This document shows positions 1 through 64,000 of a stretch of DNA of 64,000 nt, piece by piece. The notes under the pieces are model-generated. The model was given only the letters and a program-made list of their open reading frames with translations. It made no database searches and was not told the origin of the DNA. The stretch comes from Phycisphaerales bacterium (lineage in GTDB: Bacteria; Planctomycetota; Phycisphaerae; Phycisphaerales; SM1A02). A program made the translations under genes and the position numbers. The stretch is taken from the NCBI GenBank assembly GCA_029260575.1, contig JAJDDB010000027.1:188501-252500 (forward strand). The letters are read 5' to 3'. Numbering within the stretch: the first letter of the stretch is position 1; the number at the start of each line of letters is the position of its first letter.

Positions 1-383
1 ATCAAGCTCTGCTGAGCTCTTATGGCATCCCGAACCACTTCGGCTTGCTCGATCTGCAGACCGATCACGGTAAGGCACGAGTTGACGGCCTCGCCAGCCA
101 GTTGTGCGATCTGGACCTCTTCGGTCCTGGTGGCCCGGGCACGCCTCCCGATGGCATCCTTGACGTAGTCAGCCAACCGGCTTCACTGCTCGGCATCGTT
201 GTCAAGCAACTGAATATCGACGGTGGTGCAGACTTCGCCGCTGCCGGAAGCAACATGTTCGGTTTGGGCACTGAAAACGCCGTGATCCTGTACGATCCGG
301 AAGATGCCCCGCCGGAGCAGACTGGTGGTATCGTCACTGAAGTGAATAAGATCGCTCGCAAGGCTCTTCGCAGCCGCAAGTAA
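1..383 (+). CDS. C-terminal end of an extracellular protein, paralogue of the gene at 3220-6873
   Basis: The window opens inside this gene; the frame is open from base 3 and ends at a TAA at 381-383, giving about 126 C-terminal residues. They align closely with the last part of the large protein at 3220-6873: both share 'LLSSYGIPNHF', 'LQTDHGKAR', 'GPGGPGTPPDGILDVVSQP' and a closing 'AGxNMFGxGTxNAV' block. The two are therefore tandem paralogues with the same C-terminal domain, about 2.8 kb apart. The function of the domain is unknown; given its partner's signal peptide it is probably outside the cytoplasm. An internal ATG at 45 is not a credible start because homology continues upstream of it. 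Confidence 0.85.
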   Translation, partial: QALLSSYGIPNHFGLLDLQTDHGKARVDGLASQLCDLDLFGPGGPGTPPDGILDVVSQPASLLGIVVKQLNIDGGADFAAAGSNMFGLGTENAVILYDPEDAPPEQTGGIVTEVNKIARKALRSRK

Positions 384-412
384 TCTGATCACTTGATCAT
401 TGACCCGATGAT

Positions 413-460
413 GACGGGAGCAATGCTGGGAGTTACGCTCCCCATTGCTCCCGTCGTCTT
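413..460 (+). terminator. Hairpin terminator after the truncated first gene
   Basis: A perfect 13-bp stem, GACGGGAGCAATG (413-425) with CATTGCTCCCGTC (443-455), holds a second small GGGAG/CTCCC pairing in its loop. It lies 30 bases after the stop codon and is followed by a short T-rich stretch. It probably ends transcription of the first gene. Confidence 0.7.
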
Positions 461-718
461 TCCCGCCTGCCTTCACGGGAAACGACAGCGATATCTGGTC
501 AAGAAAAGAGTCAAAGAAGGCCGACCTACTCTCGCAGCGTTGCATACGCTGTATGACGGGTCGCCTGGACACGCAGCAGACCGAATCTCGGTTGTCGAGC
601 GTGCCTGAGCGACCGGTCATACGGCAACACCGATCAGCTCTGTCTCTGCTGATCACACATGGATGTGAATCGTTGCAGTGTCAACTGCAGAACCGCCGAA
701 GGAAAGGACCGAACGACG
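461..718. other. Intergenic stretch without a recognised gene
   Basis: Between the hairpin and the lipoprotein start at 719 I see no open frame with a ribosome-binding site or family resemblance, and no clear promoter. The last 20 bases hold the Shine-Dalgarno GGAAAGGA (701-708) of the next gene. Confidence 0.5.
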
Positions 719-1633
719 ATGTCATGGTTCCATGCCCGAATCGGGAATACTGTCGGCTTTCAGACGTGCGCATTGACCTTAATGCTCTGTGCTGCGTTAC
801 CGCTGACAGGCTGTTCAAAGACTGATGGCAATCCCTCAGTCGAGTCGTCACCTGATACGACTGATGCACAAGACGATCCAGCCGCAACATCTGAGCCAAC
901 AACAGAAGTTGCGGCGTCTGCTTCGGATCGTATGCAACGGCTTACTGACGCGGCGATGCGCGTCTGGGAAGCACGTGTTGCCGAAGACTGGGCAGTCGTT
1001 TTCGAATATCAGAGGCTTGTCGGTGACGAGCAGTACGACGTTGAACAGTACATCGCGTGGTCGAAACAAAATGAACCGTTCGTTATCCATTCGTACCAAT
1101 TCGAAGACATCTCGATCGAAAACGACATCGGTTGGGTAACACTGAAGTGTGAATCGACTATTCGCCAGTTCCCGAATGCTGCACCCAAGACAACAGCACG
1201 CATTGAAAAGTGGCAGTTGATTGATGACAAATGGAAAATCGTTCCGCCCCAGGAATACGACCTGCATAACGAATCGCCATACGTGCGCGACATCGATGCT
1301 GAGAACGTATTGCGCGAGCGTTTTGAAGAATCCTGGCAGGCACGCCTCGAGAGTGACTGGACCGGGCTGTATCAGATGTCTGATCCAAAAGATCATGCCG
1401 ACATTGCAGAACATGAACTTGCTGAAGCCAAAGATCTGACGATCTACATCGACAGAGAAATTCACTGGATACAGGTCATCGGCGACTACGGCATTGTGCG
1501 GGTTGCCATAACACACAAGATCAACGATCCCAATCTCACGAAACTGCCCGCACGCATCATTATGAAAGATGAACAGTGGGTGCGTCGTGATGGAACGTGG
1601 TATCTCGATCTCCGACCGGAAGGTGCGAATTGA
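719..1633 (+). CDS. Putative lipoprotein of unknown function
   Basis: I chose ATG 719 because GGAAAGGA lies just upstream; the frame also opens earlier at 659 without such a site. The N-terminus has a hydrophobic stretch ending in a lipobox (LPLTGC), so the mature protein probably starts at that Cys and is lipid-anchored. A low-complexity Ser/Thr/Asp linker of about 45 residues follows. The rest falls into two similar halves, each with a helix containing 'WxARxxxDW' (VWEARVAEDW and SWQARLESDW) and a sheet-rich part ending near 'KW' or 'RDGTWYLDL'. This suggests a duplicated NTF2-like or similar small alpha+beta fold. The stop overlaps the next start (TGATG), so the two genes are translationally coupled. 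Confidence 0.75.
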   Translation: MSWFHARIGNTVGFQTCALTLMLCAALPLTGCSKTDGNPSVESSPDTTDAQDDPAATSEPTTEVAASASDRMQRLTDAAMRVWEARVAEDWAVVFEYQRLVGDEQYDVEQYIAWSKQNEPFVIHSYQFEDISIENDIGWVTLKCESTIRQFPNAAPKTTARIEKWQLIDDKWKIVPPQEYDLHNESPYVRDIDAENVLRERFEESWQARLESDWTGLYQMSDPKDHADIAEHELAEAKDLTIYIDREIHWIQVIGDYGIVRVAITHKINDPNLTKLPARIIMKDEQWVRRDGTWYLDLRPEGAN

Positions 1634-3090
1634 TGGGTATTGCACGCTGGACTTGCTGCTCGTTCATGCTGACGGCCATGGTTGGCTGTGGTTCGTCAAC
1701 ATTGCCGGATTCGACCGCTGCCGATTCGAATCAGAGTGATGACGCCACTGCCATTCAGACAGCAAACCAAACGCAGTCTTCGAACAGTGATAGTGATGTG
1801 AATGAGCGCGAAGATTCATCTGCTCCAACGCAGACAACAGCGGTCAATGCGGCCACTGATGATCATCCGGAACCATCACCTGTCACGTTCACGTTGTGCT
1901 CAGAAGGGCTGCCAACCAGCGGCATGTGGAAGTGCGATCCTGTCTTTGCAGACGTCAATAAGGATGGAAACATGGATCTTGCTGCGATCCCACGACTTGG
2001 CGACGGCCCCCAAGTCTGGTTCGGCGATGGCGCGGGTGCATGGACATCAGCATCGAATGGTCTCATGCGCACCGAAAGCAAGTCATGTGGCGGCGGTCTC
2101 AGACTGCATGATGTAAACAACGATGATGAACTTGATCTCGTCGTCGCAGATCATTGCGCGGGCGTGTACATCTATCTCGGTGATGGTGCAGGAAACTGGA
2201 ACATGGTCATGGAAGGCATGTATCCAGCCGACATTCTCCCGCCAAGTGGGATCGTCGAAAAATACCGCGGCGCAGAATCAATCGCCGTTGGTGACATCGA
2301 TAAAGACGGCAATGCAGACCTTGTCGTCGGCGCATCTGATGATGCTGGTATTCGAATGTATCTCGGCGATGGTACTGGTGCCGGCTGGTCGCGGCGCGAT
2401 GGCGGTCTTCCTGAGGCCGGCTGGGCTACGCGTGTTCAACTTGAAGACATGAACGACGACGGTTGGCTGGACATCATTGCAGCGTACAGCCTCGGGCCAC
2501 GGGTTTTCATCAACGAGGAAGGCGCCGCTTGGAAGGATGGATCACTTGGCATGCCCAGCCCGATGATGGGCGGTATTTTCTGGGGCATCGATGTCGCTGA
2601 TTTCAATGAAGATGGACGCAAAGATATTGCCGTCGCAAACTGGATCGATGGCCCGGAAGTCTATCTTCAAGGCGACGATGGCATGTGGACCAAGTCGCCT
2701 GATGTCTTTGAAGAGATGATGGGTGGTGCCCAGGGACTCGCTGTCGGCGACATTGATCTCGATGGGCATGTCGACATGGTTGTCGCCGGACGCAAGAATC
2801 TTGAGGGTGGCTTTATCCGTGGTGTATTCCTGCTCCTTGGCGATGGCACCGGAGGCGGCGCCTGGAAGTTCCTCGAACATTCAGGTTTGCCAGTCACCGG
2901 CCTTGCGGCGATGGCGGGAATCGGTCTGGCTGACATCAACAACGACGGCTATCTGGATGTCGCTGCAGGTTCAGGACTAATCGTTGAAACAGTACCCAAT
3001 GGCCCCAGAAGGCCTGCCTTACCAGTTCGTCTTCTCATGTGGTGCAACGACGCAAAATCGCAAACTGCCGTTGCTGCCCCAGAGGATTAA
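1633..3090 (+). CDS. Lipoprotein with seven FG-GAP/VCBS-type calcium-binding repeats
   Basis: The start ATG 1633 shares its A with the TGA stop of the preceding lipoprotein gene. The N-terminus is a lipoprotein signal ending at TAMVGC, followed by a Ser/Thr/Asp/Gln-rich linker to about residue 80. After that come seven repeats centred on Dx[ND]xDGxxD loops: DVNKDGNMDL, DVNNDDELDL, DIDKDGNADL, DMNDDGWLDI, DFNEDGRKDI, DIDLDGHVDM and DINNDGYLDV. These are typical of FG-GAP/VCBS beta-propeller blades, which bind calcium; seven blades would close a full propeller. The likely location is the outer surface of a membrane, where such propellers usually bind proteins or glycans. The partner is unknown, though the coupled lipoprotein upstream is an obvious candidate. 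Confidence 0.85.
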   Translation: MGIARWTCCSFMLTAMVGCGSSTLPDSTAADSNQSDDATAIQTANQTQSSNSDSDVNEREDSSAPTQTTAVNAATDDHPEPSPVTFTLCSEGLPTSGMWKCDPVFADVNKDGNMDLAAIPRLGDGPQVWFGDGAGAWTSASNGLMRTESKSCGGGLRLHDVNNDDELDLVVADHCAGVYIYLGDGAGNWNMVMEGMYPADILPPSGIVEKYRGAESIAVGDIDKDGNADLVVGASDDAGIRMYLGDGTGAGWSRRDGGLPEAGWATRVQLEDMNDDGWLDIIAAYSLGPRVFINEEGAAWKDGSLGMPSPMMGGIFWGIDVADFNEDGRKDIAVANWIDGPEVYLQGDDGMWTKSPDVFEEMMGGAQGLAVGDIDLDGHVDMVVAGRKNLEGGFIRGVFLLLGDGTGGGAWKFLEHSGLPVTGLAAMAGIGLADINNDGYLDVAAGSGLIVETVPNGPRRPALPVRLLMWCNDAKSQTAVAAPED

Positions 3091-3219
3091 TTGGCTTGGA
3101 TGCGCGGGTGGACGCGCATCGACATTTTGACCTAAGTGCCGTAACTTTGGCGTTTTGTGATTGTCACGTCCGGCTCAGGTCGCGATGATCTAGATGACAC
3201 ACCTTTGGAGGGGTGAAGA

Positions 3220-6200
3220 ATGAAACGCATCGTCCATTGTCTCGTGAAGCAGCTGTTCATGCCTGTGGTCTGTACCGCAGCCGTGCTCGGAGCTGCTTCG
3301 GTTGCGCCTGCTGAAGGCGACGCACAGCTCGGCCCCACGTTCGTCGCTGTGCCCGCACCCGAAGCTGGTCTGTCCGTCAATGTCGCCGGCGTGGGAATGA
3401 ATCCTACGCGTTCAGGGACGATCACTATTGACATTAATGGTCCGGTCCGCGCGGCATATCTATATTGGAACGGCGGCGGTGCCGAGTCTGCGATTGCGAC
3501 CGCGCAAGAGTTGGACCTTGCAGGTACCAACTACATTGGTACACAGATCGGCGTCGAACACGAAATCGAAGATGCGCTTGCATATCGCGCGGTCGTGACC
3601 AGTCAGATACAGACTGCGTTTACCGGCAGCGGTGTCGGCACATATAACTTCAACGTTTCCGATCCTACACCTGCTGACAATCTCGATCGAATGCACGGTG
3701 CAGCACTGGTTGTCATTTACGTCGACCAGTCTGATCCGAACGTGTACGGCGTGTCCATGTTCGATGGCGCCGACTATGCATTTCGACTTTTTGTCGGTGC
3801 CAACGCTGTGACTGTGCCGGTGACATTCAATTATCTGGCCGAACCGGCTGGACGCGTCGCCAAGTTGGCGCTGATTGTCGGTGAAGCAAAGCCCATTCGA
3901 CCCGACAGGTACACAATTTCCAACGGCCTCGGAACACAGACAATAAATAACGAACTGGCAAGCACCGATGGACCGGAGTTCGACACCGTTCTTCGAGACG
4001 TCACAATTCCTTCCGGCGATACAAGTACAACTGTGCAGCTCTTTTCGCCCGCAGAATTTACGAATTCCGATTCCTTGCTTTGGATAGTGGGCGCACTGCA
4101 ACTTCCGCTGGGCCCCCCGACAGGCGCATGCTGCTTCCCGGACGGCGATTGCCAGGTAATCGGCCAAACAGATTGCACAAACTCCGGCGGCACGTATATG
4201 GGTGACGGTATCGCATGCACGCCAACACTCTGTCGGGCCAAGTGCTGTCTGCCTGATGGTTCGTGTATTCTCGTGCCACCGGATGACTGCACCGCCCAGG
4301 GCGGCACAGCATTCTCATTCTTTGAAGACTGCTCAATCCCGACCAATTGCCCGGTGCCGACCGGTGGTTGCTGTCTGCCCAGCGGTGCATGCGCATCCCT
4401 GACCGAAGACGACTGCACCGCCGCCGGTGGAAACCTGTGGATGAACGGCATCGACTGCACACAGGTCGAATGCCCCGGCGCATGCTGCTTCACTGATGGC
4501 TCATGCCAGTTCATCTCACTGATCGATTGCACCAATGCCGGCGGCATCTACCGCGGTGACGGTGTGACGTGTGGAGCGGCAAATTGTGATTTGCCAATGG
4601 GTGCCTGCTGTTTGCCAGACGGCTCGTGTGATGTGCGCACTGAAGCTGATTGCAACGCAGCCAGCGGTCAATATTTCGGTGATGGTACTGACTGCACCGG
4701 TGTCCGCTGCGAAGGCGCATGCTGCCTCCCGAATGGAACATGCCTTGACAATCAAACGACAACCGAATGCGCCGCAGCCGGCGGAACCTACCAGGGCCTC
4801 GGCTCCACGTGCGCTACTGCCAACTGCCCTGATGGCGCGTGCTGTCTGCCTGATGGTTCCTGCCAGAACAACACCACGCAGCCACAGTGTGAAGTGACAC
4901 TCGGCGGCGTCTGGAGGGGACTCAATACTGACTGCGGCACTGTCCAGTGTCTTGGTGCATGCTGCCTCGTTGATGGCAGTTGCAGCCAGCAAACCAAAGC
5001 CGATTGCGATACTGCGCAGGGCTTCTGGTTCGGTCCGGACTCCTTGTGTGGGAACGTTCGCTGCGAAGGCGCGTGCTGTATGCAGGATGGATCCTGCCAG
5101 GCAGGCTTCACAGTCGGTGAATGCGCAGCAGCCGGTGGCAGCTTCATGGGTGTGAATTCGCAGTGTGGCCTCGTGCGCTGCACTGGCGCATGCTGTCTGC
5201 AGGACGGCAGCTGCCTTTCACAGCTCACACTGAGCGAATGTACACAGCAAAGCGGCGTGTGGCAGGGCTTGAATTCTTCTTGCGGTGCTGTGCAGTGTCT
5301 TGGAGCATGCTGCCTGCCGGATGGTGGTTGCGATGACAACCGCACCGCTGACGATTGTGTTAACAACCTCGGCGGAGTCTTCCAGGGCCTCGGCTCTGTG
5401 TGTGCAAACATTCGCTGCGAAGGTGCGTGCTGTCTCGGCGATGGCACATGCGTTGAAAATGCCACGCTTCAGGAATGCTTCCAGTTGCTCGGCATCTTCC
5501 AGGGTCTCGGCAGCGATTGCTCGCCGAACCCGTGTCCGCAGCCAACCGGCGCGTGCTGCCTCTTTGATGGCACATGTGTCGAAGCGATCTCCGAACAGGC
5601 ATGTAACGCACAGGGCGGCACCTATCAAGGTGATGATGTGCTCTGTGCAAACGTCGTCTGTCCAGTGCCGCCTCCGGGTGGCGGATGCTCGCCCAAGGGC
5701 AGCCTCGTCATCTTCTCGAAAGTCGAGATTCGCTGGGATGCCAATGGCAATCTGATCCAGGATACGTTCCTGCAACTTACCAACGACTTCCCGTCGTCGG
5801 TGCGCGTGAAGTTCTACTTCGTCAACGGCGATGCCCCACTGGCAGCTGCCGATGACGAACGACCGCACCCGGGTTGGAACTGGGCCAACAACACGATCGT
5901 GCTGACTGCTGATCAACCGACATATTGGTCTGCAGTGACAGGCCTCGGTGGAAACGGCCCGCAGGATCCGACATTCAGCCCGTTCACAGTGCTTGATCCG
6001 GGCTTCCCGCCCGGCCGACCTGACCCCGAGTCAAACACCGGCGAACGCCACCTGCGCGGTTTCATCCTCGCATGGGCGATCGACATCAACAGCAATGAGA
6101 TTCGCTGGAATCACCTCGCTGGTAACGCAACATTGGTGCATTACCGAGACGGTTACGCATGGGAGTATCCCGCCTGCGCCAAGCAGGTGAATACTGCTGC

Positions 6201-6873
6201 TGCTGCGCACGGTCAGCCGACCGGCACGCCGGGTGTACTGAATCTCAACGGGTTTGAATACGCCTCGTGCTACGACCTGCTGCTGATGAATTTCCAGGCA
6301 GTCGGATCGATCGCATTCAGCGGTCCGCGCCTGCTGCAAAACAGAACTGATGTGACGCTGCATCCGTTGGACACCGACCTCCGTCAGGAAACTGATGGCC
6401 CGGTGACAACCAAAGCGCATTACCTCGTGTGGAACATGAACGAGGCCGGGCTTTCAGGTGCCTTCCGTTGCATTACGTGCTGGGATCAATCCCTGCTGAG
6501 TTCTTATGGAATTCCTAACCACTTCATGATCCTGACGTTACAGACTGACCACGGCAAAGCCCGCATCGACGGCATCGCCAGTCAACTCTGTGATCAGGAC
6601 TTGTGGGGTCCTGGTGGCCCGGGCACGCCGCCTGATGGCATCCTTGATGTTGTCAGTCAGCCGACCGCACTTATGGGTCTGCGGGCACACCTCGTCCGAG
6701 TTGACGGCGGCGCAGACGCCCTTGCAGCTGGCACGAACATGTTCGGCATGGGAACGCAGAACGCGGTGATCCAATACGACCTCGTCGGCCCACCGCCGGA
6801 GTTGAAAGACATTCAGACAGCTGAAGAGTTGTTCGATGCCCTTGAATCACTCGGCTACGATCTGGATCGATGA
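3220..6873 (+). CDS. Large secreted protein with 13 tandem six-cysteine repeats
   Basis: The start ATG 3220 follows GGAGGGG at a good distance. The 1217 residues comprise a signal peptide ending near residue 32, an N-terminal beta-rich domain to about residue 300 (contains 'AAYLYWNGGGAES' and 'LLWIVGALQLPLG', resembling DUF3344-type extracellular domains), 13 cysteine-rich repeats (about 302-815), and a C-terminal domain of about 400 residues. The end of that domain is shared with the truncated gene at 1-383. Each repeat carries six Cys, consistent with disulphide-bonded modules outside the cytoplasm. The same module recurs in the subtilase at 60637-63801. No enzymatic motif was seen; a structural or surface role is inferred. 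A strong terminator follows. Confidence 0.88.
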   Translation: MKRIVHCLVKQLFMPVVCTAAVLGAASVAPAEGDAQLGPTFVAVPAPEAGLSVNVAGVGMNPTRSGTITIDINGPVRAAYLYWNGGGAESAIATAQELDLAGTNYIGTQIGVEHEIEDALAYRAVVTSQIQTAFTGSGVGTYNFNVSDPTPADNLDRMHGAALVVIYVDQSDPNVYGVSMFDGADYAFRLFVGANAVTVPVTFNYLAEPAGRVAKLALIVGEAKPIRPDRYTISNGLGTQTINNELASTDGPEFDTVLRDVTIPSGDTSTTVQLFSPAEFTNSDSLLWIVGALQLPLGPPTGACCFPDGDCQVIGQTDCTNSGGTYMGDGIACTPTLCRAKCCLPDGSCILVPPDDCTAQGGTAFSFFEDCSIPTNCPVPTGGCCLPSGACASLTEDDCTAAGGNLWMNGIDCTQVECPGACCFTDGSCQFISLIDCTNAGGIYRGDGVTCGAANCDLPMGACCLPDGSCDVRTEADCNAASGQYFGDGTDCTGVRCEGACCLPNGTCLDNQTTTECAAAGGTYQGLGSTCATANCPDGACCLPDGSCQNNTTQPQCEVTLGGVWRGLNTDCGTVQCLGACCLVDGSCSQQTKADCDTAQGFWFGPDSLCGNVRCEGACCMQDGSCQAGFTVGECAAAGGSFMGVNSQCGLVRCTGACCLQDGSCLSQLTLSECTQQSGVWQGLNSSCGAVQCLGACCLPDGGCDDNRTADDCVNNLGGVFQGLGSVCANIRCEGACCLGDGTCVENATLQECFQLLGIFQGLGSDCSPNPCPQPTGACCLFDGTCVEAISEQACNAQGGTYQGDDVLCANVVCPVPPPGGGCSPKGSLVIFSKVEIRWDANGNLIQDTFLQLTNDFPSSVRVKFYFVNGDAPLAAADDERPHPGWNWANNTIVLTADQPTYWSAVTGLGGNGPQDPTFSPFTVLDPGFPPGRPDPESNTGERHLRGFILAWAIDINSNEIRWNHLAGNATLVHYRDGYAWEYPACAKQVNTAAAAHGQPTGTPGVLNLNGFEYASCYDLLLMNFQAVGSIAFSGPRLLQNRTDVTLHPLDTDLRQETDGPVTTKAHYLVWNMNEAGLSGAFRCITCWDQSLLSSYGIPNHFMILTLQTDHGKARIDGIASQLCDQDLWGPGGPGTPPDGILDVVSQPTALMGLRAHLVRVDGGADALAAGTNMFGMGTQNAVIQYDLVGPPPELKDIQTAEELFDALESLGYDLDR
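4123..5664 (+). repeat. 13 tandem repeats of a ~38-residue six-cysteine module
   Basis: The coding sequence repeats about every 114-126 bases. The protein pattern is G-A-C-C-L-x-D-G-[ST]-C, then about 7-9 residues, [DE]-C, about 4-5 residues, GG or similar with an aromatic, G-x-x-[ST]-x-C, and x3-4-C. Copies 1-4 are more divergent in spacing, and copies 5-13 are more uniform, as if the array grew by local duplication at its centre and end. All 13 keep the CC pair. Confidence 0.9.
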
Positions 6874-6906
6874 TCGTCTGACGACCAGATTCCTTTGACT
6901 ATAACC

Positions 6907-6940
6907 AAGGCCCGGAGCAACTCGCTCCGGGCCTTTTCTT
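6907..6940 (+). terminator. Rho-independent terminator
   Basis: A perfect 12-bp stem, AAGGCCCGGAGC with GCTCCGGGCCTT, has a 5-base loop and runs into TTTTCTTTG. It lies 34 bases after the stop of the 13-repeat protein gene. Confidence 0.9.
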
Positions 6941-6999
6941 TGTCTTTCATTTCACCACACGCGAGTTGTACACCGCCGAGGGAGAGACACCCCGGATGG

Positions 7000-7770
7000 T
7001 CAGTGCTTGAAGAATTGGCAGGGCTCAACCAGCACGATGTCCGAACGCGTTCGAAGCTTCTTGAGAAACCAGTATTTGTGCCACGATCCAAACGTGATCA
7101 GGATCGTGATACCGCGCCCGGCGTAGCGGTCCAATGCTGCATCGATCAGCTCGTAATGTGCCGTGTTGATGTTCGTCCAGCCGCCGGCACCGAGATCATC
7201 GTTGAATAGGCGGTCGTACGGCTCCAGCGCCATGGCGACGAGTTCGTCATACCGCTCACTGTGAATCGCCAGCGGATCGTTCAGGTCGCCGAATTCCGCC
7301 TGCATGATTGCCTCGACCCGGCGCTGGGCCTCTTCAACTTCTTTTGATTCATTTGGCCGAGTTTCTTGCCACCGGCGAAGTTTCTCCTGTCTGGCGTCCG
7401 CCATGTCTTTTGTCCACGCTGCACACGGAACGATTTCAAACGGCATGTGATTCGTCAGAGGAAACAGCACATCGACGTATTCCGGAAACCTGCTGACACG
7501 TTGCTCGGTAATCCGTCCGTCGAATTGAAACTCAGTCAGAGCTATCTCAAATCGATCCGGGGGAATCTCTGTGAGTATTACGTTCGGTTCCACACCGACT
7601 ATGGCATCACGCAGAACATCGAGGGAGTACGTCGCCGATGTTCGGTGCCTGCTGTGGATCATGCCCAGGACAACGACGCGATTTTTCTGAACATCAGCCG
7701 ATGTTTCCCGAGACGCGCATCCGAGACAGGATAGAAGAACAATGAAAACGACAGTCCACCGAAGAATCAT
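7000..7770 (-). CDS. Putative lipoprotein of the Tiki/TraB (EreA/ChaN-like) superfamily
   Basis: The 256-residue protein begins with a hydrophobic segment and lipobox (LLSCLGC). The mature part opens with 'VVVLGMIHSRHR', a beta strand followed by a G-x-x-H motif. It then has 'VEPNVILTEIPPDRF' and ends with 'ILITFGSWHKYW' plus a strand 'DIVLVEP'. This order of G-x-x-H, a Glu-bearing strand and a late H-containing strand is what I know from the TraB/PrgY/Tiki and ChaN-like superfamily, some members of which are metalloproteases. The assignment comes from pattern, so it is tentative. Location is probably the periplasmic face of a membrane. It converges with the preceding plus-strand gene, and the bidirectional-looking hairpin at 6907-6940 lies between them. 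Confidence 0.6.
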   Translation of the reverse strand: MILRWTVVFIVLLSCLGCASRETSADVQKNRVVVLGMIHSRHRTSATYSLDVLRDAIVGVEPNVILTEIPPDRFEIALTEFQFDGRITEQRVSRFPEYVDVLFPLTNHMPFEIVPCAAWTKDMADARQEKLRRWQETRPNESKEVEEAQRRVEAIMQAEFGDLNDPLAIHSERYDELVAMALEPYDRLFNDDLGAGGWTNINTAHYELIDAALDRYAGRGITILITFGSWHKYWFLKKLRTRSDIVLVEPCQFFKH

Positions 7771-8032
7771 GCCGGTACTCCTGCCCGCTGGCTCACGGCG
7801 CTGTGCAGATGCCTACAAGCGCTCTCAATCATCGATATCTGCTGTTGAGACAACCACTGAGAACCCGCAGCACGCAGACTCGTCCGCCGCCCCACTCCGC
7901 TCGGTCTTGCTCCACACCGCAGCGATACCCAATAATACGGCAACGGCTGGCGCGCTTCCGTTGGCACCATCAGCAGCGATCAACGATTCGAACACCCGCG
8001 TCGGACAGCCGAATGCCATTGGGGGTGACACC
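7771..8032. other. Intergenic stretch without a recognised gene
   Basis: This stretch separates the divergently placed lipoprotein gene and the cfa remnant. The open frame upstream of 8033 shows no family resemblance. I see no hairpin of note. Confidence 0.4.
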
Positions 8033-8368
8033 ATGCTTGCACACAAGCTTGAATCAGTTCTAGCCGAAGCGGACATAATCCTCAACGGGACCCGGCCGTG
8101 GGACATCTTCGTCCGGGACAAACGCTTCCGGCGGATGTGGTCGCTGTACCTGCATTCCTGCGCCGGCGCATTCCGATGCCGCAAGTACCGGCTCTGGCAG
8201 TTCGACTTCTCAAAGACCGGCGTCCCCGGCGGATACGAATCCGTGCGCTCTCTGAACGAATCCAGGGCATCCGAGCCGCACCCGGAGATCGCAACGATGC
8301 CAAGTGCCCGGCAACACCCAGGCGCAGCGTACGAAAAGCCACCCAGGGGACTCGAACCCCTGACCTGA
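8033..8368 (+). pseudogene. cfa: Remnant of cyclopropane-fatty-acyl-phospholipid synthase with the catalytic middle deleted
   Basis: From ATG 8033 (GGGGGTG upstream) the frame reads about 30 residues like the N-terminus of CFA synthase ('LAEADIILNGTRPWDIFV', compare the family's 'aINGsaPaDIrV'). It then continues, in frame, directly into the family's extreme C-terminus ('RFRRMWSLYLHSCAGAFR', compare 'RFkRMftYYLnaCAGAFR', then 'LWQFDFSKTG'). About 300 residues that should hold the SAM-binding methyltransferase domain and the active site are missing. The junction lies at an 'F-x-R' sequence that occurs at both parental sites, which suggests microhomology-driven deletion. The family C-terminus should end near base 8248, but the frame runs on to 8368 into the antisense tRNA-Thr gene, so the stop has been lost too. 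The product cannot be an active methyltransferase. Confidence 0.75.
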
Positions 8369-8410
8369 GCTTTACGAAAGCTCCGCTCTGGCCAACTGAG
8401 CTAGGGTGGC
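8337..8410 (-). tRNA. trnT: tRNA-Thr (anticodon CGT)
   Basis: On the minus strand the acceptor stem is GCCACCC/GGGTGGC with discriminator T. The D-arm is GCTC...GAGC, the anticodon stem GAGCT/AGCTC encloses TTCGTAA, and the T-arm AGGGG/CCCCT encloses TTCGAGT. The anticodon CGT reads ACG (Thr). The 3' CCA is not encoded. Confidence 0.95.
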
Positions 8411-8496
8411 ATGTGTCACGACAGCGACGAGCGAAACAGTAGCACACGCGCCCCAGCCGGGCAATGCCTGCTGCCCCGGCACAGAACCAATTCGCT

Positions 8497-10650
8497 TCAC
8501 TCCGGCAGGAACGGAATCGCCTGTTCAGCAGGAAGATTCATCGCGCCGTGTACAAGAGCTGCCGCGTCCGCAACATCGCCGCTCGCGTTCTGCACAAGCG
8601 TTGCCAATGCATTGAGATGGCGTTGATCAGCGCGGTCGCCGAACCTCTTGATCGACTCTGCCACACGGGCGAGCAGTTCAACCTGCTCGCGATTCTGCGC
8701 TTGCAATGCTGCATCAAACAATGCCTGCTGCACAGTGTCACTGTCGATCAGTGCAAGTATGTCAGCGACCAGCATTCTGGCTGCGCCGCCGCGTTGCTGC
8801 AATGCTTCAAGCAACGACGCCTGAGCATCAGCAATGTTGTATGCAGGCGTGCCGGAGATCGCGATATCCCGAAGCGTCTGCAACGACCGGGCTGCGTACT
8901 CCTCAGCTTCGATATCCGTAATCCTGCCGCCTGCGGCTTTTTGCATCAGGCTTTCAATCGCTGCTGCCAGCGCATCAGATGCAACGCCCGCGGGGCTGAC
9001 GTGGATCTTCGAATCAGCGCGAAACTCGCGGCTCAGAGCCGGAACATCAGTCCCGCCTGCGTTGATCAACACCGGCGACACGGTTGTCTTGGGAATGCCG
9101 CGCAAATCCGCAATCGTCCTGCGAGCTGCTTCGACGCTGGACTGTCGCATGACGACAAGATCAACACCAACGGCTTTTTCGATCAATGCTCGAACTTCAT
9201 CGACACTCGCGCCATGGGCAATGACGGTAAAGCCAAGTTCTTCCATGTCTTCAGTCGCAATTCGAACGTCTTCGGGGTCTGAAGCCAACACCACCACATA
9301 ACTTTGATTGCCGGTGCGTACCGCCGAAGCCAGAATCGGAACGACCGCAAAATCGCCTGAGAACCCACTGTCCGGCAGTGCATTGCCGAGCGTCAGCGCA
9401 GCTTCATACTGCACCCGGCGATCGGGGTATTCCAGAGCATGGATGAGCGGATTGCCCGAGCCATTGCGACGCGTAAAGAGATTCGAGCCGCCGGTTGTCT
9501 TGGATAGCGCGCCAATCGCATCACGCACCAAAGTCGTGTCCTGGTTGTCCAGCGCCATTGCCAGAACGTCCAGGGCAGTGCTCGTGCCGAAGACTGTCGC
9601 GTAGAAATCAGGTGTGTATTGCAGGTTGCCATAGACCGGGTCAAGCTCGCCTGCGGGGAGTTGGTTTTCCCTGCGCAGGTTCGAAGCAACAAATGTTGCC
9701 AGTGCAATTTCGTTGCTCTGATTATGTCGCAGCGCTTCGCGCGATGTCTGCATCGCGCGGATTTCACTGAAGACTTCCGTTGCCACCGGCGTAGGGACGA
9801 GACCCGTAAACGAATCGTACTCCCAGATGCTGTTCATCGGTTCGTACGGATACGCAATCAGCGACAGTGATTCATCAAAATACTGACGGGCCAGCATCGT
9901 GTAGAGCGTGTCGAGTTCCGCCTCGATGCCGCCGACGCTTCGAAACGCCCGTGCTGCAGCATCGCGCACGTGATCAGCAGCCCCGGGGTCCATTGCGAGT
10001 TCCCGCAGATACGGTGCTGCGTGGGAATATCCAATTTCGCCGAGCATGTCGCAGATTGCCCTCTGACTTGGCGGCGCGACTTCCGAAAGCGCCACGCACA
10101 ATGGGTACACGGATTGACGACCAATGCGCACGATGATTTCGCGAGCGCGGGTCTTCATGACAACATCATTGCCATCGACGAGACGACGAAACAGATACGC
10201 CACGGCATATTCGCCAGCCGCTTCCAGTCGATCTTCACCAAGGCGGCGCTCGCGCAGCCGGCCGTTGAGCATGTTGATCGCTTCTTCGATTCGTTCGGGA
10301 TTGCGGGCAAGATCAAGCCGGCCGCGTTCAATGCGGATCGCCAGCTCTGCTGCCACATCACGAATGGCTGCCATGTCTTCCATGCGCAGCGCTCTGCCGA
10401 CTGCTTCATCGAAGCGCTCCACAGCATTGCGCCCCTGATCATCAAGAAGCTCAGCCAGCTCTGCATCAGTCAAACCACTTTGCAGCAGTTTCTGACCCGT
10501 GCCGGCGGCGAGATCAACGCGCGCGATCTTCGTGTAATGCACGAAATCTTCCAGCAGTTCATCGGGCGTCTGATCGTTCTGAGCCACTGCGGCTCCGGTG
10601 ATCAGCAGTGCAACAGCAAGGGCTACGGCTCGCAAACGGGCCTTCAACAT
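8497..10650 (-). CDS. Secreted HEAT-repeat protein with a receiver-like domain
   Basis: The 717-residue protein starts with a signal peptide (cleavage after AAVAQ, about residue 24). Helical HEAT-like pairs follow at about residues 140-240 ('REIIVRIGRQSVYPLCVAL', 'AICDMLGEIGYSHAAPYLREL') and again at about 360-430. Residues about 450-575 look like a CheY-type alternating alpha/beta domain: 'YVVVLASDPEDVRIATEDM', 'ELGFTVIAHGASVDEVRAL', 'VDLVVMRQS', 'VSPVLINAG'. The phosphoacceptor position at the end of strand 3 appears to be Arg, not Asp, so it would be a non-phosphorylatable pseudo-receiver. The C-terminal 140 residues are helical. GAGGAG lies upstream of the start. The role is unknown; HEAT arrays normally bind proteins. 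Confidence 0.75.
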   Translation of the reverse strand: MLKARLRAVALAVALLITGAAVAQNDQTPDELLEDFVHYTKIARVDLAAGTGQKLLQSGLTDAELAELLDDQGRNAVERFDEAVGRALRMEDMAAIRDVAAELAIRIERGRLDLARNPERIEEAINMLNGRLRERRLGEDRLEAAGEYAVAYLFRRLVDGNDVVMKTRAREIIVRIGRQSVYPLCVALSEVAPPSQRAICDMLGEIGYSHAAPYLRELAMDPGAADHVRDAAARAFRSVGGIEAELDTLYTMLARQYFDESLSLIAYPYEPMNSIWEYDSFTGLVPTPVATEVFSEIRAMQTSREALRHNQSNEIALATFVASNLRRENQLPAGELDPVYGNLQYTPDFYATVFGTSTALDVLAMALDNQDTTLVRDAIGALSKTTGGSNLFTRRNGSGNPLIHALEYPDRRVQYEAALTLGNALPDSGFSGDFAVVPILASAVRTGNQSYVVVLASDPEDVRIATEDMEELGFTVIAHGASVDEVRALIEKAVGVDLVVMRQSSVEAARRTIADLRGIPKTTVSPVLINAGGTDVPALSREFRADSKIHVSPAGVASDALAAAIESLMQKAAGGRITDIEAEEYAARSLQTLRDIAISGTPAYNIADAQASLLEALQQRGGAARMLVADILALIDSDTVQQALFDAALQAQNREQVELLARVAESIKRFGDRADQRHLNALATLVQNASGDVADAAALVHGAMNLPAEQAIPFLPE

Positions 10651-10904
10651 AAGACTGGACTCCTCGTCACCGGGTCAGAACGCCGTATTGGCGGACGAAT
10701 TATGTGGCCGGATCGCCGGGGGAACTGTGGCCGATCCGTACGCCGAAACGGCGAATCATTGAAATTATCCGAGCAGGATGGCAGTGTCAATGAAGACGGC
10801 CCATCCCGGGGCGGCTTCGGACACCTCGGCGTACCACAATTGCACGCCCGTGAGTGTACCTGACAGTACGCATTGGCCGGTCCTGCGGTTGCGGGTACAC
10901 TGAC

Positions 10905-11140
10905 TGTCTGGTTGTGGTGCCCGAGAACATTCGGGCCGCAAGAAGGGAAGGCGGTGCGGGATTGCCGTTGGCCACTGGCTGACAGGCCCAATTCCAAATC
11001 CGCCGCGGACGCGCCGCCGTGATGGGCTGCTGACAGGGAACAATCCCCGATGCACATCCGGTCAGGATGCCACTGCTCGGCACTTTTGCCGATCGGGAAG
11101 GCGACCGGATCTCAAAGCCCTCAGCCGGAAGACCTGCCAT
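10905..11140 (+). promoter_or_regulatory. Cobalamin (adenosyl/aquocobalamin) riboswitch
   Basis: The conserved boxes of the B12 riboswitch occur in order on the plus strand. They are GGTGCCC (10916), AAGGGAAGGCGGTGCGGGAT (from 10943), GCCGCCGTGAT (near 11012), GGATGCCACTG (ending 11075), CGGGAAGGCG (11094-11103) and the B12 box CAGCCGGAAGACCTGCC (11122-11138). This matches the family's order (GGTgCC, AGGGAA..GGTGaaAaTCC, GCCACTG, GGGAAGGcG, AGCCAGGAGACCTGCC). It lies about 150 bases before the start of the dockerin-tailed gene and should repress expression of that gene and its operon when B12 is abundant. Outer boundaries are approximate. Confidence 0.88.
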
Positions 11141-11292
11141 GACCTGTTGGCGATTGCCCCCGCGCTGGGGCTGTGTCAGCGGCCGGTCCGTTCCCGCCGG
11201 TCCTTCTGAGCAGCCTGTCACGTTGGGGTGACCAGTTCTCTGGCGGGAGCCGCTTCGCGCGATTCGAAGCGAACCGGAAGGACACCGCTCCA

Positions 11293-12228
11293 GTGCCCCA
11301 ATTACGCTTGCCATATACAGCATGCGCTGCATGCCTCATCCTCATCTGTACCCACACCATTCAAGCCGGGGACGATCCGTTTGCTGACACCGTCGTCTCC
11401 TACTCCCCTGGCACCAACCCGGCACCGGGATTTACAAATCCGATGGTCGCGCTTGGATCGCCGGAGCGATTCACGGGCGAGGGGTTCGACCCCATGATCG
11501 TCAGCATCTTCAACCCAGCGTGGCGACTAAACGAGGTTGTTTCCATCGGGGCCGGTGGATCACTCGTGCTGCGTTTCGATACGCCGATCACCGACGACCC
11601 GAACAATCCATTCGGCATTGACCTGCTCATCTTCGGAAATGCGCTTCTGGTTGATGGCAACCCGCAAGACGGTGTCTGCCCGCCCACAGCGCAACTCATT
11701 GCTGAAGGCGGCACGATTGACCTCAGCACCGATGGTGTCAACTGGGTTGCAGTGCCCGGCATTGATGCCGATGGCCTGTTCCCCACCGCAGGCTGGCTTG
11801 ATGTGACTGATCCGTATGCGACGACCGCCGGCACCGTCGAATCGAATTTCCTGCTGCCTGTGAACCCGGCGATAACGACGAGCGATTTCAACAGCCAGTC
11901 GAACGATGCAATACTTCTGCTGTATCGCGGCTCAGGCGGCGGCGCGGGTGTCGACATCGGCCCGCTCGGACTCGAATCCGTTTCATTCGTGCGAATCAGC
12001 AACACCCCCGGCGCGATCAACACCCCAGAGATCGATGCAGTCGCTGACGTGGCGCCGCGCAAGCCCGGCGATGTCACCGGAGACGGCGCTGTCAATGTCT
12101 TTGATCTGCTCGCGCTGCTTGAAGAATGGGGCCCGGCACATCCTGCAGGCTGGCGCAGTGAATTCACCGGCGACGCTGCGGTTGATGTCTTCGACCTGCT
12201 GCTGCTGCTGGAAAACTGGGGGTCGTGA
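11293..12228 (+). CDS. Secreted dockerin-tailed protein behind a B12 riboswitch, possible corrinoid-capture protein
   Basis: I chose GTG 11293 because GGAAGGA precedes it and a good signal peptide follows (hydrophobic core LPYTACAACLILICTH, cut before GDDPF). The frame is open further upstream to 11173 without such support. The mature N-terminal domain of about 220 residues has 'FTNPMVALGSPERF', 'VSIGAGGSLVLRFDTPI', 'DLLIFGNAL' and 'STDGVNWVAVPG'. This layout is like the B12-regulated 'cell surface protein' family that sits beside BtuB in Bacteroidetes. The C-terminus is a dockerin-like pair, 'GDVTGDGAVNVFDLLALL' and 'GDAAVDVFDLLLLLENWG'. Corrinoid binding is inferred from the riboswitch and this resemblance only. 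The stop overlaps the next start. Confidence 0.75.
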   Translation: MPQLRLPYTACAACLILICTHTIQAGDDPFADTVVSYSPGTNPAPGFTNPMVALGSPERFTGEGFDPMIVSIFNPAWRLNEVVSIGAGGSLVLRFDTPITDDPNNPFGIDLLIFGNALLVDGNPQDGVCPPTAQLIAEGGTIDLSTDGVNWVAVPGIDADGLFPTAGWLDVTDPYATTAGTVESNFLLPVNPAITTSDFNSQSNDAILLLYRGSGGGAGVDIGPLGLESVSFVRISNTPGAINTPEIDAVADVAPRKPGDVTGDGAVNVFDLLALLEEWGPAHPAGWRSEFTGDAAVDVFDLLLLLENWGS

Positions 12229-13031
12229 TGCGCACTAACAAACAAAGCAACTGCGGATTCACCATCACCGAGGTTCTCGTAACGATCAGTATCCTTTCTG
12301 TACTTGTAGGGCTGCTGCTGCCGGCTATCGGGTCGATGAAAACCGCCGCCCGCCAGGCACAGTGTCAGGCGAATCTTCGTCAGATGGCGATAGCTGCGAC
12401 CGCCTACACCACGATCTGGGATGCCTACCCTGCTGCGCTGCGTTACGAACAGGTTGATGGCGTGGCCCACCGCATTGCGTGGGACTGGGTGACGACCTTC
12501 TCCGGCCAGGTCATCGGCCCCGGTGCGTTGTGGCAATTTTCAGACAATCCCGACCGCGTGATGCAATGCCCCGGCTATCACGGCCCTTCAAACTTCAATG
12601 GAGATCCGCACACCGGCTACAACTACAACACCGACTATCTCGCGGGTGAAGCAGCCTATGTCGAGTTCGGTTGGGATATAGTCCGCCGAGGCACGCCGCC
12701 GCATGCCTGTCGGCTGCCCTCGAGAACCGCAATCTTCGGACTCGGCGGGTATTCCGGCGGCGCGAACAAATTCATGCGCTCGCCGGATAATCCAAACAAT
12801 ACCGACCTTTGGTCTATCTGTTCCGGCGCGCAGGCCCGTCGATACGGCGACGCCACCAACGTTGCGTATCTGGACGGCCATGTCCAATCGATCGAATTGC
12901 TGCATGACGGCCCCGGCGCTGACAACGAACAACTGCGGGATCTTCTCGGAGCACCCGAGAACGGCTTTCTGACGAATGACGGCAGCGCGTACGACCCGCG
13001 CAATCCGACACCCGCCGGAGCGCAGCCATGA
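12228..13031 (+). CDS. Prepilin-like (type II pseudopilin) protein, H-X9-DG class
   Basis: The ATG at 12228 shares its A with the TGA of the previous gene (TGATG). The N-terminus is a type IV prepilin signal: 'CGFTITEVLVTISILSVL', with cleavage expected after Gly, Phe+1 and Glu+5. The body has the 'QCQANLRQMAIAATAY' helix common in planctomycete DUF1559-like pseudopilins. Near the C-terminus, 'YGDATNVAYLDGHVQ' corresponds to the H-X9-DG motif, with Tyr in place of the His. It would be processed by a prepilin peptidase and assembled at the inner membrane. Its place in a B12-riboswitch operon suggests a role linked to export or display of the upstream protein, which is inference. Confidence 0.85.
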   Translation: MRTNKQSNCGFTITEVLVTISILSVLVGLLLPAIGSMKTAARQAQCQANLRQMAIAATAYTTIWDAYPAALRYEQVDGVAHRIAWDWVTTFSGQVIGPGALWQFSDNPDRVMQCPGYHGPSNFNGDPHTGYNYNTDYLAGEAAYVEFGWDIVRRGTPPHACRLPSRTAIFGLGGYSGGANKFMRSPDNPNNTDLWSICSGAQARRYGDATNVAYLDGHVQSIELLHDGPGADNEQLRDLLGAPENGFLTNDGSAYDPRNPTPAGAQP

Positions 13032-13252
13032 ACGTTGATCGATGCGTGTGTTTTAATGTCTCATTCGCGCGCCTACAGAAATTTGCTGCGGCGAATAGTG
13101 CCGATACAACCGTCAGCCTCGAGCAACTGCAGACAGCCTTTGGCTGCGGCCGGGGCTGCGGGCTGTGCATTCCCTATATCCGGAAGATGCTTCGCACGGG
13201 CCAGACCACCTTCCCCGTGGGTTCCACCACGACCGACCAGTCGATGCCCTAA
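13028..13252 (+). CDS. Small BFD-like [2Fe-2S] protein
   Basis: The 74-residue protein overlaps the prepilin-like gene by four bases (ATGA). The pattern 'CVCFNVSFARLQ...' followed about 30 residues later by 'GCGRGCGLCIPYI' gives C-x-C and C-x3-C-x2-C spacing. This resembles the bacterioferritin-associated ferredoxin (BFD) [2Fe-2S] domain (C-x-C...C-x2-C). It ends 'MLRTGQTTFPV', common to planctomycete small proteins of this type as I know them. It would be cytoplasmic and could pass electrons or sense iron/redox state. In a B12-controlled operon a reductive step on the corrinoid is imaginable, but nothing in the sequence proves it. Confidence 0.65.
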   Translation: MNVDRCVCFNVSFARLQKFAAANSADTTVSLEQLQTAFGCGRGCGLCIPYIRKMLRTGQTTFPVGSTTTDQSMP

Positions 13253-13253
13253 G

Positions 13254-14045
13254 ATGGCTGCTATGAGCGGGATGATAATTTCAACGGAGACGCTTCGCAT
13301 CACTGCAGGCGATGCTGCGATTGCGGCCACGATTCGCTATCCAGCAGAGGAAACGGAACTGTCGCCCTTGCGGTTCGTCATGATCTGTGATCCGCTTCCC
13401 CTGGCCGGCGATTCCTCCGAGAACCTCACTGAAGCCATTCGTGATGGGTTGCTGGATGCCGGCGTCGCTGTGGCGACGTACGAATCCCAGGGTCGCGAAG
13501 CCATTCTGGACGATTTCGATGCCTATTCCGCAGCGCAGAGTCTCAGTGAAGCAGTTGCTGTCTGGAATGCCGCATCCTGCACAGGCGCACTAGGCGAATC
13601 GATAGACACGCGCTCCTGCATCATCGGCATCGGCATCGGTGCATTGATCACGCAGGCAGCACTGCACAAGATCAAGACGACACACGGCGTATGTCTCGTG
13701 AACCCCGTGGGCGCTGACAGCGTCAGTAGCGCGCAGCTCCGTATCAAAGTCGAAGACGCAGGCCGACGCGATCTACCAACCGCATTCCGCAACACCGCTG
13801 CGAAGCTTGACACGAAAACCATTCGACCATCCACCGGTGACACAATGTTGTGTCTTGCAGGCGCGAAGGATGCAATCGTCAATCCTGCCAGCGGCCAGAC
13901 GATTGCTTCAACCGCGCGTGAATCCGGATGGTCTGCCCGCTCGTTACTGGTTGTCGGAGGCGATCATGCCTTCACTGATTCCGCTGCACGACAGGCTGCA
14001 GTTCAGGAAATCGTTGAATTCTGTACAACCGGCCCCCGCGACTGA
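13254..14045 (+). CDS. Alpha/beta-hydrolase-like protein lacking the usual nucleophile
   Basis: The start is probably ATG 13254, one base after the preceding stop; ATGs at 13263 and 13272 are alternatives. The frame is open upstream but overlaps the Fe-S gene there. The protein follows an alpha/beta-hydrolase plan: N-terminal strands ('RFVMICDPLPLAGD', 'GLLDAGVAVATYES'), a nucleophile-elbow position 'CIIGIGIGALIT', an acid strand 'LCLAGAKDAIVNP', and a terminal 'VVGGDHAFTD' with the His. The elbow G-x-S-x-G reads G-I-G-I-G, so the serine is replaced by glycine. The protein may therefore bind rather than hydrolyse. It sits between the Fe-S protein and moeA genes in the same direction. Confidence 0.65.
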   Translation: MAAMSGMIISTETLRITAGDAAIAATIRYPAEETELSPLRFVMICDPLPLAGDSSENLTEAIRDGLLDAGVAVATYESQGREAILDDFDAYSAAQSLSEAVAVWNAASCTGALGESIDTRSCIIGIGIGALITQAALHKIKTTHGVCLVNPVGADSVSSAQLRIKVEDAGRRDLPTAFRNTAAKLDTKTIRPSTGDTMLCLAGAKDAIVNPASGQTIASTARESGWSARSLLVVGGDHAFTDSAARQAAVQEIVEFCTTGPRD

Positions 14046-14088
14046 GGCGCATGATCAGTTCATTCGATTCGATTGCGGTTCACGTTAC

Positions 14089-15303
14089 ATGGTCACGACT
14101 CCAAAAGTATTGCCGAATTACGAACACGCTCTCGAGGCGGCGCTCCGAATCGCTGCGCCATTAGACGATGTGCAATCCATCGCGCTTGGCGATGCCCGCG
14201 CTCGCGTCCTGCGCCAACCCGTTGTTGCTGATCGTGACCTTCCGCCGTTCAATCGCGCCCAGATGGACGGCTACGCCGTGCGGGCTGCTGACATCACGGC
14301 CGGTTGCGCATTGCCCGTCGCTGCAACTGTCGCTGCGGGTGCAAGTCCTGACGTCTCGATTGCGCCCGGCGCGTGCGTGAAAATCGCTACTGGTGCAGCA
14401 GTTCCCGACGGTCTCGACGCGGTCATCCAGCACGAACTGTCCGATCGCAACAACCCCGTACGTTTCACCATTGAATCCATCGAGCCCGGCAACGCGATAC
14501 ACCGGTGCGCAGCCGATGCGAATCAGGGTGATGTCTTGATTTCACCCGGCACTCAGATTGGCGTGCACCACATCGGGATTGCCGCAGCAGTCGGGTGCGC
14601 AGAACTTCAATGTACACGTCAGCCCACAGCCATCATCATCAGCTCCGGCGATGAAGTTCGGCAGATGAATCAACCGCTGCTCACCCATCAGATACGCAAT
14701 TCCAACGGCCCGATGATCAGCGAATTGCTGCGCTCCATCGGCACACAACCGCCTACCGCAAAGCTCATAGCCGATGATCGTGATGTAACTCGACAAACCA
14801 TCGCAGATGCAGTTGCTGAACATGACCTTTTCATCACGATCGGCGGAATCTCAGCCGGCGAGCGCGACTACTTCCCATCAGCCTTCGAAGCAGCCGGCGT
14901 GGAACTCGCGCTGCGCGGCGCTGCAATTCAACCGGGCAAACCCATAATCGTCGGCAAAGCGCCCACCGGCGCAATCGTCATCGGCCTGCCGGGTAATCCT
15001 GTCTCCTCACTGGTCTGTGCGTGCCTGTTCATCTGGCCAATCGTTCGCACGTTGCTCGGCCAATCTGCAGAACTTCCCTGGCGCGATATCGAACTCGCTG
15101 CGCCGGTCAAACCGAACGCGAAGCGCATGGCTTTTCGCCCTGCAATTCTCGAATCAGGTAGCAACCGTGCGACCGTCCCGCAGTGGGCCGGCTCGGGCGA
15201 TCTTGTTCACACCGCACCGACCCACGGCGTCGTCCGTCTTCCCGTTCAATCTCACGAAGTCGCTGCGGGCACACGACTTGCATTTCTGAACTGGCCACAC
15301 TGA
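14089..15303 (+). CDS. moeA: Molybdopterin molybdenumtransferase MoeA
   Basis: MoeA inserts molybdate into adenylylated molybdopterin to complete the molybdenum cofactor in the cytoplasm. Visible family marks are 'LPPFNRAQMDGYAVRA' near residue 45, 'VKIATGAAVPDGLDAVI', 'IIISSGDEV', 'IRNSNGPM', 'LFITIGGISAGERDY', and 'GKPIIVGKAPTGAIVIGLPGNPVSSLV'. The length of 404 residues is normal. ATG 14089 is the first in-frame start after the previous gene; the open frame extends upstream into that gene without family resemblance. moaD follows 3 bases later, so the two are probably co-transcribed. Confidence 0.93.
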   Translation: MVTTPKVLPNYEHALEAALRIAAPLDDVQSIALGDARARVLRQPVVADRDLPPFNRAQMDGYAVRAADITAGCALPVAATVAAGASPDVSIAPGACVKIATGAAVPDGLDAVIQHELSDRNNPVRFTIESIEPGNAIHRCAADANQGDVLISPGTQIGVHHIGIAAAVGCAELQCTRQPTAIIISSGDEVRQMNQPLLTHQIRNSNGPMISELLRSIGTQPPTAKLIADDRDVTRQTIADAVAEHDLFITIGGISAGERDYFPSAFEAAGVELALRGAAIQPGKPIIVGKAPTGAIVIGLPGNPVSSLVCACLFIWPIVRTLLGQSAELPWRDIELAAPVKPNAKRMAFRPAILESGSNRATVPQWAGSGDLVHTAPTHGVVRLPVQSHEVAAGTRLAFLNWPH

Positions 15304-15306
15304 CAC

Positions 15307-15558
15307 ATGACGATCCGCTGCACCATATTGCTGTTCGCGCACCTGACGGATGCTATCGGGCAACCCGAGCTTTCCATCGATCTCCCCGATACCACAACAT
15401 TGTCCGATGCAGTCGACACGCTTGTGCAACAACACGATGCAATTGCAGAACTGCGCAACACGCTCGCGTTCGCTGTGAATGAGTCCTACGCAACCACTGA
15501 CACAGTGCTGCACGATGGTGACACAATCGCCTTAATTCCGCCGGTCAGCGGCGGCTAA
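15307..15558 (+). CDS. moaD: Molybdopterin synthase sulfur-carrier subunit MoaD
   Basis: This is an 83-residue ubiquitin-fold protein ending in 'IPPVSGG'. The C-terminal Gly-Gly is the site that is adenylylated and thiocarboxylated to donate sulfur to precursor Z. N-terminal 'ILLFAHLTDAIG' and 'DTVLHDGDTIALIPPVSGG' are typical of MoaD. It starts three bases after moeA. The large subunit MoaE is not next to it and must lie elsewhere if the pathway is complete. Confidence 0.93.
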   Translation: MTIRCTILLFAHLTDAIGQPELSIDLPDTTTLSDAVDTLVQQHDAIAELRNTLAFAVNESYATTDTVLHDGDTIALIPPVSGG

Positions 15559-15567
15559 GCAGTAGGT

Positions 15568-17436
15568 TCACGTCCGCCCGAACTGCTTCTCCAGATCTCG
15601 TATCGACAGCCGCAGACTCGTCGGCCGACCGTGCGGACAGTTACTGCTCCGCTCCACCGTTTCCCGAAACCGAATCAACTCACCCAGTTCTTCATCCGTC
15701 AAACGATCACCCGCTTTGATCGCAGCTTTGCATGCCATCATGTCCAGCACTTCATGCAGCGCAGCTTCCGGATCATCCGCAAACTTGTTGTCTCCTGCTT
15801 CATCCAGCAGGGCGGACATGAATTGCACCGGATCAACCTTGCGCTCGAACAGCAACGTCGTGAATGCATGCACCGCAACCGACTCCGGCCCCATCGGTTC
15901 AGCTTCGATGCCAAGTTTGCCAAGCATCGGCTGCAGAGTTGCAAGCGCTTCCACCTGCGCCCTACCCGCTCGCACAACCGCAGGCATCAACAATCGCTGA
16001 CTCTGCAGCGGCCCCTGCTCCACCCGCTGCTTGAGCCGCTCAAACATCACCCGCTCGTGCAGCGCGTGCTGATCAATAATCACCAGCCCCTGTTCATCCT
16101 GCGTCACAATGAAACTCGAATGCACCTGCAACACGCGCGCAGCCTGCTGCACGCGCGGAAGTTCGTCAGATTCAGCAAATCCTCCACCACTGTTAGAATC
16201 ATTCTGCTGCTGCACCAGTGGCGCAATCTCCGGCTCCTTTTCAAGCGCGGATTTGACCTCCGTATACACAAACCCCTTCTGCTTCGGATCAAGCTGGCGG
16301 AAGTAATCAACAAACGATTGGGCAGACTTCCGCTCGCCGCCGTCGGATGCACCGCTGCCTCTTCCAGTTCCGAATTCCTGTGGCGGCTGCCAGGGGGCGC
16401 TTTGGAGTTTCAATTCGCTGCCGCCCGCAAACTGCACAGCCGGCGCGAGATCAGCTTCGCGCAGCCGAGTGCGCACACCTGAGTGAATCAGCCCATGCAC
16501 CTGAGCCTGATGACGAAACCGCACCTCCGCTTTGGTCGGATGCACATTCACATCAACCGCAGCAGGATCAACAACAATAAACAGCACCGCAGTCGGATGA
16601 CGATTCGGCTCAATCAATCCGCGGTACGCTTCCTTGAGCGCATGGTGAATTGTGCGATCATTGATCCTCCTGCCGTTGACGAACATCATGATGTGCCGAC
16701 TCGTAGCCCGCGCTATGCCCGGCCGGCCGATCATCCCCCACAATCGCACACCGTCGCTTTCCGCGTTCAACTCCAACAGCTCCGGCGACAGTTCCGTCCC
16801 CAGTATCGCAAGCGCCCGCTGCTTTGCGGATTGCCCGCCGGGCAGATCAAACACAACACGCCCATCATGTTCCAGCACAACAGCAACATCCGGATGCGAT
16901 AGCGCAATCGATGAAGCAACCTCGCGCACATGTCCGGCTTCTGTCGGCGGCGTGCGCATAAACTTGCGACGGGCCGGCGTATTAAAAAACAAATTGCGCA
17001 CACGAATCGTCGTACCCACCGGACCAGCTACCGGCTCGACAACGCTCTCGTTCGAACCTTCCACATTGATCATCGAAGCTGAATCATGTTCCCGCGCCCG
17101 GCTTACGATTGTCATCCTGCTGACCGATGCTATTGAAGCCAGGGCTTCGCCTCGAAAGCCCAGTGTCGCAATCGCTTCCAGATCATTGGCGACTTCAATC
17201 TTGCTCGTTGCATGCGGCGCAATCGCAAGCGGTAAATCCTCCGGCTGCATACCGCTGCCATCATCTGCAACATTAATCAGTTCGATCCCGCCGGTTTCAA
17301 TTGTGACACGAATCTGCCGCGCACCCGCATCGATGGAATTCTCCATCAATTCCTTCACCACACTGGCCGGGCGCTCGATAACCTCGCCCGCAGCAATCTG
17401 GTTCACCAGCAGGGCCGGCAGTTTGCGAATCGACAT
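15568..17436 (-). CDS. mutL: DNA mismatch repair protein MutL (endonuclease-type)
   Basis: This is a 622-residue GHKL ATPase that couples MutS mismatch recognition to strand incision. The N-terminal ATPase motifs are clear: 'IAAGEVIERPASVVKELMEN', 'SIDAGA', 'DDGSGM', 'TLGFRGEALASI' and 'GTTIRVRNLFFNTPARRKF'. The C-terminal domain has the metal-binding endonuclease motif DQHALHERVMFE near residue 455 (DQHA-x2-E-x4-E), plus 'ACKAAIKAGD' and 'CPHGRP' near the end. It should therefore nick DNA itself, as expected in bacteria without MutH. It lies 9 bases downstream of nadE on the same strand. Confidence 0.97.
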   Translation of the reverse strand: MSIRKLPALLVNQIAAGEVIERPASVVKELMENSIDAGARQIRVTIETGGIELINVADDGSGMQPEDLPLAIAPHATSKIEVANDLEAIATLGFRGEALASIASVSRMTIVSRAREHDSASMINVEGSNESVVEPVAGPVGTTIRVRNLFFNTPARRKFMRTPPTEAGHVREVASSIALSHPDVAVVLEHDGRVVFDLPGGQSAKQRALAILGTELSPELLELNAESDGVRLWGMIGRPGIARATSRHIMMFVNGRRINDRTIHHALKEAYRGLIEPNRHPTAVLFIVVDPAAVDVNVHPTKAEVRFRHQAQVHGLIHSGVRTRLREADLAPAVQFAGGSELKLQSAPWQPPQEFGTGRGSGASDGGERKSAQSFVDYFRQLDPKQKGFVYTEVKSALEKEPEIAPLVQQQNDSNSGGGFAESDELPRVQQAARVLQVHSSFIVTQDEQGLVIIDQHALHERVMFERLKQRVEQGPLQSQRLLMPAVVRAGRAQVEALATLQPMLGKLGIEAEPMGPESVAVHAFTTLLFERKVDPVQFMSALLDEAGDNKFADDPEAALHEVLDMMACKAAIKAGDRLTDEELGELIRFRETVERSSNCPHGRPTSLRLSIRDLEKQFGRT

Positions 17437-17445
17437 GACGACATC

Positions 17446-19188
17446 CTACTCGCGCGGCGGCTCAGTCGATTCGCCCGGCTGCGGAACCGTCAATCTGTGC
17501 GGCGCTGCACCGCGATCAACCGGCCCGACAGCGCTCAATCGCATCACGATCGGCATCGGACGGCCTCTGCCGAACGCTCTGGGCGTCACCTTCAACACCA
17601 CAGCTGCCTGCTCGCGCTTGTACTGCTCACGGTCAATCGTCTTCAGAATCCCGCGAATCAAGTCCGCATCATAACCCGTCTGCTCGATGATGCGCTCCGC
17701 TGACTGCTCGCGATCAATGCGCCGCGTCACGATGTCATCCAGTATTTCGTATTCAGGCAGCGTGTCCTGGTCGGTTTGATTCGGCCGAAGCTCCGCGCTC
17801 GGCGGCTTGGAAATCGAACGATCGGGAATCGGTGGACACATGAAACCGAGCGAAGCAAAATTGTCGTTCATCCAACCCGCCAGTTCATACACGCGCGTTT
17901 TGACAACATCACCCAGCGGCGCAATCGCGCCGGACATGTCGCCGTAGAGCGTGGTATACCCCATTGCCATTTCACTCTTGTTGCTCGTCACCAGCACAAG
18001 CCCGCCGCGCGCGTTCGATGTTGCCATCAGCATCACACCGCGCAGGCGAGCCTGAATGTTCTCATCTGCGACGCCAAGAGGCGCTTCTTCGGTTGCACCC
18101 TCAAATACCTCGCGCATTGCCTGATGCGGCGCTTCGATCGGCATGCGCAGTGTTGTGCCGATCTGGAGATTCGCATTTAGAGCCTCTGCATCTTCTACGG
18201 AATGCGCAGAGGAATACCGCGAGGGCATGATGATGCCCGTGATGTTTGCGCCGCCGATTGCTGCAGCAGCAAGCACTGCTGTAACAGCTGAATCAATACC
18301 GCCGGATACACCCAGCAGAACGCGATCGTTCCCTGTCTTGGTGATGTAATCACGCAGACCAAGCACCAGGGCGTGATACAACTCTTCCTGCCACGGTGGT
18401 ACGGTATCCACTGTTTGCGCCTCGGCGCTGTCCAGATCGACCGCAGAAAGCGATGCGATCCACCCGGGCAGTGCGTGCACAATGTCGCCTACCGCATCCA
18501 CCACAACCGAGCGACCATCGAAGATCAGATCATCGTTTGCCCCGACCTGATTGACCGATACGATCGGCAGGCCAGTCTGCTTGGCCACGCTCTTCAACAT
18601 TTCCACATGCCGGCTGCCCTTGCCGATCACAAACGGACTGGCGTTGAGACTAATCAGAACATCCGGCCGATGATTGACCGTCTCCGTCACCGGGTTAATC
18701 GGATACCGCCGTTCCAGTTCGACATCTTCCGCCCGCCAGAGGTCTTCGCAGACAAGCACGCCGATTCGCTGCCCCGCTGTTTCAAACACCACCGGCGAAT
18801 GCCCCGGCTCGAAATACCGATCTTCATCAAACACGTCATAGCCGGGGAGCAGACGTTTGTCGTAAATCGCTTCGATCGCGCCTGCTCTGCATACCGCCAC
18901 ACTGTTGTAAATCGTGTGACATTGCTGCAGCGCGCAGCGCGGATAACCGACCAATACGGTCATGTCGCCCGCTGCTGCTGCGATGTGTTCAACCGCGCGT
19001 TCGCATGCCGGGACAACGCCCTCGCGCAGCAGCAGATCGCGCGGCGGGTAGCCGATCAGCACCATTTCGCTTGTGACAAGTACATCCGCCCGGTCTGCGC
19101 GAGCGCGTTCGATGGCTTCGAGCACCTTCGCGAGGTTGCCCGCAATGTCGCCGACGATCGGATTCAGTTGGGCCAGCGCGATTCGCAT
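17446..19188 (-). CDS. nadE: Glutamine-dependent NAD+ synthetase
   Basis: The enzyme amidates nicotinic acid adenine dinucleotide to NAD+ using glutamine. Residues 1 to about 265 form a nitrilase-type glutaminase domain with the Glu-Lys-Cys triad visible in 'SEMVLIGYPPRDLL', 'DKRLLPGYDVFDE' and 'GVLVCEDLW'. From about residue 285 the synthetase domain follows with the ATP-pyrophosphatase loop 'GVSGGIDSAV', then 'MPSRYSS', 'TSNKSEMAMGYTTLYGD' and a C-terminal 'RAFGRGRPMPI'. The 580-residue length fits the fused two-domain form. It is the first gene of a nadE-mutL pair. Confidence 0.96.
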   Translation of the reverse strand: MRIALAQLNPIVGDIAGNLAKVLEAIERARADRADVLVTSEMVLIGYPPRDLLLREGVVPACERAVEHIAAAAGDMTVLVGYPRCALQQCHTIYNSVAVCRAGAIEAIYDKRLLPGYDVFDEDRYFEPGHSPVVFETAGQRIGVLVCEDLWRAEDVELERRYPINPVTETVNHRPDVLISLNASPFVIGKGSRHVEMLKSVAKQTGLPIVSVNQVGANDDLIFDGRSVVVDAVGDIVHALPGWIASLSAVDLDSAEAQTVDTVPPWQEELYHALVLGLRDYITKTGNDRVLLGVSGGIDSAVTAVLAAAAIGGANITGIIMPSRYSSAHSVEDAEALNANLQIGTTLRMPIEAPHQAMREVFEGATEEAPLGVADENIQARLRGVMLMATSNARGGLVLVTSNKSEMAMGYTTLYGDMSGAIAPLGDVVKTRVYELAGWMNDNFASLGFMCPPIPDRSISKPPSAELRPNQTDQDTLPEYEILDDIVTRRIDREQSAERIIEQTGYDADLIRGILKTIDREQYKREQAAVVLKVTPRAFGRGRPMPIVMRLSAVGPVDRGAAPHRLTVPQPGESTEPPRE

Positions 19189-19420
19189 GATCGTCCCATT
19201 CTAGGCGATGAATACCCAATACCGATACGTGTTTCTGATCTGCGTCGGCTCAACGGCTTCAGCCGCAGGTTCATTTCCGTCTTAGTTCATCGGTACCCCT
19301 TGCAGCAAGAGCATTGATCCACAGCCCGTCAAAGCAACAAAGACAACCGACCGCTGACCTGGCGGATCCTGTCGCCACTGCACCGCCCAACAAGCTGTGC
19401 ACCAACCACATTCAAAACCA

Positions 19421-19456
19421 ACAACACCCCCCGCTCACGCGAAGGGTGCTGTCAAT
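19421..19456 (-). terminator. Probable terminator of the HTH-receiver gene
   Basis: Read on the minus strand, CAGCACCC and GGGTGTTG frame a second short stem CGC/GCG around GTGA. A T/G-rich stretch (TTGTTGGTTTTG) follows. It begins about 30 bases after the stop of the regulator at 19480-20061. Confidence 0.5.
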
Positions 19457-19479
19457 TCACTCAATTCACTCCGCTGCGA

Positions 19480-20061
19480 TTAATACACCACTGCGTGTGC
19501 AGCTTCGATTGATTCAATAACCTGTCGGACACTGAACGGCTTGCGCAGCGCCCCATCAAACCCCTGCTGGCTCAATGATGCGACCTGCCCATCAGTAAGT
19601 TTGCCGCTCATTGCCACGACTTTCGTGACCTGCAGATCATCATTGCTGCGGATCACCTTCATGGTGGAGCTTCCCTCGCCATCGCCCATGTGCAGATCCA
19701 GCAACATGACATGCGGGCGAAAACGCTCACATTCCACGCCTGCTTCGAACGCACTGCCGGCCGATCGCAGATCGAAGTTCGTCTGCTCAGCAAGGATTTC
19801 GTGCAGCTTGCCCAGCACATCTGCATCGCCATCGACGATCAGCACGCGGGTGTTGCCGCTCATCAGTCCATCAAACGGAATACCGTGGCCCTTCATGAAC
19901 TTCATTAAGTTCGCGACAGGGATTCGGCGATCCTTGGACCCCGGAATTCGATACCCGCGAAGCTGCCCCGAATCGAACCACTTGCTCACGGTTCGACTCG
20001 CGACGTTGCAAATCTTTGCAACTTCGCCGGTCGTCAATACATCTTTCTCAAAGAGACTCAT
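19480..20061 (-). CDS. Response regulator with an N-terminal excisionase/MerR-type HTH
   Basis: I chose ATG 20061 because GAGG lies 7 bases upstream; an earlier ATG at 20103 has no such site. Residues 1-60 form a helix-turn-helix of the excisionase/MerR class: 'VLTTGEVAKICNVASRTVSKWFDSGQL', then 'RGYRIPGSKDRRIP' and 'NLMKFMKGHGIP'. A CheY-type receiver follows at about residues 75-193: 'RVLIVDGDADV', phospho-acceptor Asp in 'HVMLLDLHMGDG', 'VVAMSG' and the Lys of 'ALRKPF'. The DNA-binding domain comes first, the reverse of the usual receiver-output order. No kinase gene is adjacent, so it may be an orphan. It probably acts as a transcription factor. Confidence 0.85.
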   Translation of the reverse strand: MSLFEKDVLTTGEVAKICNVASRTVSKWFDSGQLRGYRIPGSKDRRIPVANLMKFMKGHGIPFDGLMSGNTRVLIVDGDADVLGKLHEILAEQTNFDLRSAGSAFEAGVECERFRPHVMLLDLHMGDGEGSSTMKVIRSNDDLQVTKVVAMSGKLTDGQVASLSQQGFDGALRKPFSVRQVIESIEAAHAVVY

Positions 20062-20286
20062 GCACAACCTCGCATGTTCTAGCACCTCGAATGGCCGCAT
20101 CACGACGTGGAGACGGGGACCGTCAAGTGAATCGGTTCAAATCCGGGCTGCCTTCACGGCTGAGATGTGAAAACCCCTGTATATTGCTGCACTTACGCGG
20201 TTATGTGACGTCCACAAAGATTGGGCGCAATACCCCTCATTGACGCCGCAGCGCCAGTTATCGGCAGATCATCAAAAAGCACTGTG

Positions 20287-21339
20287 TTACCGGGCGAGAA
20301 TGTCCGCAACATCACGGAGAAATGCGTCCACTTCCTCTGGCTGTGTGTCAAAGCTGCACATCAACCGAAACACGTTCCAGTCGTGATCGCCAAATTGGTA
20401 GTACTGATAACCCTTGGCCAGCAGCGATGCATGCAACTGCTCACCCAAAACCGCAAATACACCATTGGATTCGACCGGAAACCGCAGCGCAACGCCCAGC
20501 TTCTGCAATCCATCGCCAAGTCGTTTTGCCATGGCATTGGAATGGCTCGCATGTCTCAACCAGCAACCATCCGCAAGCGTCGCAGCAAATGGCGCTGCCA
20601 CGAACCGATGCTTGCTCAACAGATGCCCTGTCCCCTTGCGGTGATGTTCAAACGACCGCACTGCTCGCTCATACGCCGTGCCGTCGGCCTGCGGAAAGAA
20701 CAACACCGCTTCGCCATATGCCAGGCCGTTCTTTGTGCCGCCGAAACTCAGACCATCAACGCCCGCTGCACCCGCGAGCTTCGCTGGGTCACACCCCGCT
20801 GATGCAACTGCATTTGCGAACCGCGCACCATCCACATGCATCCGATAACCTGCGGCATGCGCTGCATCACAAAGCTGCCGCAACTCCTTCGGCTGATAGA
20901 TCGTCCCGAACTCCGTCGCATTACTCAGCGAAACCACACCCGGATGCGGCTCATGGACATCACCCCGCCCCGCTGCTGCGATCCGCTCGATATCCGCCAA
21001 TTCAAGCCGGCTTGATTCTGTATGAATCGCCGTCATGCGGCACTGCGTGATCCGTTCGGGCGCTGTCGACTCATCATCATTCAGATGGCTGTGGCCGTGA
21101 CAGACAATCCGCTGCCACGGCTCAGTCAGCGCAGCAATGCCAAGCGTATTCGCGGCAGTTCCCGTCGCCACAAAATACGTCGCTGTGTCAAGACCAAACA
21201 CATCGCGAAACGCATCCAATGCACGCTCGGTCGCCGCATCATCACCGTACGCAACGACGTGTCCGGTATTGACCTTCACCAACGCATCCAAAGCCTCCGG
21301 CACCAGACCCGCGTTGTTGTCACTCCGAAAAGTCCGCAT
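20287..21339 (-). CDS. ltaE: Low-specificity L-threonine aldolase
   Basis: This PLP enzyme cleaves L-threonine and allo-threonine to glycine and acetaldehyde. The fold-type I marks are visible: start 'FRSDNNAGLVPEAL', 'GDDAATERALDAF', 'VATGTAANTLGI', 'HSHLNDDES', 'MHVDGARFANA' and the PLP-lysine motif 'GLSFGGTKNGL'. The 350 residues fit the family. It diverges from the AhpD-like gene at 21401, with 61 bases between the two starts, so both promoters must share that space. Confidence 0.92.
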   Translation of the reverse strand: MRTFRSDNNAGLVPEALDALVKVNTGHVVAYGDDAATERALDAFRDVFGLDTATYFVATGTAANTLGIAALTEPWQRIVCHGHSHLNDDESTAPERITQCRMTAIHTESSRLELADIERIAAAGRGDVHEPHPGVVSLSNATEFGTIYQPKELRQLCDAAHAAGYRMHVDGARFANAVASAGCDPAKLAGAAGVDGLSFGGTKNGLAYGEAVLFFPQADGTAYERAVRSFEHHRKGTGHLLSKHRFVAAPFAATLADGCWLRHASHSNAMAKRLGDGLQKLGVALRFPVESNGVFAVLGEQLHASLLAKGYQYYQFGDHDWNVFRLMCSFDTQPEEVDAFLRDVADILAR

Positions 21340-21400
21340 GACATACAGCGTAACGGAAAAGAGCCGCAGATCGGCGATACGATGTCAGCGGAGACTTACC

Positions 21401-21970
21401 ATGCCCTACATCGACACCATCGACGAATCTAACGCTACCGGCCCTCTCGCCGCGCTCTACAAACGAACGGGCAACCCTGATGGCACCGTCGACAACGTCA
21501 TGAAGATTCACGCGCTCAATCCTGATTCGCTGACCGCACACTTTGAGCTCTACGTCCAGTGCATGCACAAAACGTCGCCCCTCACCAGGGCCGAGCGCGA
21601 AATGGTCGCCGTCGTCGTCAGCCGGCTCAACGGCTGCAGATATTGCAAAGATCATCACCTCTCCGGCCTGAAACGACTCATGCCCGAAGATCGGCATCAC
21701 CACGCAGATGACCTTGCCGTCGGCCGCCGAACCGCAATCACCAAACGCGAACAGGCGCTCGCCGACTACGCCATGAAACTCACAACTAATCCGCAGGGTA
21801 TGACCAGCGATGACACGGAAGCGCTGCGCGCCGCTGGCCTGGACGATCGCGCAATCCTCGACCTCGCCCAGTGCATCGGCTACTTCAACTACGTCAACCG
21901 AATCGTCACCGGCCTGGGCGTGAACATCGAAGACACCGTCACCCCCGGCCAGTGGCCGGATGCGGAGTGA
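21401..21970 (+). CDS. AhpD/carboxymuconolactone-decarboxylase-like peroxidase
   Basis: I chose ATG 21401 because GGAG lies 8 bases upstream and the family N-terminus starts here. The AhpD redox motif is 'NGCRYCKDHH' (C-x2-C-x3-H), preceded by 'LTRAEREMVAVVVSRL'. Together they mark the 'peroxidase-related' alkylhydroperoxidase group. The C-terminal helix 'ILDLAQCIGYFNYVNRI' forms the usual second part of the site. The likely role is cytoplasmic thiol-dependent peroxide or organic hydroperoxide reduction. It is divergent from ltaE and stands alone. Confidence 0.88.
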   Translation: MPYIDTIDESNATGPLAALYKRTGNPDGTVDNVMKIHALNPDSLTAHFELYVQCMHKTSPLTRAEREMVAVVVSRLNGCRYCKDHHLSGLKRLMPEDRHHHADDLAVGRRTAITKREQALADYAMKLTTNPQGMTSDDTEALRAAGLDDRAILDLAQCIGYFNYVNRIVTGLGVNIEDTVTPGQWPDAE

Positions 21971-22157
21971 ACATCAGATACGCTTCGCACACACTGCGGC
22001 AGGGCTCGCTTTAGCGTGCCTCTCGGCCGAAGGCCGAGCGTTGCGCGCCCACCTAGAAATGAATCGTCGGGTCTTCCAATAAAGTCAGACGGTGTATCCA
22101 GAACATGTCCCGCTTCGCACCATCTGCGGTGAAACACTCCCGCACTTTTATATCCCA

Positions 22158-22535
22158 TCACCCTTGCAGCGACTTTGACAACATGTACTTGTTCCCATCC
22201 GGATCAAAGAACGTCGCCAGCCGCACCATGCCCTCGATCGTCATCGTGTCGCCGTCGAATCGCACATCCTTCGATTCGAGTTCGCTGCGGGCTTTGTCAA
22301 TATCCTCAACACTAAAAACCAGCGTCGCGCCGCCTTTCACCTCCGGCTTCTCGACCTGCGAAATGCCGACCGTGACCTTGTCCACCGGCGTCGTCAGTTC
22401 GCACCAGCCGATTTCATCGACACGGTACTGAAGCTGAAAACCCAGCACATTTTGATACCACTCGATAGCAGCCGTCATATCCGCGCACTGGATCGCACAC
22501 GTCAGATCACCCTGATACTTGATTGAACACCCCAT
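22158..22535 (-). CDS. VOC-superfamily (glyoxalase/bleomycin-resistance-like) protein
   Basis: This 125-residue protein starts at ATG 22535 with a strong AAGGAG Shine-Dalgarno six bases upstream. It shows the paired beta-alpha-beta-beta-beta modules of the VOC fold: 'MTAAIEWYQNVLGFQLQYR' in the first half and 'VFSVEDIDKARSELESKDV', 'ATFFDPDGNKYML' in the second. Candidate metal-site residues are near 'TCAIQC' and 'WCELTTP', but the first-strand His is not present, so it may be a binding protein. The promoter at 22666-22694 is nearly identical to that of the second VOC gene, with the HxlR-type regulator gene between them. Confidence 0.88.
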   Translation of the reverse strand: MGCSIKYQGDLTCAIQCADMTAAIEWYQNVLGFQLQYRVDEIGWCELTTPVDKVTVGISQVEKPEVKGGATLVFSVEDIDKARSELESKDVRFDGDTMTIEGMVRLATFFDPDGNKYMLSKSLQG

Positions 22536-22665
22536 CGAACGCTCCTTTCGTCATCTCCCGCCATCGACGAGCACACAGGTAGATGCCAACGACCCTTTAC
22601 TGCTACCAATGTAGCTGAGGGAATTTGAGGACAAGAATTCTGCAGCCCAGTGCTGCGGTCATACG

Positions 22666-22694
22666 ATAGTATATCTAGTATACTTACGTGTCAA
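22666..22694 (-). promoter_or_regulatory. Sigma-70 promoter with palindromic operator in the spacer (VOC gene 1 / HxlR regulator)
   Basis: Read on the minus strand, TTGACA (22694-22689), a 17-base spacer and TACTAT (22671-22666) form a good sigma-70 promoter aimed at the VOC gene at 22158-22535. The spacer and -10 hold an inverted repeat, AGTATA-N5-TATACT (22668-22684). On the plus strand TATACT (22679-22684) could be the -10 of the divergent regulator gene. A near copy lies at 24104-24132. Confidence 0.75.
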
Positions 22695-22756
22695 CTGATG
22701 TCCGACACACCGTCAGCGGCCTCGGCTGTGGGTATTCATTTTCGAAACCGATCATC

Positions 22757-23329
22757 ATGATCATCTCATTGCACAACATCACTTCACTGTTTCACCACCG
22801 CTGGGCAGTGCCCGTCATTGCCGAACTCCACCAGGCCGGTGGCGGCGCGAAGTTCATCACACTCCTGCACCGCCTGCACACCAACCGTCCATCCCTGAAA
22901 CGAACGTTGGACCATCTCGTAGATGCTGGCCTCGTGCAATCCAATCCCGGCTACGGCCACCCGATGCGGCCTGAATTCATACTCACCAAAAGCGGCAAGG
23001 AGCTCGGCCCGCACTGCGCCCGAATCATGAAGCTGCTTCACCGCCTTGACCTTGTCGATGTCGGCCTGCGCAAGTGGCCGATGTGCATCATCGCTGCGAT
23101 GGATCACGGTGCGCTGCGCTTCACCGACATTCGTACAGCCCTGCCCGACATCACTGCGCGTGCCCTGACACTTGCGCTCAAACAGATGCAGGATGCCACG
23201 ATTATCGAGCGGACGGTCTTCGACGATTCGCCGCCGGTGGTGGAATACAAACTGCATCGCAAAGCCCGTTCGATTGCTGAATCGGTCACATCGCTAGCCC
23301 GCGCTGCAGACAAGAGTCGCGCAGCCTGA
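22757..23329 (+). CDS. Tandem-domain HxlR-type transcriptional regulator
   Basis: The 190-residue protein has two winged-helix halves in a row. The first (residues about 10-95) has 'HHRWAVPVIAEL', 'TNRPSLKRTLDHLVDAGLV' and 'RPEFILTKSGKEL'. The second (about 105-180) has 'RKWPMCIIAAMDHGALRF', 'DITARALTLALKQMQDATII' and 'VVEYKLHRKARSI'. Both follow the HxlR pattern. One polypeptide could thus do what an HxlR dimer normally does. A GTG at 22688 in the same frame is an alternative start, inside the operator. It is divergent from VOC gene 1 and convergent with VOC gene 2; its TGA nearly touches the other stop, inside a 16-bp palindrome (23326-23341). Confidence 0.8.
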   Translation: MIISLHNITSLFHHRWAVPVIAELHQAGGGAKFITLLHRLHTNRPSLKRTLDHLVDAGLVQSNPGYGHPMRPEFILTKSGKELGPHCARIMKLLHRLDLVDVGLRKWPMCIIAAMDHGALRFTDIRTALPDITARALTLALKQMQDATIIERTVFDDSPPVVEYKLHRKARSIAESVTSLARAADKSRAA

Positions 23330-23330
23330 T

Positions 23331-23852
23331 TCATGAATCAGCATCCGGCGGACCCGCAAGCCGCAAACGATTTCCATCGGGATCCTGAAAATCCGCCAAT
23401 TTCACAACGCCCGGAATGTTGATCGTCGGCCGAGCGAATTTCACACCGCGCGATTCCAGAAGCGCTCTCGCCGCATCGACATTCTTCACGCCGATGTTGA
23501 TGGATGTACTGCCGCTGCCGGCGACCGTGTCCTGCCGACCGATACCGATCCGCACGCCGGGCACATTCGTATCAAATTTTGCCCACTCCAGTTCCGGCTC
23601 ATGTGAAGCGAGTTTCAACTCCAGTACATCCCGATAGAACGCCATCGATTTTTCTAGATCAGCCACTGCCAGTTGAATCAGAAGGTCAGCGCCATATTCG
23701 ATGTGCTGCTGATTCACAGGTGCGGCATCATCCGCTATCGCAATTCGGTCCGGCACAACAACAAGTAATCCAACAGCCGCCGCAACCAATATCGCTGATA
23801 CACACAACTGCAAGAGTAATACCGACTTCCGTCCAACTCGATTTGTACGCAT
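23331..23852 (-). CDS. VOC-superfamily protein with an N-terminal signal/membrane segment
   Basis: I chose ATG 23852 because AGAGG lies eight bases upstream; an ATG at 23858 is too close to it. Residues 1-35 are a positively charged start and hydrophobic segment ('LLQLCVSAILVAAAVGLLVV'), so the protein is exported or membrane-anchored. The VOC domain follows: 'LIQLAVADLEKSMAFYRDVL', 'VRIGIGRQDTVAG', 'NIGVKNVDAARALLESRGV', 'LADFQDPDGNRLRLAG'. The soluble relative at 22158-22535 shares its promoter type, so the two are probably induced together, one in each compartment. Ligand unknown. Confidence 0.85.
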   Translation of the reverse strand: MRTNRVGRKSVLLLQLCVSAILVAAAVGLLVVVPDRIAIADDAAPVNQQHIEYGADLLIQLAVADLEKSMAFYRDVLELKLASHEPELEWAKFDTNVPGVRIGIGRQDTVAGSGSTSINIGVKNVDAARALLESRGVKFARPTINIPGVVKLADFQDPDGNRLRLAGPPDADS

Positions 23853-24040
23853 TGACATCACCTCTTTCAATTGACCCTGCCGAAACTTCGCCGCCAAACC
23901 GTCACCCCCCCCAATTCGTAATTTGCATCCGTCAAATACAGGATCACAAATTGCGATGTGACAAAGAAACCCAACCTGCACCCAGTACGCAGTGCCTATC
24001 ACTCAGTGCACAACACGCCTCGCCCAATGCCCAGCACAAC

Positions 24041-24074
24041 CGCACATCCGCACATCCGCACATCCGCACATCCG
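24041..24074. repeat. Tandem octamer repeat (CGCACATC)x4
   Basis: Four exact head-to-tail copies of CGCACATC, ending with CG, lie inside the presumed leader of VOC gene 2. Such short arrays change copy number by slippage and could vary leader length. Confidence 0.85.
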
Positions 24075-24103
24075 TGAGAACACCCGCCCTCTCCGTTCAA
24101 ACT

Positions 24104-24132
24104 ATTTTATATCAAGTATACTTTTATGTCAA
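24104..24132 (-). promoter_or_regulatory. Sigma-70 promoter with operator in the spacer (VOC gene 2)
   Basis: Read on the minus strand, TTGACA, a 17-base spacer and TAAAAT form a strong promoter. The spacer contains the palindrome AAGTATACTT (24114-24123). Aligned with 22668-22684 the operator matches at 14 of 17 positions, and the TATACT half-site and the -35 are identical. It points to VOC gene 2 at 23331-23852. Confidence 0.7.
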
Positions 24133-24201
24133 CGGTTGAAGATTGGCGTCTATGAAACCGTGGGTAGATGAGGCTGAGAGCACATCGGCACCATCGTTTG
24201 T

Positions 24202-25593
24202 CTACATCGACCGTGATTGCAGGCCAGTCCCCACAGGAACATCCAAATGCTGCGTCGGCGCGATATCTCGCATGCCCAGCCGGATTACCTGCGCCAGCAG
24301 CACAAGCACGCCGACCAACATTGCGGGACGAGCCGGCTCATTTGTGAGGCCGAACGTCGGCACTGCCAGATCATCGCTGATCAGCAGCAGGAAGCCGACG
24401 ACCACAAGACTTATCAGCAACAGCGCATGACGCTGCAGGGTGCGATGCGCGCCCCGCGTGACAAAAAGATGAAGCACCCGGCAGATCACCCATGCCATCG
24501 GCACGATCAGAATGACGAGATGAGCCTTCTGCACGCGAGGCGATAACAGCACGATCAGCGTGCACAGTATTGCGACATCCCACGTCCAGTCACCGGGCCG
24601 GTTGCGGAAGATGCGCCATCGCACAAGCAGATACATCCCCCCGCCCAGCAAACCAAACACAATCCACAGACGCGACACCATTTCCCTGCCGTGCTCGTTC
24701 AACGGTTGCTTCGCCCAGCCAGCTTCATACTCATCACCATCATCATCCGCCACAACTTCGTCATCAGTAGCAAAAGGTTTTGACCAGTCCACATACTGCG
24801 AATCGTCCTGATGCGCAAGAACAAATTGCGCAAGCTCCGTCGGCGTCGTTTGCCCGTTGCCAGCAGTCCACGTCAGCGTAAAGCCGGAGGAAGCATCACT
24901 GTGTTGTTTGAGCAAGTCGCCAAACGTCTGCCACCCGAACCACATCCCCGGCATTACAACCATGACTATTGCGATCCACACAAGCGATGCGCCCAGCGCT
25001 TTCCACCGTCTGTTCATCACCAGCGCAGCAAGCAACAGTACCGGCGTCAGTTTGATCGCAACCGCGCACGCCAGCAGCAGCGCCCCCAGCCACCACAACC
25101 GCCCCGCCATCATGAGCCACACCCCGCCGACCGCAGACAGCGCGACTATGAAATTGATCTGCCCATTTCCGATGTCGCTGTCAATCGGCCGAAAGAGCAG
25201 CACCGCAGCCGTCGTCGCAGCGATGAGAACACCCAGTATGTCGCGCTGCCGCACGCCGGAGAAGCGCACCGACCCCCACAACAGCAGTACAAGACAGGAC
25301 ATTTTCACTACCGTGTACGCAATCCCAGCGATATCATGCGGCAGCCACGACAGCGGAATCATCAGCACTGTCGCTGACGGGGGATACAGAAACGGCCCCC
25401 GCCCCTTCACCGGCGAGACGACTTCGTAAATCTGCGCTCGATTCTCGCCCCCAGCAATGACGCCGATGTGGTGAAACACTTCAAAGTCATTGACTTCGAT
25501 GATTTCCACCGCGCTATGCCAACTCTGGCGAACCAGCAGCACGCTGAGTGCGATCATGAGCACGAGGGAAATTCGTTTGCGCAGTGGATCCAT
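24202..25593 (-). CDS. Polyprenol-phosphate-dependent glycosyltransferase, GT87/DUF2029 family
   Basis: This is a 463-residue integral membrane protein with about ten hydrophobic segments. An early loop has 'EVNDFEVFHHIGVIAGG', followed by 'YEVVSPVKGRGPFLYPP' and 'DIGNGQINFIVALSAV', typical of GT87 (C-fold mannosyltransferase-like) enzymes, where the first loop Asp serves catalysis. An unusual acidic insertion ('DDEVVADDDGDEYEAG') lies in the loop near residue 280. These enzymes transfer a sugar from a lipid-linked donor outside the membrane. It is a single gene, divergent from the FKBP gene. Confidence 0.82.
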   Translation of the reverse strand: MDPLRKRISLVLMIALSVLLVRQSWHSAVEIIEVNDFEVFHHIGVIAGGENRAQIYEVVSPVKGRGPFLYPPSATVLMIPLSWLPHDIAGIAYTVVKMSCLVLLLWGSVRFSGVRQRDILGVLIAATTAAVLLFRPIDSDIGNGQINFIVALSAVGGVWLMMAGRLWWLGALLLACAVAIKLTPVLLLAALVMNRRWKALGASLVWIAIVMVVMPGMWFGWQTFGDLLKQHSDASSGFTLTWTAGNGQTTPTELAQFVLAHQDDSQYVDWSKPFATDDEVVADDDGDEYEAGWAKQPLNEHGREMVSRLWIVFGLLGGGMYLLVRWRIFRNRPGDWTWDVAILCTLIVLLSPRVQKAHLVILIVPMAWVICRVLHLFVTRGAHRTLQRHALLLISLVVVGFLLLISDDLAVPTFGLTNEPARPAMLVGVLVLLAQVIRLGMRDIAPTQHLDVPVGTGLQSRSM

Positions 25594-25695
25594 GCGTTTG
25601 GTCCAGCGGGGAGTATACCGTCGCCTCCAGGCTGCGAACCGGCTACGATTTTCTCACCCAACAAGCCAACACATATTTGAACGAAAGGCATTTTC

Positions 25696-26403
25696 ATGAT
25701 CGTAAATCGAAAGACCCGAACGCTCGCAGTCGCCTGCAGCGCATTAACGCTGACGCTGCTCGCTGCCGCCGCTCCCATCCTTGCCGGCCCTGATTACGAA
25801 ACATTGCCGCCCGATCCCGCCAATGTCGAAACTGCACTGTCCGAACTCAAAGTCAGCCTGACCGATTCCATCACTGCAGCAGAAAAACAAACCGAAGGCG
25901 TAGCGACATCGGCAACCATGAACATTCAAAGCACACCGCCGACCGCAACGGTCACAGTCTTTGCGAAAGAGAAGAAACAGGAAATCCTCGTCAATGCGCA
26001 AACCGCAGAGATCATCAACATACGCGAAGTGTCGCGCTTCCCCGGCGAGCCATGCTCCGGCGGCTGGGTCGAGACAGACTCCGGCCTGAAATACTGGGAT
26101 CTTGAAGTCGGCGACGGCCCCAGCCCCGCAAACACATCATCGCAGGTCACCGTGCACTACACCGGCTGGCTGACCGACGGGACGAAGTTTGACAGTTCAT
26201 ACGATAGTGGACGACCAGCTACATTTAGACTCGGACAGGTCATCCCCGGTTGGATCGAGGGTGTCGGCTCCATGCGCGTCGGCGGAAAGCGAAAGCTCAT
26301 CATCCCCCACCAACTGGCCTACGGCGAGCGCGGCCGACCTGGCATACCGTCCCGCGCCACGCTGATCTTCGATGTCGAACTCATCAGCATGCAGGATCAG
26401 TAA
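25696..26403 (+). CDS. Exported FKBP-type peptidyl-prolyl isomerase with an N-terminal PepSY-like domain
   Basis: The protein starts with a signal peptide (cut near AAPILAG). Residues about 30-110 form a small alpha+beta domain with an 'AEIINIREV' strand like PepSY modules. The FKBP domain occupies the C-terminal 110 residues: '[20 protein letters not shown]', '[17 protein letters not shown]', '[18 protein letters not shown]' and '[11 protein letters not shown]'. The rotamase pocket residues (Y, F, D, W, Y of the family) are present. It should help fold exported proteins in the periplasm. AAAGG lies before ATG 25696. A terminator follows. Confidence 0.9.
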
Positions 26404-26434
26404 ATAGATTCGGCACAACCAACTGCTCAATACA

Positions 26435-26456
26435 CCCCGGCCCCGCCGGGGTCTTT
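26435..26456 (+). terminator. Rho-independent terminator after the FKBP gene
   Basis: CCCCGGC and GCCGGGG form a 7-bp GC stem with a 3-base loop, followed by TCTTT, 32 bases after the stop. Confidence 0.8.
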
Positions 26457-26516
26457 CAATGCCCAAGAAAAAGAGGTTGGGAATCCTTTCTTGAAATTCT
26501 GTAGACACTGAAATTA

Positions 26517-26567
26517 GGGACAGCCACCAATTACCCAGGCACCAATTTCCAGGCACCAATTACCCGG
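26517..26567. repeat. Three short direct repeats of (CAGG)CACCAATT-TCC/ACCC
   Basis: CACCAATTACC, CACCAATTTCC and CACCAATTACC follow one another, joined by AGG. The flank reads, on the minus strand, GGTGGCTGTCCCTAATTTC. Sequence of this kind often surrounds mobile or REP-like elements. No transposase gene is near. Confidence 0.55.
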
Positions 26568-26587
26568 TGTCTCGGTCAAGCGCCACA

Positions 26588-26634
26588 CCAAAAACAACCG
26601 CGACGGCCGTCCCACCATAGAACCGGCCGCCGCG
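26588..26634 (-). terminator. Terminator of pckA
   Basis: On the minus strand CGCGGCGGCCG pairs with CGGCCGTCGCG (one mismatch in 11) and is followed by GTTGTTTTTGG. It lies just downstream of the pckA stop. Confidence 0.75.
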
Positions 26635-26666
26635 TCAATGTCGTTCAATCAAAATTCGCCCGAGCG

Positions 26667-28253
26667 TTACACCTTCGGCCCGGCTGCCCGCACAGCATCA
26701 GTAATCTCGAACTTCGCATCGTTGTCGCGGAACAATGTCGCAAGATGCTTTGCCTTGGAATCGTAGGCAGACGTATCCGCCCAGGTGTCGCGCGGGTTCA
26801 GCACCTCCGACGGCACGTTCGGCGCCGACTTCGGCATGCGCAACCCCAGTATCGGATGCTCTTGAAACTCCACTGTGGCCAGCGAACCATCAAGAATTGC
26901 TGTCACAAACGCACGCGTGTATTTCAGTTTGAATCGTTCGCCTTCACCGTACGGCCCGCCGGTCCAACCGGTGTTCAGCAACCATACATCTGCTTTCTGA
27001 TCCTTCACCCGCTTGGCCAGCCACTGGGCATACACCATCGGCGGCCGCGGCAGGAACGGCCCGCCAAAGCACGGACTGAAATTCGGCTGCGGCTCGGTCA
27101 CGCCTGCTTCCGTTCCCGCAAGTTTGCTCGTATACCCGTTGATAAAGTAGTACATCGCCTGCTCAGACGTCAGTTTGCTGACAGGTGGCAGCACACCAAA
27201 CGCATCGGCTGCAAGGAACAATACATTCTTCGGATGCTGCCCGATCGACGGCCGAACCGCATTGGCAATGTGCCCGATCGGATACGTTGCGCGCGTGTTT
27301 TCCGTCTTTGAGCCGTCGTCAAAATCCGGTACCCGCGAGTCCGAATCTAACACAACGTTTTCCAGCACCGAACCGAATTTGATTGCGTCCCAGATCTCCG
27401 GCTCGCCCTCGCGCGTTAGGTTGATGCACTTGGCATAGCACCCACCTTCGATATTAAATACACCCGTATCCGACCAGCCGTGCTCATCATCACCGATCAA
27501 CAGGCGATTCGGATCAGCTGAGAGCGTCGTCTTTCCGGTACCCGACAATCCGAAGAACAGCGCAACATTACTCGGATCGCTGTCGTCAATATTTGCCGAG
27601 CAATGCATCGGGAACACGCCCATGTCCGGCAGATCGTAATTCATTGCGTAGAAGATCGACTTCTTGATCTCACCCGCATACCGCGTGCCGATGATGATGA
27701 CCTTGCGCTGTTCCAGCGACTGCAGGATCGCCGTAGGTGAATTCAACCCAAGCTCTTTGTAATTGTCCAGGCGCATGTTGCACGCGTTGATGATCGTCCA
27801 GTCCGGCTCAAAATTCGCCAGTTCGGACTTCGGCGCGTTGATGAACAACGTCTTGGCAAACAGACAATGCCACGCTTCTTCCGTCACCACCGAAACTCGA
27901 AGGCGATAGTTCGAATCAGCCCCGGCAAAACCATCGAAGCGGAACAGATCACTGCGCGATGACAGGTGTTTGCGCGCCATCTGTTCGACTTTTTCAAACA
28001 CATCCGGCGAGACAGGCAGGTTCACCTTCCCCCAGTCAATATTGTTGTGAATGCCCTGCGTGTCTTCGAGGAATTTGTCCTTCGGGCTGCGGCCGGTGCG
28101 CGCACCTGTATCAACATTCAGAGCACCGTTGGATGCCAGGATTCCCTCGCCGCAGCGCAGTGCGTGCTCGACAAGTTCCGCAGCCGGCAGATTACGATGA
28201 ATTGCAGCCGTGCCGAATTTCAGTGTGGTCGGTGTTACTGAGGCGGTGGTCAT
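26667..28253 (-). CDS. pckA: ATP-dependent phosphoenolpyruvate carboxykinase
   Basis: The enzyme converts oxaloacetate and ATP to PEP and CO2, the first step of gluconeogenesis. Clear motifs are 'GARTGRSPKDKF' (substrate Arg), 'MHCSANI', the P-loop 'FGLSGTGKTTLSAD', 'LIGDDEHGWSD', 'GCYAKCINL' and 'NTRATYPI'. From ATG 28253 the protein has 528 residues, near the usual length; an in-frame ATG at 28274 is possible. It has its own terminator and no operon partner. Its start region faces the tRNA-His gene. Confidence 0.96.
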   Translation of the reverse strand: MTTASVTPTTLKFGTAAIHRNLPAAELVEHALRCGEGILASNGALNVDTGARTGRSPKDKFLEDTQGIHNNIDWGKVNLPVSPDVFEKVEQMARKHLSSRSDLFRFDGFAGADSNYRLRVSVVTEEAWHCLFAKTLFINAPKSELANFEPDWTIINACNMRLDNYKELGLNSPTAILQSLEQRKVIIIGTRYAGEIKKSIFYAMNYDLPDMGVFPMHCSANIDDSDPSNVALFFGLSGTGKTTLSADPNRLLIGDDEHGWSDTGVFNIEGGCYAKCINLTREGEPEIWDAIKFGSVLENVVLDSDSRVPDFDDGSKTENTRATYPIGHIANAVRPSIGQHPKNVLFLAADAFGVLPPVSKLTSEQAMYYFINGYTSKLAGTEAGVTEPQPNFSPCFGGPFLPRPPMVYAQWLAKRVKDQKADVWLLNTGWTGGPYGEGERFKLKYTRAFVTAILDGSLATVEFQEHPILGLRMPKSAPNVPSEVLNPRDTWADTSAYDSKAKHLATLFRDNDAKFEITDAVRAAGPKV

Positions 28254-28513
28254 GATCTGTCTGCTCGCTTTCATTGGCGACCGATGACACAAACTCCCGT
28301 TGCCGGAGTGTCAGTTTCTTGGAATTGCGCTTCGTACTGTGCCACCCCAGCCGGGACACTCCGACCGAAACGGCGAACCGGCTATCATACGTCGAGTCGG
28401 CATCGTATCCAAGCCCGACGGCCGCTCATTGACCGGCCACATCGGGACAGATACGCTTGCTCGCCTCCGGCTTGCGAACAGGCGATTGACCTTGCTCCGC
28501 CCGCCGGCCAGAT

Positions 28514-28588
28514 GGCGACTGTAGCTCAGTTGGTTAGAGCACCTGGTTGTGGTCCAGGGGGTCGAGGGTTCGAATCCCTTCAGTCGCC
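28514..28588 (+). tRNA. trnH: tRNA-His (anticodon GTG)
   Basis: An encoded G-1 (28514) is opposite C73 (28588), the histidine identity pair. The acceptor stem is GCGACTG/CAGTCGC, the anticodon stem CCTGG/CCAGG encloses TTGTGGT, and the T-loop is TTCGAAT. CCA is not encoded. Confidence 0.95.
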
Positions 28589-28714
28589 CTTTCCCACTCA
28601 CATCGAATGTCATGCATGCACGCGATTGCCGCAGCGCAGCAGGCGTTTTCCTGCGCCGCTGCTTGCTGTCATCTGCTACCCTCGCATCCATCACAGTGTG
28701 TGGGAGCCTTCAAA

Positions 28715-29992
28715 ATGACAATCCAGGTTGATCGACGTTCATTTCTGATGCGCAGCGGACTTGTGCTCGGTGCTGCAGCACTTTCACGCGCTCAGGCCGT
28801 CTACGCTGAGCGCCTTGATGCACAGGATTCGCCCGGCGGCGATTGGGATTGGGTTCGCAGGCAATTCAATACAGAACCCGGTTACGCGCATCTCGCAGGC
28901 TTCTTCCTTGCCTCACACCCGACGCCCGTGCGCGCAGCAATCGAGCGCTACCGCAATCAACTCGATGCAAACCCCATCCGATACTGGGTGCAAAACCGCC
29001 TCGACCGCGAAGCCGACATGGCTGCTGCAGCAGGCACATACCTCAACGTGCCGGGCAAAGACATTGCGTTTACAGATTCCACCACCATGGGCCTCGGCCT
29101 CGTCTATAACGGCATGTCGCTCAAACCCGGCGATGAAGTCCTTACAAGCGACCACGACCACTACGCAACGCGTATGTCACTACAGTTTGCAACCGCACGC
29201 AACGGCGCAACACTTGTGCATGCTCCGCTGTATAAACGAAGCAGGGATACAACTGTCGCTGAGATTGTCGAATCGGTGACATCCCGAATTTCCCCCGTAA
29301 CGCGCATCATCGCACTCACCTGGGTGCATTCCAAAACCGGCCTGCGCCTGCCCGTGCGCGCCATCGCTGATGCACTTGCACCCTTCAACGTCAACCGCTC
29401 CGAAGACGAGCGCATTCTGCTGTGCATCGACGGCGTTCATGGCATCGGCGCCGCAGCAGGCAACCCCGCTGAGATAGGCTGCGATGTCTTCATTGCAGGC
29501 ACCCACAAATGGATCTTCGGCCCCCGAGGGACCGGCCTCGTCTGGGCCGCGCCCCATGCCTGGCCGCGCATCGCGCCCACCATTGCTCCGTTCGGCAAGC
29601 ACGAACCACCCGGCTCGCTGCACACGCCCGGCGGGTTCCATTCCTTCGAACATCGCTGGTCCGTTGTCGAAGCTTTTGCCTTCCACCAACAGATCGGCAC
29701 ACAGCGCATTTACGACCGCGTTGCCCACCTCAACAATCACATCAAGCACACACTTGCGAAGATGAAACACATCACGCTGCACACGCCGCTTGATGACAAC
29801 CTCTCCGCAGGCATCGTCTGCTTTGAAGTCGACGGCCTCGGCCCCGATGAGACTGTCGACAAACTCCTCACCAAACGCATCATCGCCAGCAAGGCTCCGT
29901 ACGAACCAAGCTACAACCGCCTCTCCGCCGGCCTGCTCAACAACGAAGACGATATCGAAAAATCCCTCGCAGCAGTCGCGGCACTTGCATAA
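28715..29992 (+). CDS. Tat-exported class V aminotransferase-like protein (isopenicillin-N-epimerase-like)
   Basis: The ATG at 28715 starts a Tat signal: 'RRSFLMRSGLVLGAAALS' and a cut near 'AVYA'. The rest is a PLP-dependent class V aminotransferase fold: 'HLAGFFLASHPTPVRAAIE', 'DSTTMGLGLVYNG', 'HDHYATRMS', 'CIDGVHGIG', and the PLP-lysine motif 'VFIAGTHKWIFGPRGTGL'. The nearest known types are the isopenicillin N epimerase-like and cysteine-desulfurase-like enzymes. Tat export means that it folds with its cofactor in the cytoplasm and works outside. Substrate unknown. Confidence 0.85.
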   Translation: MTIQVDRRSFLMRSGLVLGAAALSRAQAVYAERLDAQDSPGGDWDWVRRQFNTEPGYAHLAGFFLASHPTPVRAAIERYRNQLDANPIRYWVQNRLDREADMAAAAGTYLNVPGKDIAFTDSTTMGLGLVYNGMSLKPGDEVLTSDHDHYATRMSLQFATARNGATLVHAPLYKRSRDTTVAEIVESVTSRISPVTRIIALTWVHSKTGLRLPVRAIADALAPFNVNRSEDERILLCIDGVHGIGAAAGNPAEIGCDVFIAGTHKWIFGPRGTGLVWAAPHAWPRIAPTIAPFGKHEPPGSLHTPGGFHSFEHRWSVVEAFAFHQQIGTQRIYDRVAHLNNHIKHTLAKMKHITLHTPLDDNLSAGIVCFEVDGLGPDETVDKLLTKRIIASKAPYEPSYNRLSAGLLNNEDDIEKSLAAVAALA

Positions 29993-30242
29993 CACCCAAA
30001 GCACCGCATCACCCAAAGCCCAGAATCTCCAGATGCTGGGAACAAATGCTGGAAACCACACCTCGCGCACATTCCCAAACGCGCTGCAACCCAACTCGCG
30101 CAAATCAGCATCTGTGACGCTGCGGGCAACGATGAATGCAACGCACTCTCGTCCATTCAACAACATCTATCACGCACCACAGTTCAAAACCGCCGTCGCC
30201 GGTGCCACACACACAGCAGCAGCGCACTCGCAACGCGCTCCG
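29993..30242. other. Gene-poor stretch leading into repeats
   Basis: From the aminotransferase stop to about 30240 I see no gene with a ribosome-binding site, no family resemblance and no hairpin of note. Long open frames here on the plus strand are composition-driven and overlap the aminotransferase end. Confidence 0.45.
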
Positions 30243-30260
30243 TCATTCCCACTCCACTCC

Positions 30261-30385
30261 GTCATTCCCGCGCAGGCGGGAATCCAGCGAGCGTTCATTC
30301 ATCGCTCGAAAGCTGCGAATCGTCCGCACGGCGACTGGGTCCCTGCCTCCGCAGGGACGACGGCTGAGCAGGCGGGAATCCAGTC
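30261..30385. repeat. REP-like element with a dRS3-type palindrome
   Basis: ATTCCC-N8-GGGAAT (30264-30283) matches the dRS3 consensus known from Neisseria intergenic repeats. A 15-base direct repeat, CAGGCGGGAATCCAG, occurs at 30273-30287 and 30369-30383. Between them GTCCCTGC/GCAGGGAC forms a second hairpin (about 30338-30360). The arrangement of two hairpins between direct repeats looks like a small non-autonomous mobile or REP element. Confidence 0.65.
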
Positions 30386-30507
30386 CCGAATCGTCACCAC
30401 TGCCGCACCACTTCACCGAAAGTCCGAAAACTCGCACAAATACACAATCGGCATCACGGTCCACCCAACCGGCTTCAAAGCCGCCGCCCCCGGAAGTGTT
30501 GCCCTTC

Positions 30508-30823
30508 ACGCCGACAACACGACCCATCGCCCGGACAACACAGTCGCCACATCGGGCAACACTCCCAGCGTCGCAGGAACCACAACCCCCGGTATTGGTA
30601 ATACAACCTGTCACACTGACAACACAGTCACCCGCGCCAACGCGCTTCGCGAAATGGTGCAGTCGCCCCCGAAGTGGTTGCACGCGCTCCCGGATTGGTT
30701 CCACGCCCGCCGCGAATGGTCGCACGCTCACCGTCATCATCTGCACGCGCCCCCGGAATGCGTCCATGCGAGCCGCGAGAAGTTCCGGTCGCGCCCTCAT
30801 GGTTTGAAAGCGCGAAGGGAACG
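30508..30823. repeat. Degenerate 21-bp repeat field in two flavours
   Basis: Six 21-base units at 30508-30633 share a 'gACAACACagtC' core; eight more at about 30656-30823 share 'TTGCACGCGCCCCCGGAATGG'. The period of 21 keeps a heptapeptide in every frame. On the minus strand a frame from a TTG at 30842 to 30243 reads heptads such as PIRERVQ, PLRGRLH, HFAKRVG and AFRGRVQ, with hydrophobics at fixed positions, like a coiled coil. I cannot show that it is translated: the start is TTG without a good ribosome-binding site. Confidence 0.7.
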
Positions 30824-30992
30824 CTCCGGGGAGCGTCTCCAATGCACCATTGAGCGAATTCCGGCGACGGAGTCCTGCCCCCGAGATACCGTGTCGTTCC
30901 TTCCGCCGTCAGTCTCGCGCTCGCAGAAGTTCAAGTCGCGATTTGAACTGCCGGCCTCGCGTATCCAGATGTGTGCTGTGCATTATAATCCA

Positions 30993-31700
30993 TCAAACAC
31001 CCACCATCGACCGAGAGTGGGACGTCGCGATGCTCCCTGGCCGCACCTTTTCTTTACTGGTCATCCGCGAAGAGTTCCGTGATTGGAATGATTCCAGGCT
31101 GCGCATCGACCTGCGCCGTCTGCGTCCGGTCAACGGCAGCAACGCCATTGCAGCGAATGCGCTCGGCGCGGGCACAGCGATCGGCGGGCCGAAGAAGAAG
31201 TTATCGAAAACAGAAAGATCGTCAAACGGGTCGTACACGATGACGCGATCAAAGGGTTCGTCGGCAATAATGCCACCGAAGTCGGCACCTGTGCCCGGTT
31301 CGAAGAAATGGTCTGATGTATACAGATGTTGATCACCTAGAAATAACTCAAGCTGATAGCGTCCGACGTAATCTGCTCCGAATGAGTGAATTGGATTGTC
31401 GAAAAAGAGTGTATTTCCAAAACGAACACTCAGTCCCCAACCGTCCGGAAAAGATATCTGGCCCTGTGATATAGAATTTATTCCTTCAAAGGTCACACCA
31501 AAGTGATCGTACTGATCCGTGATCTGTGTTCCGCTTGGAAACCCAGTGAAGTCGACTGTCGTAATGTTCGTCGTGCCTCCGGAGTCGGCGAACCACTGAT
31601 CGCGATCGGCATCCTGGTACTCCGTCACTGCAGCAGGACATATTGAAGCAGTCATGAGCGCCAATGCATTGGCGTACAGAATTCTTGTCACGGTCTTCAT
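30993..31700 (-). CDS. Exported protein with a CTERM-type sorting signal and an odd C-terminal extension
   Basis: A signal peptide (cut near CPAAVT) is followed by a beta-rich domain of about 150 residues ('TTVDFTGFPSGTQITDQYDHFGVTF', 'FGADYVGRYQLELFLG', 'FDRVIVYDPFDDLSVFDNF'). This is a typical jelly-roll-like secreted domain. Residues about 175-198, 'VPAPSAFAAMALLPLTG' plus 'RRRRR', form a CTERM sorting tail (short motif, membrane segment, Arg cluster). Such proteins normally end right after the Arg cluster. Here about 38 charged residues follow, which suggests a lost stop codon or a frameshift. It is preceded by a hairpin. Confidence 0.75.
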   Translation of the reverse strand: MKTVTRILYANALALMTASICPAAVTEYQDADRDQWFADSGGTTNITTVDFTGFPSGTQITDQYDHFGVTFEGINSISQGQISFPDGWGLSVRFGNTLFFDNPIHSFGADYVGRYQLELFLGDQHLYTSDHFFEPGTGADFGGIIADEPFDRVIVYDPFDDLSVFDNFFFGPPIAVPAPSAFAAMALLPLTGRRRRRSMRSLESFQSRNSSRMTSKEKVRPGSIATSHSRSMVGV

Positions 31701-31722
31701 CCATCTCTCTTTTGCAAAGGTG

Positions 31723-31756
31723 TCCAGCGGGCCCCCCGAGCGGGCGGCCCGCTGGA
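31723..31756 (-). terminator. Strong hairpin between two minus-strand genes
   Basis: TCCAGCGGGCC and GGCCCGCTGGA pair perfectly over 11 bases around a short loop. It lies after the small acidic gene and before the CTERM gene. There is no long T run, so it may be a Rho-assisted terminator or processing site. Confidence 0.6.
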
Positions 31757-31768
31757 GTCAAAGGTCAG

Positions 31769-31939
31769 TTATTCGAAGGGATCATCATCCGGGCATTCGC
31801 ATTCACCGCATGACACGTGCTCGGTCAGATACCGTTTCATCCAGCAGTCCCAGTTGTCCTGCTCGGCTTGCGTGCCGTTCAACATCACATCTTCAAAGTC
31901 GTTCCAGTCGTTCATAGTCAGGCCGGTGTTGGTCAGCAT
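31769..31939 (-). CDS. Small acidic cysteine-containing protein, 56 residues
   Basis: I chose ATG 31939 because GGGAG lies six bases upstream; the frame also opens earlier. The product starts 'MLTNTGLTMNDWNDFEDV', then 'DNWDCWMKRYLTEH' and ends 'CGECECPDDDPFE'. It is strongly acidic, with four Cys, three of them in the C-x2-C-x-C tail. It has no signal peptide. I do not recognise the family. A hairpin at 31723-31756 follows. A small metal-binding or regulatory role is possible but unproven. Confidence 0.5.
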   Translation of the reverse strand: MLTNTGLTMNDWNDFEDVMLNGTQAEQDNWDCWMKRYLTEHVSCGECECPDDDPFE

Positions 31940-31984
31940 TGCGCGTTCTCCCACCTTGACGATAGCGCATCGCGGCCATCGCAC

Positions 31985-32574
31985 AACAACAATCCTCAGC
32001 GTTGGCTTTCATCCAGCGCCACACCGGCCGGTGAACCGGCCGAGCCGTACCGCGGCAACACTCATTACGACGCTCAAATGTCGATCCTGCGCGCGACCCT
32101 GAAAAAACATGTGAAGTTGGGGAGGTGTTCGTGCGCGCCACGGTGTGGCTGTGACCACAACACATCGCGCACAATATTCTGCAATTTCACCCCTTGCAGG
32201 CCGCACGGCAACACTTCGGCGCGCGCTGTCGCTCGTCATCGTCCCTCTGTAATGCAGCACTTCAATCAGGCATTTGTGTACCCAACACTAGCGAGTCGGG
32301 CCGTCTCCGGCCCGATGAACACCCCTCGCAGTACCACAGCCCTGAGCCACAAAGCCAAGTCGCGCCAACGCGCGCGCGGGGCGCGCAAACCTGTTGTCAT
32401 CCACATTCCGCGCGCACAATCGCGCAGCCCCGCTCCCAAATACAACCGGCCAGCCGCATCCGCGCGTTGGCGCGCACGCAAGTAACCACCCCTGCCAAAT
32501 ACGGCGCGCGCCGCGGCAGCGCATCGCCGCCGCCCCTCCAGCCCGCACACAACCAACTGCGATACCATGCTCAC
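31985..32574. other. Gene-poor region with a 14-bp inverted repeat
   Basis: I see no gene here. CGCGCCAACGCGCG (32361-32374) recurs as its exact reverse complement at 32461-32474, with 86 bases between. The region is very rich in CGCG, so part of the match may be composition. Just before 32575 the DNA shows no strong ribosome-binding site. Confidence 0.5.
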
Positions 32575-33387
32575 ATGCACATTGCCGCAGTCCAGCATGA
32601 CATCGTCTGGGAAGACAAGCCGGCCAATCACGCCACCGTCGAACGGATGCTCGATGAGGCTGCTATCGACCCCGGCACATTCGTCCTCCTGCCGGAGATG
32701 GGCGACACCGGCTTCAGTTTCAATCTCGATCGCATTGTCAATGATCTGACTCTGCTCTGGGCTGTCGAACTGGCCAAGTCCCGAAGCATCTGGCTCCAGG
32801 TCGGGTATGCGGTCCGTCACACCGATGGCACCGGCCGCAACTGCGCCACGATCATCGCGCCCGACGGCACAACAATCGGCACATACCAGAAGGTGCATCC
32901 ATTCAGCTTTGGCCGGGAATCAGAGCATTTCACCGGCGGCGATCACATCAGCCTCATTCAGTGCAGCGATGCGATTGTTAGTCCCCTGATTTGCTACGAC
33001 TTACGTTTCCCCGAGCTGTTCCGGATAGCAGCCGCCCACGGCACGGAAGTCTTCATGATCGGGGCCAACTGGCCCAGTGCGCGTCAGCACCATTGGCGCA
33101 GCTTGCTGATCGCACGGGCCATTGAGAATCAGGCATTCATCGTCGCCGTCAACCGCGTCGGCAATGATCCGCATCTTCCATACGCGGGCGGGTCAATCAT
33201 CATCAGTCCGATGGGTGAGATTCTGGCTGAAGCGGACGATCAGCCAGCAGTGTTGAAAACCGAAATTGATCTCGATTCGCTGCGCGAGTGGCGGGCGCGC
33301 TTTCCAGCATTGCAGGACATGCACTCATCGCTACTGGGAACCATCGCGGTCGACGCCGCAGCCGCCAACAATGCGCCATCAGGTTGA
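32575..33387 (+). CDS. Carbon-nitrogen hydrolase (nitrilase superfamily, omega-amidase-like)
   Basis: The start is ATG 32575; the open frame upstream has no family resemblance. The nitrilase triad is visible: Glu in 'VLLPEMGDTGF', Lys in 'TYQKVHPFSFG' and Cys in 'PLICYDLRFPELFR'. 'FMIGANWPSARQHHWRSLL' and 'ARAIENQAFIVAVNRVG' also fit the superfamily. The pattern 'ICYDLRFPE' is typical of omega-amidase/Nit2-like and related amidases. It would release ammonia from an omega-amide in the cytoplasm; the substrate cannot be read from sequence. Confidence 0.9.
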   Translation: MHIAAVQHDIVWEDKPANHATVERMLDEAAIDPGTFVLLPEMGDTGFSFNLDRIVNDLTLLWAVELAKSRSIWLQVGYAVRHTDGTGRNCATIIAPDGTTIGTYQKVHPFSFGRESEHFTGGDHISLIQCSDAIVSPLICYDLRFPELFRIAAAHGTEVFMIGANWPSARQHHWRSLLIARAIENQAFIVAVNRVGNDPHLPYAGGSIIISPMGEILAEADDQPAVLKTEIDLDSLREWRARFPALQDMHSSLLGTIAVDAAAANNAPSG

Positions 33388-33459
33388 CGGATTCTTGCAC
33401 ACGACTTGGTGTGCAATAGACTTTGCGACTACAGGTCGCTTCATGCCGAAGAGAAACGT

Positions 33460-33972
33460 ATGCGTTTGAACGTCGATACACAGACAGCTCCGCAACAGAC
33501 AGCCGCGATGACAGAATTGCGACGCCGGTTCTTTGCGCAGGCAGGAAACTCCGCTTCGCACTTCGGTGTGTCATTTGAGCGTATGGTGCAGCACCTTTGG
33601 GATGCGCGCCGTCAGCGAGCGCCGCTGCCGATTCGCCGAATCGGGAATGTCGACGACCTCGTGCATGTAGTCGCGTGTATCGGAGATTCAGAACGGGCGT
33701 GGCGTGAGCTCACTGAGTTGTACGAGTCATGGCTGGTGCGGCGATTGCGCCGTGAGGTCGGCGCTTCAACGGCAGTACTGGTCGTGCGGCAAACTCTGGT
33801 TGAGCTTCGTCGGTTCGATGCGTGTGATGGCGCCTGCGGGTCGCTGCACGATTACCTTGGCATTCAACCGCTGCGCGACTGGCTCACCGGCAGGGTGTTT
33901 CAACACATGGCCCACCGCGCGGTCAATCTCCAGCAACCCGCGGCTCTGACCTATGTTCATGCCCGCGTATAG
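33460..33972 (+). CDS. Sigma-factor-like protein with region 2 only
   Basis: The start is probably ATG 33460 in a weak AGAGAAACGT context. The 170-residue protein has a basic N-terminus and then 'DDLVHVVACIGDSERAWRELT', 'YESWLVRRLRRE', 'VVRQTLVELRRF' and 'SLHDYLGIQPLRDWLTGRVF'. This order of helices follows sigma-70 region 2 of the atypical, Myxococcus-style group ('DL.LA.A...GD..A...F...Y', then '..DY.GR.PL..WL'). No region 4 HTH follows; the protein ends about 20 residues later. It might be a truncated sigma factor, an anti-/co-sigma factor or a decoy. The reading is pattern-based and tentative. Confidence 0.5.
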   Translation: MRLNVDTQTAPQQTAAMTELRRRFFAQAGNSASHFGVSFERMVQHLWDARRQRAPLPIRRIGNVDDLVHVVACIGDSERAWRELTELYESWLVRRLRREVGASTAVLVVRQTLVELRRFDACDGACGSLHDYLGIQPLRDWLTGRVFQHMAHRAVNLQQPAALTYVHARV

Positions 33973-34087
33973 AGAACCAATTTTCATCAGAAAAATCCGG
34001 CAATCGCAGCCGCTTGACAATGGCTTGTTGCAATCTACGCTTGTTCGCTCCGGTTCGGCAGCGAACCGGCCCCGAACGTATTTTTCG

Positions 34088-34160
34088 GGCGAGGTAGCTC
34101 AGTTGGTAGAGCACCGCATTGAAAATGCGGGTGTCGGCGGTTCAAGTCCGCCTCTCGCCA
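34088..34160 (+). tRNA. trnF: tRNA-Phe (anticodon GAA)
   Basis: The acceptor stem is GGCGAGG/TCTCGCC with discriminator A. The anticodon stem CCGCA/TGCGG encloses TTGAAAA, giving GAA for Phe. The T-arm GGCGG/CCGCC encloses TTCAAGT. CCA is not encoded. Confidence 0.95.
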
Positions 34161-34166
34161 CTTCAC

Positions 34167-34201
34167 AAACGCCCGCGCCGGAACCTCGGCGCGGGCGTTT
34201 T
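34167..34201 (+). terminator. Terminator of tRNA-Phe
   Basis: A perfect 14-bp stem, AAACGCCCGCGCCG with CGGCGCGGGCGTTT, encloses GAACCT and ends in T residues. It begins seven bases after the tRNA and lies before the convergent MshEN gene, so it may serve both. Confidence 0.9.
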
Positions 34202-34232
34202 CATTGCGAGAATTCAGACCGGCTGACGCGAC

Positions 34233-34733
34233 TTACTGAAGCGCCGTCGGCACCGCCTGCAGATTGCCCGATCTTGCCAGCAGTCCCGGCGTCATGCCCG
34301 GCAGTGGATAGTGTAGTGTCAGCGCGCGACCAAGCGCTTCAGGTTCTGCCAGCACGAGATATGCCGGCTGCTCCAACACATTGCATGCGAATCGCAAGGC
34401 ACGCAGCAGATGACTTTGCAAGGTCGCAATCATCAGTTCATCGCCGTCGTATCGAATCGGAAGCACACAGAATTGCCACGCCTGTCGGCGCGTAACAGTC
34501 AATTGTGCAGAGGGATCATACTGTTCGGACTCGGGATCAATCACCGGCGTCAACCGTGCATACTGCTCAGACCACGCTGATTCAATGACCTCCGGATCGA
34601 GATTGAACATCTCTTCGCACAGAACACCGAATGGCCGGGCAGTTTGCACCTGCTGCGCGAGCACTGCATCAACCTGTTCCGAATTCAATACACCTTGTTC
34701 AATGAGCACCTGACCGATTCGTACTTCCTTCAT
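34233..34733 (-). CDS. Stand-alone type II secretion GspE N-terminal (MshEN-like) domain protein
   Basis: The 166 residues start with 'IGQVLIEQGVLNSEQVDAVL', the helix pair that opens the N-terminal domain of GspE/PilB/MshE ATPases. 'PFGVLCEEMFNLDPEVIESAW', 'TVTRRQAWQFCVLPI' and 'DELMIATLQ' follow. The second half is a degenerate continuation. No ATPase domain is present. Related MshEN domains bind cyclic-di-GMP, but I did not verify the nucleotide-binding RLGxxL/LGxxL motifs: 'IGQVL' is close, the others unclear. It could be a small regulator of a secretion or pilus system. Confidence 0.75.
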   Translation of the reverse strand: MKEVRIGQVLIEQGVLNSEQVDAVLAQQVQTARPFGVLCEEMFNLDPEVIESAWSEQYARLTPVIDPESEQYDPSAQLTVTRRQAWQFCVLPIRYDGDELMIATLQSHLLRALRFACNVLEQPAYLVLAEPEALGRALTLHYPLPGMTPGLLARSGNLQAVPTALQ

Positions 34734-35006
34734 AGCGACTGTCGCCTCCGGGCCTCCCGAGACAGCAGACGTATCGACAGGAATCTCATGGTCACTGCGA
34801 GAGTTCAGTCCAGTGCGAGAACTTGCCGGGCATTGTTCACGGATGTGACGTTTGGCCGATTATGGAAAGTCCCAGTGTCATGAAAGCAGTCTTCGGCTCT
34901 GCCCCAATCGCTACAACCCGTAGCTGCCGCACGTTCGGAGTTGTCAACCTTTCTCCCCATTGGTCAGCTCCCGGCCCACACGCACCGCTACCCTACGCAC
35001 TGCACC

Positions 35007-37694
35007 ATGCATGAACGGCTGCGAAAACTTCTCATGGATCGATGGGCACGGCTGGTCACCACCGCGCCTAAGACTACGATCGTGCTGGCAGTGTTACTTG
35101 CTGTGGCGTGTGTCCTGTCCACGTGGTGCTGGCTGGAATTTCGGCCTGATCGCAGCGATCTTGTCGATCGTGATCTCCCCTGGAACAGCCGCTACTTCGA
35201 TCATAAAGACAACTTCCCGAGGTGGAACGATCTGATCGTTGCGCTCGATGGCGATGCGGATGACGCGCGAGTCGATGAACTTGCCCGAAACCTCGCTGAT
35301 GCTCTGCGCGTCTCTGAACGAGTCGTGGCTGCTGACGCGGGTTATGACGCTGCGGAGGCTGGACCCCGGCTGTTTCGTATCGCGCCAGATCCTGAATTTG
35401 ATGAAACGCTTCAGAAACTGCGGTCATTGCGGCGACTCACGGAATCGGCACCAAACGCGAATGCAGCTCTGACTTATATGACCCGAGGCCTTCGTCCGGA
35501 TGCAGCCGGCGATGGTACAGGTGCAGCAAGTCTGCGCGATCTTCGCCAGGTGCTGCGGCCGTATCTTGAAGCAATCTTTGACAACGAGGTGTTCTTCACG
35601 TTGCTCAAAGTCGATCGGAGCCGATGGGTTCCGCTGCGCAGCGCGACTGGCCGCATTCGTTTCATCCGTGTGCAGTTCGCAACATCAGGCAATTCGCTGG
35701 ATGCAGTCGGCGACAATGTTTACTGGCTCCGCAATCAATTACGCGATACTGTGGCGGCGTCGGACCTGCCTGAAATCGAGTGGGGTGTGACCGGCATCCC
35801 CGCAATTGAAGCAGACGAAACAGCGCAGTCCATTCGCGATTCCACACGAGCATCCGTTCTCGCTTTTGTGTTGATCACTGTCCTGATGATTGTCGTCTTC
35901 CGCGGCATTGCAGTTCCGCTCATCGCAGCAGCAACATTGCTGATTGGGATTGCATGGAGTTTCGGGTGGTTGATGCTGTCGGTGGGGCATTTGCAACTGC
36001 TGTCGGTGGTCTTCACCGTGATTCTGCTCGGGATTGGAATCGATTTTGCGGTACATCTGATTGCCCGGTTGGAGCTGCTTCGTGATGCGTTTGACTCGTT
36101 ACCCCCAGCAATGAGCCGAGTCTTTCAGGGCATGGGGCCTGGCCTCATTACCGGCGCTCTGACAACAGCGGCAGCATTCGGCGTCACCGCCCTGACACGA
36201 TTTCGCGGTATGGCGGAAATGGGAATAATCGCAGCTGGTGGCATTATTCTGTGCCTGCTTGCTTCGTTTTGCGTCCTGCCCGCGTTGCTGAGCATCGCCG
36301 GCTGGAAGCGTGTGATCCGACATCGGCACGGCGGCGAAGAGGCGCACTTTGCGCACGGGCGCCTCGATAGCGTTGATCGGCATCCGTATCTCGCGCTGAC
36401 GATTGCCGCCGGCATCATTGCGTTGATGACGTGGCCGGCGACGCGCGTGCAGTATGACCCCAATGTTCTGAAACTCCAACCGCCCGGCATCGAATCCGTT
36501 CTCTGGGAGCGCCGCATTGTCGAAGATGACAATCGCAGCGCCTGGGCGGCTCTTGTCCATACTGATTCGAAGAACGCAGAGGATGTGGCCGATGCGCTGC
36601 GAGCACTGCCGGAAGTCGCAGAGGTCGGCGGGGTGGGTCGACTGTATCCGCCTGATCGACAGCGCCGTCGCGGGCAAATTGCAGCAGTTCGCAATCAGCA
36701 GTTTACGCCGATTGCTGTATCCACTGATCCGCAGAACATGATGGATCAACTGCTGGCAATTCAAGGTGGCTTGCGACTGACGCTTGATCTGCACGATCCT
36801 GATCCGCTTGCCAAGAAGGTGCTCGCCGACCTGCAACGGGCGCATATGAACTGGCTGCAGATGGACGATGCCGGCCGCAAAGCGACGCATGATCGTGTGG
36901 AGCAGGCGTACAGTGCTGCGCGGGCGCAACTGCAGCAATATCTCTCGACTGCGCTATTGCAGCAGCCGCTTACCGGCGATGACCTTCCCCCGCTGCTTCG
37001 CGAGTTATGGATCGGCAGTGATGGGCGATGGTTGATGGAGGTATATCCCGCTGAAGACGCGCGCGGTCGATCAATCCTGAACCCCGAAAGGCTTGGGAGG
37101 TTTATTGCTGCGCTGCGCACAGTTCGGCCTGATGTACTTGGCCCGCCGGTTCAAATCTATGAGTCAGGCGAACTCATCAAACGTGAATACCTGCGGGCTG
37201 CTGTATTTGCGCTGGGGGCAGTGCTGCTGATTCTGCTTCTGGATTTTCAGTCGCTTGTTGATGCGCTGTCAGCGATTGTCCCGGTAGCGATTGGTTTCCT
37301 GGGTGCGTTCGCGATGCTTGGCACGCTCGGCATGACTTTGAACTTTGCCAACATCATTGTGATGCCGCTGATATTCGGGATCGGCGTTGATGCAGGTGTG
37401 CATATGGTGCATCGCTGGCGTGTGGAGCCGCTGGGCCGACCGGCGGGTCTTTCGGGTGCGACCGGCCGCGGCATAACAATCACAATGTTGACGACGATGA
37501 TCGGCTTCGGGTGCATGCTGACGGCAGAACATCGCGGCATCCGATCGCTTGGCCTGGTGATGGTCAGTGGTCTTGCCGTTACGCTTGCAGCATGTTATTT
37601 CGTGCTGCCTGCCGTGCTTCGGCTGCGCACATCTCGTGATATGCGGGATTCCGCTGGCCCGGCGAGAGCAAGCGAAACTGGTGAAGATGGATGA
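35007..37694 (+). CDS. RND/MMPL-family exporter, hopanoid-transporter (HpnN)-like
   Basis: I chose ATG 35007 before the first membrane segment; upstream residues lack family resemblance, and 35034 is an alternative. The protein has about 895 residues and two halves, each with a membrane helix, a large periplasmic domain and five more helices. First half: 'TTIVLAVLLAVACVLSTW', later 'VLAFVLITVLMIVVFRG', 'LLGIGIDFAVHLIARLEL'. Second half: 'YLALTIAAGIIALMTWPA', 'VLLILLLDFQSLVDALSA', 'PLIFGIGVDAGVHMVHRW'. The GxGxDxxVH motif occurs in both. The early 'DLVDRDLPWNSRYFDHKDNFPRW' part is like HpnN, a hopanoid transporter. No hopanoid genes are adjacent, so the substrate is uncertain. Confidence 0.8.
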   Translation: MHERLRKLLMDRWARLVTTAPKTTIVLAVLLAVACVLSTWCWLEFRPDRSDLVDRDLPWNSRYFDHKDNFPRWNDLIVALDGDADDARVDELARNLADALRVSERVVAADAGYDAAEAGPRLFRIAPDPEFDETLQKLRSLRRLTESAPNANAALTYMTRGLRPDAAGDGTGAASLRDLRQVLRPYLEAIFDNEVFFTLLKVDRSRWVPLRSATGRIRFIRVQFATSGNSLDAVGDNVYWLRNQLRDTVAASDLPEIEWGVTGIPAIEADETAQSIRDSTRASVLAFVLITVLMIVVFRGIAVPLIAAATLLIGIAWSFGWLMLSVGHLQLLSVVFTVILLGIGIDFAVHLIARLELLRDAFDSLPPAMSRVFQGMGPGLITGALTTAAAFGVTALTRFRGMAEMGIIAAGGIILCLLASFCVLPALLSIAGWKRVIRHRHGGEEAHFAHGRLDSVDRHPYLALTIAAGIIALMTWPATRVQYDPNVLKLQPPGIESVLWERRIVEDDNRSAWAALVHTDSKNAEDVADALRALPEVAEVGGVGRLYPPDRQRRRGQIAAVRNQQFTPIAVSTDPQNMMDQLLAIQGGLRLTLDLHDPDPLAKKVLADLQRAHMNWLQMDDAGRKATHDRVEQAYSAARAQLQQYLSTALLQQPLTGDDLPPLLRELWIGSDGRWLMEVYPAEDARGRSILNPERLGRFIAALRTVRPDVLGPPVQIYESGELIKREYLRAAVFALGAVLLILLLDFQSLVDALSAIVPVAIGFLGAFAMLGTLGMTLNFANIIVMPLIFGIGVDAGVHMVHRWRVEPLGRPAGLSGATGRGITITMLTTMIGFGCMLTAEHRGIRSLGLVMVSGLAVTLAACYFVLPAVLRLRTSRDMRDSAGPARASETGEDG

Positions 37695-37993
37695 ACTGCG
37701 GGCACATCAAGAACCTTAATAGTGTGAATTCACAACCTCTGCGGCGACAAGAATGCCTCGCACACGCTGTCATGGCGGTTTGCGTATATTCACAAATGAA
37801 AAACCGTAGCACCCAGTGATTCGATGGTGTACGCTTCATCGAGGCGGACAAGCGATGGAGCAATGCCCTTCATCGTCCACCGGGTCGAGCAGGCACGTAT
37901 AAACCGAATCGAAAATGCCTGTCGTTCGCACCGCGGTAATGCATCAATTGATGCCAACTGTTCGCCGATTGAATACGACCACTCCCTACTCCA
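37695..37993. other. Intergenic stretch without an assured gene
   Basis: A 64-codon frame (37824-38018) ends inside the hairpin at 37994. It lacks a well-spaced ribosome-binding site and family resemblance. The stretch could instead give a small RNA ending at that hairpin. Confidence 0.35.
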
Positions 37994-38030
37994 GGCCTTC
38001 TTTGAAGTTCGCTTCTAGAAGGCCGTTTTT
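37994..38030 (+). terminator. Rho-independent terminator with no clear gene upstream
   Basis: GGCCTTCT pairs with AGAAGGCC, with an inner GAAG/CTTC around TTCG, followed by GTTTTT. It is 300 bases after the exporter gene, so it either ends that transcript late or belongs to an unannotated small RNA or gene. Confidence 0.75.
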
Positions 38031-38042
38031 GTGCGCTGTGGT

Positions 38043-39170
38043 TTACGCTTTAATGAGTTGTTCAGGATTCAGCGACTTCAGATCGTCTGTCACAAACTGG
38101 CCGTCGCGACGCACAAGTTCATCATCAAAGAACAGTTCGCCGCCGCCCCAGTCTGGCCGTTGAATCAACACGAGATCCCAGTGGATTTCTGAACGATTGC
38201 CGTTGTCCGCATCTTCGTATGCCCGGCCGGGAGTGAAATGTAGTGAACCTGCGATCTTCTCATCAAAGAGAATGTCTTTCATCGGCTTCGTAATCAGCGG
38301 ATGGAAACCGATCGCAAATTCGCCGACGTATCGCGCGCCGTCATCGGTGTCGAAGATGCCTTCGAGTTTGTCTGCGTTCTGATCCGCGGTCGCGCCCACG
38401 ATTTTGCCATCCTTGAATTCAAGGCGAACATTTTCAAAGCTCAGCCCGTTGTAAATCGTCGGCGTGTTGTAGTGAATCACGCCGTTGACGCTGTCGCGCA
38501 CCGGAGCGGTGAAACACTCACCATCGGGGATGTTGTGCGAACCGGTGCAGGGCACGACGGGAATATCTTGAATTGAGAATGACAGATCAGTATCGCCGTG
38601 CCCGGTGATGCGCACGCGGTTGGTTGCCTGCATGCGTTCGGCAAGTCGACCTGCCGCTTTCTTCATATTGACGTAATCCACAGTGCAGACGTCGAAGTAA
38701 AAATCTTCAAACTGTTCTGTGCTGACTTCGGCAAGTTGCGCCATGCTCGGCGTCGGCCAGCGCAGCACGCACCAGCGCGTATGGTTCACGCGCTGCTCGA
38801 AATGCACCGGTTTGGAATACAATCGCGCAACCTTCTGCATCTGTTCCTGCGAAACGTCAGAGGATTCGCTGACATTGTGCGCACCGCGGATTGCGATATA
38901 TGCATCCATCAGTTCCATACGGTGGCGATCAATGTCAGCCCAGACCTTGAGGTTGTCGTCGGCGGCGTCGATCTGTAGTTCGCGCATGATGCGCTGGTGC
39001 CGAGTTGCGATATGCGCGTGCGCTCCGGCTTTTCGGGCAGCGCGAATGATCGCAATTGCAATCGCATCAGGCGCATCGAATGTCTCGACCAGTACATGTT
39101 CACCAGCTTTCAGCCGCGTCGAATGGTTGATCAACACGTCCGCAAGTTTCGCCACTCGAGGGTCCATCAT
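38043..39170 (-). CDS. M29-family metallo-aminopeptidase
   Basis: I chose ATG 39170 because AAGGA lies 10 bases upstream; frames open to 39203. Family features are 'KLADVLINHSTRLKAGEHVLVE', 'HNIPDGECFTAPV' (Glu ligand), 'DGARYVGEFAIGFHP' and 'SLHFTPGRAYEDA', then 'RSEIHWDLVL'. These residues make the two-metal (Co/Zn) site of M29 (AmpS/AmpT/PepS-like) peptidases. It cleaves N-terminal residues from peptides in the cytoplasm. It is a lone gene. Confidence 0.92.
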   Translation of the reverse strand: MMDPRVAKLADVLINHSTRLKAGEHVLVETFDAPDAIAIAIIRAARKAGAHAHIATRHQRIMRELQIDAADDNLKVWADIDRHRMELMDAYIAIRGAHNVSESSDVSQEQMQKVARLYSKPVHFEQRVNHTRWCVLRWPTPSMAQLAEVSTEQFEDFYFDVCTVDYVNMKKAAGRLAERMQATNRVRITGHGDTDLSFSIQDIPVVPCTGSHNIPDGECFTAPVRDSVNGVIHYNTPTIYNGLSFENVRLEFKDGKIVGATADQNADKLEGIFDTDDGARYVGEFAIGFHPLITKPMKDILFDEKIAGSLHFTPGRAYEDADNGNRSEIHWDLVLIQRPDWGGGELFFDDELVRRDGQFVTDDLKSLNPEQLIKA

Positions 39171-39236
39171 CGCAATCGCATCCTTCTCGTCCGGAGACGT
39201 CAAAGATGGCGATTGTAGCGGCCCGCGTCGGGCGTG

Positions 39237-40235
39237 TTACCGCCCTGCTGTGTCGAACAGGTCCGTCAAACTGGATTCGATCGCCGGCGGAAGATCGACA
39301 TTCTCACGCAGATACAGCCGGCAGCTCAGCCGATCGGCATCCGGTTTGAAATCGAACCAGCCGGCGGCTTTGCAGTCCAGGTACTTCTTGTCATACCAGA
39401 AGCCGTCTGCATCGCGGCCGTGGGCAATGCGTTTGCCCGTGGGTGGGAAGCGGTCCCAACGTTCGACGTGACTGCCGAGCAGTGCCGATTCGAAATCAGT
39501 GATGTGGCTGTTGTCTTCGCCGCCTATGAGCACGACGTTGACAGCTGCGGGCATGAACTGCCTTGCTGCGCGGCGCATGAGTTTGCTGAGGCGCTGCGTC
39601 TGATCCACAAAACCGGTTGGTGTGCCGACGATGAGCCGCACATGCGGGCCTTCATAGGGCGCTTGAATGAGTACGCCGCCAAGTTCAGCGCCGGATTCAT
39701 CGCGAACGGTGTATTCATCGCCCACATGTCCCTGCTGAATGAATTGTGAGGCGGTGCGCACGAAGACCTGCATTTGTCGCTCGGTCAGGCGTTCCTGCCA
39801 GCGGACCTTGACTTCGAACGGCCGTTTAATGCCTTCGAGATAGCGCATCCGCGACGAGATCGTCGTGCCGTTACGTGCAGAACCGTGGGCGGTCAGTCGT
39901 TTGAGGTGCAGATACACCTTTCGGCCGCCGAGTTCGATTTCAAAGTCGCAGTGCTTGCCCTGTGGCGTTGAGACTTCAAATCGAAACGAAGTCTGGTGCT
40001 GCAGCAGATGCCGCGCGACCATCGCCTCGGCATAGGCGTCGAGGAAGTTCTTGGGATTCTCATGCGCAACAAGGCTTGCGTGCAGTTGTCCGAGCTGCGG
40101 GTGTGACTGCCACGTGCGAATCTGTCGTACAAGTTCCGGGTTCAGCCATTCGCTGAACCGTGACAGCCCGTCGGCAGCGCCGTTTGCATGTGTTCCGTTC
40201 GATCGATTTGTGCCGTTTGTGGATTGGTCGGTCAT
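39237..40235 (-). CDS. Conserved hypothetical protein, possible PD-(D/E)XK-type fold, coupled to hflX
   Basis: ATG 40235 overlaps the hflX stop by ATGA, so the gene is translated behind hflX. After an Asn/Thr/Gly-rich start (residues 1-30) comes 'NFLDAYAEAMVARHLLQHQ' and 'KHCDFEIELGGRKVYLHLKRL'. The D...E-x-x-K arrangement on adjacent strands resembles the PD-(D/E)XK nuclease core, with a preceding helix carrying a Glu. The middle has 'RLIVGTPTGFVDQTQRLSKLM' and 'AAVNVVLIGGEDNSHITDFESALLG'. I do not recognise a named family. Coupling with a ribosome-associated GTPase suggests an RNA- or stress-related role, which is a guess. Confidence 0.7.
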   Translation of the reverse strand: MTDQSTNGTNRSNGTHANGAADGLSRFSEWLNPELVRQIRTWQSHPQLGQLHASLVAHENPKNFLDAYAEAMVARHLLQHQTSFRFEVSTPQGKHCDFEIELGGRKVYLHLKRLTAHGSARNGTTISSRMRYLEGIKRPFEVKVRWQERLTERQMQVFVRTASQFIQQGHVGDEYTVRDESGAELGGVLIQAPYEGPHVRLIVGTPTGFVDQTQRLSKLMRRAARQFMPAAVNVVLIGGEDNSHITDFESALLGSHVERWDRFPPTGKRIAHGRDADGFWYDKKYLDCKAAGWFDFKPDADRLSCRLYLRENVDLPPAIESSLTDLFDTAGR

Positions 40236-41632
40236 GTGTACCAATGTCGCTCATGTGGTGGTTCGAGCGACGCGACCTCCGTGTCATCAATGTTCCACTG
40301 TTTCTTCAGCCCCTCCTGCGGTGGCTGACCGTTAATCGAGATGGATGCGCCCCGTGCGAGCAACTGCTGAACCTGCCGTCGGCCGATCCGCACGCGCAGA
40401 TGCGCATCCCCGTTGTCATATGCTCTTGAAAGCACATCTGTGCGCTGTTCAAGAAACGTCAAAGTTCTGCTGTCACTCAGCGGTGAAATGATCTCCACCT
40501 CTGCAATCGGGCCGAGCATGAATTCGCGTACACGATCCGTCAGCAATTCCACACCTTCGCCGGTGGCAGCTGAGATCGTAACCGCATCCGGATACCGATT
40601 CAGCCACGGCAGCAGATCGCGGCTGCGATCCAGTTGATCGACTTTGTTCAGGACCAGAAGCCGCGGCTGTGTTGTCGCGCCGATTTCATCAAGCGTGTCG
40701 TTTACGGTCGCAAGCTGCGGTGCGGCGCTGGAGTCTGCCACATCGACAACCACCAGCAGCACCTGCGCGTACACCGTTTCTTCCAGTGTGGACCTGAATG
40801 ATGCAACCAGGTGGTGCGGCAGGTCACGGATGAAACCGACCGTGTCGGACAACAGGACATCATTGCCGCCGCCGAGATCCCATTTCTCTATGCGCGTTGA
40901 AAGTGTTGCGAACAGTTTTCGATCAGCGAACGCGCCGCCGCCTGCGGTCAATCGATTGAAGAGCGTGCTCTTGCCCGCATTCGTATAACCGACGAGCCCG
41001 ACGGTAAAGTGGTCGATGTTGCGATTTGCAACCTGACGCACCTTGCGCTGTTCGATTTCAGCAAGTTCATCACGCAGTCGTTTCAAACGGCGCTGCACGA
41101 GCCGGCGGTCGATTTCAATTTGCTTTTCACCTGGTCCGCGTGTGCCGATGCCAATGGGCGCGCCGCCGACCACCTGGCCGAGGTGATCCCACATCGCGCG
41201 CAGCCGTGGGTATGTGTATTCGAGTTGGGCCATCTCCACCTGCAGCTTGGCTGCATGCGTTGTCGCGCGGTTCGCGAAGATGTCCAGAATCAATTCGCTG
41301 CGATCAATGATCTTGCGTTCGATAACAAGTTCCAGCCCACGCACCTGCGCAGGGGTCAGATCATTGTCGAAGATGACCAGCGTGGCGCCGACCTGCTCGC
41401 ACAACAGACGCAACTCCTCGACCTTGCCCTTGCCAAGGTAAGTGGACGCGCGCGGTTTGTTCATTTTCTGGATCAGTGTCCCGACGATCGCAGCGCCGGC
41501 CGTTTCGGTCAGGGCCGTGATCTCCCGGAAAGGATCTTCGTTGGTGTCGCGTCGACCGGTGGGCTGCACGCAGACCAAGACAGCCTGCTCTGCTGCGACT
41601 TTGAGATGTTCGCGTTGAATACTCGTCGTCAA
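40232..41632 (-). CDS. hflX: Ribosome-associated GTPase HflX
   Basis: HflX splits stalled ribosomes under stress. The N-terminal domain has 'GTLIQKMNKPRASTYLGKGKVEELR' and 'VIFDNDLTPAQVRGLE', and the helical linker ends 'GIGTRGPGEKQIEIDRR'. The G domain has 'GLVGYTNAGKSTLFNRL' (G1), 'LSDTVGFIRDLP' (G3) and 'LVLNKVDQLD' (G4). The start is uncertain: no ATG fits, so I give TTG 41632; a GTG slightly upstream in the same frame is possible. Downstream it overlaps the hypothetical gene at 39237-40235 by four bases. Confidence 0.92.
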   Translation of the reverse strand: MTTSIQREHLKVAAEQAVLVCVQPTGRRDTNEDPFREITALTETAGAAIVGTLIQKMNKPRASTYLGKGKVEELRLLCEQVGATLVIFDNDLTPAQVRGLELVIERKIIDRSELILDIFANRATTHAAKLQVEMAQLEYTYPRLRAMWDHLGQVVGGAPIGIGTRGPGEKQIEIDRRLVQRRLKRLRDELAEIEQRKVRQVANRNIDHFTVGLVGYTNAGKSTLFNRLTAGGGAFADRKLFATLSTRIEKWDLGGGNDVLLSDTVGFIRDLPHHLVASFRSTLEETVYAQVLLVVVDVADSSAAPQLATVNDTLDEIGATTQPRLLVLNKVDQLDRSRDLLPWLNRYPDAVTISAATGEGVELLTDRVREFMLGPIAEVEIISPLSDSRTLTFLEQRTDVLSRAYDNGDAHLRVRIGRRQVQQLLARGASISINGQPPQEGLKKQWNIDDTEVASLEPPHERHWYT

Positions 41633-41809
41633 GCTCCGCGAAGGCCACACGAATACGAATGTGCGGCAGACACATTTGATTGTAGACCCAGATTCGCCCA
41701 AGCCCAGTGAATGTCCAGCAGATGGCAGCCAGACCTGCTGATGGCCTTCGGACGGTCTATCATCCGCAGATCGCCCCATTTGCAATCTGCCTTTGCCCGG
41801 AGCTCAATC

Positions 41810-43432
41810 GTGCGTCTGAAATCCATTGTTGGTCCGTCTCTGTTGATCGTCCTGTCGGCTGCGGTTCTGGTGCAGCTTCCGGTGGCCATTGCCCAGCGGG
41901 CAAGCGGCACTGGTTTTATCGACCCCATCATTGATGTTCGTCGCATTCTGCTGGATGAATTTGTCCGTGAGCCGGATGAACAGCAGATGCGGACCGCTGC
42001 ACTTCGCGCCATGGCCGCCGCTGTGGACGATCCGTACACCGTGTATGTGCCTCCGGAAGCCCAGCGCGACTTCGAAAAAGACATCAGCGGCACCTACGTC
42101 GGCATCGGCGCGGAAGTGAACATCATCGACGACCGGCTGACCATTATCACCCCGATGCAAGACTCGCCGGCGCTGGACGCAGGCGTCCGCGCGGGTGATG
42201 TCGTCCTCACCATCGAAAGCACATCAACAGAAGGTCTGACTGTGGAGGAGAGCATCGATCTGCTGCTCGGTGAACCGGAAACGACGGTCACGATTCTCGT
42301 TCGGCATACCGACGGCACTGAAGAATCGCTGAACATCGTGCGCAGGCGGATCATTACCAAGACAGTGCGCGGTTTGCGGCGCCGCGGGGAAACCTGGGAC
42401 TACTGCGTTGATGAAAAGCTGAAACTCTTTTATGTCCGCGTTTCACAATTCAACCGATCGACCGGCGGCGAACTGCGCGCGCTCATGGATCAACTGCAAC
42501 TGGAAGGTCTGAACGGCCTCGTGCTCGATCTGCGCGATGATCCCGGCGGCGCGCTGAGCGCAGCGACAGAAGTAGCTGATCTTTTCCTCGATTCCGGCCT
42601 CATAGTTTCCGTCAAGGGACGCGACCCATCGAATCAGGAATCTTTGTACGCACGTGCAGAAGGCACGTTGCCGGACTTTCCGATGGTCGTGGTGGTCAAC
42701 GGTCGTTCCGCCTCAGCAAGTGAAATCGTCGCTGGCGCGTTGCAGGATCACGGCCGGGCCAAAGTGCTTGGAACGAGAACATTCGGCAAAGGCTCCGTGC
42801 AACATGTTCGCCCTCTGCCGTTTGACAACGGCACTATCAAATACACGGCGGCGCAGTACTTCCTGCCCAGTGGTCGAAACCTCAATCGAATGTCCGACAG
42901 CCTTGTGTGGGGCGTCGATCCGGACCCGGGGATGGTCGTTCCTATGAATGATGAGCTGTACCTGCAGATGCTGACTGCCAGGCGTGAATTCGAGATCATC
43001 GAACAGCCCAACGGCGACATTGCCCTGTGCGCTGACCCGGAGTGGATTCGTTCCAACATTCTTGATGAACAACTGGCGGCTGCGCTCGAAGCGCTGCAGA
43101 TGCGCGTGCGCGACGACAACTGGCCGAACTACGGCGATTCGGATCCGACACTGGTCGAACTTGATGAGGAGCTGCAACGCCTCTCCGGCCGTCGTGCTGC
43201 GTATCTGGAACAGCTTGAAGCAATTGAAGACCGCATGCAGGAATTGCAGTCGCTTGCGGAATCGGCCGGCGATGTGCCGCTGCTGCCGAGCGAGGTTGAT
43301 CTGACTGGCGGCATTATCGCGCTGCGCGATCGGTATGGTAATCCAATCGGTCGATTCGAGATCCGAGGCGGCAATGTGGAGCTGGCTCTGCAAACATTGC
43401 GGCTGCAGACGTTGCCGATTGATGATGAATAA
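41810..43432 (+). CDS. Carboxy-terminal processing peptidase (S41, CtpA-like)
   Basis: I chose GTG 41810 because GGAG lies seven bases upstream and a signal/anchor segment starts there ('LLIVLSAAVLVQLPVAIAQ'). A PDZ domain covers about residues 80-165 ('GTYVGIGAEVNII', 'SPALDAGVRAGDVVLTIES'). The S41 core follows, with 'LVLDLRDDPGGALSAATEVA', the catalytic Ser in 'NGRSASASEIVAGAL' and the Lys in 'TFGKGSVQHV'. A coiled C-terminal part ('ELQRLSGRRAAYLEQLEAIE') extends the protein. It degrades or trims exported proteins. Its stop overlaps the start of tsaD. Confidence 0.92.
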   Translation: MRLKSIVGPSLLIVLSAAVLVQLPVAIAQRASGTGFIDPIIDVRRILLDEFVREPDEQQMRTAALRAMAAAVDDPYTVYVPPEAQRDFEKDISGTYVGIGAEVNIIDDRLTIITPMQDSPALDAGVRAGDVVLTIESTSTEGLTVEESIDLLLGEPETTVTILVRHTDGTEESLNIVRRRIITKTVRGLRRRGETWDYCVDEKLKLFYVRVSQFNRSTGGELRALMDQLQLEGLNGLVLDLRDDPGGALSAATEVADLFLDSGLIVSVKGRDPSNQESLYARAEGTLPDFPMVVVVNGRSASASEIVAGALQDHGRAKVLGTRTFGKGSVQHVRPLPFDNGTIKYTAAQYFLPSGRNLNRMSDSLVWGVDPDPGMVVPMNDELYLQMLTARREFEIIEQPNGDIALCADPEWIRSNILDEQLAAALEALQMRVRDDNWPNYGDSDPTLVELDEELQRLSGRRAAYLEQLEAIEDRMQELQSLAESAGDVPLLPSEVDLTGGIIALRDRYGNPIGRFEIRGGNVELALQTLRLQTLPIDDE

Positions 43433-44489
43433 ACCGCACGACGAGTTGATCCTCGGCATTGAAACAAGCTGCGATGAAACGGCTGCCGCTGTCGTGCGCG
43501 GTGGGCGTGATGTATTGAGCAATGTCGTGGCCACGCAACATGAACTGCACGAGCGCTACGCAGGGGTTGTACCCGAAATTGCCAGCAGGGCGCACCTGCA
43601 GCGCATTATCCCGGTCGTGCGTGATGCGGTGCGCGATGCCGGTTTGGAATATGGCGCATTGGATGCGATAGCTGTCGGCAATCAACCTGGTTTAATCGGT
43701 TCGCTGCTCGTCGGCGTCAGCGCTGCCAAGGCGTTGGCGTGGTCGCTCGGGAAATCGCTCATCGGCATCGATCACATTCAGGCGCATCTGTACGCAGGCG
43801 CGTTGAATGACGAACCGATTGCCTATCCGGCACTGGGATTGGTCGTCTCCGGCGGACACACTTCGCTGTTTCACGTGGATGGCCCGTTGGAATTTCGCCT
43901 GCTGGGCAGAACAATTGACGATGCGATTGGCGAAGCGTTTGACAAGGCTGCGACGATTCTGCAACTCGGATACCCCGGCGGGCCGGCCGTTGACGCATTG
44001 GCATCGACCGGCGACGACAACGTGTATGACCTGCCCGTCGCTAGCCTGGGCAGAGGCAGCCTGGATTTTTCGTTCAGCGGTTTGAAAACTGCGTTGCTGT
44101 ATGCCGTGTGCGGTCAACCCGCCGGCAGAGGAAGCAGCGCGACATTCCAGCGCGATGCGTCTGTCTTTACAGAGAAGGAAAAAGCGGATTTCGCCGCGTC
44201 ATTTCAGCGTGCTGCGGTGACAGCGATCATGCGCAAGCTCCATCGCGCTTTCGAACAGACAACCGTCAAAACGCTGCTGGTAGGAGGCGGCGTGAGTGCA
44301 AATTCCCGATTGCGTGCTGCATTACAGGAGTTTGCCGGCAATCACGCCGTGGCATTACGGCTGCCGCCTATGGAATTCTGCGTCGATAACGCTGCGATGA
44401 TTGCGGGGCTTGCTGTACACAAACTCAGAGCACACGACCTTGCAGATGTGTCGTTGTCTGCTTCTCCGCGGAGTGACGCAGCAGCATGA
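43422..44489 (+). CDS. tsaD: tRNA N6-threonylcarbamoyladenosine transferase TsaD
   Basis: TsaD transfers the threonylcarbamoyl group to A37 of ANN-decoding tRNAs. Family marks are 'LGIETSCDETAAAVV', 'PEIASRAHLQRI', 'HIQAHLYAG' (metal His residues), 'PALGLVVSGGHTSLF', 'DDAIGEAFDKAA', 'LDFSFSGLKTALL' and 'LLVGGGVSANSRLR'. The start is ATG 43422 or 43425; both overlap the S41 gene by about 10 bases. The downstream release-factor-like gene overlaps it by ATGA, so three genes are coupled. Confidence 0.96.
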   Translation: MMNKPHDELILGIETSCDETAAAVVRGGRDVLSNVVATQHELHERYAGVVPEIASRAHLQRIIPVVRDAVRDAGLEYGALDAIAVGNQPGLIGSLLVGVSAAKALAWSLGKSLIGIDHIQAHLYAGALNDEPIAYPALGLVVSGGHTSLFHVDGPLEFRLLGRTIDDAIGEAFDKAATILQLGYPGGPAVDALASTGDDNVYDLPVASLGRGSLDFSFSGLKTALLYAVCGQPAGRGSSATFQRDASVFTEKEKADFAASFQRAAVTAIMRKLHRAFEQTTVKTLLVGGGVSANSRLRAALQEFAGNHAVALRLPPMEFCVDNAAMIAGLAVHKLRAHDLADVSLSASPRSDAAA

Positions 44490-45040
44490 CTGAATCAGGC
44501 CGGCCTGCCAAGTCATTCGTGATGGTCAAAGGTGTGCATCCTGCGCAGCTCGATGAAGCTGTTTTGCAAAAGCAATGTTCGATTCAATTCGGGCGCGCAT
44601 CAGGGCCCGGCGGACAACATCGCAACAAGACTGAAACTGCTGCGATGATGGTGCATGAGCCAACCGGTATCAGCGCTGCAGCAAGCGAACGCCGGCAACA
44701 ATCCGTCAACCGCGCAAAGGCACTGCGGCGGCTGCGCATGAAGCTGGCGCGGAACGTGCGCAGGCCGGTACACGGCAACCAGTTCAAGCCAAGTGAATTG
44801 TGGGTCAGCCGTCGCCAAGGCACGAAGCTGCCGGTCAATGTCGGCCATTGGGACTACGCAGCACTCCTGGCTGAAGCGCTGGATGTAATCGTCGCGCGAA
44901 AGTACGACGTTGCCGGGGCTGCAGGTGTGCTTGGAGTGACAATGAGCCAACTGACAAAGCTGGTGCGCAACGACAAGGCAAGCTTTGCGGTGGTGAATGA
45001 AGGCCGGGTATCGCGAGGTTTGCCGGCATTGCGAAAGTAG
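44486..45040 (+). CDS. Peptide-chain-release-factor-like protein with GGQ motif
   Basis: The 184 residues contain 'RASGPGGQHRNKTETAAMMVH', the GGQ motif that triggers peptidyl-tRNA hydrolysis, and 'ASERRQQSVNRAKALRRLRMKLA', as in RF domain 3. Codon-recognition domains of RF1/RF2 are absent. Unlike ArfB the C-terminal tail is not strongly basic; it is an alpha-helical domain ('GAAGVLGVTMSQLTKLVRND') that may be a small HTH-like module. It probably acts on stalled ribosomes. Its ATG overlaps the tsaD stop by four bases, linking two translation-quality genes. Confidence 0.9.
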   Translation: MTESGRPAKSFVMVKGVHPAQLDEAVLQKQCSIQFGRASGPGGQHRNKTETAAMMVHEPTGISAAASERRQQSVNRAKALRRLRMKLARNVRRPVHGNQFKPSELWVSRRQGTKLPVNVGHWDYAALLAEALDVIVARKYDVAGAAGVLGVTMSQLTKLVRNDKASFAVVNEGRVSRGLPALRK

Positions 45041-45106
45041 CCAACCAAGATCCGCAGAAGAATCACTCTGACTGCTTGACCAGCAGCAAGTGTGAATGCG
45101 GTTGCA

Positions 45107-45433
45107 CTAACCCTGCTTCGGAGCGGGCTCCTTCTTTCGATGACCGTAGATAACAACAAGAACAAATACCGGTGAAGCGATGATTGTCGCCACTGCTGCG
45201 AGCACGGCCGCCCAGAGAAAATCCTCAGCCATTTTGTTGTCTCTGAACACAATGACCGCAATGAAACTTGCCAGATACGCAACTGCGCAGTGACTCAGTA
45301 TTGCGCGAAGCAGACTTGGCTTCGGTCCGGTGTCGAACGAACTGGGATCTGCCGGATCGAATGCGGTGCCGCATTCCGGGCAACGGTGTTCGACAAGTTG
45401 CTCTAGTGGGTATTCACAGTTCCTGCAGCGCAC
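45107..45433 (-). CDS. Zinc-ribbon protein with two membrane segments
   Basis: The start is a GTG. The first 25 residues, 'CRNCEYPLEQLVEHRCPECG', form a C-x2-C...C-x2-C zinc ribbon. After a polar linker come two hydrophobic segments, 'LSHCAVAYLASFIAVIVF' and 'AAVLAAVATIIASPVFVLVVI', and a basic tail. The protein of 108 residues is thus a small membrane protein with a cytoplasmic zinc finger. Such proteins are frequent in planctomycetes; no function is assigned. It is convergent with the release-factor-like gene. Confidence 0.75.
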   Translation of the reverse strand: MRCRNCEYPLEQLVEHRCPECGTAFDPADPSSFDTGPKPSLLRAILSHCAVAYLASFIAVIVFRDNKMAEDFLWAAVLAAVATIIASPVFVLVVIYGHRKKEPAPKQG

Positions 45434-45499
45434 GCCGGATTCTACGCCCGGGTCGACTTACGTGCGCACTGTGTTTGCCCGCATTGCTACGATGTGCTC

Positions 45500-46714
45500 A
45501 TGTCTACAACCGCATCCAGAACGAACGTCCGCGACATCATCCAGCAGCATCTTCCGGAATTGATCGCAATTCGCCACGACCTGCACGCGCATCCGGAATT
45601 GATGTACGAAGAGCACCGCACCAGTGAAGTCGTGCAGCGCGAATTGAAGAATGCCGGCATCGAGTTCCGGGCCGGACTGGCCGGCGGCACCGGTGTGCTT
45701 GCACATATTCCCGGGGAAGCGAACGGGAAACAGAAAGCGGTTGGATTGCGCGCTGATATGGATGCGCTGCCGATCGAAGAGGAAACCGGCGCGGTGTATG
45801 CATCAACCACGCCGGGCACAATGCATGCGTGCGGACACGATGGTCATACAACTATGCTCATCGGCGCAGCCCGCGTGCTCGCGCAGCTTGCGAAGGAATC
45901 GGCATTGCCTCGGCCGGTCACGTTTGTCTTTCAACCGGCTGAAGAAGGCGGCGCGGGCGGTGAGAAGATGGTGCAGGAAGGATGCTTGAGTGGCTCCGTA
46001 CTCGGTCCGCCTGTTGAAAACATGTTCGGCCTGCATGGCTGGCCGCAGATTCCGCTGGGCATTGTCGCAACTCGCCCGGGTCCGATGCTTGCTGCTGCGG
46101 ATAAATTTGAGATCACCGTGCGCGGTGTGGGTTCACATGCGGCGTATCCGCAGATCAGCGCCGACCCGATTCTGGCAGGTTCTGCCATTGTGCAAAGCGT
46201 GCAGCAGATCGCCAGCCGCAACGTCGGCCCGCTGGATTCGATCGTCGTTTCCGTCACGCAGTTTCATGCAGGCACAACGCACAACATCATTCCGGGTACC
46301 GCGTTCATTGCAGGCACGGTTCGCACGCTGCATGCGGAGACGAAGGAACTTGCCAAAACGCGCTTGCATGACATTGCGACCAATATTGCCCAGGCGCACG
46401 GCTGCGATGCGGATGTCCAATACTCCGATGGATATCCGGTGACGCGAAACGATCCGGAAGCTGTGGAGATATTCAACACAGTCGCGCGGGAGGGTTTGGG
46501 GGCTGATCAGGTCCAGCCGATGGAACAACCGGTAATGGGCGGCGAGGATTTTTCGTATTACTGCCAGGCGGTGCCATCATGCTTCTTTGCTCTGGGGCTG
46601 ATCCCGACAGGCCAAACGACAATGCCATCGCTGCATCAGCCCAACTTCGACTTCAACGATGATGCTCTGCCGATCGGCATTGAGTTGTTCTGCCGACTGG
46701 CAATACGTGGATGA
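45500..46714 (+). CDS. M20-family amidohydrolase (hippurate hydrolase-like)
   Basis: ATG 45500 is preferred over a GTG six bases upstream. Family marks: 'LIAIRHDLHAHPELMYEEHRT', 'GLRADMDALPIEEETG', 'HACGHDGHTTMLIGAA' (metal His/Asp), 'QPAEEGGAGGEKMVQEG' (Glu) and 'FGLHGWPQIPLG'. The dimerisation insert 'HNIIPGTAFIAGTVRT' also fits. It hydrolyses N-acyl amino acids or similar amides with two metal ions in the cytoplasm. Its 405 residues fit the family. Confidence 0.93.
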   Translation: MSTTASRTNVRDIIQQHLPELIAIRHDLHAHPELMYEEHRTSEVVQRELKNAGIEFRAGLAGGTGVLAHIPGEANGKQKAVGLRADMDALPIEEETGAVYASTTPGTMHACGHDGHTTMLIGAARVLAQLAKESALPRPVTFVFQPAEEGGAGGEKMVQEGCLSGSVLGPPVENMFGLHGWPQIPLGIVATRPGPMLAAADKFEITVRGVGSHAAYPQISADPILAGSAIVQSVQQIASRNVGPLDSIVVSVTQFHAGTTHNIIPGTAFIAGTVRTLHAETKELAKTRLHDIATNIAQAHGCDADVQYSDGYPVTRNDPEAVEIFNTVAREGLGADQVQPMEQPVMGGEDFSYYCQAVPSCFFALGLIPTGQTTMPSLHQPNFDFNDDALPIGIELFCRLAIRG

Positions 46715-46810
46715 ATCGGCTGTTAGAGGCGAATTCGGTTGACTTTACAGGACCAACCGGCCACAGTTGAGAGTTGGACCGGGGGGTTCTGAAGTCTGAA
46801 GGACCGCCCC

Positions 46811-49012
46811 ATGCGCCACGGAATCGCAACCGCACTTGCTGCGGCGCTGCTGCTACTGCACACATCGACGGCTACGGCTCAATTCGAGCCGCCCGTGCTG
46901 ACTGATGTGCCGCTTCACATTGACAGCGGTGAGCTGCGCAGCAGCAACGTGAATCGCTCGGCAGTCTTTTCGAAACTCCTGCATGTTCCCGGGGCTGCGA
47001 CAATGCGGCTGCACTTTGCCGATCTCAAATTCGGACAGGCAACCGGCGACGTACTCGAAACCGAACTCCGTATCACCGCGCTACATGACGGAGCACAACA
47101 GATTCTGAACGTTGAATCTGCCAGGCAGTGGGGTTGGTCATCCGCGTGGTTCAACGGCGACACTGTTCATGTTGAATTGATCGCTGATGCGAGCGCTTCG
47201 CCGAGTCGGATACGAATCGATTCTGCAACCGTCGCCCTAGCACAACCCGAAACTGATGGTTCTCGCACTATCTGCGGGGCTGATGACGATCGGTTGCTAT
47301 CTACGGATCCGCGCGTCGGCAGGGTGATCTCCAACGGCTGTACAGCCTGGCTGATCAACGATGCGAATCACTGTCTGCTCTCCGCTGGCCACTGTACAGG
47401 CTCTGGTTTTGACGTCATTGAATTCAACTACCCGATTTCCAATACCCAGGGCATTTGGCAGCACGCGCATCCTGACGACCAGTACGTTATTGATCCGGCT
47501 TCGCTGCAAGCGGTGAACGGTGGAACCGGCAACGACTGGGCATATTTCGGCTGCTTTGCGAATCCGCAGACCACACTGACGCCGTATGAAGCGCAAGGTG
47601 CTGCGTTCACGCTTGCTGCAATCGCGCCGCCTGGTGATGAACGAACGATTCGAATTACAGGCAACGGCACGACCAACGCAATGGTGCCGCTTGAGTTCTA
47701 TCGCGCGCAGAAAACCCATACCGGCGAGTTGATTGCCAGCGTCGGATCGACTCTTTCCTACGATGTCGACACCACGGGGGGCAATTCCGGGTCGCCGGTG
47801 ATTGATGAAACAACCGGTGAAGCCATCGGCATCCACACCCATGGCGGTTGCACCTCCAATGGCGGGGCCAACGTCGGAACTGCATCCATCAATGCCGGTC
47901 TGCTGACAGCCCTTGCGAATCCTCTTGGGGTGTGTGCGCCGCCAATTCCGACACTCGAATTTACATTTCCCGGTGGCGTGCCGACGCTTCTGAACCCGGC
48001 CGGCGACTCCATCACTGTTCAGGTCGTCGGCCTGTTCGGCGGGACGCTTGATGCCGGAAGCGTCGTACTTCAGTTTGATTCCGGTACCGGCTTCACTGCT
48101 TTGCCAATGGTGCAGATCGGGGCGAATCTCTTCCAAGCCAACACGCCACCACTGCCCTGCGGGACAGTTGCATCGTTGTACGTATCCGGCTCTGTTGTCT
48201 CGAAGGAAAAAGGTTCGATGACCATTACCGAACCGGCAACGGCACCCGCGCAGGTCATCAAGGCAACTGCAGCACAATTCCTCGATACAGCCTTTGCGGA
48301 CAACGGCGAAGTTGACCTTGGGTGGTCCGTTGTGAACGTTTTGCCACTCGATGGCGGCGCATGGGACAGAGGCGTGCCCGCAGGTGGTGGAGATCGTGGC
48401 GATCCACGAATCGACTTCGACGGCTCCGGCTCCTGCTGGTTGACCGAAAACGCCAACGGCGATTCCGATATTGATGGCGGACCCACGCGGCTGATCTCAC
48501 CGCTGATTGACCTTTCGAGTTTCGACGATCCGATCCTGAATTATGCCCGGTGGTTCTTCACGGACACGCCCGGCGGCGGCTTCGAATTCGACCACATGGA
48601 GATCGAATTGTCAGATGACAGCGGCCAAAGCTGGCAGCCGGTGGATTTCATCTCACAGCCGACGCAATGGGTTGAGAAGTCAATTCGTGTTGCTGATTTC
48701 GTGTCATTGACGCCGACGGTGCAACTGCGTTTCAGCGCGGTTGATGCAGCAACCCCATCCATCGTGGAATGCGGTGTCGATGCAATCCGGATCTTCGATG
48801 TCGAATGTACCCCACCAACGCTCGGCGATGTCAATCTCGACGGCGCAATCAACGTCTTCGATCTCTTGATTGTGCTAAATAATTGGGGCAACTGCGACGC
48901 GCCTTGCCCGCCGAGTTGCCAGGCTGATATCACCAATGCCCTCGGCACGGGGACGGATTGCACAGTAGACGCATTCGACCTGCTGCTGTTGCTGAGCAAC
49001 TGGGGTGGGTGA
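46811..49012 (+). CDS. Secreted trypsin-like serine protease with dockerin-like C-terminus
   Basis: The start has AAGGA seven bases upstream. After a signal peptide (cut after TATAQ) and a beta domain to about residue 150, a V8/trypsin-like (S1) domain follows. It has the His in 'NHCLLSAGHCTG', the Asp in 'GTGNDWAYFGC' and the Ser in 'DTTGGNSGSPVID'. A later beta-sandwich ('SPLIDLSSFDDPILNYARW', 'SDDSGQSW') could bind carbohydrate or protein. The C-terminus is a dockerin-like pair, 'GDVNLDGAINVFDLLIVL' and 'DCTVDAFDLLLLLSNWGG'. It would act outside the cell or in a surface complex. It sits directly upstream of the rplK operon, which is unusual. Confidence 0.88.
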   Translation: MRHGIATALAAALLLLHTSTATAQFEPPVLTDVPLHIDSGELRSSNVNRSAVFSKLLHVPGAATMRLHFADLKFGQATGDVLETELRITALHDGAQQILNVESARQWGWSSAWFNGDTVHVELIADASASPSRIRIDSATVALAQPETDGSRTICGADDDRLLSTDPRVGRVISNGCTAWLINDANHCLLSAGHCTGSGFDVIEFNYPISNTQGIWQHAHPDDQYVIDPASLQAVNGGTGNDWAYFGCFANPQTTLTPYEAQGAAFTLAAIAPPGDERTIRITGNGTTNAMVPLEFYRAQKTHTGELIASVGSTLSYDVDTTGGNSGSPVIDETTGEAIGIHTHGGCTSNGGANVGTASINAGLLTALANPLGVCAPPIPTLEFTFPGGVPTLLNPAGDSITVQVVGLFGGTLDAGSVVLQFDSGTGFTALPMVQIGANLFQANTPPLPCGTVASLYVSGSVVSKEKGSMTITEPATAPAQVIKATAAQFLDTAFADNGEVDLGWSVVNVLPLDGGAWDRGVPAGGGDRGDPRIDFDGSGSCWLTENANGDSDIDGGPTRLISPLIDLSSFDDPILNYARWFFTDTPGGGFEFDHMEIELSDDSGQSWQPVDFISQPTQWVEKSIRVADFVSLTPTVQLRFSAVDAATPSIVECGVDAIRIFDVECTPPTLGDVNLDGAINVFDLLIVLNNWGNCDAPCPPSCQADITNALGTGTDCTVDAFDLLLLLSNWGG

Positions 49013-49051
49013 GCAGACAAACCAGCCGGCATGTTGCCTTGGCTGAGCCGG

Positions 49052-49081
49052 TTGCTACACTACGCGGCTCGCAACTAAATA
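49052..49081 (+). promoter_or_regulatory. Probable promoter of the rplK operon
   Basis: TTGCTA (49052-49057), an 18-base spacer and TAAATA (49076-49081) would start transcription about 90 bases before rplK. The leader holds a GGCCGG/CCGGCC hairpin (about 49119-49140) and another GC stem close to the ribosome-binding site. Confidence 0.45.
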
Positions 49082-49178
49082 TGACGTCGTTTTGACCACT
49101 TGCAGGAGCATCGCCCACTGGCCGGGCTGGTGCGACCGGCCTTGAACCGGGCCCGCAGGTGGGAGACAGGAGAACTCC

Positions 49179-49607
49179 ATGGCCAAGAAGATTGATAAGC
49201 AGCTTAAGGTCCTTGCCCCAGGTGGGCAGGCTACTCCCGCGCCCCCGCTGGGACCGGCTCTCGGTGCCGCAGGCGTCAACCCCGGCCAGTTCATTCAGGC
49301 ATTCAACGAGCGAACGCGCGACCTCAACGGCAAAGTCGTCGGTTGTGTGATCACGGTCTACAAGGACCGCTCGTTTGATCTGGAAATCAAAGCGTCCCCT
49401 GCTTCGGTTCTGATCAAGGAAGCAGCCAAGATCGCCAAGGGATCAGGTCGGCCGAAGGATGAGAAGGTCGGCCAGATCACGCAGGATCAGCTTCGCGCGA
49501 TTGCTGAAGAGAAGATGCCGGACCTCAACGCCGGCACAACGGAAGCAGCCATGCGGATCATTGCAGGCACAGCCCGATCGATGGGCGTAACGGTGGCGGG
49601 AGGCTGA
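49179..49607 (+). CDS. rplK: Ribosomal protein L11
   Basis: L11 forms the GTPase-associated centre with 23S rRNA. 'LKVLAPGGQATPAPPLGPALG' and 'GVNPGQFIQAFNERT' form the N-terminal domain; the rRNA-binding C-terminal half has 'KVGQITQDQLRAIAEEKMPDLN' and 'IIAGTARSMGVTV'. It has 142 residues as usual. The ribosome-binding site is ACAGGAG. In most bacteria secE and nusG lie just upstream; here a secreted protease gene does. Confidence 0.98.
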   Translation: MAKKIDKQLKVLAPGGQATPAPPLGPALGAAGVNPGQFIQAFNERTRDLNGKVVGCVITVYKDRSFDLEIKASPASVLIKEAAKIAKGSGRPKDEKVGQITQDQLRAIAEEKMPDLNAGTTEAAMRIIAGTARSMGVTVAGG

Positions 49608-49611
49608 AGAA

Positions 49612-50301
49612 ATGTCGAAACTCACCAAACGCGCACAAGCCAATCGTGAAATCGCAGCAAAAGCCAATGCCGGCGGCCCCGTCGCTGTGGATGAAGCAGT
49701 CAAGCTTCTGAAGATGTTCAAAGGCCCCAAGTTCGATCAGTCGGTCGAGATCTGCGTACACCTCGGCATCGACCCCCGCCAAGCTGATCAACAGCTTCGC
49801 GGCTCGATCAGCATGCCCCATGGCGTCGGCAAGACATCCCGCGTCATCTGTTTCTGCCAGGAAGACAAGGTCGAAGACGCCAAATCGGCCGGCGCGGTTG
49901 AAGCCGGCGGAGAAGACTTAATCAAGAAGATCGATGGCGGCTGGCTGGAGTTTGATGTTGCGGTCGCTTCGCCGGACATGATGCGTGATGTCAGCAAGCT
50001 CGGCAGGCAACTCGGCCCTAAGGGTCTGATGCCGTCGCCCAAGGCAGGAACTGTCTCGCCGGATGTTGTCACAGCTGTCAAGGAATACGCTGCTGGCAAA
50101 CTGGAATACCGCAACGATGATGGCGGTAATTTGCACTGCATCGTCGGCAAGATGAGCTTTTCAGAGGAAGCGCTGCAGGACAACCTCAACCATTTCCTTG
50201 CACTCGTGGAAAAGGTCCGGCCCGCAAGCACGAAGGGGACATACGTCAAGAAATGCGTCGTCAGTGGGACGATGACACCCGGCGTGCAGATCGCAGTGTA
50301 A
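49612..50301 (+). CDS. rplA: Ribosomal protein L1
   Basis: L1 builds the mobile stalk at the ribosomal E site and usually represses its own operon. 'FDQSVEICVHLGIDPRQADQQ', 'LRGSISMPHGVGK', 'GRQLGPKGLMPSPKAGTVSPD' and 'KCVVSGTMTPGVQI' are typical. The length is 229 residues. It starts four bases after the rplK stop. Confidence 0.98.
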   Translation: MSKLTKRAQANREIAAKANAGGPVAVDEAVKLLKMFKGPKFDQSVEICVHLGIDPRQADQQLRGSISMPHGVGKTSRVICFCQEDKVEDAKSAGAVEAGGEDLIKKIDGGWLEFDVAVASPDMMRDVSKLGRQLGPKGLMPSPKAGTVSPDVVTAVKEYAAGKLEYRNDDGGNLHCIVGKMSFSEEALQDNLNHFLALVEKVRPASTKGTYVKKCVVSGTMTPGVQIAV

Positions 50302-50376
50302 AGGCAACCAAGAAGCAAGATGCCGCACCTGAGTCTTTGAAGGTGCGGCAAGGCAGAACACCCAGGACGAACTGAT
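50302..50376 (+). promoter_or_regulatory. L10-type leader with hairpin between rplA and rplJ
   Basis: TGCCGCACCT (50321-50330) and AGGTGCGGCA (50341-50350) form a perfect 10-bp stem with a 10-base loop, 26 bases before rplJ. L10(L12)4 normally binds a leader here to repress rplJL; I did not see all features of the described L10 leader, so binding is inferred from position. Confidence 0.6.
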
Positions 50377-50922
50377 ATGAGTAAGCCAGTCAAGGAAATG
50401 ATGGTCGAGGACTACAAACGCCGCTTTGAAGGCGTTGAAAATGCCCTCATTGTGGACATCCGCGGCATCGATGCTGATGGCAATCATGAGCTTCGCAACG
50501 GTCTGCGTGAGAAGTCCATTCGCATTACGGTTGTCAAGAATACCCTGGCCCGCAAGGCTTTTGCAGGCACCGGCCTCGAAGGACTTGAACCCGCACTTGA
50601 TGGCCCGTGCGCATTGACATACGGCGGCGAGTCAGTTGTGGACGTCGCCCGCGCTGTTGTCGACTGGGCCAAGAAACTCGACAAGCTGGACCTCAAAGGC
50701 GCGGTGCTGGACGGCCAGTACTTCGAAGGTGATGCGGGTGTCAAAGCACTCAGCAAATTCCCGACGCGCGATGAAGCGCTGGCGGAAGTTGTGCAGGTCG
50801 TGCTCACCCCCGGCGGCGACATTGTCAGCGCGGTTGCAGGTGCGGGTAGTCAGTTGATGGGCGTTCTCGCAACAATGATTGAGAAGCTCGAAAACGGAGA
50901 AACCATCTCCAAGGCCGGCTGA
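50377..50922 (+). CDS. rplJ: Ribosomal protein L10
   Basis: L10 anchors L7/L12 to the ribosome. 'KEMMVEDYKRRFEGVENALIVD', 'IRITVVKNTLARKAFAG', 'LEPALDGPCALTYGGE' and 'LLSV'-like C-terminal helices ('QLMGVLATMIEKLENGE') match the family. With 181 residues it is of normal length. The ATG has a weak ribosome-binding site (GGACGAACTGAT), fitting regulation through the upstream hairpin. Confidence 0.97.
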   Translation: MSKPVKEMMVEDYKRRFEGVENALIVDIRGIDADGNHELRNGLREKSIRITVVKNTLARKAFAGTGLEGLEPALDGPCALTYGGESVVDVARAVVDWAKKLDKLDLKGAVLDGQYFEGDAGVKALSKFPTRDEALAEVVQVVLTPGGDIVSAVAGAGSQLMGVLATMIEKLENGETISKAG

Positions 50923-51047
50923 TGTCGACTTTGAGATTGCGAATAGACCAACACCATGCCGGCTGACTGGCCCTCCATGCGGGGGTTAAATGATCGACGG
51001 TCGATCACCTCTCGGCAGGCACGATGAACGAATTGGAGTATTGAACA
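50923..51047 (+). promoter_or_regulatory. Structured spacer between rplJ and rplL
   Basis: The 125-base gap holds TGATCGAC-G-GTCGATCA (50991-51007), a perfect 8-bp palindrome, nested within TGCCG...CGGCA. GGAG stands in front of rplL. The gap may raise rplL translation or hold a processing site, as L7/L12 is needed in four or more copies. Confidence 0.5.
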
Positions 51048-51455
51048 ATGTCTGATGAAGCAACAGCCGTCGCAGAGGTCGATCCCGCAATCAAGGAAAT
51101 TGCGGACAAGGTCGCTGATTTCACTCTTAAGCAGGCGGTCGACTTTAAGAACTACATGAAGGACGCCTACGGCATCGAGCCTGCAGCAGGCGGCGCGGTC
51201 ATGATGGCCGGTCCCGCCGATGGCGGCGCCGACGACGAAGAGCAGTCCGAATTCGATGTCATTCTCGAATCAATAGGCGACAAGAAAATTCAGGTCATCA
51301 AGGCTGTCCGCGAAGCCACCGGCCTGGGCCTCAAGGAAGCCAAGGAACTCGTCGACGGAGCACCCAAAGCCGTCAAGGAGAAGGTTTCCAAGGAAGACGC
51401 CGACGCTCTCAAGGCCAAGCTCGAAGAGTCCGGCGCAACGATCAACATCAAGTAA
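51048..51455 (+). CDS. rplL: Ribosomal protein L7/L12
   Basis: The 135-residue protein has the N-terminal dimerisation helices ('[22 protein letters not shown]'), a flexible Ala/Gly/Met hinge ('[17 protein letters not shown]') and the conserved C-terminal domain ('[22 protein letters not shown]', '[20 protein letters not shown]'). It recruits translation factors. GGAG lies upstream. A terminator follows 30 bases after the stop. Confidence 0.98.
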
Positions 51456-51484
51456 GATTCACACATCGAATCCATTCGAAACCC

Positions 51485-51515
51485 AAAGCCCACGGTCACT
51501 TGGCCGTGGGCTTTT
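51485..51515 (+). terminator. Terminator or attenuator between rplL and rpoB
   Basis: AAAGCCCACGG pairs with CCGTGGGCTTT over 11 bases, followed by T residues. It separates the ribosomal genes from rpoBC. A weaker GGCCC/GGGCC hairpin lies at 51688-51705. Confidence 0.85.
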
Positions 51516-51826
51516 CGTGCGCGAATCACTTTTTTACAGCGGTATGTGGCGATGCGCACCTCAGCATCACGTGACAGAAACCGACAACACATATCTTAAG
51601 ATTTCCATACGTTTTGACGAGCAGCCATCGCTTTTGGAATCACGGGCACACCCCCTCTTCTCCAGTTTTTCACAAAAATGCCTTCTGAGGCCCTTGCCGG
51701 GCCTTAGCAATCCGTATACCATGTCTCGTTCGGCGGTGACGGTCTATCCCCATTTTTCATGACTAGAAGAACAGAACGCAGCCACTATCCAGCGGTCCGC
51801 GATGTGTGCGTGTTCGGGGTACATAC
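51516..51826. other. rpoB upstream region
   Basis: About 310 bases between the terminator and rpoB hold no gene. TTTTTCACAAAAATG-like AT-rich parts near 51660-51680 could hold an rpoBC promoter, but I cannot place one surely. GGGG precedes the rpoB ATG. Confidence 0.4.
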
Positions 51827-54800
51827 ATGGGTTTTGAGACAATTCGTGACTTCTCTAAGCGCGGGGATGCCATTCCCGTGCCCACTTTGGTCTCTGTGCA
51901 GCAGGAAGCGTACGAGAGATTCCTTCAACACACGAAGGAATTTGACACGCGCGATCCGAACATCGGACTCGAGGCGTTGCTGCGCGAGGTTTTCCCCATC
52001 GAGTCGTATGACGGCACGATGCGGCTGGAATACCAGTACTACAAGCTCGATGAGGCGCGATACACGCCTCAGGAATGCAAGGAACTCCGGCTGACCTACG
52101 GCATGCCGTTTCGGGTCGCGGTGCGCCTCATTCGCGAGGGTGTGGATGAGATTCCTGAAGAGGAAATCTATCTCGGCGAAGTGCCGATCCTCATGGGTGG
52201 CGGCGAGTTCATCGTCAATGGTGCTGAACGCGTCATTGTGAACCAACTGCACCGTTCGCCGGGCGTGGACTTCAACATCGTGTCGTCCGTCGGCGACCGG
52301 CCGTTGCACTCAGCCCGCATCATCCCCGAACGCGGTTCGTGGATTGAGCTTGAGGTCACAAAGAAGGACGTACTGGCGATGAAGATCGACCAGTCGGCGA
52401 AGATCGCTGCGACGACCTACCTTCGGGCCCTTGATGAAGAATTTTCCAGCACCGACAAGCTGCTCGAGATGTTCTACGACGTCTCGGAAGTCAAGGTCGA
52501 GAAGCTGCAGCCCGAGCATTACTCCGCTGAGCTGATCATCGACACTGAGACCGGCGAGGAACTCTGCCGCGTCGGCACGCAGCTCGGCGATGCTGTCGAA
52601 GCGATCCAGGCATCGGAACTCAAGACTGTCCGGGTCATCACCAAGCCGTCGGACCCACTGATCCTGAACACGCTTGCTGCTGAGCGGCTGGACTTCCTTG
52701 CCGAGGTCACCGAGCACGAAGCGGCGCTGCTGCGGATTTACGGCAGGCTCCGGCCGGGCAACCCCCCGCAGGTGGACAAGGCCAGGCAGCTCTTCAAAGA
52801 GAAATTCTTTGATGACAACCGCTACCGCCTGGGCAAGGTCGGCAGGTTCCGTATCAACCGAAAGTTCGATCTCGATCCGGAGTACAAACAAGCTGATGAA
52901 GACCTGCAGCACTTGCGTGCAGAGGACTTCACCGCAGTCGTGCGCTATATGCTTGACCTTCGCGCCAAGCGCAATAAGGCTCACATCGATGACATCGACC
53001 ACCTGGGCAACCGCCGGCTGCGCACGCTGGATGAACTCGCCATCGAAGAGATGCGCAAGGGTTTCCTGAAGCTGCGCCGCACTGTGCAGGAACGCATGAG
53101 CGTCAAGGATCCTGATGAGCTGAGCAAGGTCGCAGACCTCGTCAACTCCAAGAGCATTTCCAGCGCGATTGAATTCTTCTTCGGCCGAAGCGAACTGTCG
53201 CAGGTTGTCGACCAGACCAATCCGCTGTCCATGCTCGTGCATGAACGTCGTCTCTCAGCGCTCGGCCCCGGCGGTTTGAACCGCAAGCGAGCCGGCTTTG
53301 AAGTGCGCGATGTGCATATTTCGCACTACGGACGTGTCTGTCCGATTGAAACACCTGAAGGCACAAACATCGGTCTTATCTGTTCGCTCGGCATTTATGC
53401 CGAGATTGATGAATACGGTTTCCTGCAGACGCCGTACCGTCAGATCAAGAACAAGAAGGCGACCGGCGAGGTTGAATACCTCCGCGCCGATCAGGAAATG
53501 AAAGCTGTGCTGGCCACAAGCGATGTGCTGGACAGCGATGGCAAACTCAAGGATTCGCTGGTGCTGGCTCGCCTTGCTGGTGATCTCGCGCAGGTTCCAG
53601 CTGAGGAAGTCCAGTACGTGGACATCAGCCCGAAGCAGATCGTCGGCGTGTCGGCATCGCTGATTCCATTCCTCGAACATGACGATGCCAACCGCGCGCT
53701 GATGGGTTCGAACATGCAGCGACAGGCGGTCCCGCTGATTGCCAGCGAACCCCCGCTGGTCGGCACGGGCATGGAAAAAATCTGCGGCGATTACTCGGGC
53801 ATGCTCGTCAAAGCCCGCCGCGGTGGAACGATCACCTTCGTCGATGGCGAACGCATCATCATCGACGATGCGGATGAATACGTTCTTCGCAAGTTTGTCG
53901 GCCTCAATGAACGCACCTGCCAGAACCAGGCACCGATCATCAAGCTCGGCGACATCGTCACCGAGGGGCAAATCCTCGCAGACGGCGCTTCGACGCTGCA
54001 GGGCCAACTCGCCATTGGCAAGAACGCGCTCGTCGCGTTCAGTACGTTCGACGGCTACAACTTCGAAGATGCCATCGTCATCAGCGAGCGGCTGGTGAAA
54101 GATGACACCTTCACGTCAATTCATATTGACTCCTTTGATGTTGAAGTGCGCGAAACCAAGCTCGGCCGTGAGGAATTCACGCGTGATATTCCCAACGTCT
54201 CCGAGAAAATGCTTCGGAATCTTGATGACAACGGCATCATCCGCATTGGCGCTCGCGTCGGCCCCGGCGATATTCTTGTCGGCAAGGTCAGCCCGAAATC
54301 CAAGAGCGAACTGACGCCGGAAGAAAAACTGCTGCACGCAATCTTCGGCCGGTCCGGCGAAGACGTGAAGAACGACTCGCTGGAAGTCCCTGCGGGTACC
54401 GATGGCATCGTCATCGGCGCCAAGAAGTTCTCGCGGCGCATGCACCTGACCGATGAGCAAAAAGAACATCTCAAGATCGAACTCGAGGCCTACCAGGACT
54501 TGATGAACGAAAAGGCGATCAAACTTTTCCGCCAGATGATTGCCAAGGTCAACACCATAATCGGCAGCGAGATGGTTGACCCCACCACTCGGCAGAAAGT
54601 CGGCGCAAGCGACATTCCGGAAGTCATTCTCGAACAGATCGAGACATTCTCCGACAAGTGGATCAAGGGTTCCAAAGAAACTAAGCAGGAAGCCCAGACG
54701 GTGTACGGTCAGTTCTGGCCACGCATCGAAGCCGCTCAGAAAGAAATGGAACGCAAAGTCGCGCACATGAAGCGCGGTGATGAACTTCCTTCGGGCGTGC

Positions 54801-55630
54801 TGGAATCCGTCAAGATTTACATCGCCACCAAACGGCAGCTCGCTGTTGGTGACAAAATGGCCGGCCGGCACGGCAACAAGGGCGTCATCGCCCGGATTGT
54901 CCCGGAAGAAGACATGCCGTTCCTTGAAGACGGCACGCCGGTCGATGTGCTGCTGAACCCGCTGGGTGTGCCGTCGCGTATGAACGTCGGACAGATCCTC
55001 GAGACGCATCTCGGCTGGGCGGCGAAAGTGCTCGGCTTTCAGGCTGTCACGCCGGTGTTCGATGGCGCTACGGAACAGGAAGTGCTGGACACCATCGCTG
55101 AAGCGAATCAGCATGTCGAAAACCGGCTCAGTGAACTTGAGGAAACCGGGCAGAATCCCGGTCACCCGCGTGAATTGCTGGCTCGGATTCCATCAGCGGG
55201 CAAGGTGCAGTTGCACGACGGTCGAACGGGTGAACCGTTCCACCAGAAGAGCACGGCCGGCTACATGTACCTGTTGAAACTGCATCACCTTGTTGATGAC
55301 AAGATTCACGCACGGGCAACTGGACCGTACTCGTTGATCACGCAGCAGCCGCTGGGCGGCAAGGCGCGAACGGGCGGCCAGCGCTTCGGCGAGATGGAAG
55401 TCTGGGCGCTCGAAGGCTACGGCGCTGCATACGTGTTGCAGGAACTGCTGACGGTCAAGAGCGATGATGTTGAGGGTCGCACGAAGATCTACGACTCGAT
55501 GGTCAAAGGTACCAACACACTCGAAGCGGGCATGCCCGTGGTGTTCGATGTGCTGTGTCACGAGATCCGCGGTCTGTGCATGAACATCGTGCTGGAGAAA
55601 CACCAGCTCGAAGGCGGAAGTCTGCTTTGA
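51827..55630 (+). CDS. rpoB: RNA polymerase beta subunit
   Basis: I chose ATG 51827 ('[12 protein letters not shown]'); a GTG at 51806 is possible. The 1267-residue protein has the family blocks '[17 protein letters not shown]', the rifampicin-pocket sequence '[15 protein letters not shown]' near residue 455 followed by '[12 protein letters not shown]', '[16 protein letters not shown]', '[13 protein letters not shown]' and '[14 protein letters not shown]'. The residues matching E. coli D516, H526 and S531 are D, H and S, so no resistance change is seen. A small membrane-protein gene separates it from rpoC. Confidence 0.97.
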
Positions 55631-55645
55631 TGAGAAAGGTTTCGG

Positions 55646-55936
55646 GTGTCGCCCAAACGAGCCATCCTCGGCGTGTTGCAATGGGTAGGTTTGACCGTTC
55701 GGTTCACGCTCAGTGCCCTTGGCGGTGTATGGATATGGAATTTCACTTTCGATTCGAACATTTCGTTTTGGTCTGTAGTGGGATTCAGTCTCTTCTTTTG
55801 CGTGACAATGCCACTGTGTGAGAAACTCGATTCACGAATGAAATGGCTGCCTGACCGCAGCAAATACAAGCAGCGACTTGCGGAACTGCAGGATGAACGG
55901 AAGCGTCTTGCCCGGGGCGAGACAAAAACGCATTGA
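55646..55936 (+). CDS. Small membrane protein encoded between rpoB and rpoC
   Basis: GTG 55646 follows AAAGG and lies 15 bases after the rpoB stop; the stop is 37 bases before rpoC. The 96 residues start basic (MSPKRA), have two hydrophobic segments ('LQWVGLTVRFTLSALGGVWIW' split by few polar residues, and 'FWSVVGFSLFFCVTMPL'), and end in a charged helix ('KQRLAELQDERKRLARGE'), likely coiled and cytoplasmic. I do not recognise the family. rpoB and rpoC are adjacent in nearly all bacteria, so this insertion is notable, and it must be transcribed with them. Confidence 0.7.
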   Translation: MSPKRAILGVLQWVGLTVRFTLSALGGVWIWNFTFDSNISFWSVVGFSLFFCVTMPLCEKLDSRMKWLPDRSKYKQRLAELQDERKRLARGETKTH

Positions 55937-55973
55937 TTGATCGCTGGAATACAGATTCCAGTTGGAGAATGAA

Positions 55974-58900
55974 ATGGCTGAGACTGTTTACGATCGCGTC
56001 AATGATTACGGCTCGGTGAAGATCATGCTCGCAAGCCCCAACGACATCAGGTCGTGGAGCTTCGGCGAGGTCAAGAAGCCTGAGACGATCAATTACCGCA
56101 CGTACAGGCCGGAGAAAGACGGCTTGTTTTGCGAGCGCATCTTCGGCCCCGAGCGCGATTACGAATGCGCTTGCGGCAAGTACAAAGGCACCAAGTACAA
56201 GGGCATCATCTGCGATCGTTGCGGCGTGAAGGTGACGCACAGTCGCGTGCGCCGAAAGCGCATGGGCCATATCAACCTGGCTGCGCCGGTTGTCCATATC
56301 TGGTTCTTCAAAGCTCTGCCCAGCCGTCTTGGCACGCTGATGAGCATGAAGACCGCAGATATGGAAAAGATCATTTACTTCCAGGACTACGTCGTGATTG
56401 ATCCGGGCACGACCGAACTGGAATACAAGCAGGTACTCACCGAAGACGAGTATCGACAGGCAGCAGCCAAGTACGGTGTCAGCGCGTTCAACGCTATGAT
56501 GGGCGCCGATGCGGTTCGCGAACTGCTCGAAAAACTCGACCTTGCGGAAGTCGCAGCAGAGCTGCGCGACGACCTCACCAAGACCCGCAGCAAGCAGAAG
56601 ATCAAAGACCTCTCCAAGCGCCTGAAGATCGTCGAGCAAATCCGTTGTTCGGAAAACGATCCGACATGGATGGTGCTTGATGTCGTTCCCGTCATCCCGC
56701 CGGACCTGCGCCCGCTGGTTCTGTTGGAATCCGGCAACTTTGCGACGAGCGATCTCAACGATCTCTATCGCAGAATCATCAACCGTAACAACCGTCTCAA
56801 GAAGCTCATGGACCTCAATGCTCCCGAGGTCATCATCCGCAATGAAAAACGTATGTTGCAGCAGGCGGTCGATGCGCTGTTCGATAATGGTCGATGTCGC
56901 AGACCGGTGCTGGGATCGAGTAACCGTCCGCTCAAGTCACTGACGGACATGATCAAGGGCAAACAGGGCCGATTCCGCGAGAACCTGCTTGGCAAGCGCG
57001 TCGACTATTCCGCGCGTTCGGTGATCGTCGTCGGCCCGGAACTCAAACTGCACCAGTGTGGTCTTCCCAAGAAGATCGCGCTGGAGTTGTACCAGCCGTT
57101 CATCATTCGCAAACTCAAAGAACATGGTCTTGCAGACACGATCAAAAGCGCAAAGCGCATGCTCGAGCGCCGCGATCCCGAAGTCTGGGACATTCTCGAA
57201 CAGGTCATTTATCAGCACCCTGTGCTGCTGAACCGCGCCCCTACCCTGCACCGTATGGGCATTCAGGCTTTCGAGCCGGTGCTGGTGGAAGGCAACGCAA
57301 TCATGATCCACCCGCTGGTCTGCGCCGGCTACAACGCAGACTTCGACGGCGACCAGATGGCGGTGCACCTGCCGCTGAGCTTTGAAGCGCAGACCGAAAC
57401 GCACGTGCTGATGTTGTCGACGCACAACATCTTCAGCCCCGCAAACGGCAAGCCGATCGTTTCGCCCAGTCAGGACATCGTCATGGGCGTGTACTTCCTG
57501 ACATTCTGCAGAGATGCAGATGACGCTCGCCCGGTAGAGCAGCTTCCGCGGTTCCGTAACGCAACTGAAGCCCTGTACGCGTACGACATGAACAAGATCA
57601 CCTTGCAGGAACGCATTGTCGTTCGCATGGAACGCTTCAGCGAAGTGGTCGAGAAAGAGGGTGGCCCTGCAAAGCCGCTTCCGGCCCACCGCCGAATCGT
57701 CACCAGCGCCGGTCGTGTGATCTTCAGCGACATTCTCGCTCTAGGCATGCCGTTCTATAACTGCACACTCGGCAAAAAGGGCTGCTCAGCGGTAATCGAT
57801 GACACCTATGCACGGCTAGGTCGACCTGACACGCTGGACCTGCTGGACAACATGAAAGAAGCGGGTTTCAAAAGCTCGACGACCTCCGGTCTGTCAATCG
57901 GCATCACCGATTTGCGCATCCCAGCAACCAAGCAGCAACTGCTTGATGAAACACAGAAGAAAGTCGATCGCGTTGAGCGCGCGTTTGAAGCTGGTGCAAT
58001 CACCGAGCGCGAACGGCACAACCAGTTGCTGGATCTTTGGGCACACTGCCGTGAGCAGATCACTAAGGAACTGGTCAGTACGCTCAGTAAAGATCGCCGG
58101 CATCCGGAAACGCTGGAGGAACAACCGATCGATTCGGAAGACGGCCAGCGGTATTTGAACCCGGTCTATCTCATGTCCACATCCGGCGCTCGTGGCAATA
58201 TCAGCCAGATGCAGCAACTTGCGGGCATGCGTGGCCTAATGGCTAAGCCCAGCGGCGAGATCATCGAAACGCCGATTCGGGCAAACTTCCGCGAGGGCCT
58301 GAACGTTCTGGAGTATTTCTCCTCGACGCACGGTGCTCGTAAGGGCTTGGCGGATACAGCGTTGAAGACTGCTGACTCTGGCTACCTCACCCGCAAGCTC
58401 TATGACGTTGCCCAGGCAGTTGTCATTCGTGAGCATGACTGCGGCACCAAGGTCGGAATCCCGAAACGCGCGACGTATAAGGGTGAAGAGGTTGATGTCC
58501 CGCTGAGTGATGCGATCATCGGCCGCACCAGCAGGCAAACCATTATCGATCCGCGCACCGATCAGACGATCGTTGCTGAGAATACGCCGATCTCAACGGA
58601 GATTGCCGCGAATATCGAAGCGATGGGAATTGACAGCGTGCAGGTTCGCAGCCCGTTGACATGCGACACATCCCGCGGCGTATGCGCACTGTGCTACGGC
58701 ATGGACATGTCCACCGGCCAACTCGTCGAACAAGGCATGGCTGTTGGCACAATCGCGGCACAGTCCATCGGCGAACCTGGCACACAGTTGACGATGCGAA
58801 CGTTCCACACCGGCGGCGTAGCGTCGCGTGGTCTTGTGGATACCAGCTACAAAGCCACGCATTCGGGCATCATCGAAATTCGCGACTGCAACGAAGTCGT

Positions 58901-60365
58901 CGTCGACACGCCTGATGGCAAGGTCATCACCGCGCTCAAGCGCAACGGTGAACTGCTGCTCGTCGATGACAAGGGTCGTGAACTTGAGAAATACAAGGTG
59001 CCGTATGGTGCGACGATTCGCCACAGCTCCGGCGAGTCGGTCAAGCGCGGCCAGATCCTGGTCGAGTGGGACCCCCACCGTACGCCGATCCTTGCAGAGA
59101 AATCCGGCATCGTGCAGTTCAAGGATCTTATCGAAGAAGAAACAGTTCGGTACGAGCAGACAAAGGGTGGTCAAAACCTGGAAATGATCGTCATCGAGCA
59201 CACCGGTGAGCGACATCCTCAGATCATCGTGCAGGACAAGGACGGGCAGATTCTCGACTTCCACCACCTGCCGGCCAAGGCCCGCATCGAAGTGAAGGAA
59301 GGCGAGCAAGTCCAGGCCGGCCAGATGCTTGCGCGTCAGCCCAAGGAAGTGAAGGGTTCTGCAGATATCGTCGGCGGTCTGCCGCGAGTCACCGAAATCT
59401 TCGAAGCCCGCCTGCCCAAGGAGCCGGCTGTCACCGCGGAAATCTCGGGCAAGGTCGAGCTCTATTCGGACAAACGCAAGGGCAAGATGACCATCCGAGT
59501 CGTCTCCGATGCTGGTCTTGAACACGATCATCACGTCCCGCAAGGCAAGCACCTGCTGGTGCATACCGGCGATTACATCAACGCCGGCGACCCGCTCACC
59601 GAAGGCCCGCTCATTCCGCACGACATTCTGCGCATTAAGGGCGAAGACGCTCTGTACAGCTACATGCTCGATGAAGTGCAAAATGTCTATCGCGCCCAAG
59701 GCGTGCCGATTTCCGACAAGCACATTGAGGTCATTCTCCGGCAGATGCTGGGCAAAGTTCGCCTGCTGAACATCGGCGACACCGCGCTGCTGCCGCACGA
59801 AGTCGTTGACAAATTCATCTTCCGCGAGAAGAACGCCGAGGTACGCCAACTGCTTCGCATCACTGACCCCGGCGACACCACGCTGGCGCTTGACTCGCTG
59901 GTCGATGTCGAAGATGTCAAGGAAGCAAACGCGCTGGCTGAGGCGGAAGGAAAGACGCCCGCCAAGACCAAGAAAGGCCGCCAAGCCACAGGTAAGACAT
60001 TGCTTCTGGGCATCACCAAGGCGTCACTCCAGGCTGAATCGTTCCTGTCTGGTGCATCCTTCCAGGAGACGACAAAGGTGCTGACGGAAGCCGCGCTCCG
60101 CGGCGCGGTCGATGAGTTGACGGGCCTGAAGGAAAATGTCCTTCTGGGGCACCTCATTCCGGCTGGTACAGGCTTTGACGCGTACGTCAAAATGCGCGTG
60201 AATCGACTGGTCGAGGAGGATGAAATTGAAGACATCCAGGACGACTCAATGCTTGCCGAAGCAACGGAAGCTGCAGAGGCAATGGGCGCTGAGCCTGCAG
60301 AATCACTGGAAGTTGTGACAACAGGATCGGCGGGGCGAACGGGCTCACCAGTGACCGAATCTTGA
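55974..60365 (+). CDS. rpoC: RNA polymerase beta' subunit
   Basis: ATG 55974 has GGAG eight bases upstream; a TTG at 55962 is less likely. The protein of 1463 residues has the N-terminal zinc site '[20 protein letters not shown]', the catalytic '[16 protein letters not shown]' near residue 453 (three Asp bind Mg2+), 'MASTGARGN'-type bridge helix ('[21 protein letters not shown]') and the second zinc site with '[13 protein letters not shown]'. The Glu-rich C-terminus is a lineage extra. A terminator follows. Confidence 0.97.
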
Positions 60366-60425
60366 GGTGATCAAGCAATGCGTCCGATCAGTAGCCGAAC
60401 ATGCCTATTTTGACTGACTTTCATG

Positions 60426-60456
60426 CGGCCCGTCAGCAACCCTGACGGGCCGTTTC
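60426..60456 (+). terminator. Rho-independent terminator after rpoC
   Basis: CGGCCCGTCAG and CTGACGGGCCG form a perfect 11-bp stem with a 5-base loop, followed by TTTCT. It lies 61 bases after the rpoC stop. Confidence 0.9.
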
Positions 60457-60636
60457 TCGGATAAGTGTCAGATGGAGATTGATTCAAATCGCCGTTTCGG
60501 TACGATTATTGACGGTAGACACATCTTTTCGCCGTCCTAAGAGTTATAGTGTGTTGCGAGGTGGCCTCTCTCGATTGATGGCGACTGCAGCGATGTCTCG
60601 ATACGCCCATGGGACGGCTCGCTTCCGGAGACTCAG

Positions 60637-63600
60637 ATGAAGACTATGACACGACTTACGAGTATTTCTGTGACCGCGATCTTGTGTTTCGCAACCACAG
60701 TTAGCGCATATCAACTCAGATCAGATTCATCCAACAGCAACACGAAACCTGTTGCCTCGAATGTGAATCGACCCATCACTGATGCGCAGCTGCTTGCTCG
60801 ACCGCTCGTCGCGCCGCCGAAGCCCGGCCTGATTGCGCGACAGCCGATGCCAAGGCAAGGCATTTATAGGCCAATCAAAACGATGGACATGCTGATCGTG
60901 AAGTTCGGCGATCCGGTTGTTGGTGCCGATGCGGTGCAGAACAATCGCATGAACCTCAAGGCACCGTTCGCAGGTGAATTTCAGGCTGAGCTGAATGACC
61001 TTGCTGCACGATTCAACGTGACGTTCGAATCGGCTGTTTCCACGGAACAGGCAAAGCTTGAACTCCTGTACCAGCGTGCAGAACGAAACACGCAACGTAT
61101 GCAGCCGAACCTCAAGAGTTACGTCTACGTAAAGGGTCCGGTTGAAAATCTGCAGGCTGTCGCAGTGGCATTGAACGGGATGCCGATCGTCGAAATCGTG
61201 CAGTGGTACGAAGACATGCGGCCGACTGGTGGAGCACCTGCCGCCGCCACGGGTGGCTGCTGCATGGCTGACATGTCATGCGAAGAACTTACCGAGGACG
61301 ATTGCGATACAGCTGGCGGTGCCTACCAGGGAGACAACACCGACTGTGTGCCTAATCCGTGCAATAATGGTGCCTGCTGCTATCAGACTCCCGACGGCTT
61401 TGCATGCACCTCTGTCAGTGCCGATGCCTGTTTCAATCTGTTCGGCGGCTACTTCCAGGGCGATGGCGTCATGTGTGTCGACGACGATGACAACTTCATC
61501 TGTGATGATCTGGATGAAGAGTGCGGCGAACCAACCTCCGGCAGCTGCTTCTGGATCGATGGTGAGAACGGATCACCATTCTGCAACAACACTGCCTGTT
61601 GCGATATCGTCTGTGATCAGGATCCATTCTGCTGCGATGAAGCTGAAGGCTCCTTCGACGAATTCTGCGCTTCTGTTGCCAATCAACTCTGCGCTACTCC
61701 TCCTGCGGATCGCTGCCAGACTCCTTTGAACGGCAGTTGCATTGAGCCAAATGCTGCCGGCGGCTGCAACAATGAATCATGCTGTAACGAAGTATGCGGC
61801 CTTGATCCCTTCTGTTGTTCGGGCACATGGGACGCATTCTGTGTGGAACTCGCCCGTGAAAACTGCGTCGTCATTGGAGAAAACGATGACTTCACACCCC
61901 TACAGGGATATCTCACACGCGAACGATACGACTTCGATGACATTGATCCAGAGTTCGCCGGTGCCCTTCCGATCCTCGACGGCGGCCCGGTATTCCTGGG
62001 CTTCGGCGGCGAAGGCTGGTTCCTGAACGATCCTGATGATCCCCATGCAGGTCTCCACGGCCTCGGACAGGAACTCATCGATGTCTACAACGTAGATCAG
62101 CAGGGCGATGGCGCCCTCACGCGCGGCAAGTCGATAAAAGTCGCCGTCATCGAATGGGGCTACTGGGGTCCTGAGCCGTTTACCGATGACAATGGCAATG
62201 AGGAGTTCGACACCGGCGAATCATTTTCTGATGTCAACGGCAACGGCGCGTGGGACAAAGGCCACGAAGATCTCAACGTGATCCTCGAACCGGGACAGTC
62301 GCTGTTCCTGAATCCAATCATTTCAGAGAACGACCACGGCACGGCTTGTCTTGGCATCATCAACGGGCAGGAAAATAGCTTCGGGGTCACCGGCATCGCG
62401 CCCGACGCCCAGGCGTACTTTTTCCCGTTGACCTCGGTTGAGGAAGGCCCCCGCCCGATCGGTGCGTGGACCAGCGCCCTCAATACACTTGGACCTGGAG
62501 ACGTCATCTCTGCCTCGTACGGACCCGGTCCGCTGATCGGCAACCTCAACAATGATATTGTCATGTGGCCGATAATCCGCCTCGCTTCGGATCTCGGCAT
62601 CACCGTATGCATTGCGGCAGGCAATGCCTGCTTCAACCTTGACGATGCTCCCGACCTCGGCGACAGCGGCGCGATTGTCGTTGGTGCCGGCTCGCCCGGA
62701 TTCCCCTGGTACCGCCTGATTTTCAGTAATTTCTGCACAAACCCCGGCCCGGTCATTCTTCCCGGTGCAATCATCGAGCGAAGTAATATTGTGCATCTCA
62801 ACGCCTGGGGTACATCAGTAACCACCTGTGGCTATGGCGACCTCAGCCTGCCCGACAATGACCGTTGGCGTTCGTACACCATTGGATTTGGCGGCACGAG
62901 TGCAGCTGCTCCGCAGATCGCAGGTGCCGTAGCGTGCCTTCAAGGTCTCGCCAAGCAATTCTACGGCATCCCGTTGAATCCCGAGAAAATTCGAGCAGCA
63001 CTCGGCGCACCGGGTTCTCCGCCGCCCGCACCACCGCGACTCTTCGGCAGTTTCGATGACACGGACGGCAACTGTGCGCTCGATCTTGACACTACTGGCA
63101 CGCCGCACATGATCGGCGTCTACCCGAACGTGGCGGGTGACTTCGGCAGTGCAGCATCGACTGTCCTCAATCAGCAGTTTGCCGGCTTTGATGATTCACC
63201 GTTGCTCCAGGATGTTGTGATCCTTTCAGGTGATCACATCTTCGGTTCGGACTTCTCAGTGTTCGGCTCAGATGACAATTACCTCGTCGTCGAATCCGAT
63301 CGGGCAAGCAAAGGCGGCCCGGCCGTACCAGCTGATCTTCCGGCAAATATCCCGCCGGGCGTCATTGGCAAGATGAATTACCTCATGACCGGCGAAACCG
63401 TCGATATTCTGGTTGTTGGCCAATCGCCAGTGAACATTATCAACGACATGACCATCATCGCGGAGTTCCAACCTCCTGAGGGCGTCGTCTCGATGTCCGT
63501 GATTGAGGTGTACAACTGGAGCACCGGCAATTGGCAGTATGTCACAGCCAATTTCCACCTTGGTGGTGGTGGTGACATTACAGTTGTACAGACACTTCCC

Positions 63601-63801
63601 AATTCTCAGGCGCTAGTCAAACCGCTCGACCGTACGGTTCTGTATCGGTTCTACATCACCGGTTTCGGTTCGCTCGGCGTGACCCCGTCGAACTTCGGTT
63701 CAGGGGGACGAAAGCGACCGTTCATTGAACGACTCGACTGGTTCGGCCTCGGAATTCAAGAAGGATTTGGATCACCATTCCCAGGACCGTCCGGCATCTG
63801 A
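60637..63801 (+). CDS. Secreted subtilisin-like (S8) protease with cysteine-rich modules
   Basis: A signal peptide (cut near TVSAY) and a prodomain-like region lead to one or two 'GGCCMADMSC/GACCYQTPDG' six-Cys modules (about residues 205-285) of the type seen 13 times at 4123-5664. Two copies of another Cys module follow ('CCDIVCDQDPFCCDE...' and 'CCNEVCGLDPFCCSG...'). The S8 domain (about 480-800) has 'SIKVAVIEWGYWG', the His in 'ISENDHGTACLGI', the oxyanion Asn in 'TVCIAAGNACF' and the Ser in 'FGGTSAAAPQIAG'. At the Asp position Glu stands (VIEWG, not VIDTG). Calcium-loop-like 'DDNGNEEFDTGE' and 'DVNGNGAWDKG' lie after it. It likely acts outside the cell. Confidence 0.87.
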   Translation: MKTMTRLTSISVTAILCFATTVSAYQLRSDSSNSNTKPVASNVNRPITDAQLLARPLVAPPKPGLIARQPMPRQGIYRPIKTMDMLIVKFGDPVVGADAVQNNRMNLKAPFAGEFQAELNDLAARFNVTFESAVSTEQAKLELLYQRAERNTQRMQPNLKSYVYVKGPVENLQAVAVALNGMPIVEIVQWYEDMRPTGGAPAAATGGCCMADMSCEELTEDDCDTAGGAYQGDNTDCVPNPCNNGACCYQTPDGFACTSVSADACFNLFGGYFQGDGVMCVDDDDNFICDDLDEECGEPTSGSCFWIDGENGSPFCNNTACCDIVCDQDPFCCDEAEGSFDEFCASVANQLCATPPADRCQTPLNGSCIEPNAAGGCNNESCCNEVCGLDPFCCSGTWDAFCVELARENCVVIGENDDFTPLQGYLTRERYDFDDIDPEFAGALPILDGGPVFLGFGGEGWFLNDPDDPHAGLHGLGQELIDVYNVDQQGDGALTRGKSIKVAVIEWGYWGPEPFTDDNGNEEFDTGESFSDVNGNGAWDKGHEDLNVILEPGQSLFLNPIISENDHGTACLGIINGQENSFGVTGIAPDAQAYFFPLTSVEEGPRPIGAWTSALNTLGPGDVISASYGPGPLIGNLNNDIVMWPIIRLASDLGITVCIAAGNACFNLDDAPDLGDSGAIVVGAGSPGFPWYRLIFSNFCTNPGPVILPGAIIERSNIVHLNAWGTSVTTCGYGDLSLPDNDRWRSYTIGFGGTSAAAPQIAGAVACLQGLAKQFYGIPLNPEKIRAALGAPGSPPPAPPRLFGSFDDTDGNCALDLDTTGTPHMIGVYPNVAGDFGSAASTVLNQQFAGFDDSPLLQDVVILSGDHIFGSDFSVFGSDDNYLVVESDRASKGGPAVPADLPANIPPGVIGKMNYLMTGETVDILVVGQSPVNIINDMTIIAEFQPPEGVVSMSVIEVYNWSTGNWQYVTANFHLGGGGDITVVQTLPNSQALVKPLDRTVLYRFYITGFGSLGVTPSNFGSGGRKRPFIERLDWFGLGIQEGFGSPFPGPSGI

Positions 63802-63831
63802 GTCCACGAGTCGTCTTCCATGCATTCATAC

Positions 63832-63870
63832 CGCGGCTGTCTGCACTCGCAGGCAGCCGCGTTTTCTTTT
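63832..63870 (+). terminator. Rho-independent terminator after the subtilase gene
   Basis: CGCGGCTGTCTGC and GCAGGCAGCCGCG pair over 13 bases (one G-U) around a 4-base loop and run into TTTTCTTTT. Confidence 0.9.
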
Positions 63871-64000
63871 GCACATCGAGATGGCAACTTCCTGCGGCGT
63901 TTGGCGTTGCCCAGTGCGATCAAACACTGGTCGTTGACGACGCTGCGGGAGAAGCTGATCAAGACCGGGGCGACGATGGTCCGCCACGCCCGGTACGTCA
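63871..64000 (+). pseudogene. 5'-truncated IS1380-type transposase fragment
   Basis: From about 63877 one frame reads 'RDGNFLRRLALPSAIKHWSL' and 'TTLREKLIKTGATMVRHARY', the well-known C-terminal part of IS1380-family DDE transposases. The rest runs off the window. The N-terminal part is missing: a terminator and the subtilase gene lie directly upstream. The insertion sequence is thus a remnant, cut at its 5' side close to the terminator. Confidence 0.75.

Follow-up and report, generated by a model that had tools for sequence, protein, structure and literature searches.

Do two nearly identical promoters, each directed at a gene for a VOC protein, belong to one regulon under the HxlR-like regulator encoded between these genes? 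The question is raised by a locus in the 4.1-Mb genome of a Phycisphaerales bacterium (GCA_029260575.1, contig JAJDDB010000027.1, positions 188,501-252,500; this stretch of 64,000 nt is termed the window). Compared loci carry L-numbers and compared genomes G-numbers. The features of the locus, in window coordinates, are:

22158-22535, minus strand: VOC1, cytoplasmic protein of the VOC fold, 125 aa; Pfam Glyoxalase, 55.6 bits
22757-23329, plus strand: tandem HxlR regulator, 190 aa from the ATG at 22757; two HxlR stretches
23331-23852, minus strand: VOC2, VOC protein with a hydrophobic N-terminus, 173 aa; Pfam Glyoxalase, 40.6 bits
22666-22694, minus strand: promoter 1, read directly; TTGACA at 22694-22689, 17-base spacer, TACTAT at 22671-22666
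24104-24132, minus strand: promoter 2, read directly; TTGACA at 24132-24127, 17-base spacer, TAAAAT at 24109-24104
22668-22684, no strand: operator 1, 17-bp palindrome AGTATATCTAGTATACT, spanning spacer and -10
24106-24122, no strand: operator 2, TTTATATCAAGTATACT, one arm whole, the other with two mismatches

The regulator gene is divergent from VOC1 and lies tail to tail with VOC2. The ATG of VOC1 is preceded by AAGGAG at a distance of six bases, and that of VOC2 has AGAGGTGA upstream. For the regulator an in-frame GTG at 22688 is an alternative start; the alignments of its relatives start near 22757. Promoter 1 is directed at VOC1 and promoter 2 at VOC2, whose leader would be about 245 bases long. 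Four head-to-tail copies of GCACATCC lie in this leader, at 24042-24073.

The regulator and its family

The preliminary description had read the regulator as two HxlR units in a single chain. The whole protein scores 84.9 bits against the Pfam HxlR profile (PF01638, curated cut-off 20.8 bits), and each half on its own is above the cut-off, with 25.6 bits for domain 1 and 64.2 bits for domain 2. The first halves of four relatives score 21.1 to 40.8 bits against the same profile. Moreover, the AlphaFold2 model, based on 73 aligned proteins, is confident (pLDDT 96.0, pTM 0.90) and consists of two like units, each with the order helix-helix-helix-helix-strand-strand-helix. Both the tandem arrangement and the two-domain structure expected at the outset were thus borne out, and two units in one chain would fit the predicted pseudo-dimer. 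The best solved structural matches of the model include YodB, HxlR, HypR and QsrR. Domain 2 (residues ~92-190) matches HypR, HxlR and QsrR with Z-scores of 11.7 to 12.7, but these do not tell the HxlR from the MarR type because the MarR-type proteins ZitR and AdcR reach 11.8. The protein is assigned to the HxlR family by its profile score and its fold, the latter being based, for domain 1, on the profile match and the matching order of helices and strands.

Among 201 genomes, including that of the window, we found 27 near-full-length relatives besides the window regulator; 24 further genomes contain partial matches only. In this whole-protein search, which made no use of the motif they form, residues G65, G67, H68, P69, R71, P72 and E73 are invariant in 28/28 proteins, and the model locates the resulting G-x-GHP-x-RPE motif in the wing of domain 1, between its two strands. 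A collection of species genomes was searched with the pattern G[YH]GHP[LM]RPE, which yielded 552 stretches; 536 of these were relatives, and the best 80 were analysed. Since these loci were picked by the pattern, the presence of the motif in their alignment is by construction, and 28/28 is the unbiased count. The alignment comprises 72 of the 80 regulators and that of the window (L084, L086, L109, L112, L115, L130, L147 and L148 were left out). Its columns with at least eight cysteines among the 73 proteins are those of F12 (in 10), A31 (in 8) and C87 (in 53), and six of the proteins have no cysteine at all. A conserved cysteine before or in helix 1 was not found, as no column near the start of either unit has one in more than 10 of the 73. 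C87, by comparison, lies in helix 5 of domain 1, and its presence in 53/73 proteins means that thiol sensing there is possible.

In 26 of the 27 relatives of the order, VOC1 is encoded upstream of the regulator, on the opposite strand; the contig of the 27th ends. Four of the 26 (L015, L017, L018 and L019) have 0.6 to 1.4 kb between the two genes. In the best 80 of the 536 relatives, VOC1 is upstream and divergent in 78, including L073, where its reading frame looks broken, and L071, L076 and L084, where the gap exceeds 500 bases. It is absent at L089, where the contig ends, and at L110, where another gene takes its place. By their labels the loci come from Planctomycetota, Acidobacteriota, Actinomycetota, Proteobacteria, Chloroflexi, Zixibacteriota-type bins and further groups. 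Mislabelling is possible in the majority, which are metagenome bins; the named strains among the loci are Kribbella steppae, K. pittospori, Sphingosinicella terrae and Calidithermus chliarophilus.

Some neighbouring genes were of note in themselves. Directly past VOC1 the window has a peroxidase-related gene (21401-21970; AhpD-like, TIGR01926); a gene for a beta-eliminating lyase lies at 20287-21339. The peroxidase-related gene has a weak match in only one of the 27 related loci (L035), 2.8 kb from the regulator start. Judged by eye, a protein similar to the lyase is encoded behind VOC1 in L071 (1713-2774), and the gene order is perhaps shared. L071 also has a DinB-like gene, again by eye, between the operator and VOC1 (3286-3936), apparently under the same promoter. 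At L110 the divergent neighbour of the regulator is a long minus-strand reading frame (2601-3908) with a hydrophobic N-terminal stretch, and at L076 short repeats of the TTCGACG type form an array (3641-3913) that directly precedes the regulator.

A promoter with an operator-like element shared by the two VOC genes

Promoters 1 and 2 are 1438 bases apart and both combine TTGACA with a 17-base spacer, in agreement with the initial reading of near-identical minus-strand promoters 1.4 kb from each other. AGTATACT lies in both spacers and has no other occurrence in the window; in the shuffled-sequence control at least two copies also appeared in one shuffle. The longer AGTATACTNGATATA, common to both promoters, occurs exactly nowhere else in the 4.1-Mb genome and at one further place with two mismatches. 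Within the window AGTATANNNNNTATACT is exact at 22668-22684 and has two mismatches at 24106-24122 and at a third place, 12288-12304. Scanning the genome for AGTATA-N5-TATACT, as had been proposed, returned operator 1 as the sole exact copy. Loose matches, with up to two mismatches, are found at 13 places versus 52 for the reversed control, and they are therefore background, uninformative at the genome level. The operator had been placed inside the promoter spacer: this holds for its left half, but the right half overlaps the -10, so that the spacer alone does not contain it.

The cores of the two promoters are identical at 24/31 bases, whereas their flanks agree at only 7/26 and 12/24, which indicates a conserved element rather than a recent duplication of a block. 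A chance likeness of the two promoters is ruled out by the uniqueness of AGTATACTNGATATA to both of them genome-wide and by the flank and matrix tests. The shared promoter with its operator-like element at VOC1 and VOC2 is real.

The element is also found outside the window. The motif search covered 76 intergenic regions, one from each of 75 loci and one from the window (L089 and L110, which have no VOC1, and L071, L076 and L084, with their wide gap, were set aside), and gave a consensus near TTGAC-N-AAAGTATAG-N3-CTATACTTT. The family form of the operator, a conserved inverted repeat, is AAAGTATAG-N3-CTATACT, following TTGAC between VOC1 and the regulator. In the 75 loci AGTATAG-N3-CTATACT with up to two mismatches is found at 35 of 11,460 intergenic positions versus 0 of 569,185 others. 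At three mismatches there are 16 intergenic matches versus one elsewhere, and at four, 24 versus 22, where the excess fades. A matrix built from 39 planctomycete loci places the best site of the locus in this intergenic region in 26 of 29 loci labelled with other phyla, the misses being L080, L138 and L139, the last from Calidithermus; the test was run without seven loci of unclear label (L081, L082, L091, L106, L133, L134 and L140). With a matrix from the 75 loci, window excluded, promoter 2 scores 31.0 bits, the best in the window, and promoter 1 28.4 bits, the second best. Read on the opposite strand, these two sites have 28.1 and 22.8 bits. No other separate place in the window scores above 7.9 bits, and 60 random 64-kb sequences reach at most 16.1 bits.

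When up to one mismatch is allowed, the family motif has 17 occurrences in the 201 genomes, spread over 16 of them and thus mostly one per genome; 14 of the 17 are at a tandem-HxlR gene. The reversed control, by our own count, has 29 places and so outnumbers the close copies, which makes location, not number, the evidence. A widespread motif unrelated to HxlR genes, the outcome that would have spoken against the tie proposed between this element and the HxlR gene, is thereby ruled out for these 201 genomes. The genome of the window is not among the 16, because operator 1 has two mismatches to the family consensus; it has two sites, both of its own motif variant. The other three close copies belong to G150 (two) and G144 (one). 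The pair in G150 is 0.5 kb apart (L165) and has a MarR-like gene nearby; no match to the tandem regulator was found in this genome. The comparison across loci suggests that the regulator and VOC1, with their shared element, form a real regulon. Sequence and model together support the structural claims made for the locus, namely the shared element, two VOC targets and a tandem HxlR protein in one chain.

VOC proteins and their downstream partners

The reading of two VOC genes behind the paired promoters also stands, as VOC1 and VOC2 both match the Pfam Glyoxalase profile. Their place in the VOC superfamily is given by the Glyoxalase/Ble profile for both proteins and, for VOC1, by the fold as well. 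The AlphaFold2 model of VOC1 (pLDDT 96.4) has TnmS1 as its best solved match (E 2.7e-10, 24% identity). The VOC fold is common, with 334 structural matches at E 0.001 or better, and the match to TnmS1 therefore does not fix the ligand. In an alignment of 58 VOC1 proteins (57 of the 78 and that of the window) the invariant columns include no histidine and one glutamate (E46); E62 and E87 are almost invariant. The missing histidine speaks to some degree against the usual metal site, whose ligand positions were placed by eye and not from a structure.

VOC2 is likely exported, judging by its hydrophobic N-terminus as seen by eye, and is 34% identical to VOC1. Relatives of VOC2 (46 to 51% identity within the matched part) lie directly behind VOC1 in L016, L024 and L040. 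The VOC1-VOC2 pair is therefore old, and the window is a variant in which VOC2 is found across the regulator, with its own copy of the promoter. Relatives of VOC2 with hydrophobic N-termini are also found directly behind VOC1 in L072 and L092. More often the gene behind VOC1, on the same strand, encodes a DUF6265 protein: this is the case in 31 of the best 80 of the 536 loci, as counted with a home-made profile and a coordinate rule (L074 and L112 fall outside the rule, and in L133 the gene is on the other side). Pfam detects DUF6265 in 7 of 10 downstream proteins checked, two of the seven being fused to VOC domains. These two (L092, 2512-3447; L093, 2152-3411) combine one or more VOC domains with DUF6265 after a hydrophobic N-terminus and thus join the two families. 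In the largest downstream group, of 29 proteins, nearly all start with a hydrophobic stretch according to a simple hydropathy scan rather than a signal-peptide predictor, L078 being an exception. Exported-looking partners, DUF6265 and sometimes VOC proteins, are common. The DUF6265 gene in the genome of the window is on contig C16, and this contig has no match to AGTATA-N5-TATACT or AGTATACTNGATATA.

How the regulator may act

We consider it probable that a single-chain HxlR pseudo-dimer represses VOC1 and VOC2 until a ligand releases it, a reading built on sequences, models and analogy. The regulator, its two HxlR units folded together as a pseudo-dimer, would sit on AGTATA-N5-TATACT over the spacer and the -10 of the VOC1 promoter and block RNA polymerase. 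Through the second copy of promoter and operator it would likewise control VOC2, probably an exported protein. A small molecule would bind or modify the regulator, which would then leave the DNA, and VOC1 and VOC2 would in turn bind or transform that molecule. Repression is the simplest reading of one chain per site over spacer and -10. As the palindrome ends 72 bases before its ATG, the regulator may also limit its own synthesis. What supports this at the level of sequence is the gene order, the tandem domains, the conserved element and the concentration of that element at this gene pair; from there we infer binding, repression rather than activation, autoregulation, release by a ligand and the function of the VOC proteins. 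A stress or xenobiotic role, as suggested in the preliminary description, would be a further step of inference. The TATA centres of the operator are 9 bp apart, about one turn, which is compatible with the 34.8 Å between the recognition helices of DNA-bound HxlR-family dimers, which dimerise via helices 1 and 5 (PMC7835342).

The main alternative, which we regard as rather unlikely, is that the regulator is an activator: bound to the spacer, it would realign a promoter with poor -10 spacing and switch VOC1 on. With the TATACT right half as the -10, the motif sites have a spacing of 15 to 16 bases, as counted by eye, and such short spacing is typical of promoters realigned by a bound activator. 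A 17-base spacing is, however, also possible at both window sites and at many others. Moreover, sites over the -10 are usually repressive, although a regulator bound across spacer and -10 could conceivably still activate. HxlR of Bacillus, on the other hand, is an activator (PMC7835342).

It is improbable that the repeated element amounts to no more than a strong promoter of a common type, with the regulator acting elsewhere or the genes being mere neighbours. TTGACA and TATA are indeed plain sigma-70 elements, but promoters of this kind do not require such a sequence in their spacer, and the left half-site is conserved within the spacer across loci, including those of other phyla; the placement of 14 of the 17 close copies at the regulator also argues against this reading. 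Still less credible is a recent duplication of VOC1 with its promoter that gave rise to VOC2. The two are both VOC proteins, yet their low identity, the unlike flanks of the promoters and the age of the pair, seen in L016, L024 and L040, led us to reject it.

For the favoured repressor, covariation between regulators and sites hints at which residues might contact the operator. Across 67 regulator-site pairs and 354 residue states, the strongest association of C at motif offset +8 is with Asp134 (r 0.58), and the next, a negative one, is with Arg126 in the same HTH (r -0.55). Residue 134 is the first of the recognition helix of domain 2, and its column ranks first by z-score at offsets +4, +8 and +13, though not at -3, -1 and +14. 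Proteins with Asp134 have G at +4 in 21/21 cases and C at +8 in 20/21. On the tree five changes suffice to explain Asp134, and 17 of the 21 proteins are in one group; the independent-pairs test has too few pairs for a decision, and the association is thus a hint of a contact with offset +8, for which shared descent is an alternative. A wider proposal, which we put forward only tentatively, is that domain 2 reads the bases at the operator centre with the start of its recognition helix, and domain 1, with its invariant G-x-GHP-x-RPE wing and the frequent cysteine in the helix that lies between the units, serves as clamp or sensor. The family would then be a widespread, so far undescribed class of single-chain HxlR switches. 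Under its control a shield in two compartments, made of a cytoplasmic VOC protein together with an exported VOC protein or an exported DUF6265 protein, would act against a single type of diffusible compound.

Known systems and meaning of the module

The regulator shares Pfam family and fold with YodB, CatR, HypR and QsrR (MarR/DUF24, HxlR), of which QsrR recognises GTATA-N5-TATAC. A search of open-licence papers for GTATAN5TATAC found no match. These regulators are dimers of separate chains, unlike the window regulator with its two units in one chain, and they are also set apart from its family by the invariant G-x-GHP-x-RPE in the wing of domain 1. Moreover, the cysteine with which YodB, CatR and QsrR sense lies close to the N-terminus, at Cys5 to Cys7, and the family of the window has no conserved one there. 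QsrR acts at the promoters of detoxification genes, which it represses until quinones release it (PMC6798810 and PMC7845598); release by a ligand, and detoxification or sequestration by the VOC proteins, would by analogy follow this QsrR/YodB pattern. HxlR of Bacillus subtilis has the same fold as the window regulator and senses formaldehyde via Cys11 and Lys13 (PMC7835342), whereas no comparable conserved cysteine was seen in the tandem family. The authors of that study fused two HxlR subunits in one chain through a fluorescent protein (PMC7835342).

Natural two-domain winged-helix regulators, thought to be single-chain dimers, are SarS and SarU of Staphylococcus; they belong to the SarA branch, not to HxlR, and their targets differ. 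Open-licence papers gave no match for SarS/SarU as two-domain winged-helix proteins. On the side of the VOC proteins, the closest comparison is with the drug-binding TnmS1-TnmS3 and ZbmA, which have a role in self-protection. TnmS1 is the match of the VOC1 model discussed above; TnmS3 was solved with tiancimycin and ZbmA with zorbamycin, and for VOC1 the structural match leaves the ligand unfixed.

As a kind of module, an HxlR switch with small detoxification-type genes is not exotic. Among the matches listed in the open-licence literature, however, we found no tandem HxlR protein with its own operator that is kept beside the same VOC gene in loci of several phyla, and none for DUF6265. Because regulator, operator and target are kept together in loci labelled with several phyla, sequence is enough to predict the site, and a test of it takes one protein and one oligonucleotide. 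Moreover, in this natural HxlR fusion the halves can be mutated one at a time, which is impossible in a homodimer. Finally, DUF6265 and the exported VOC partners gain a first functional context, directly behind a VOC gene that seems to be controlled by this switch.
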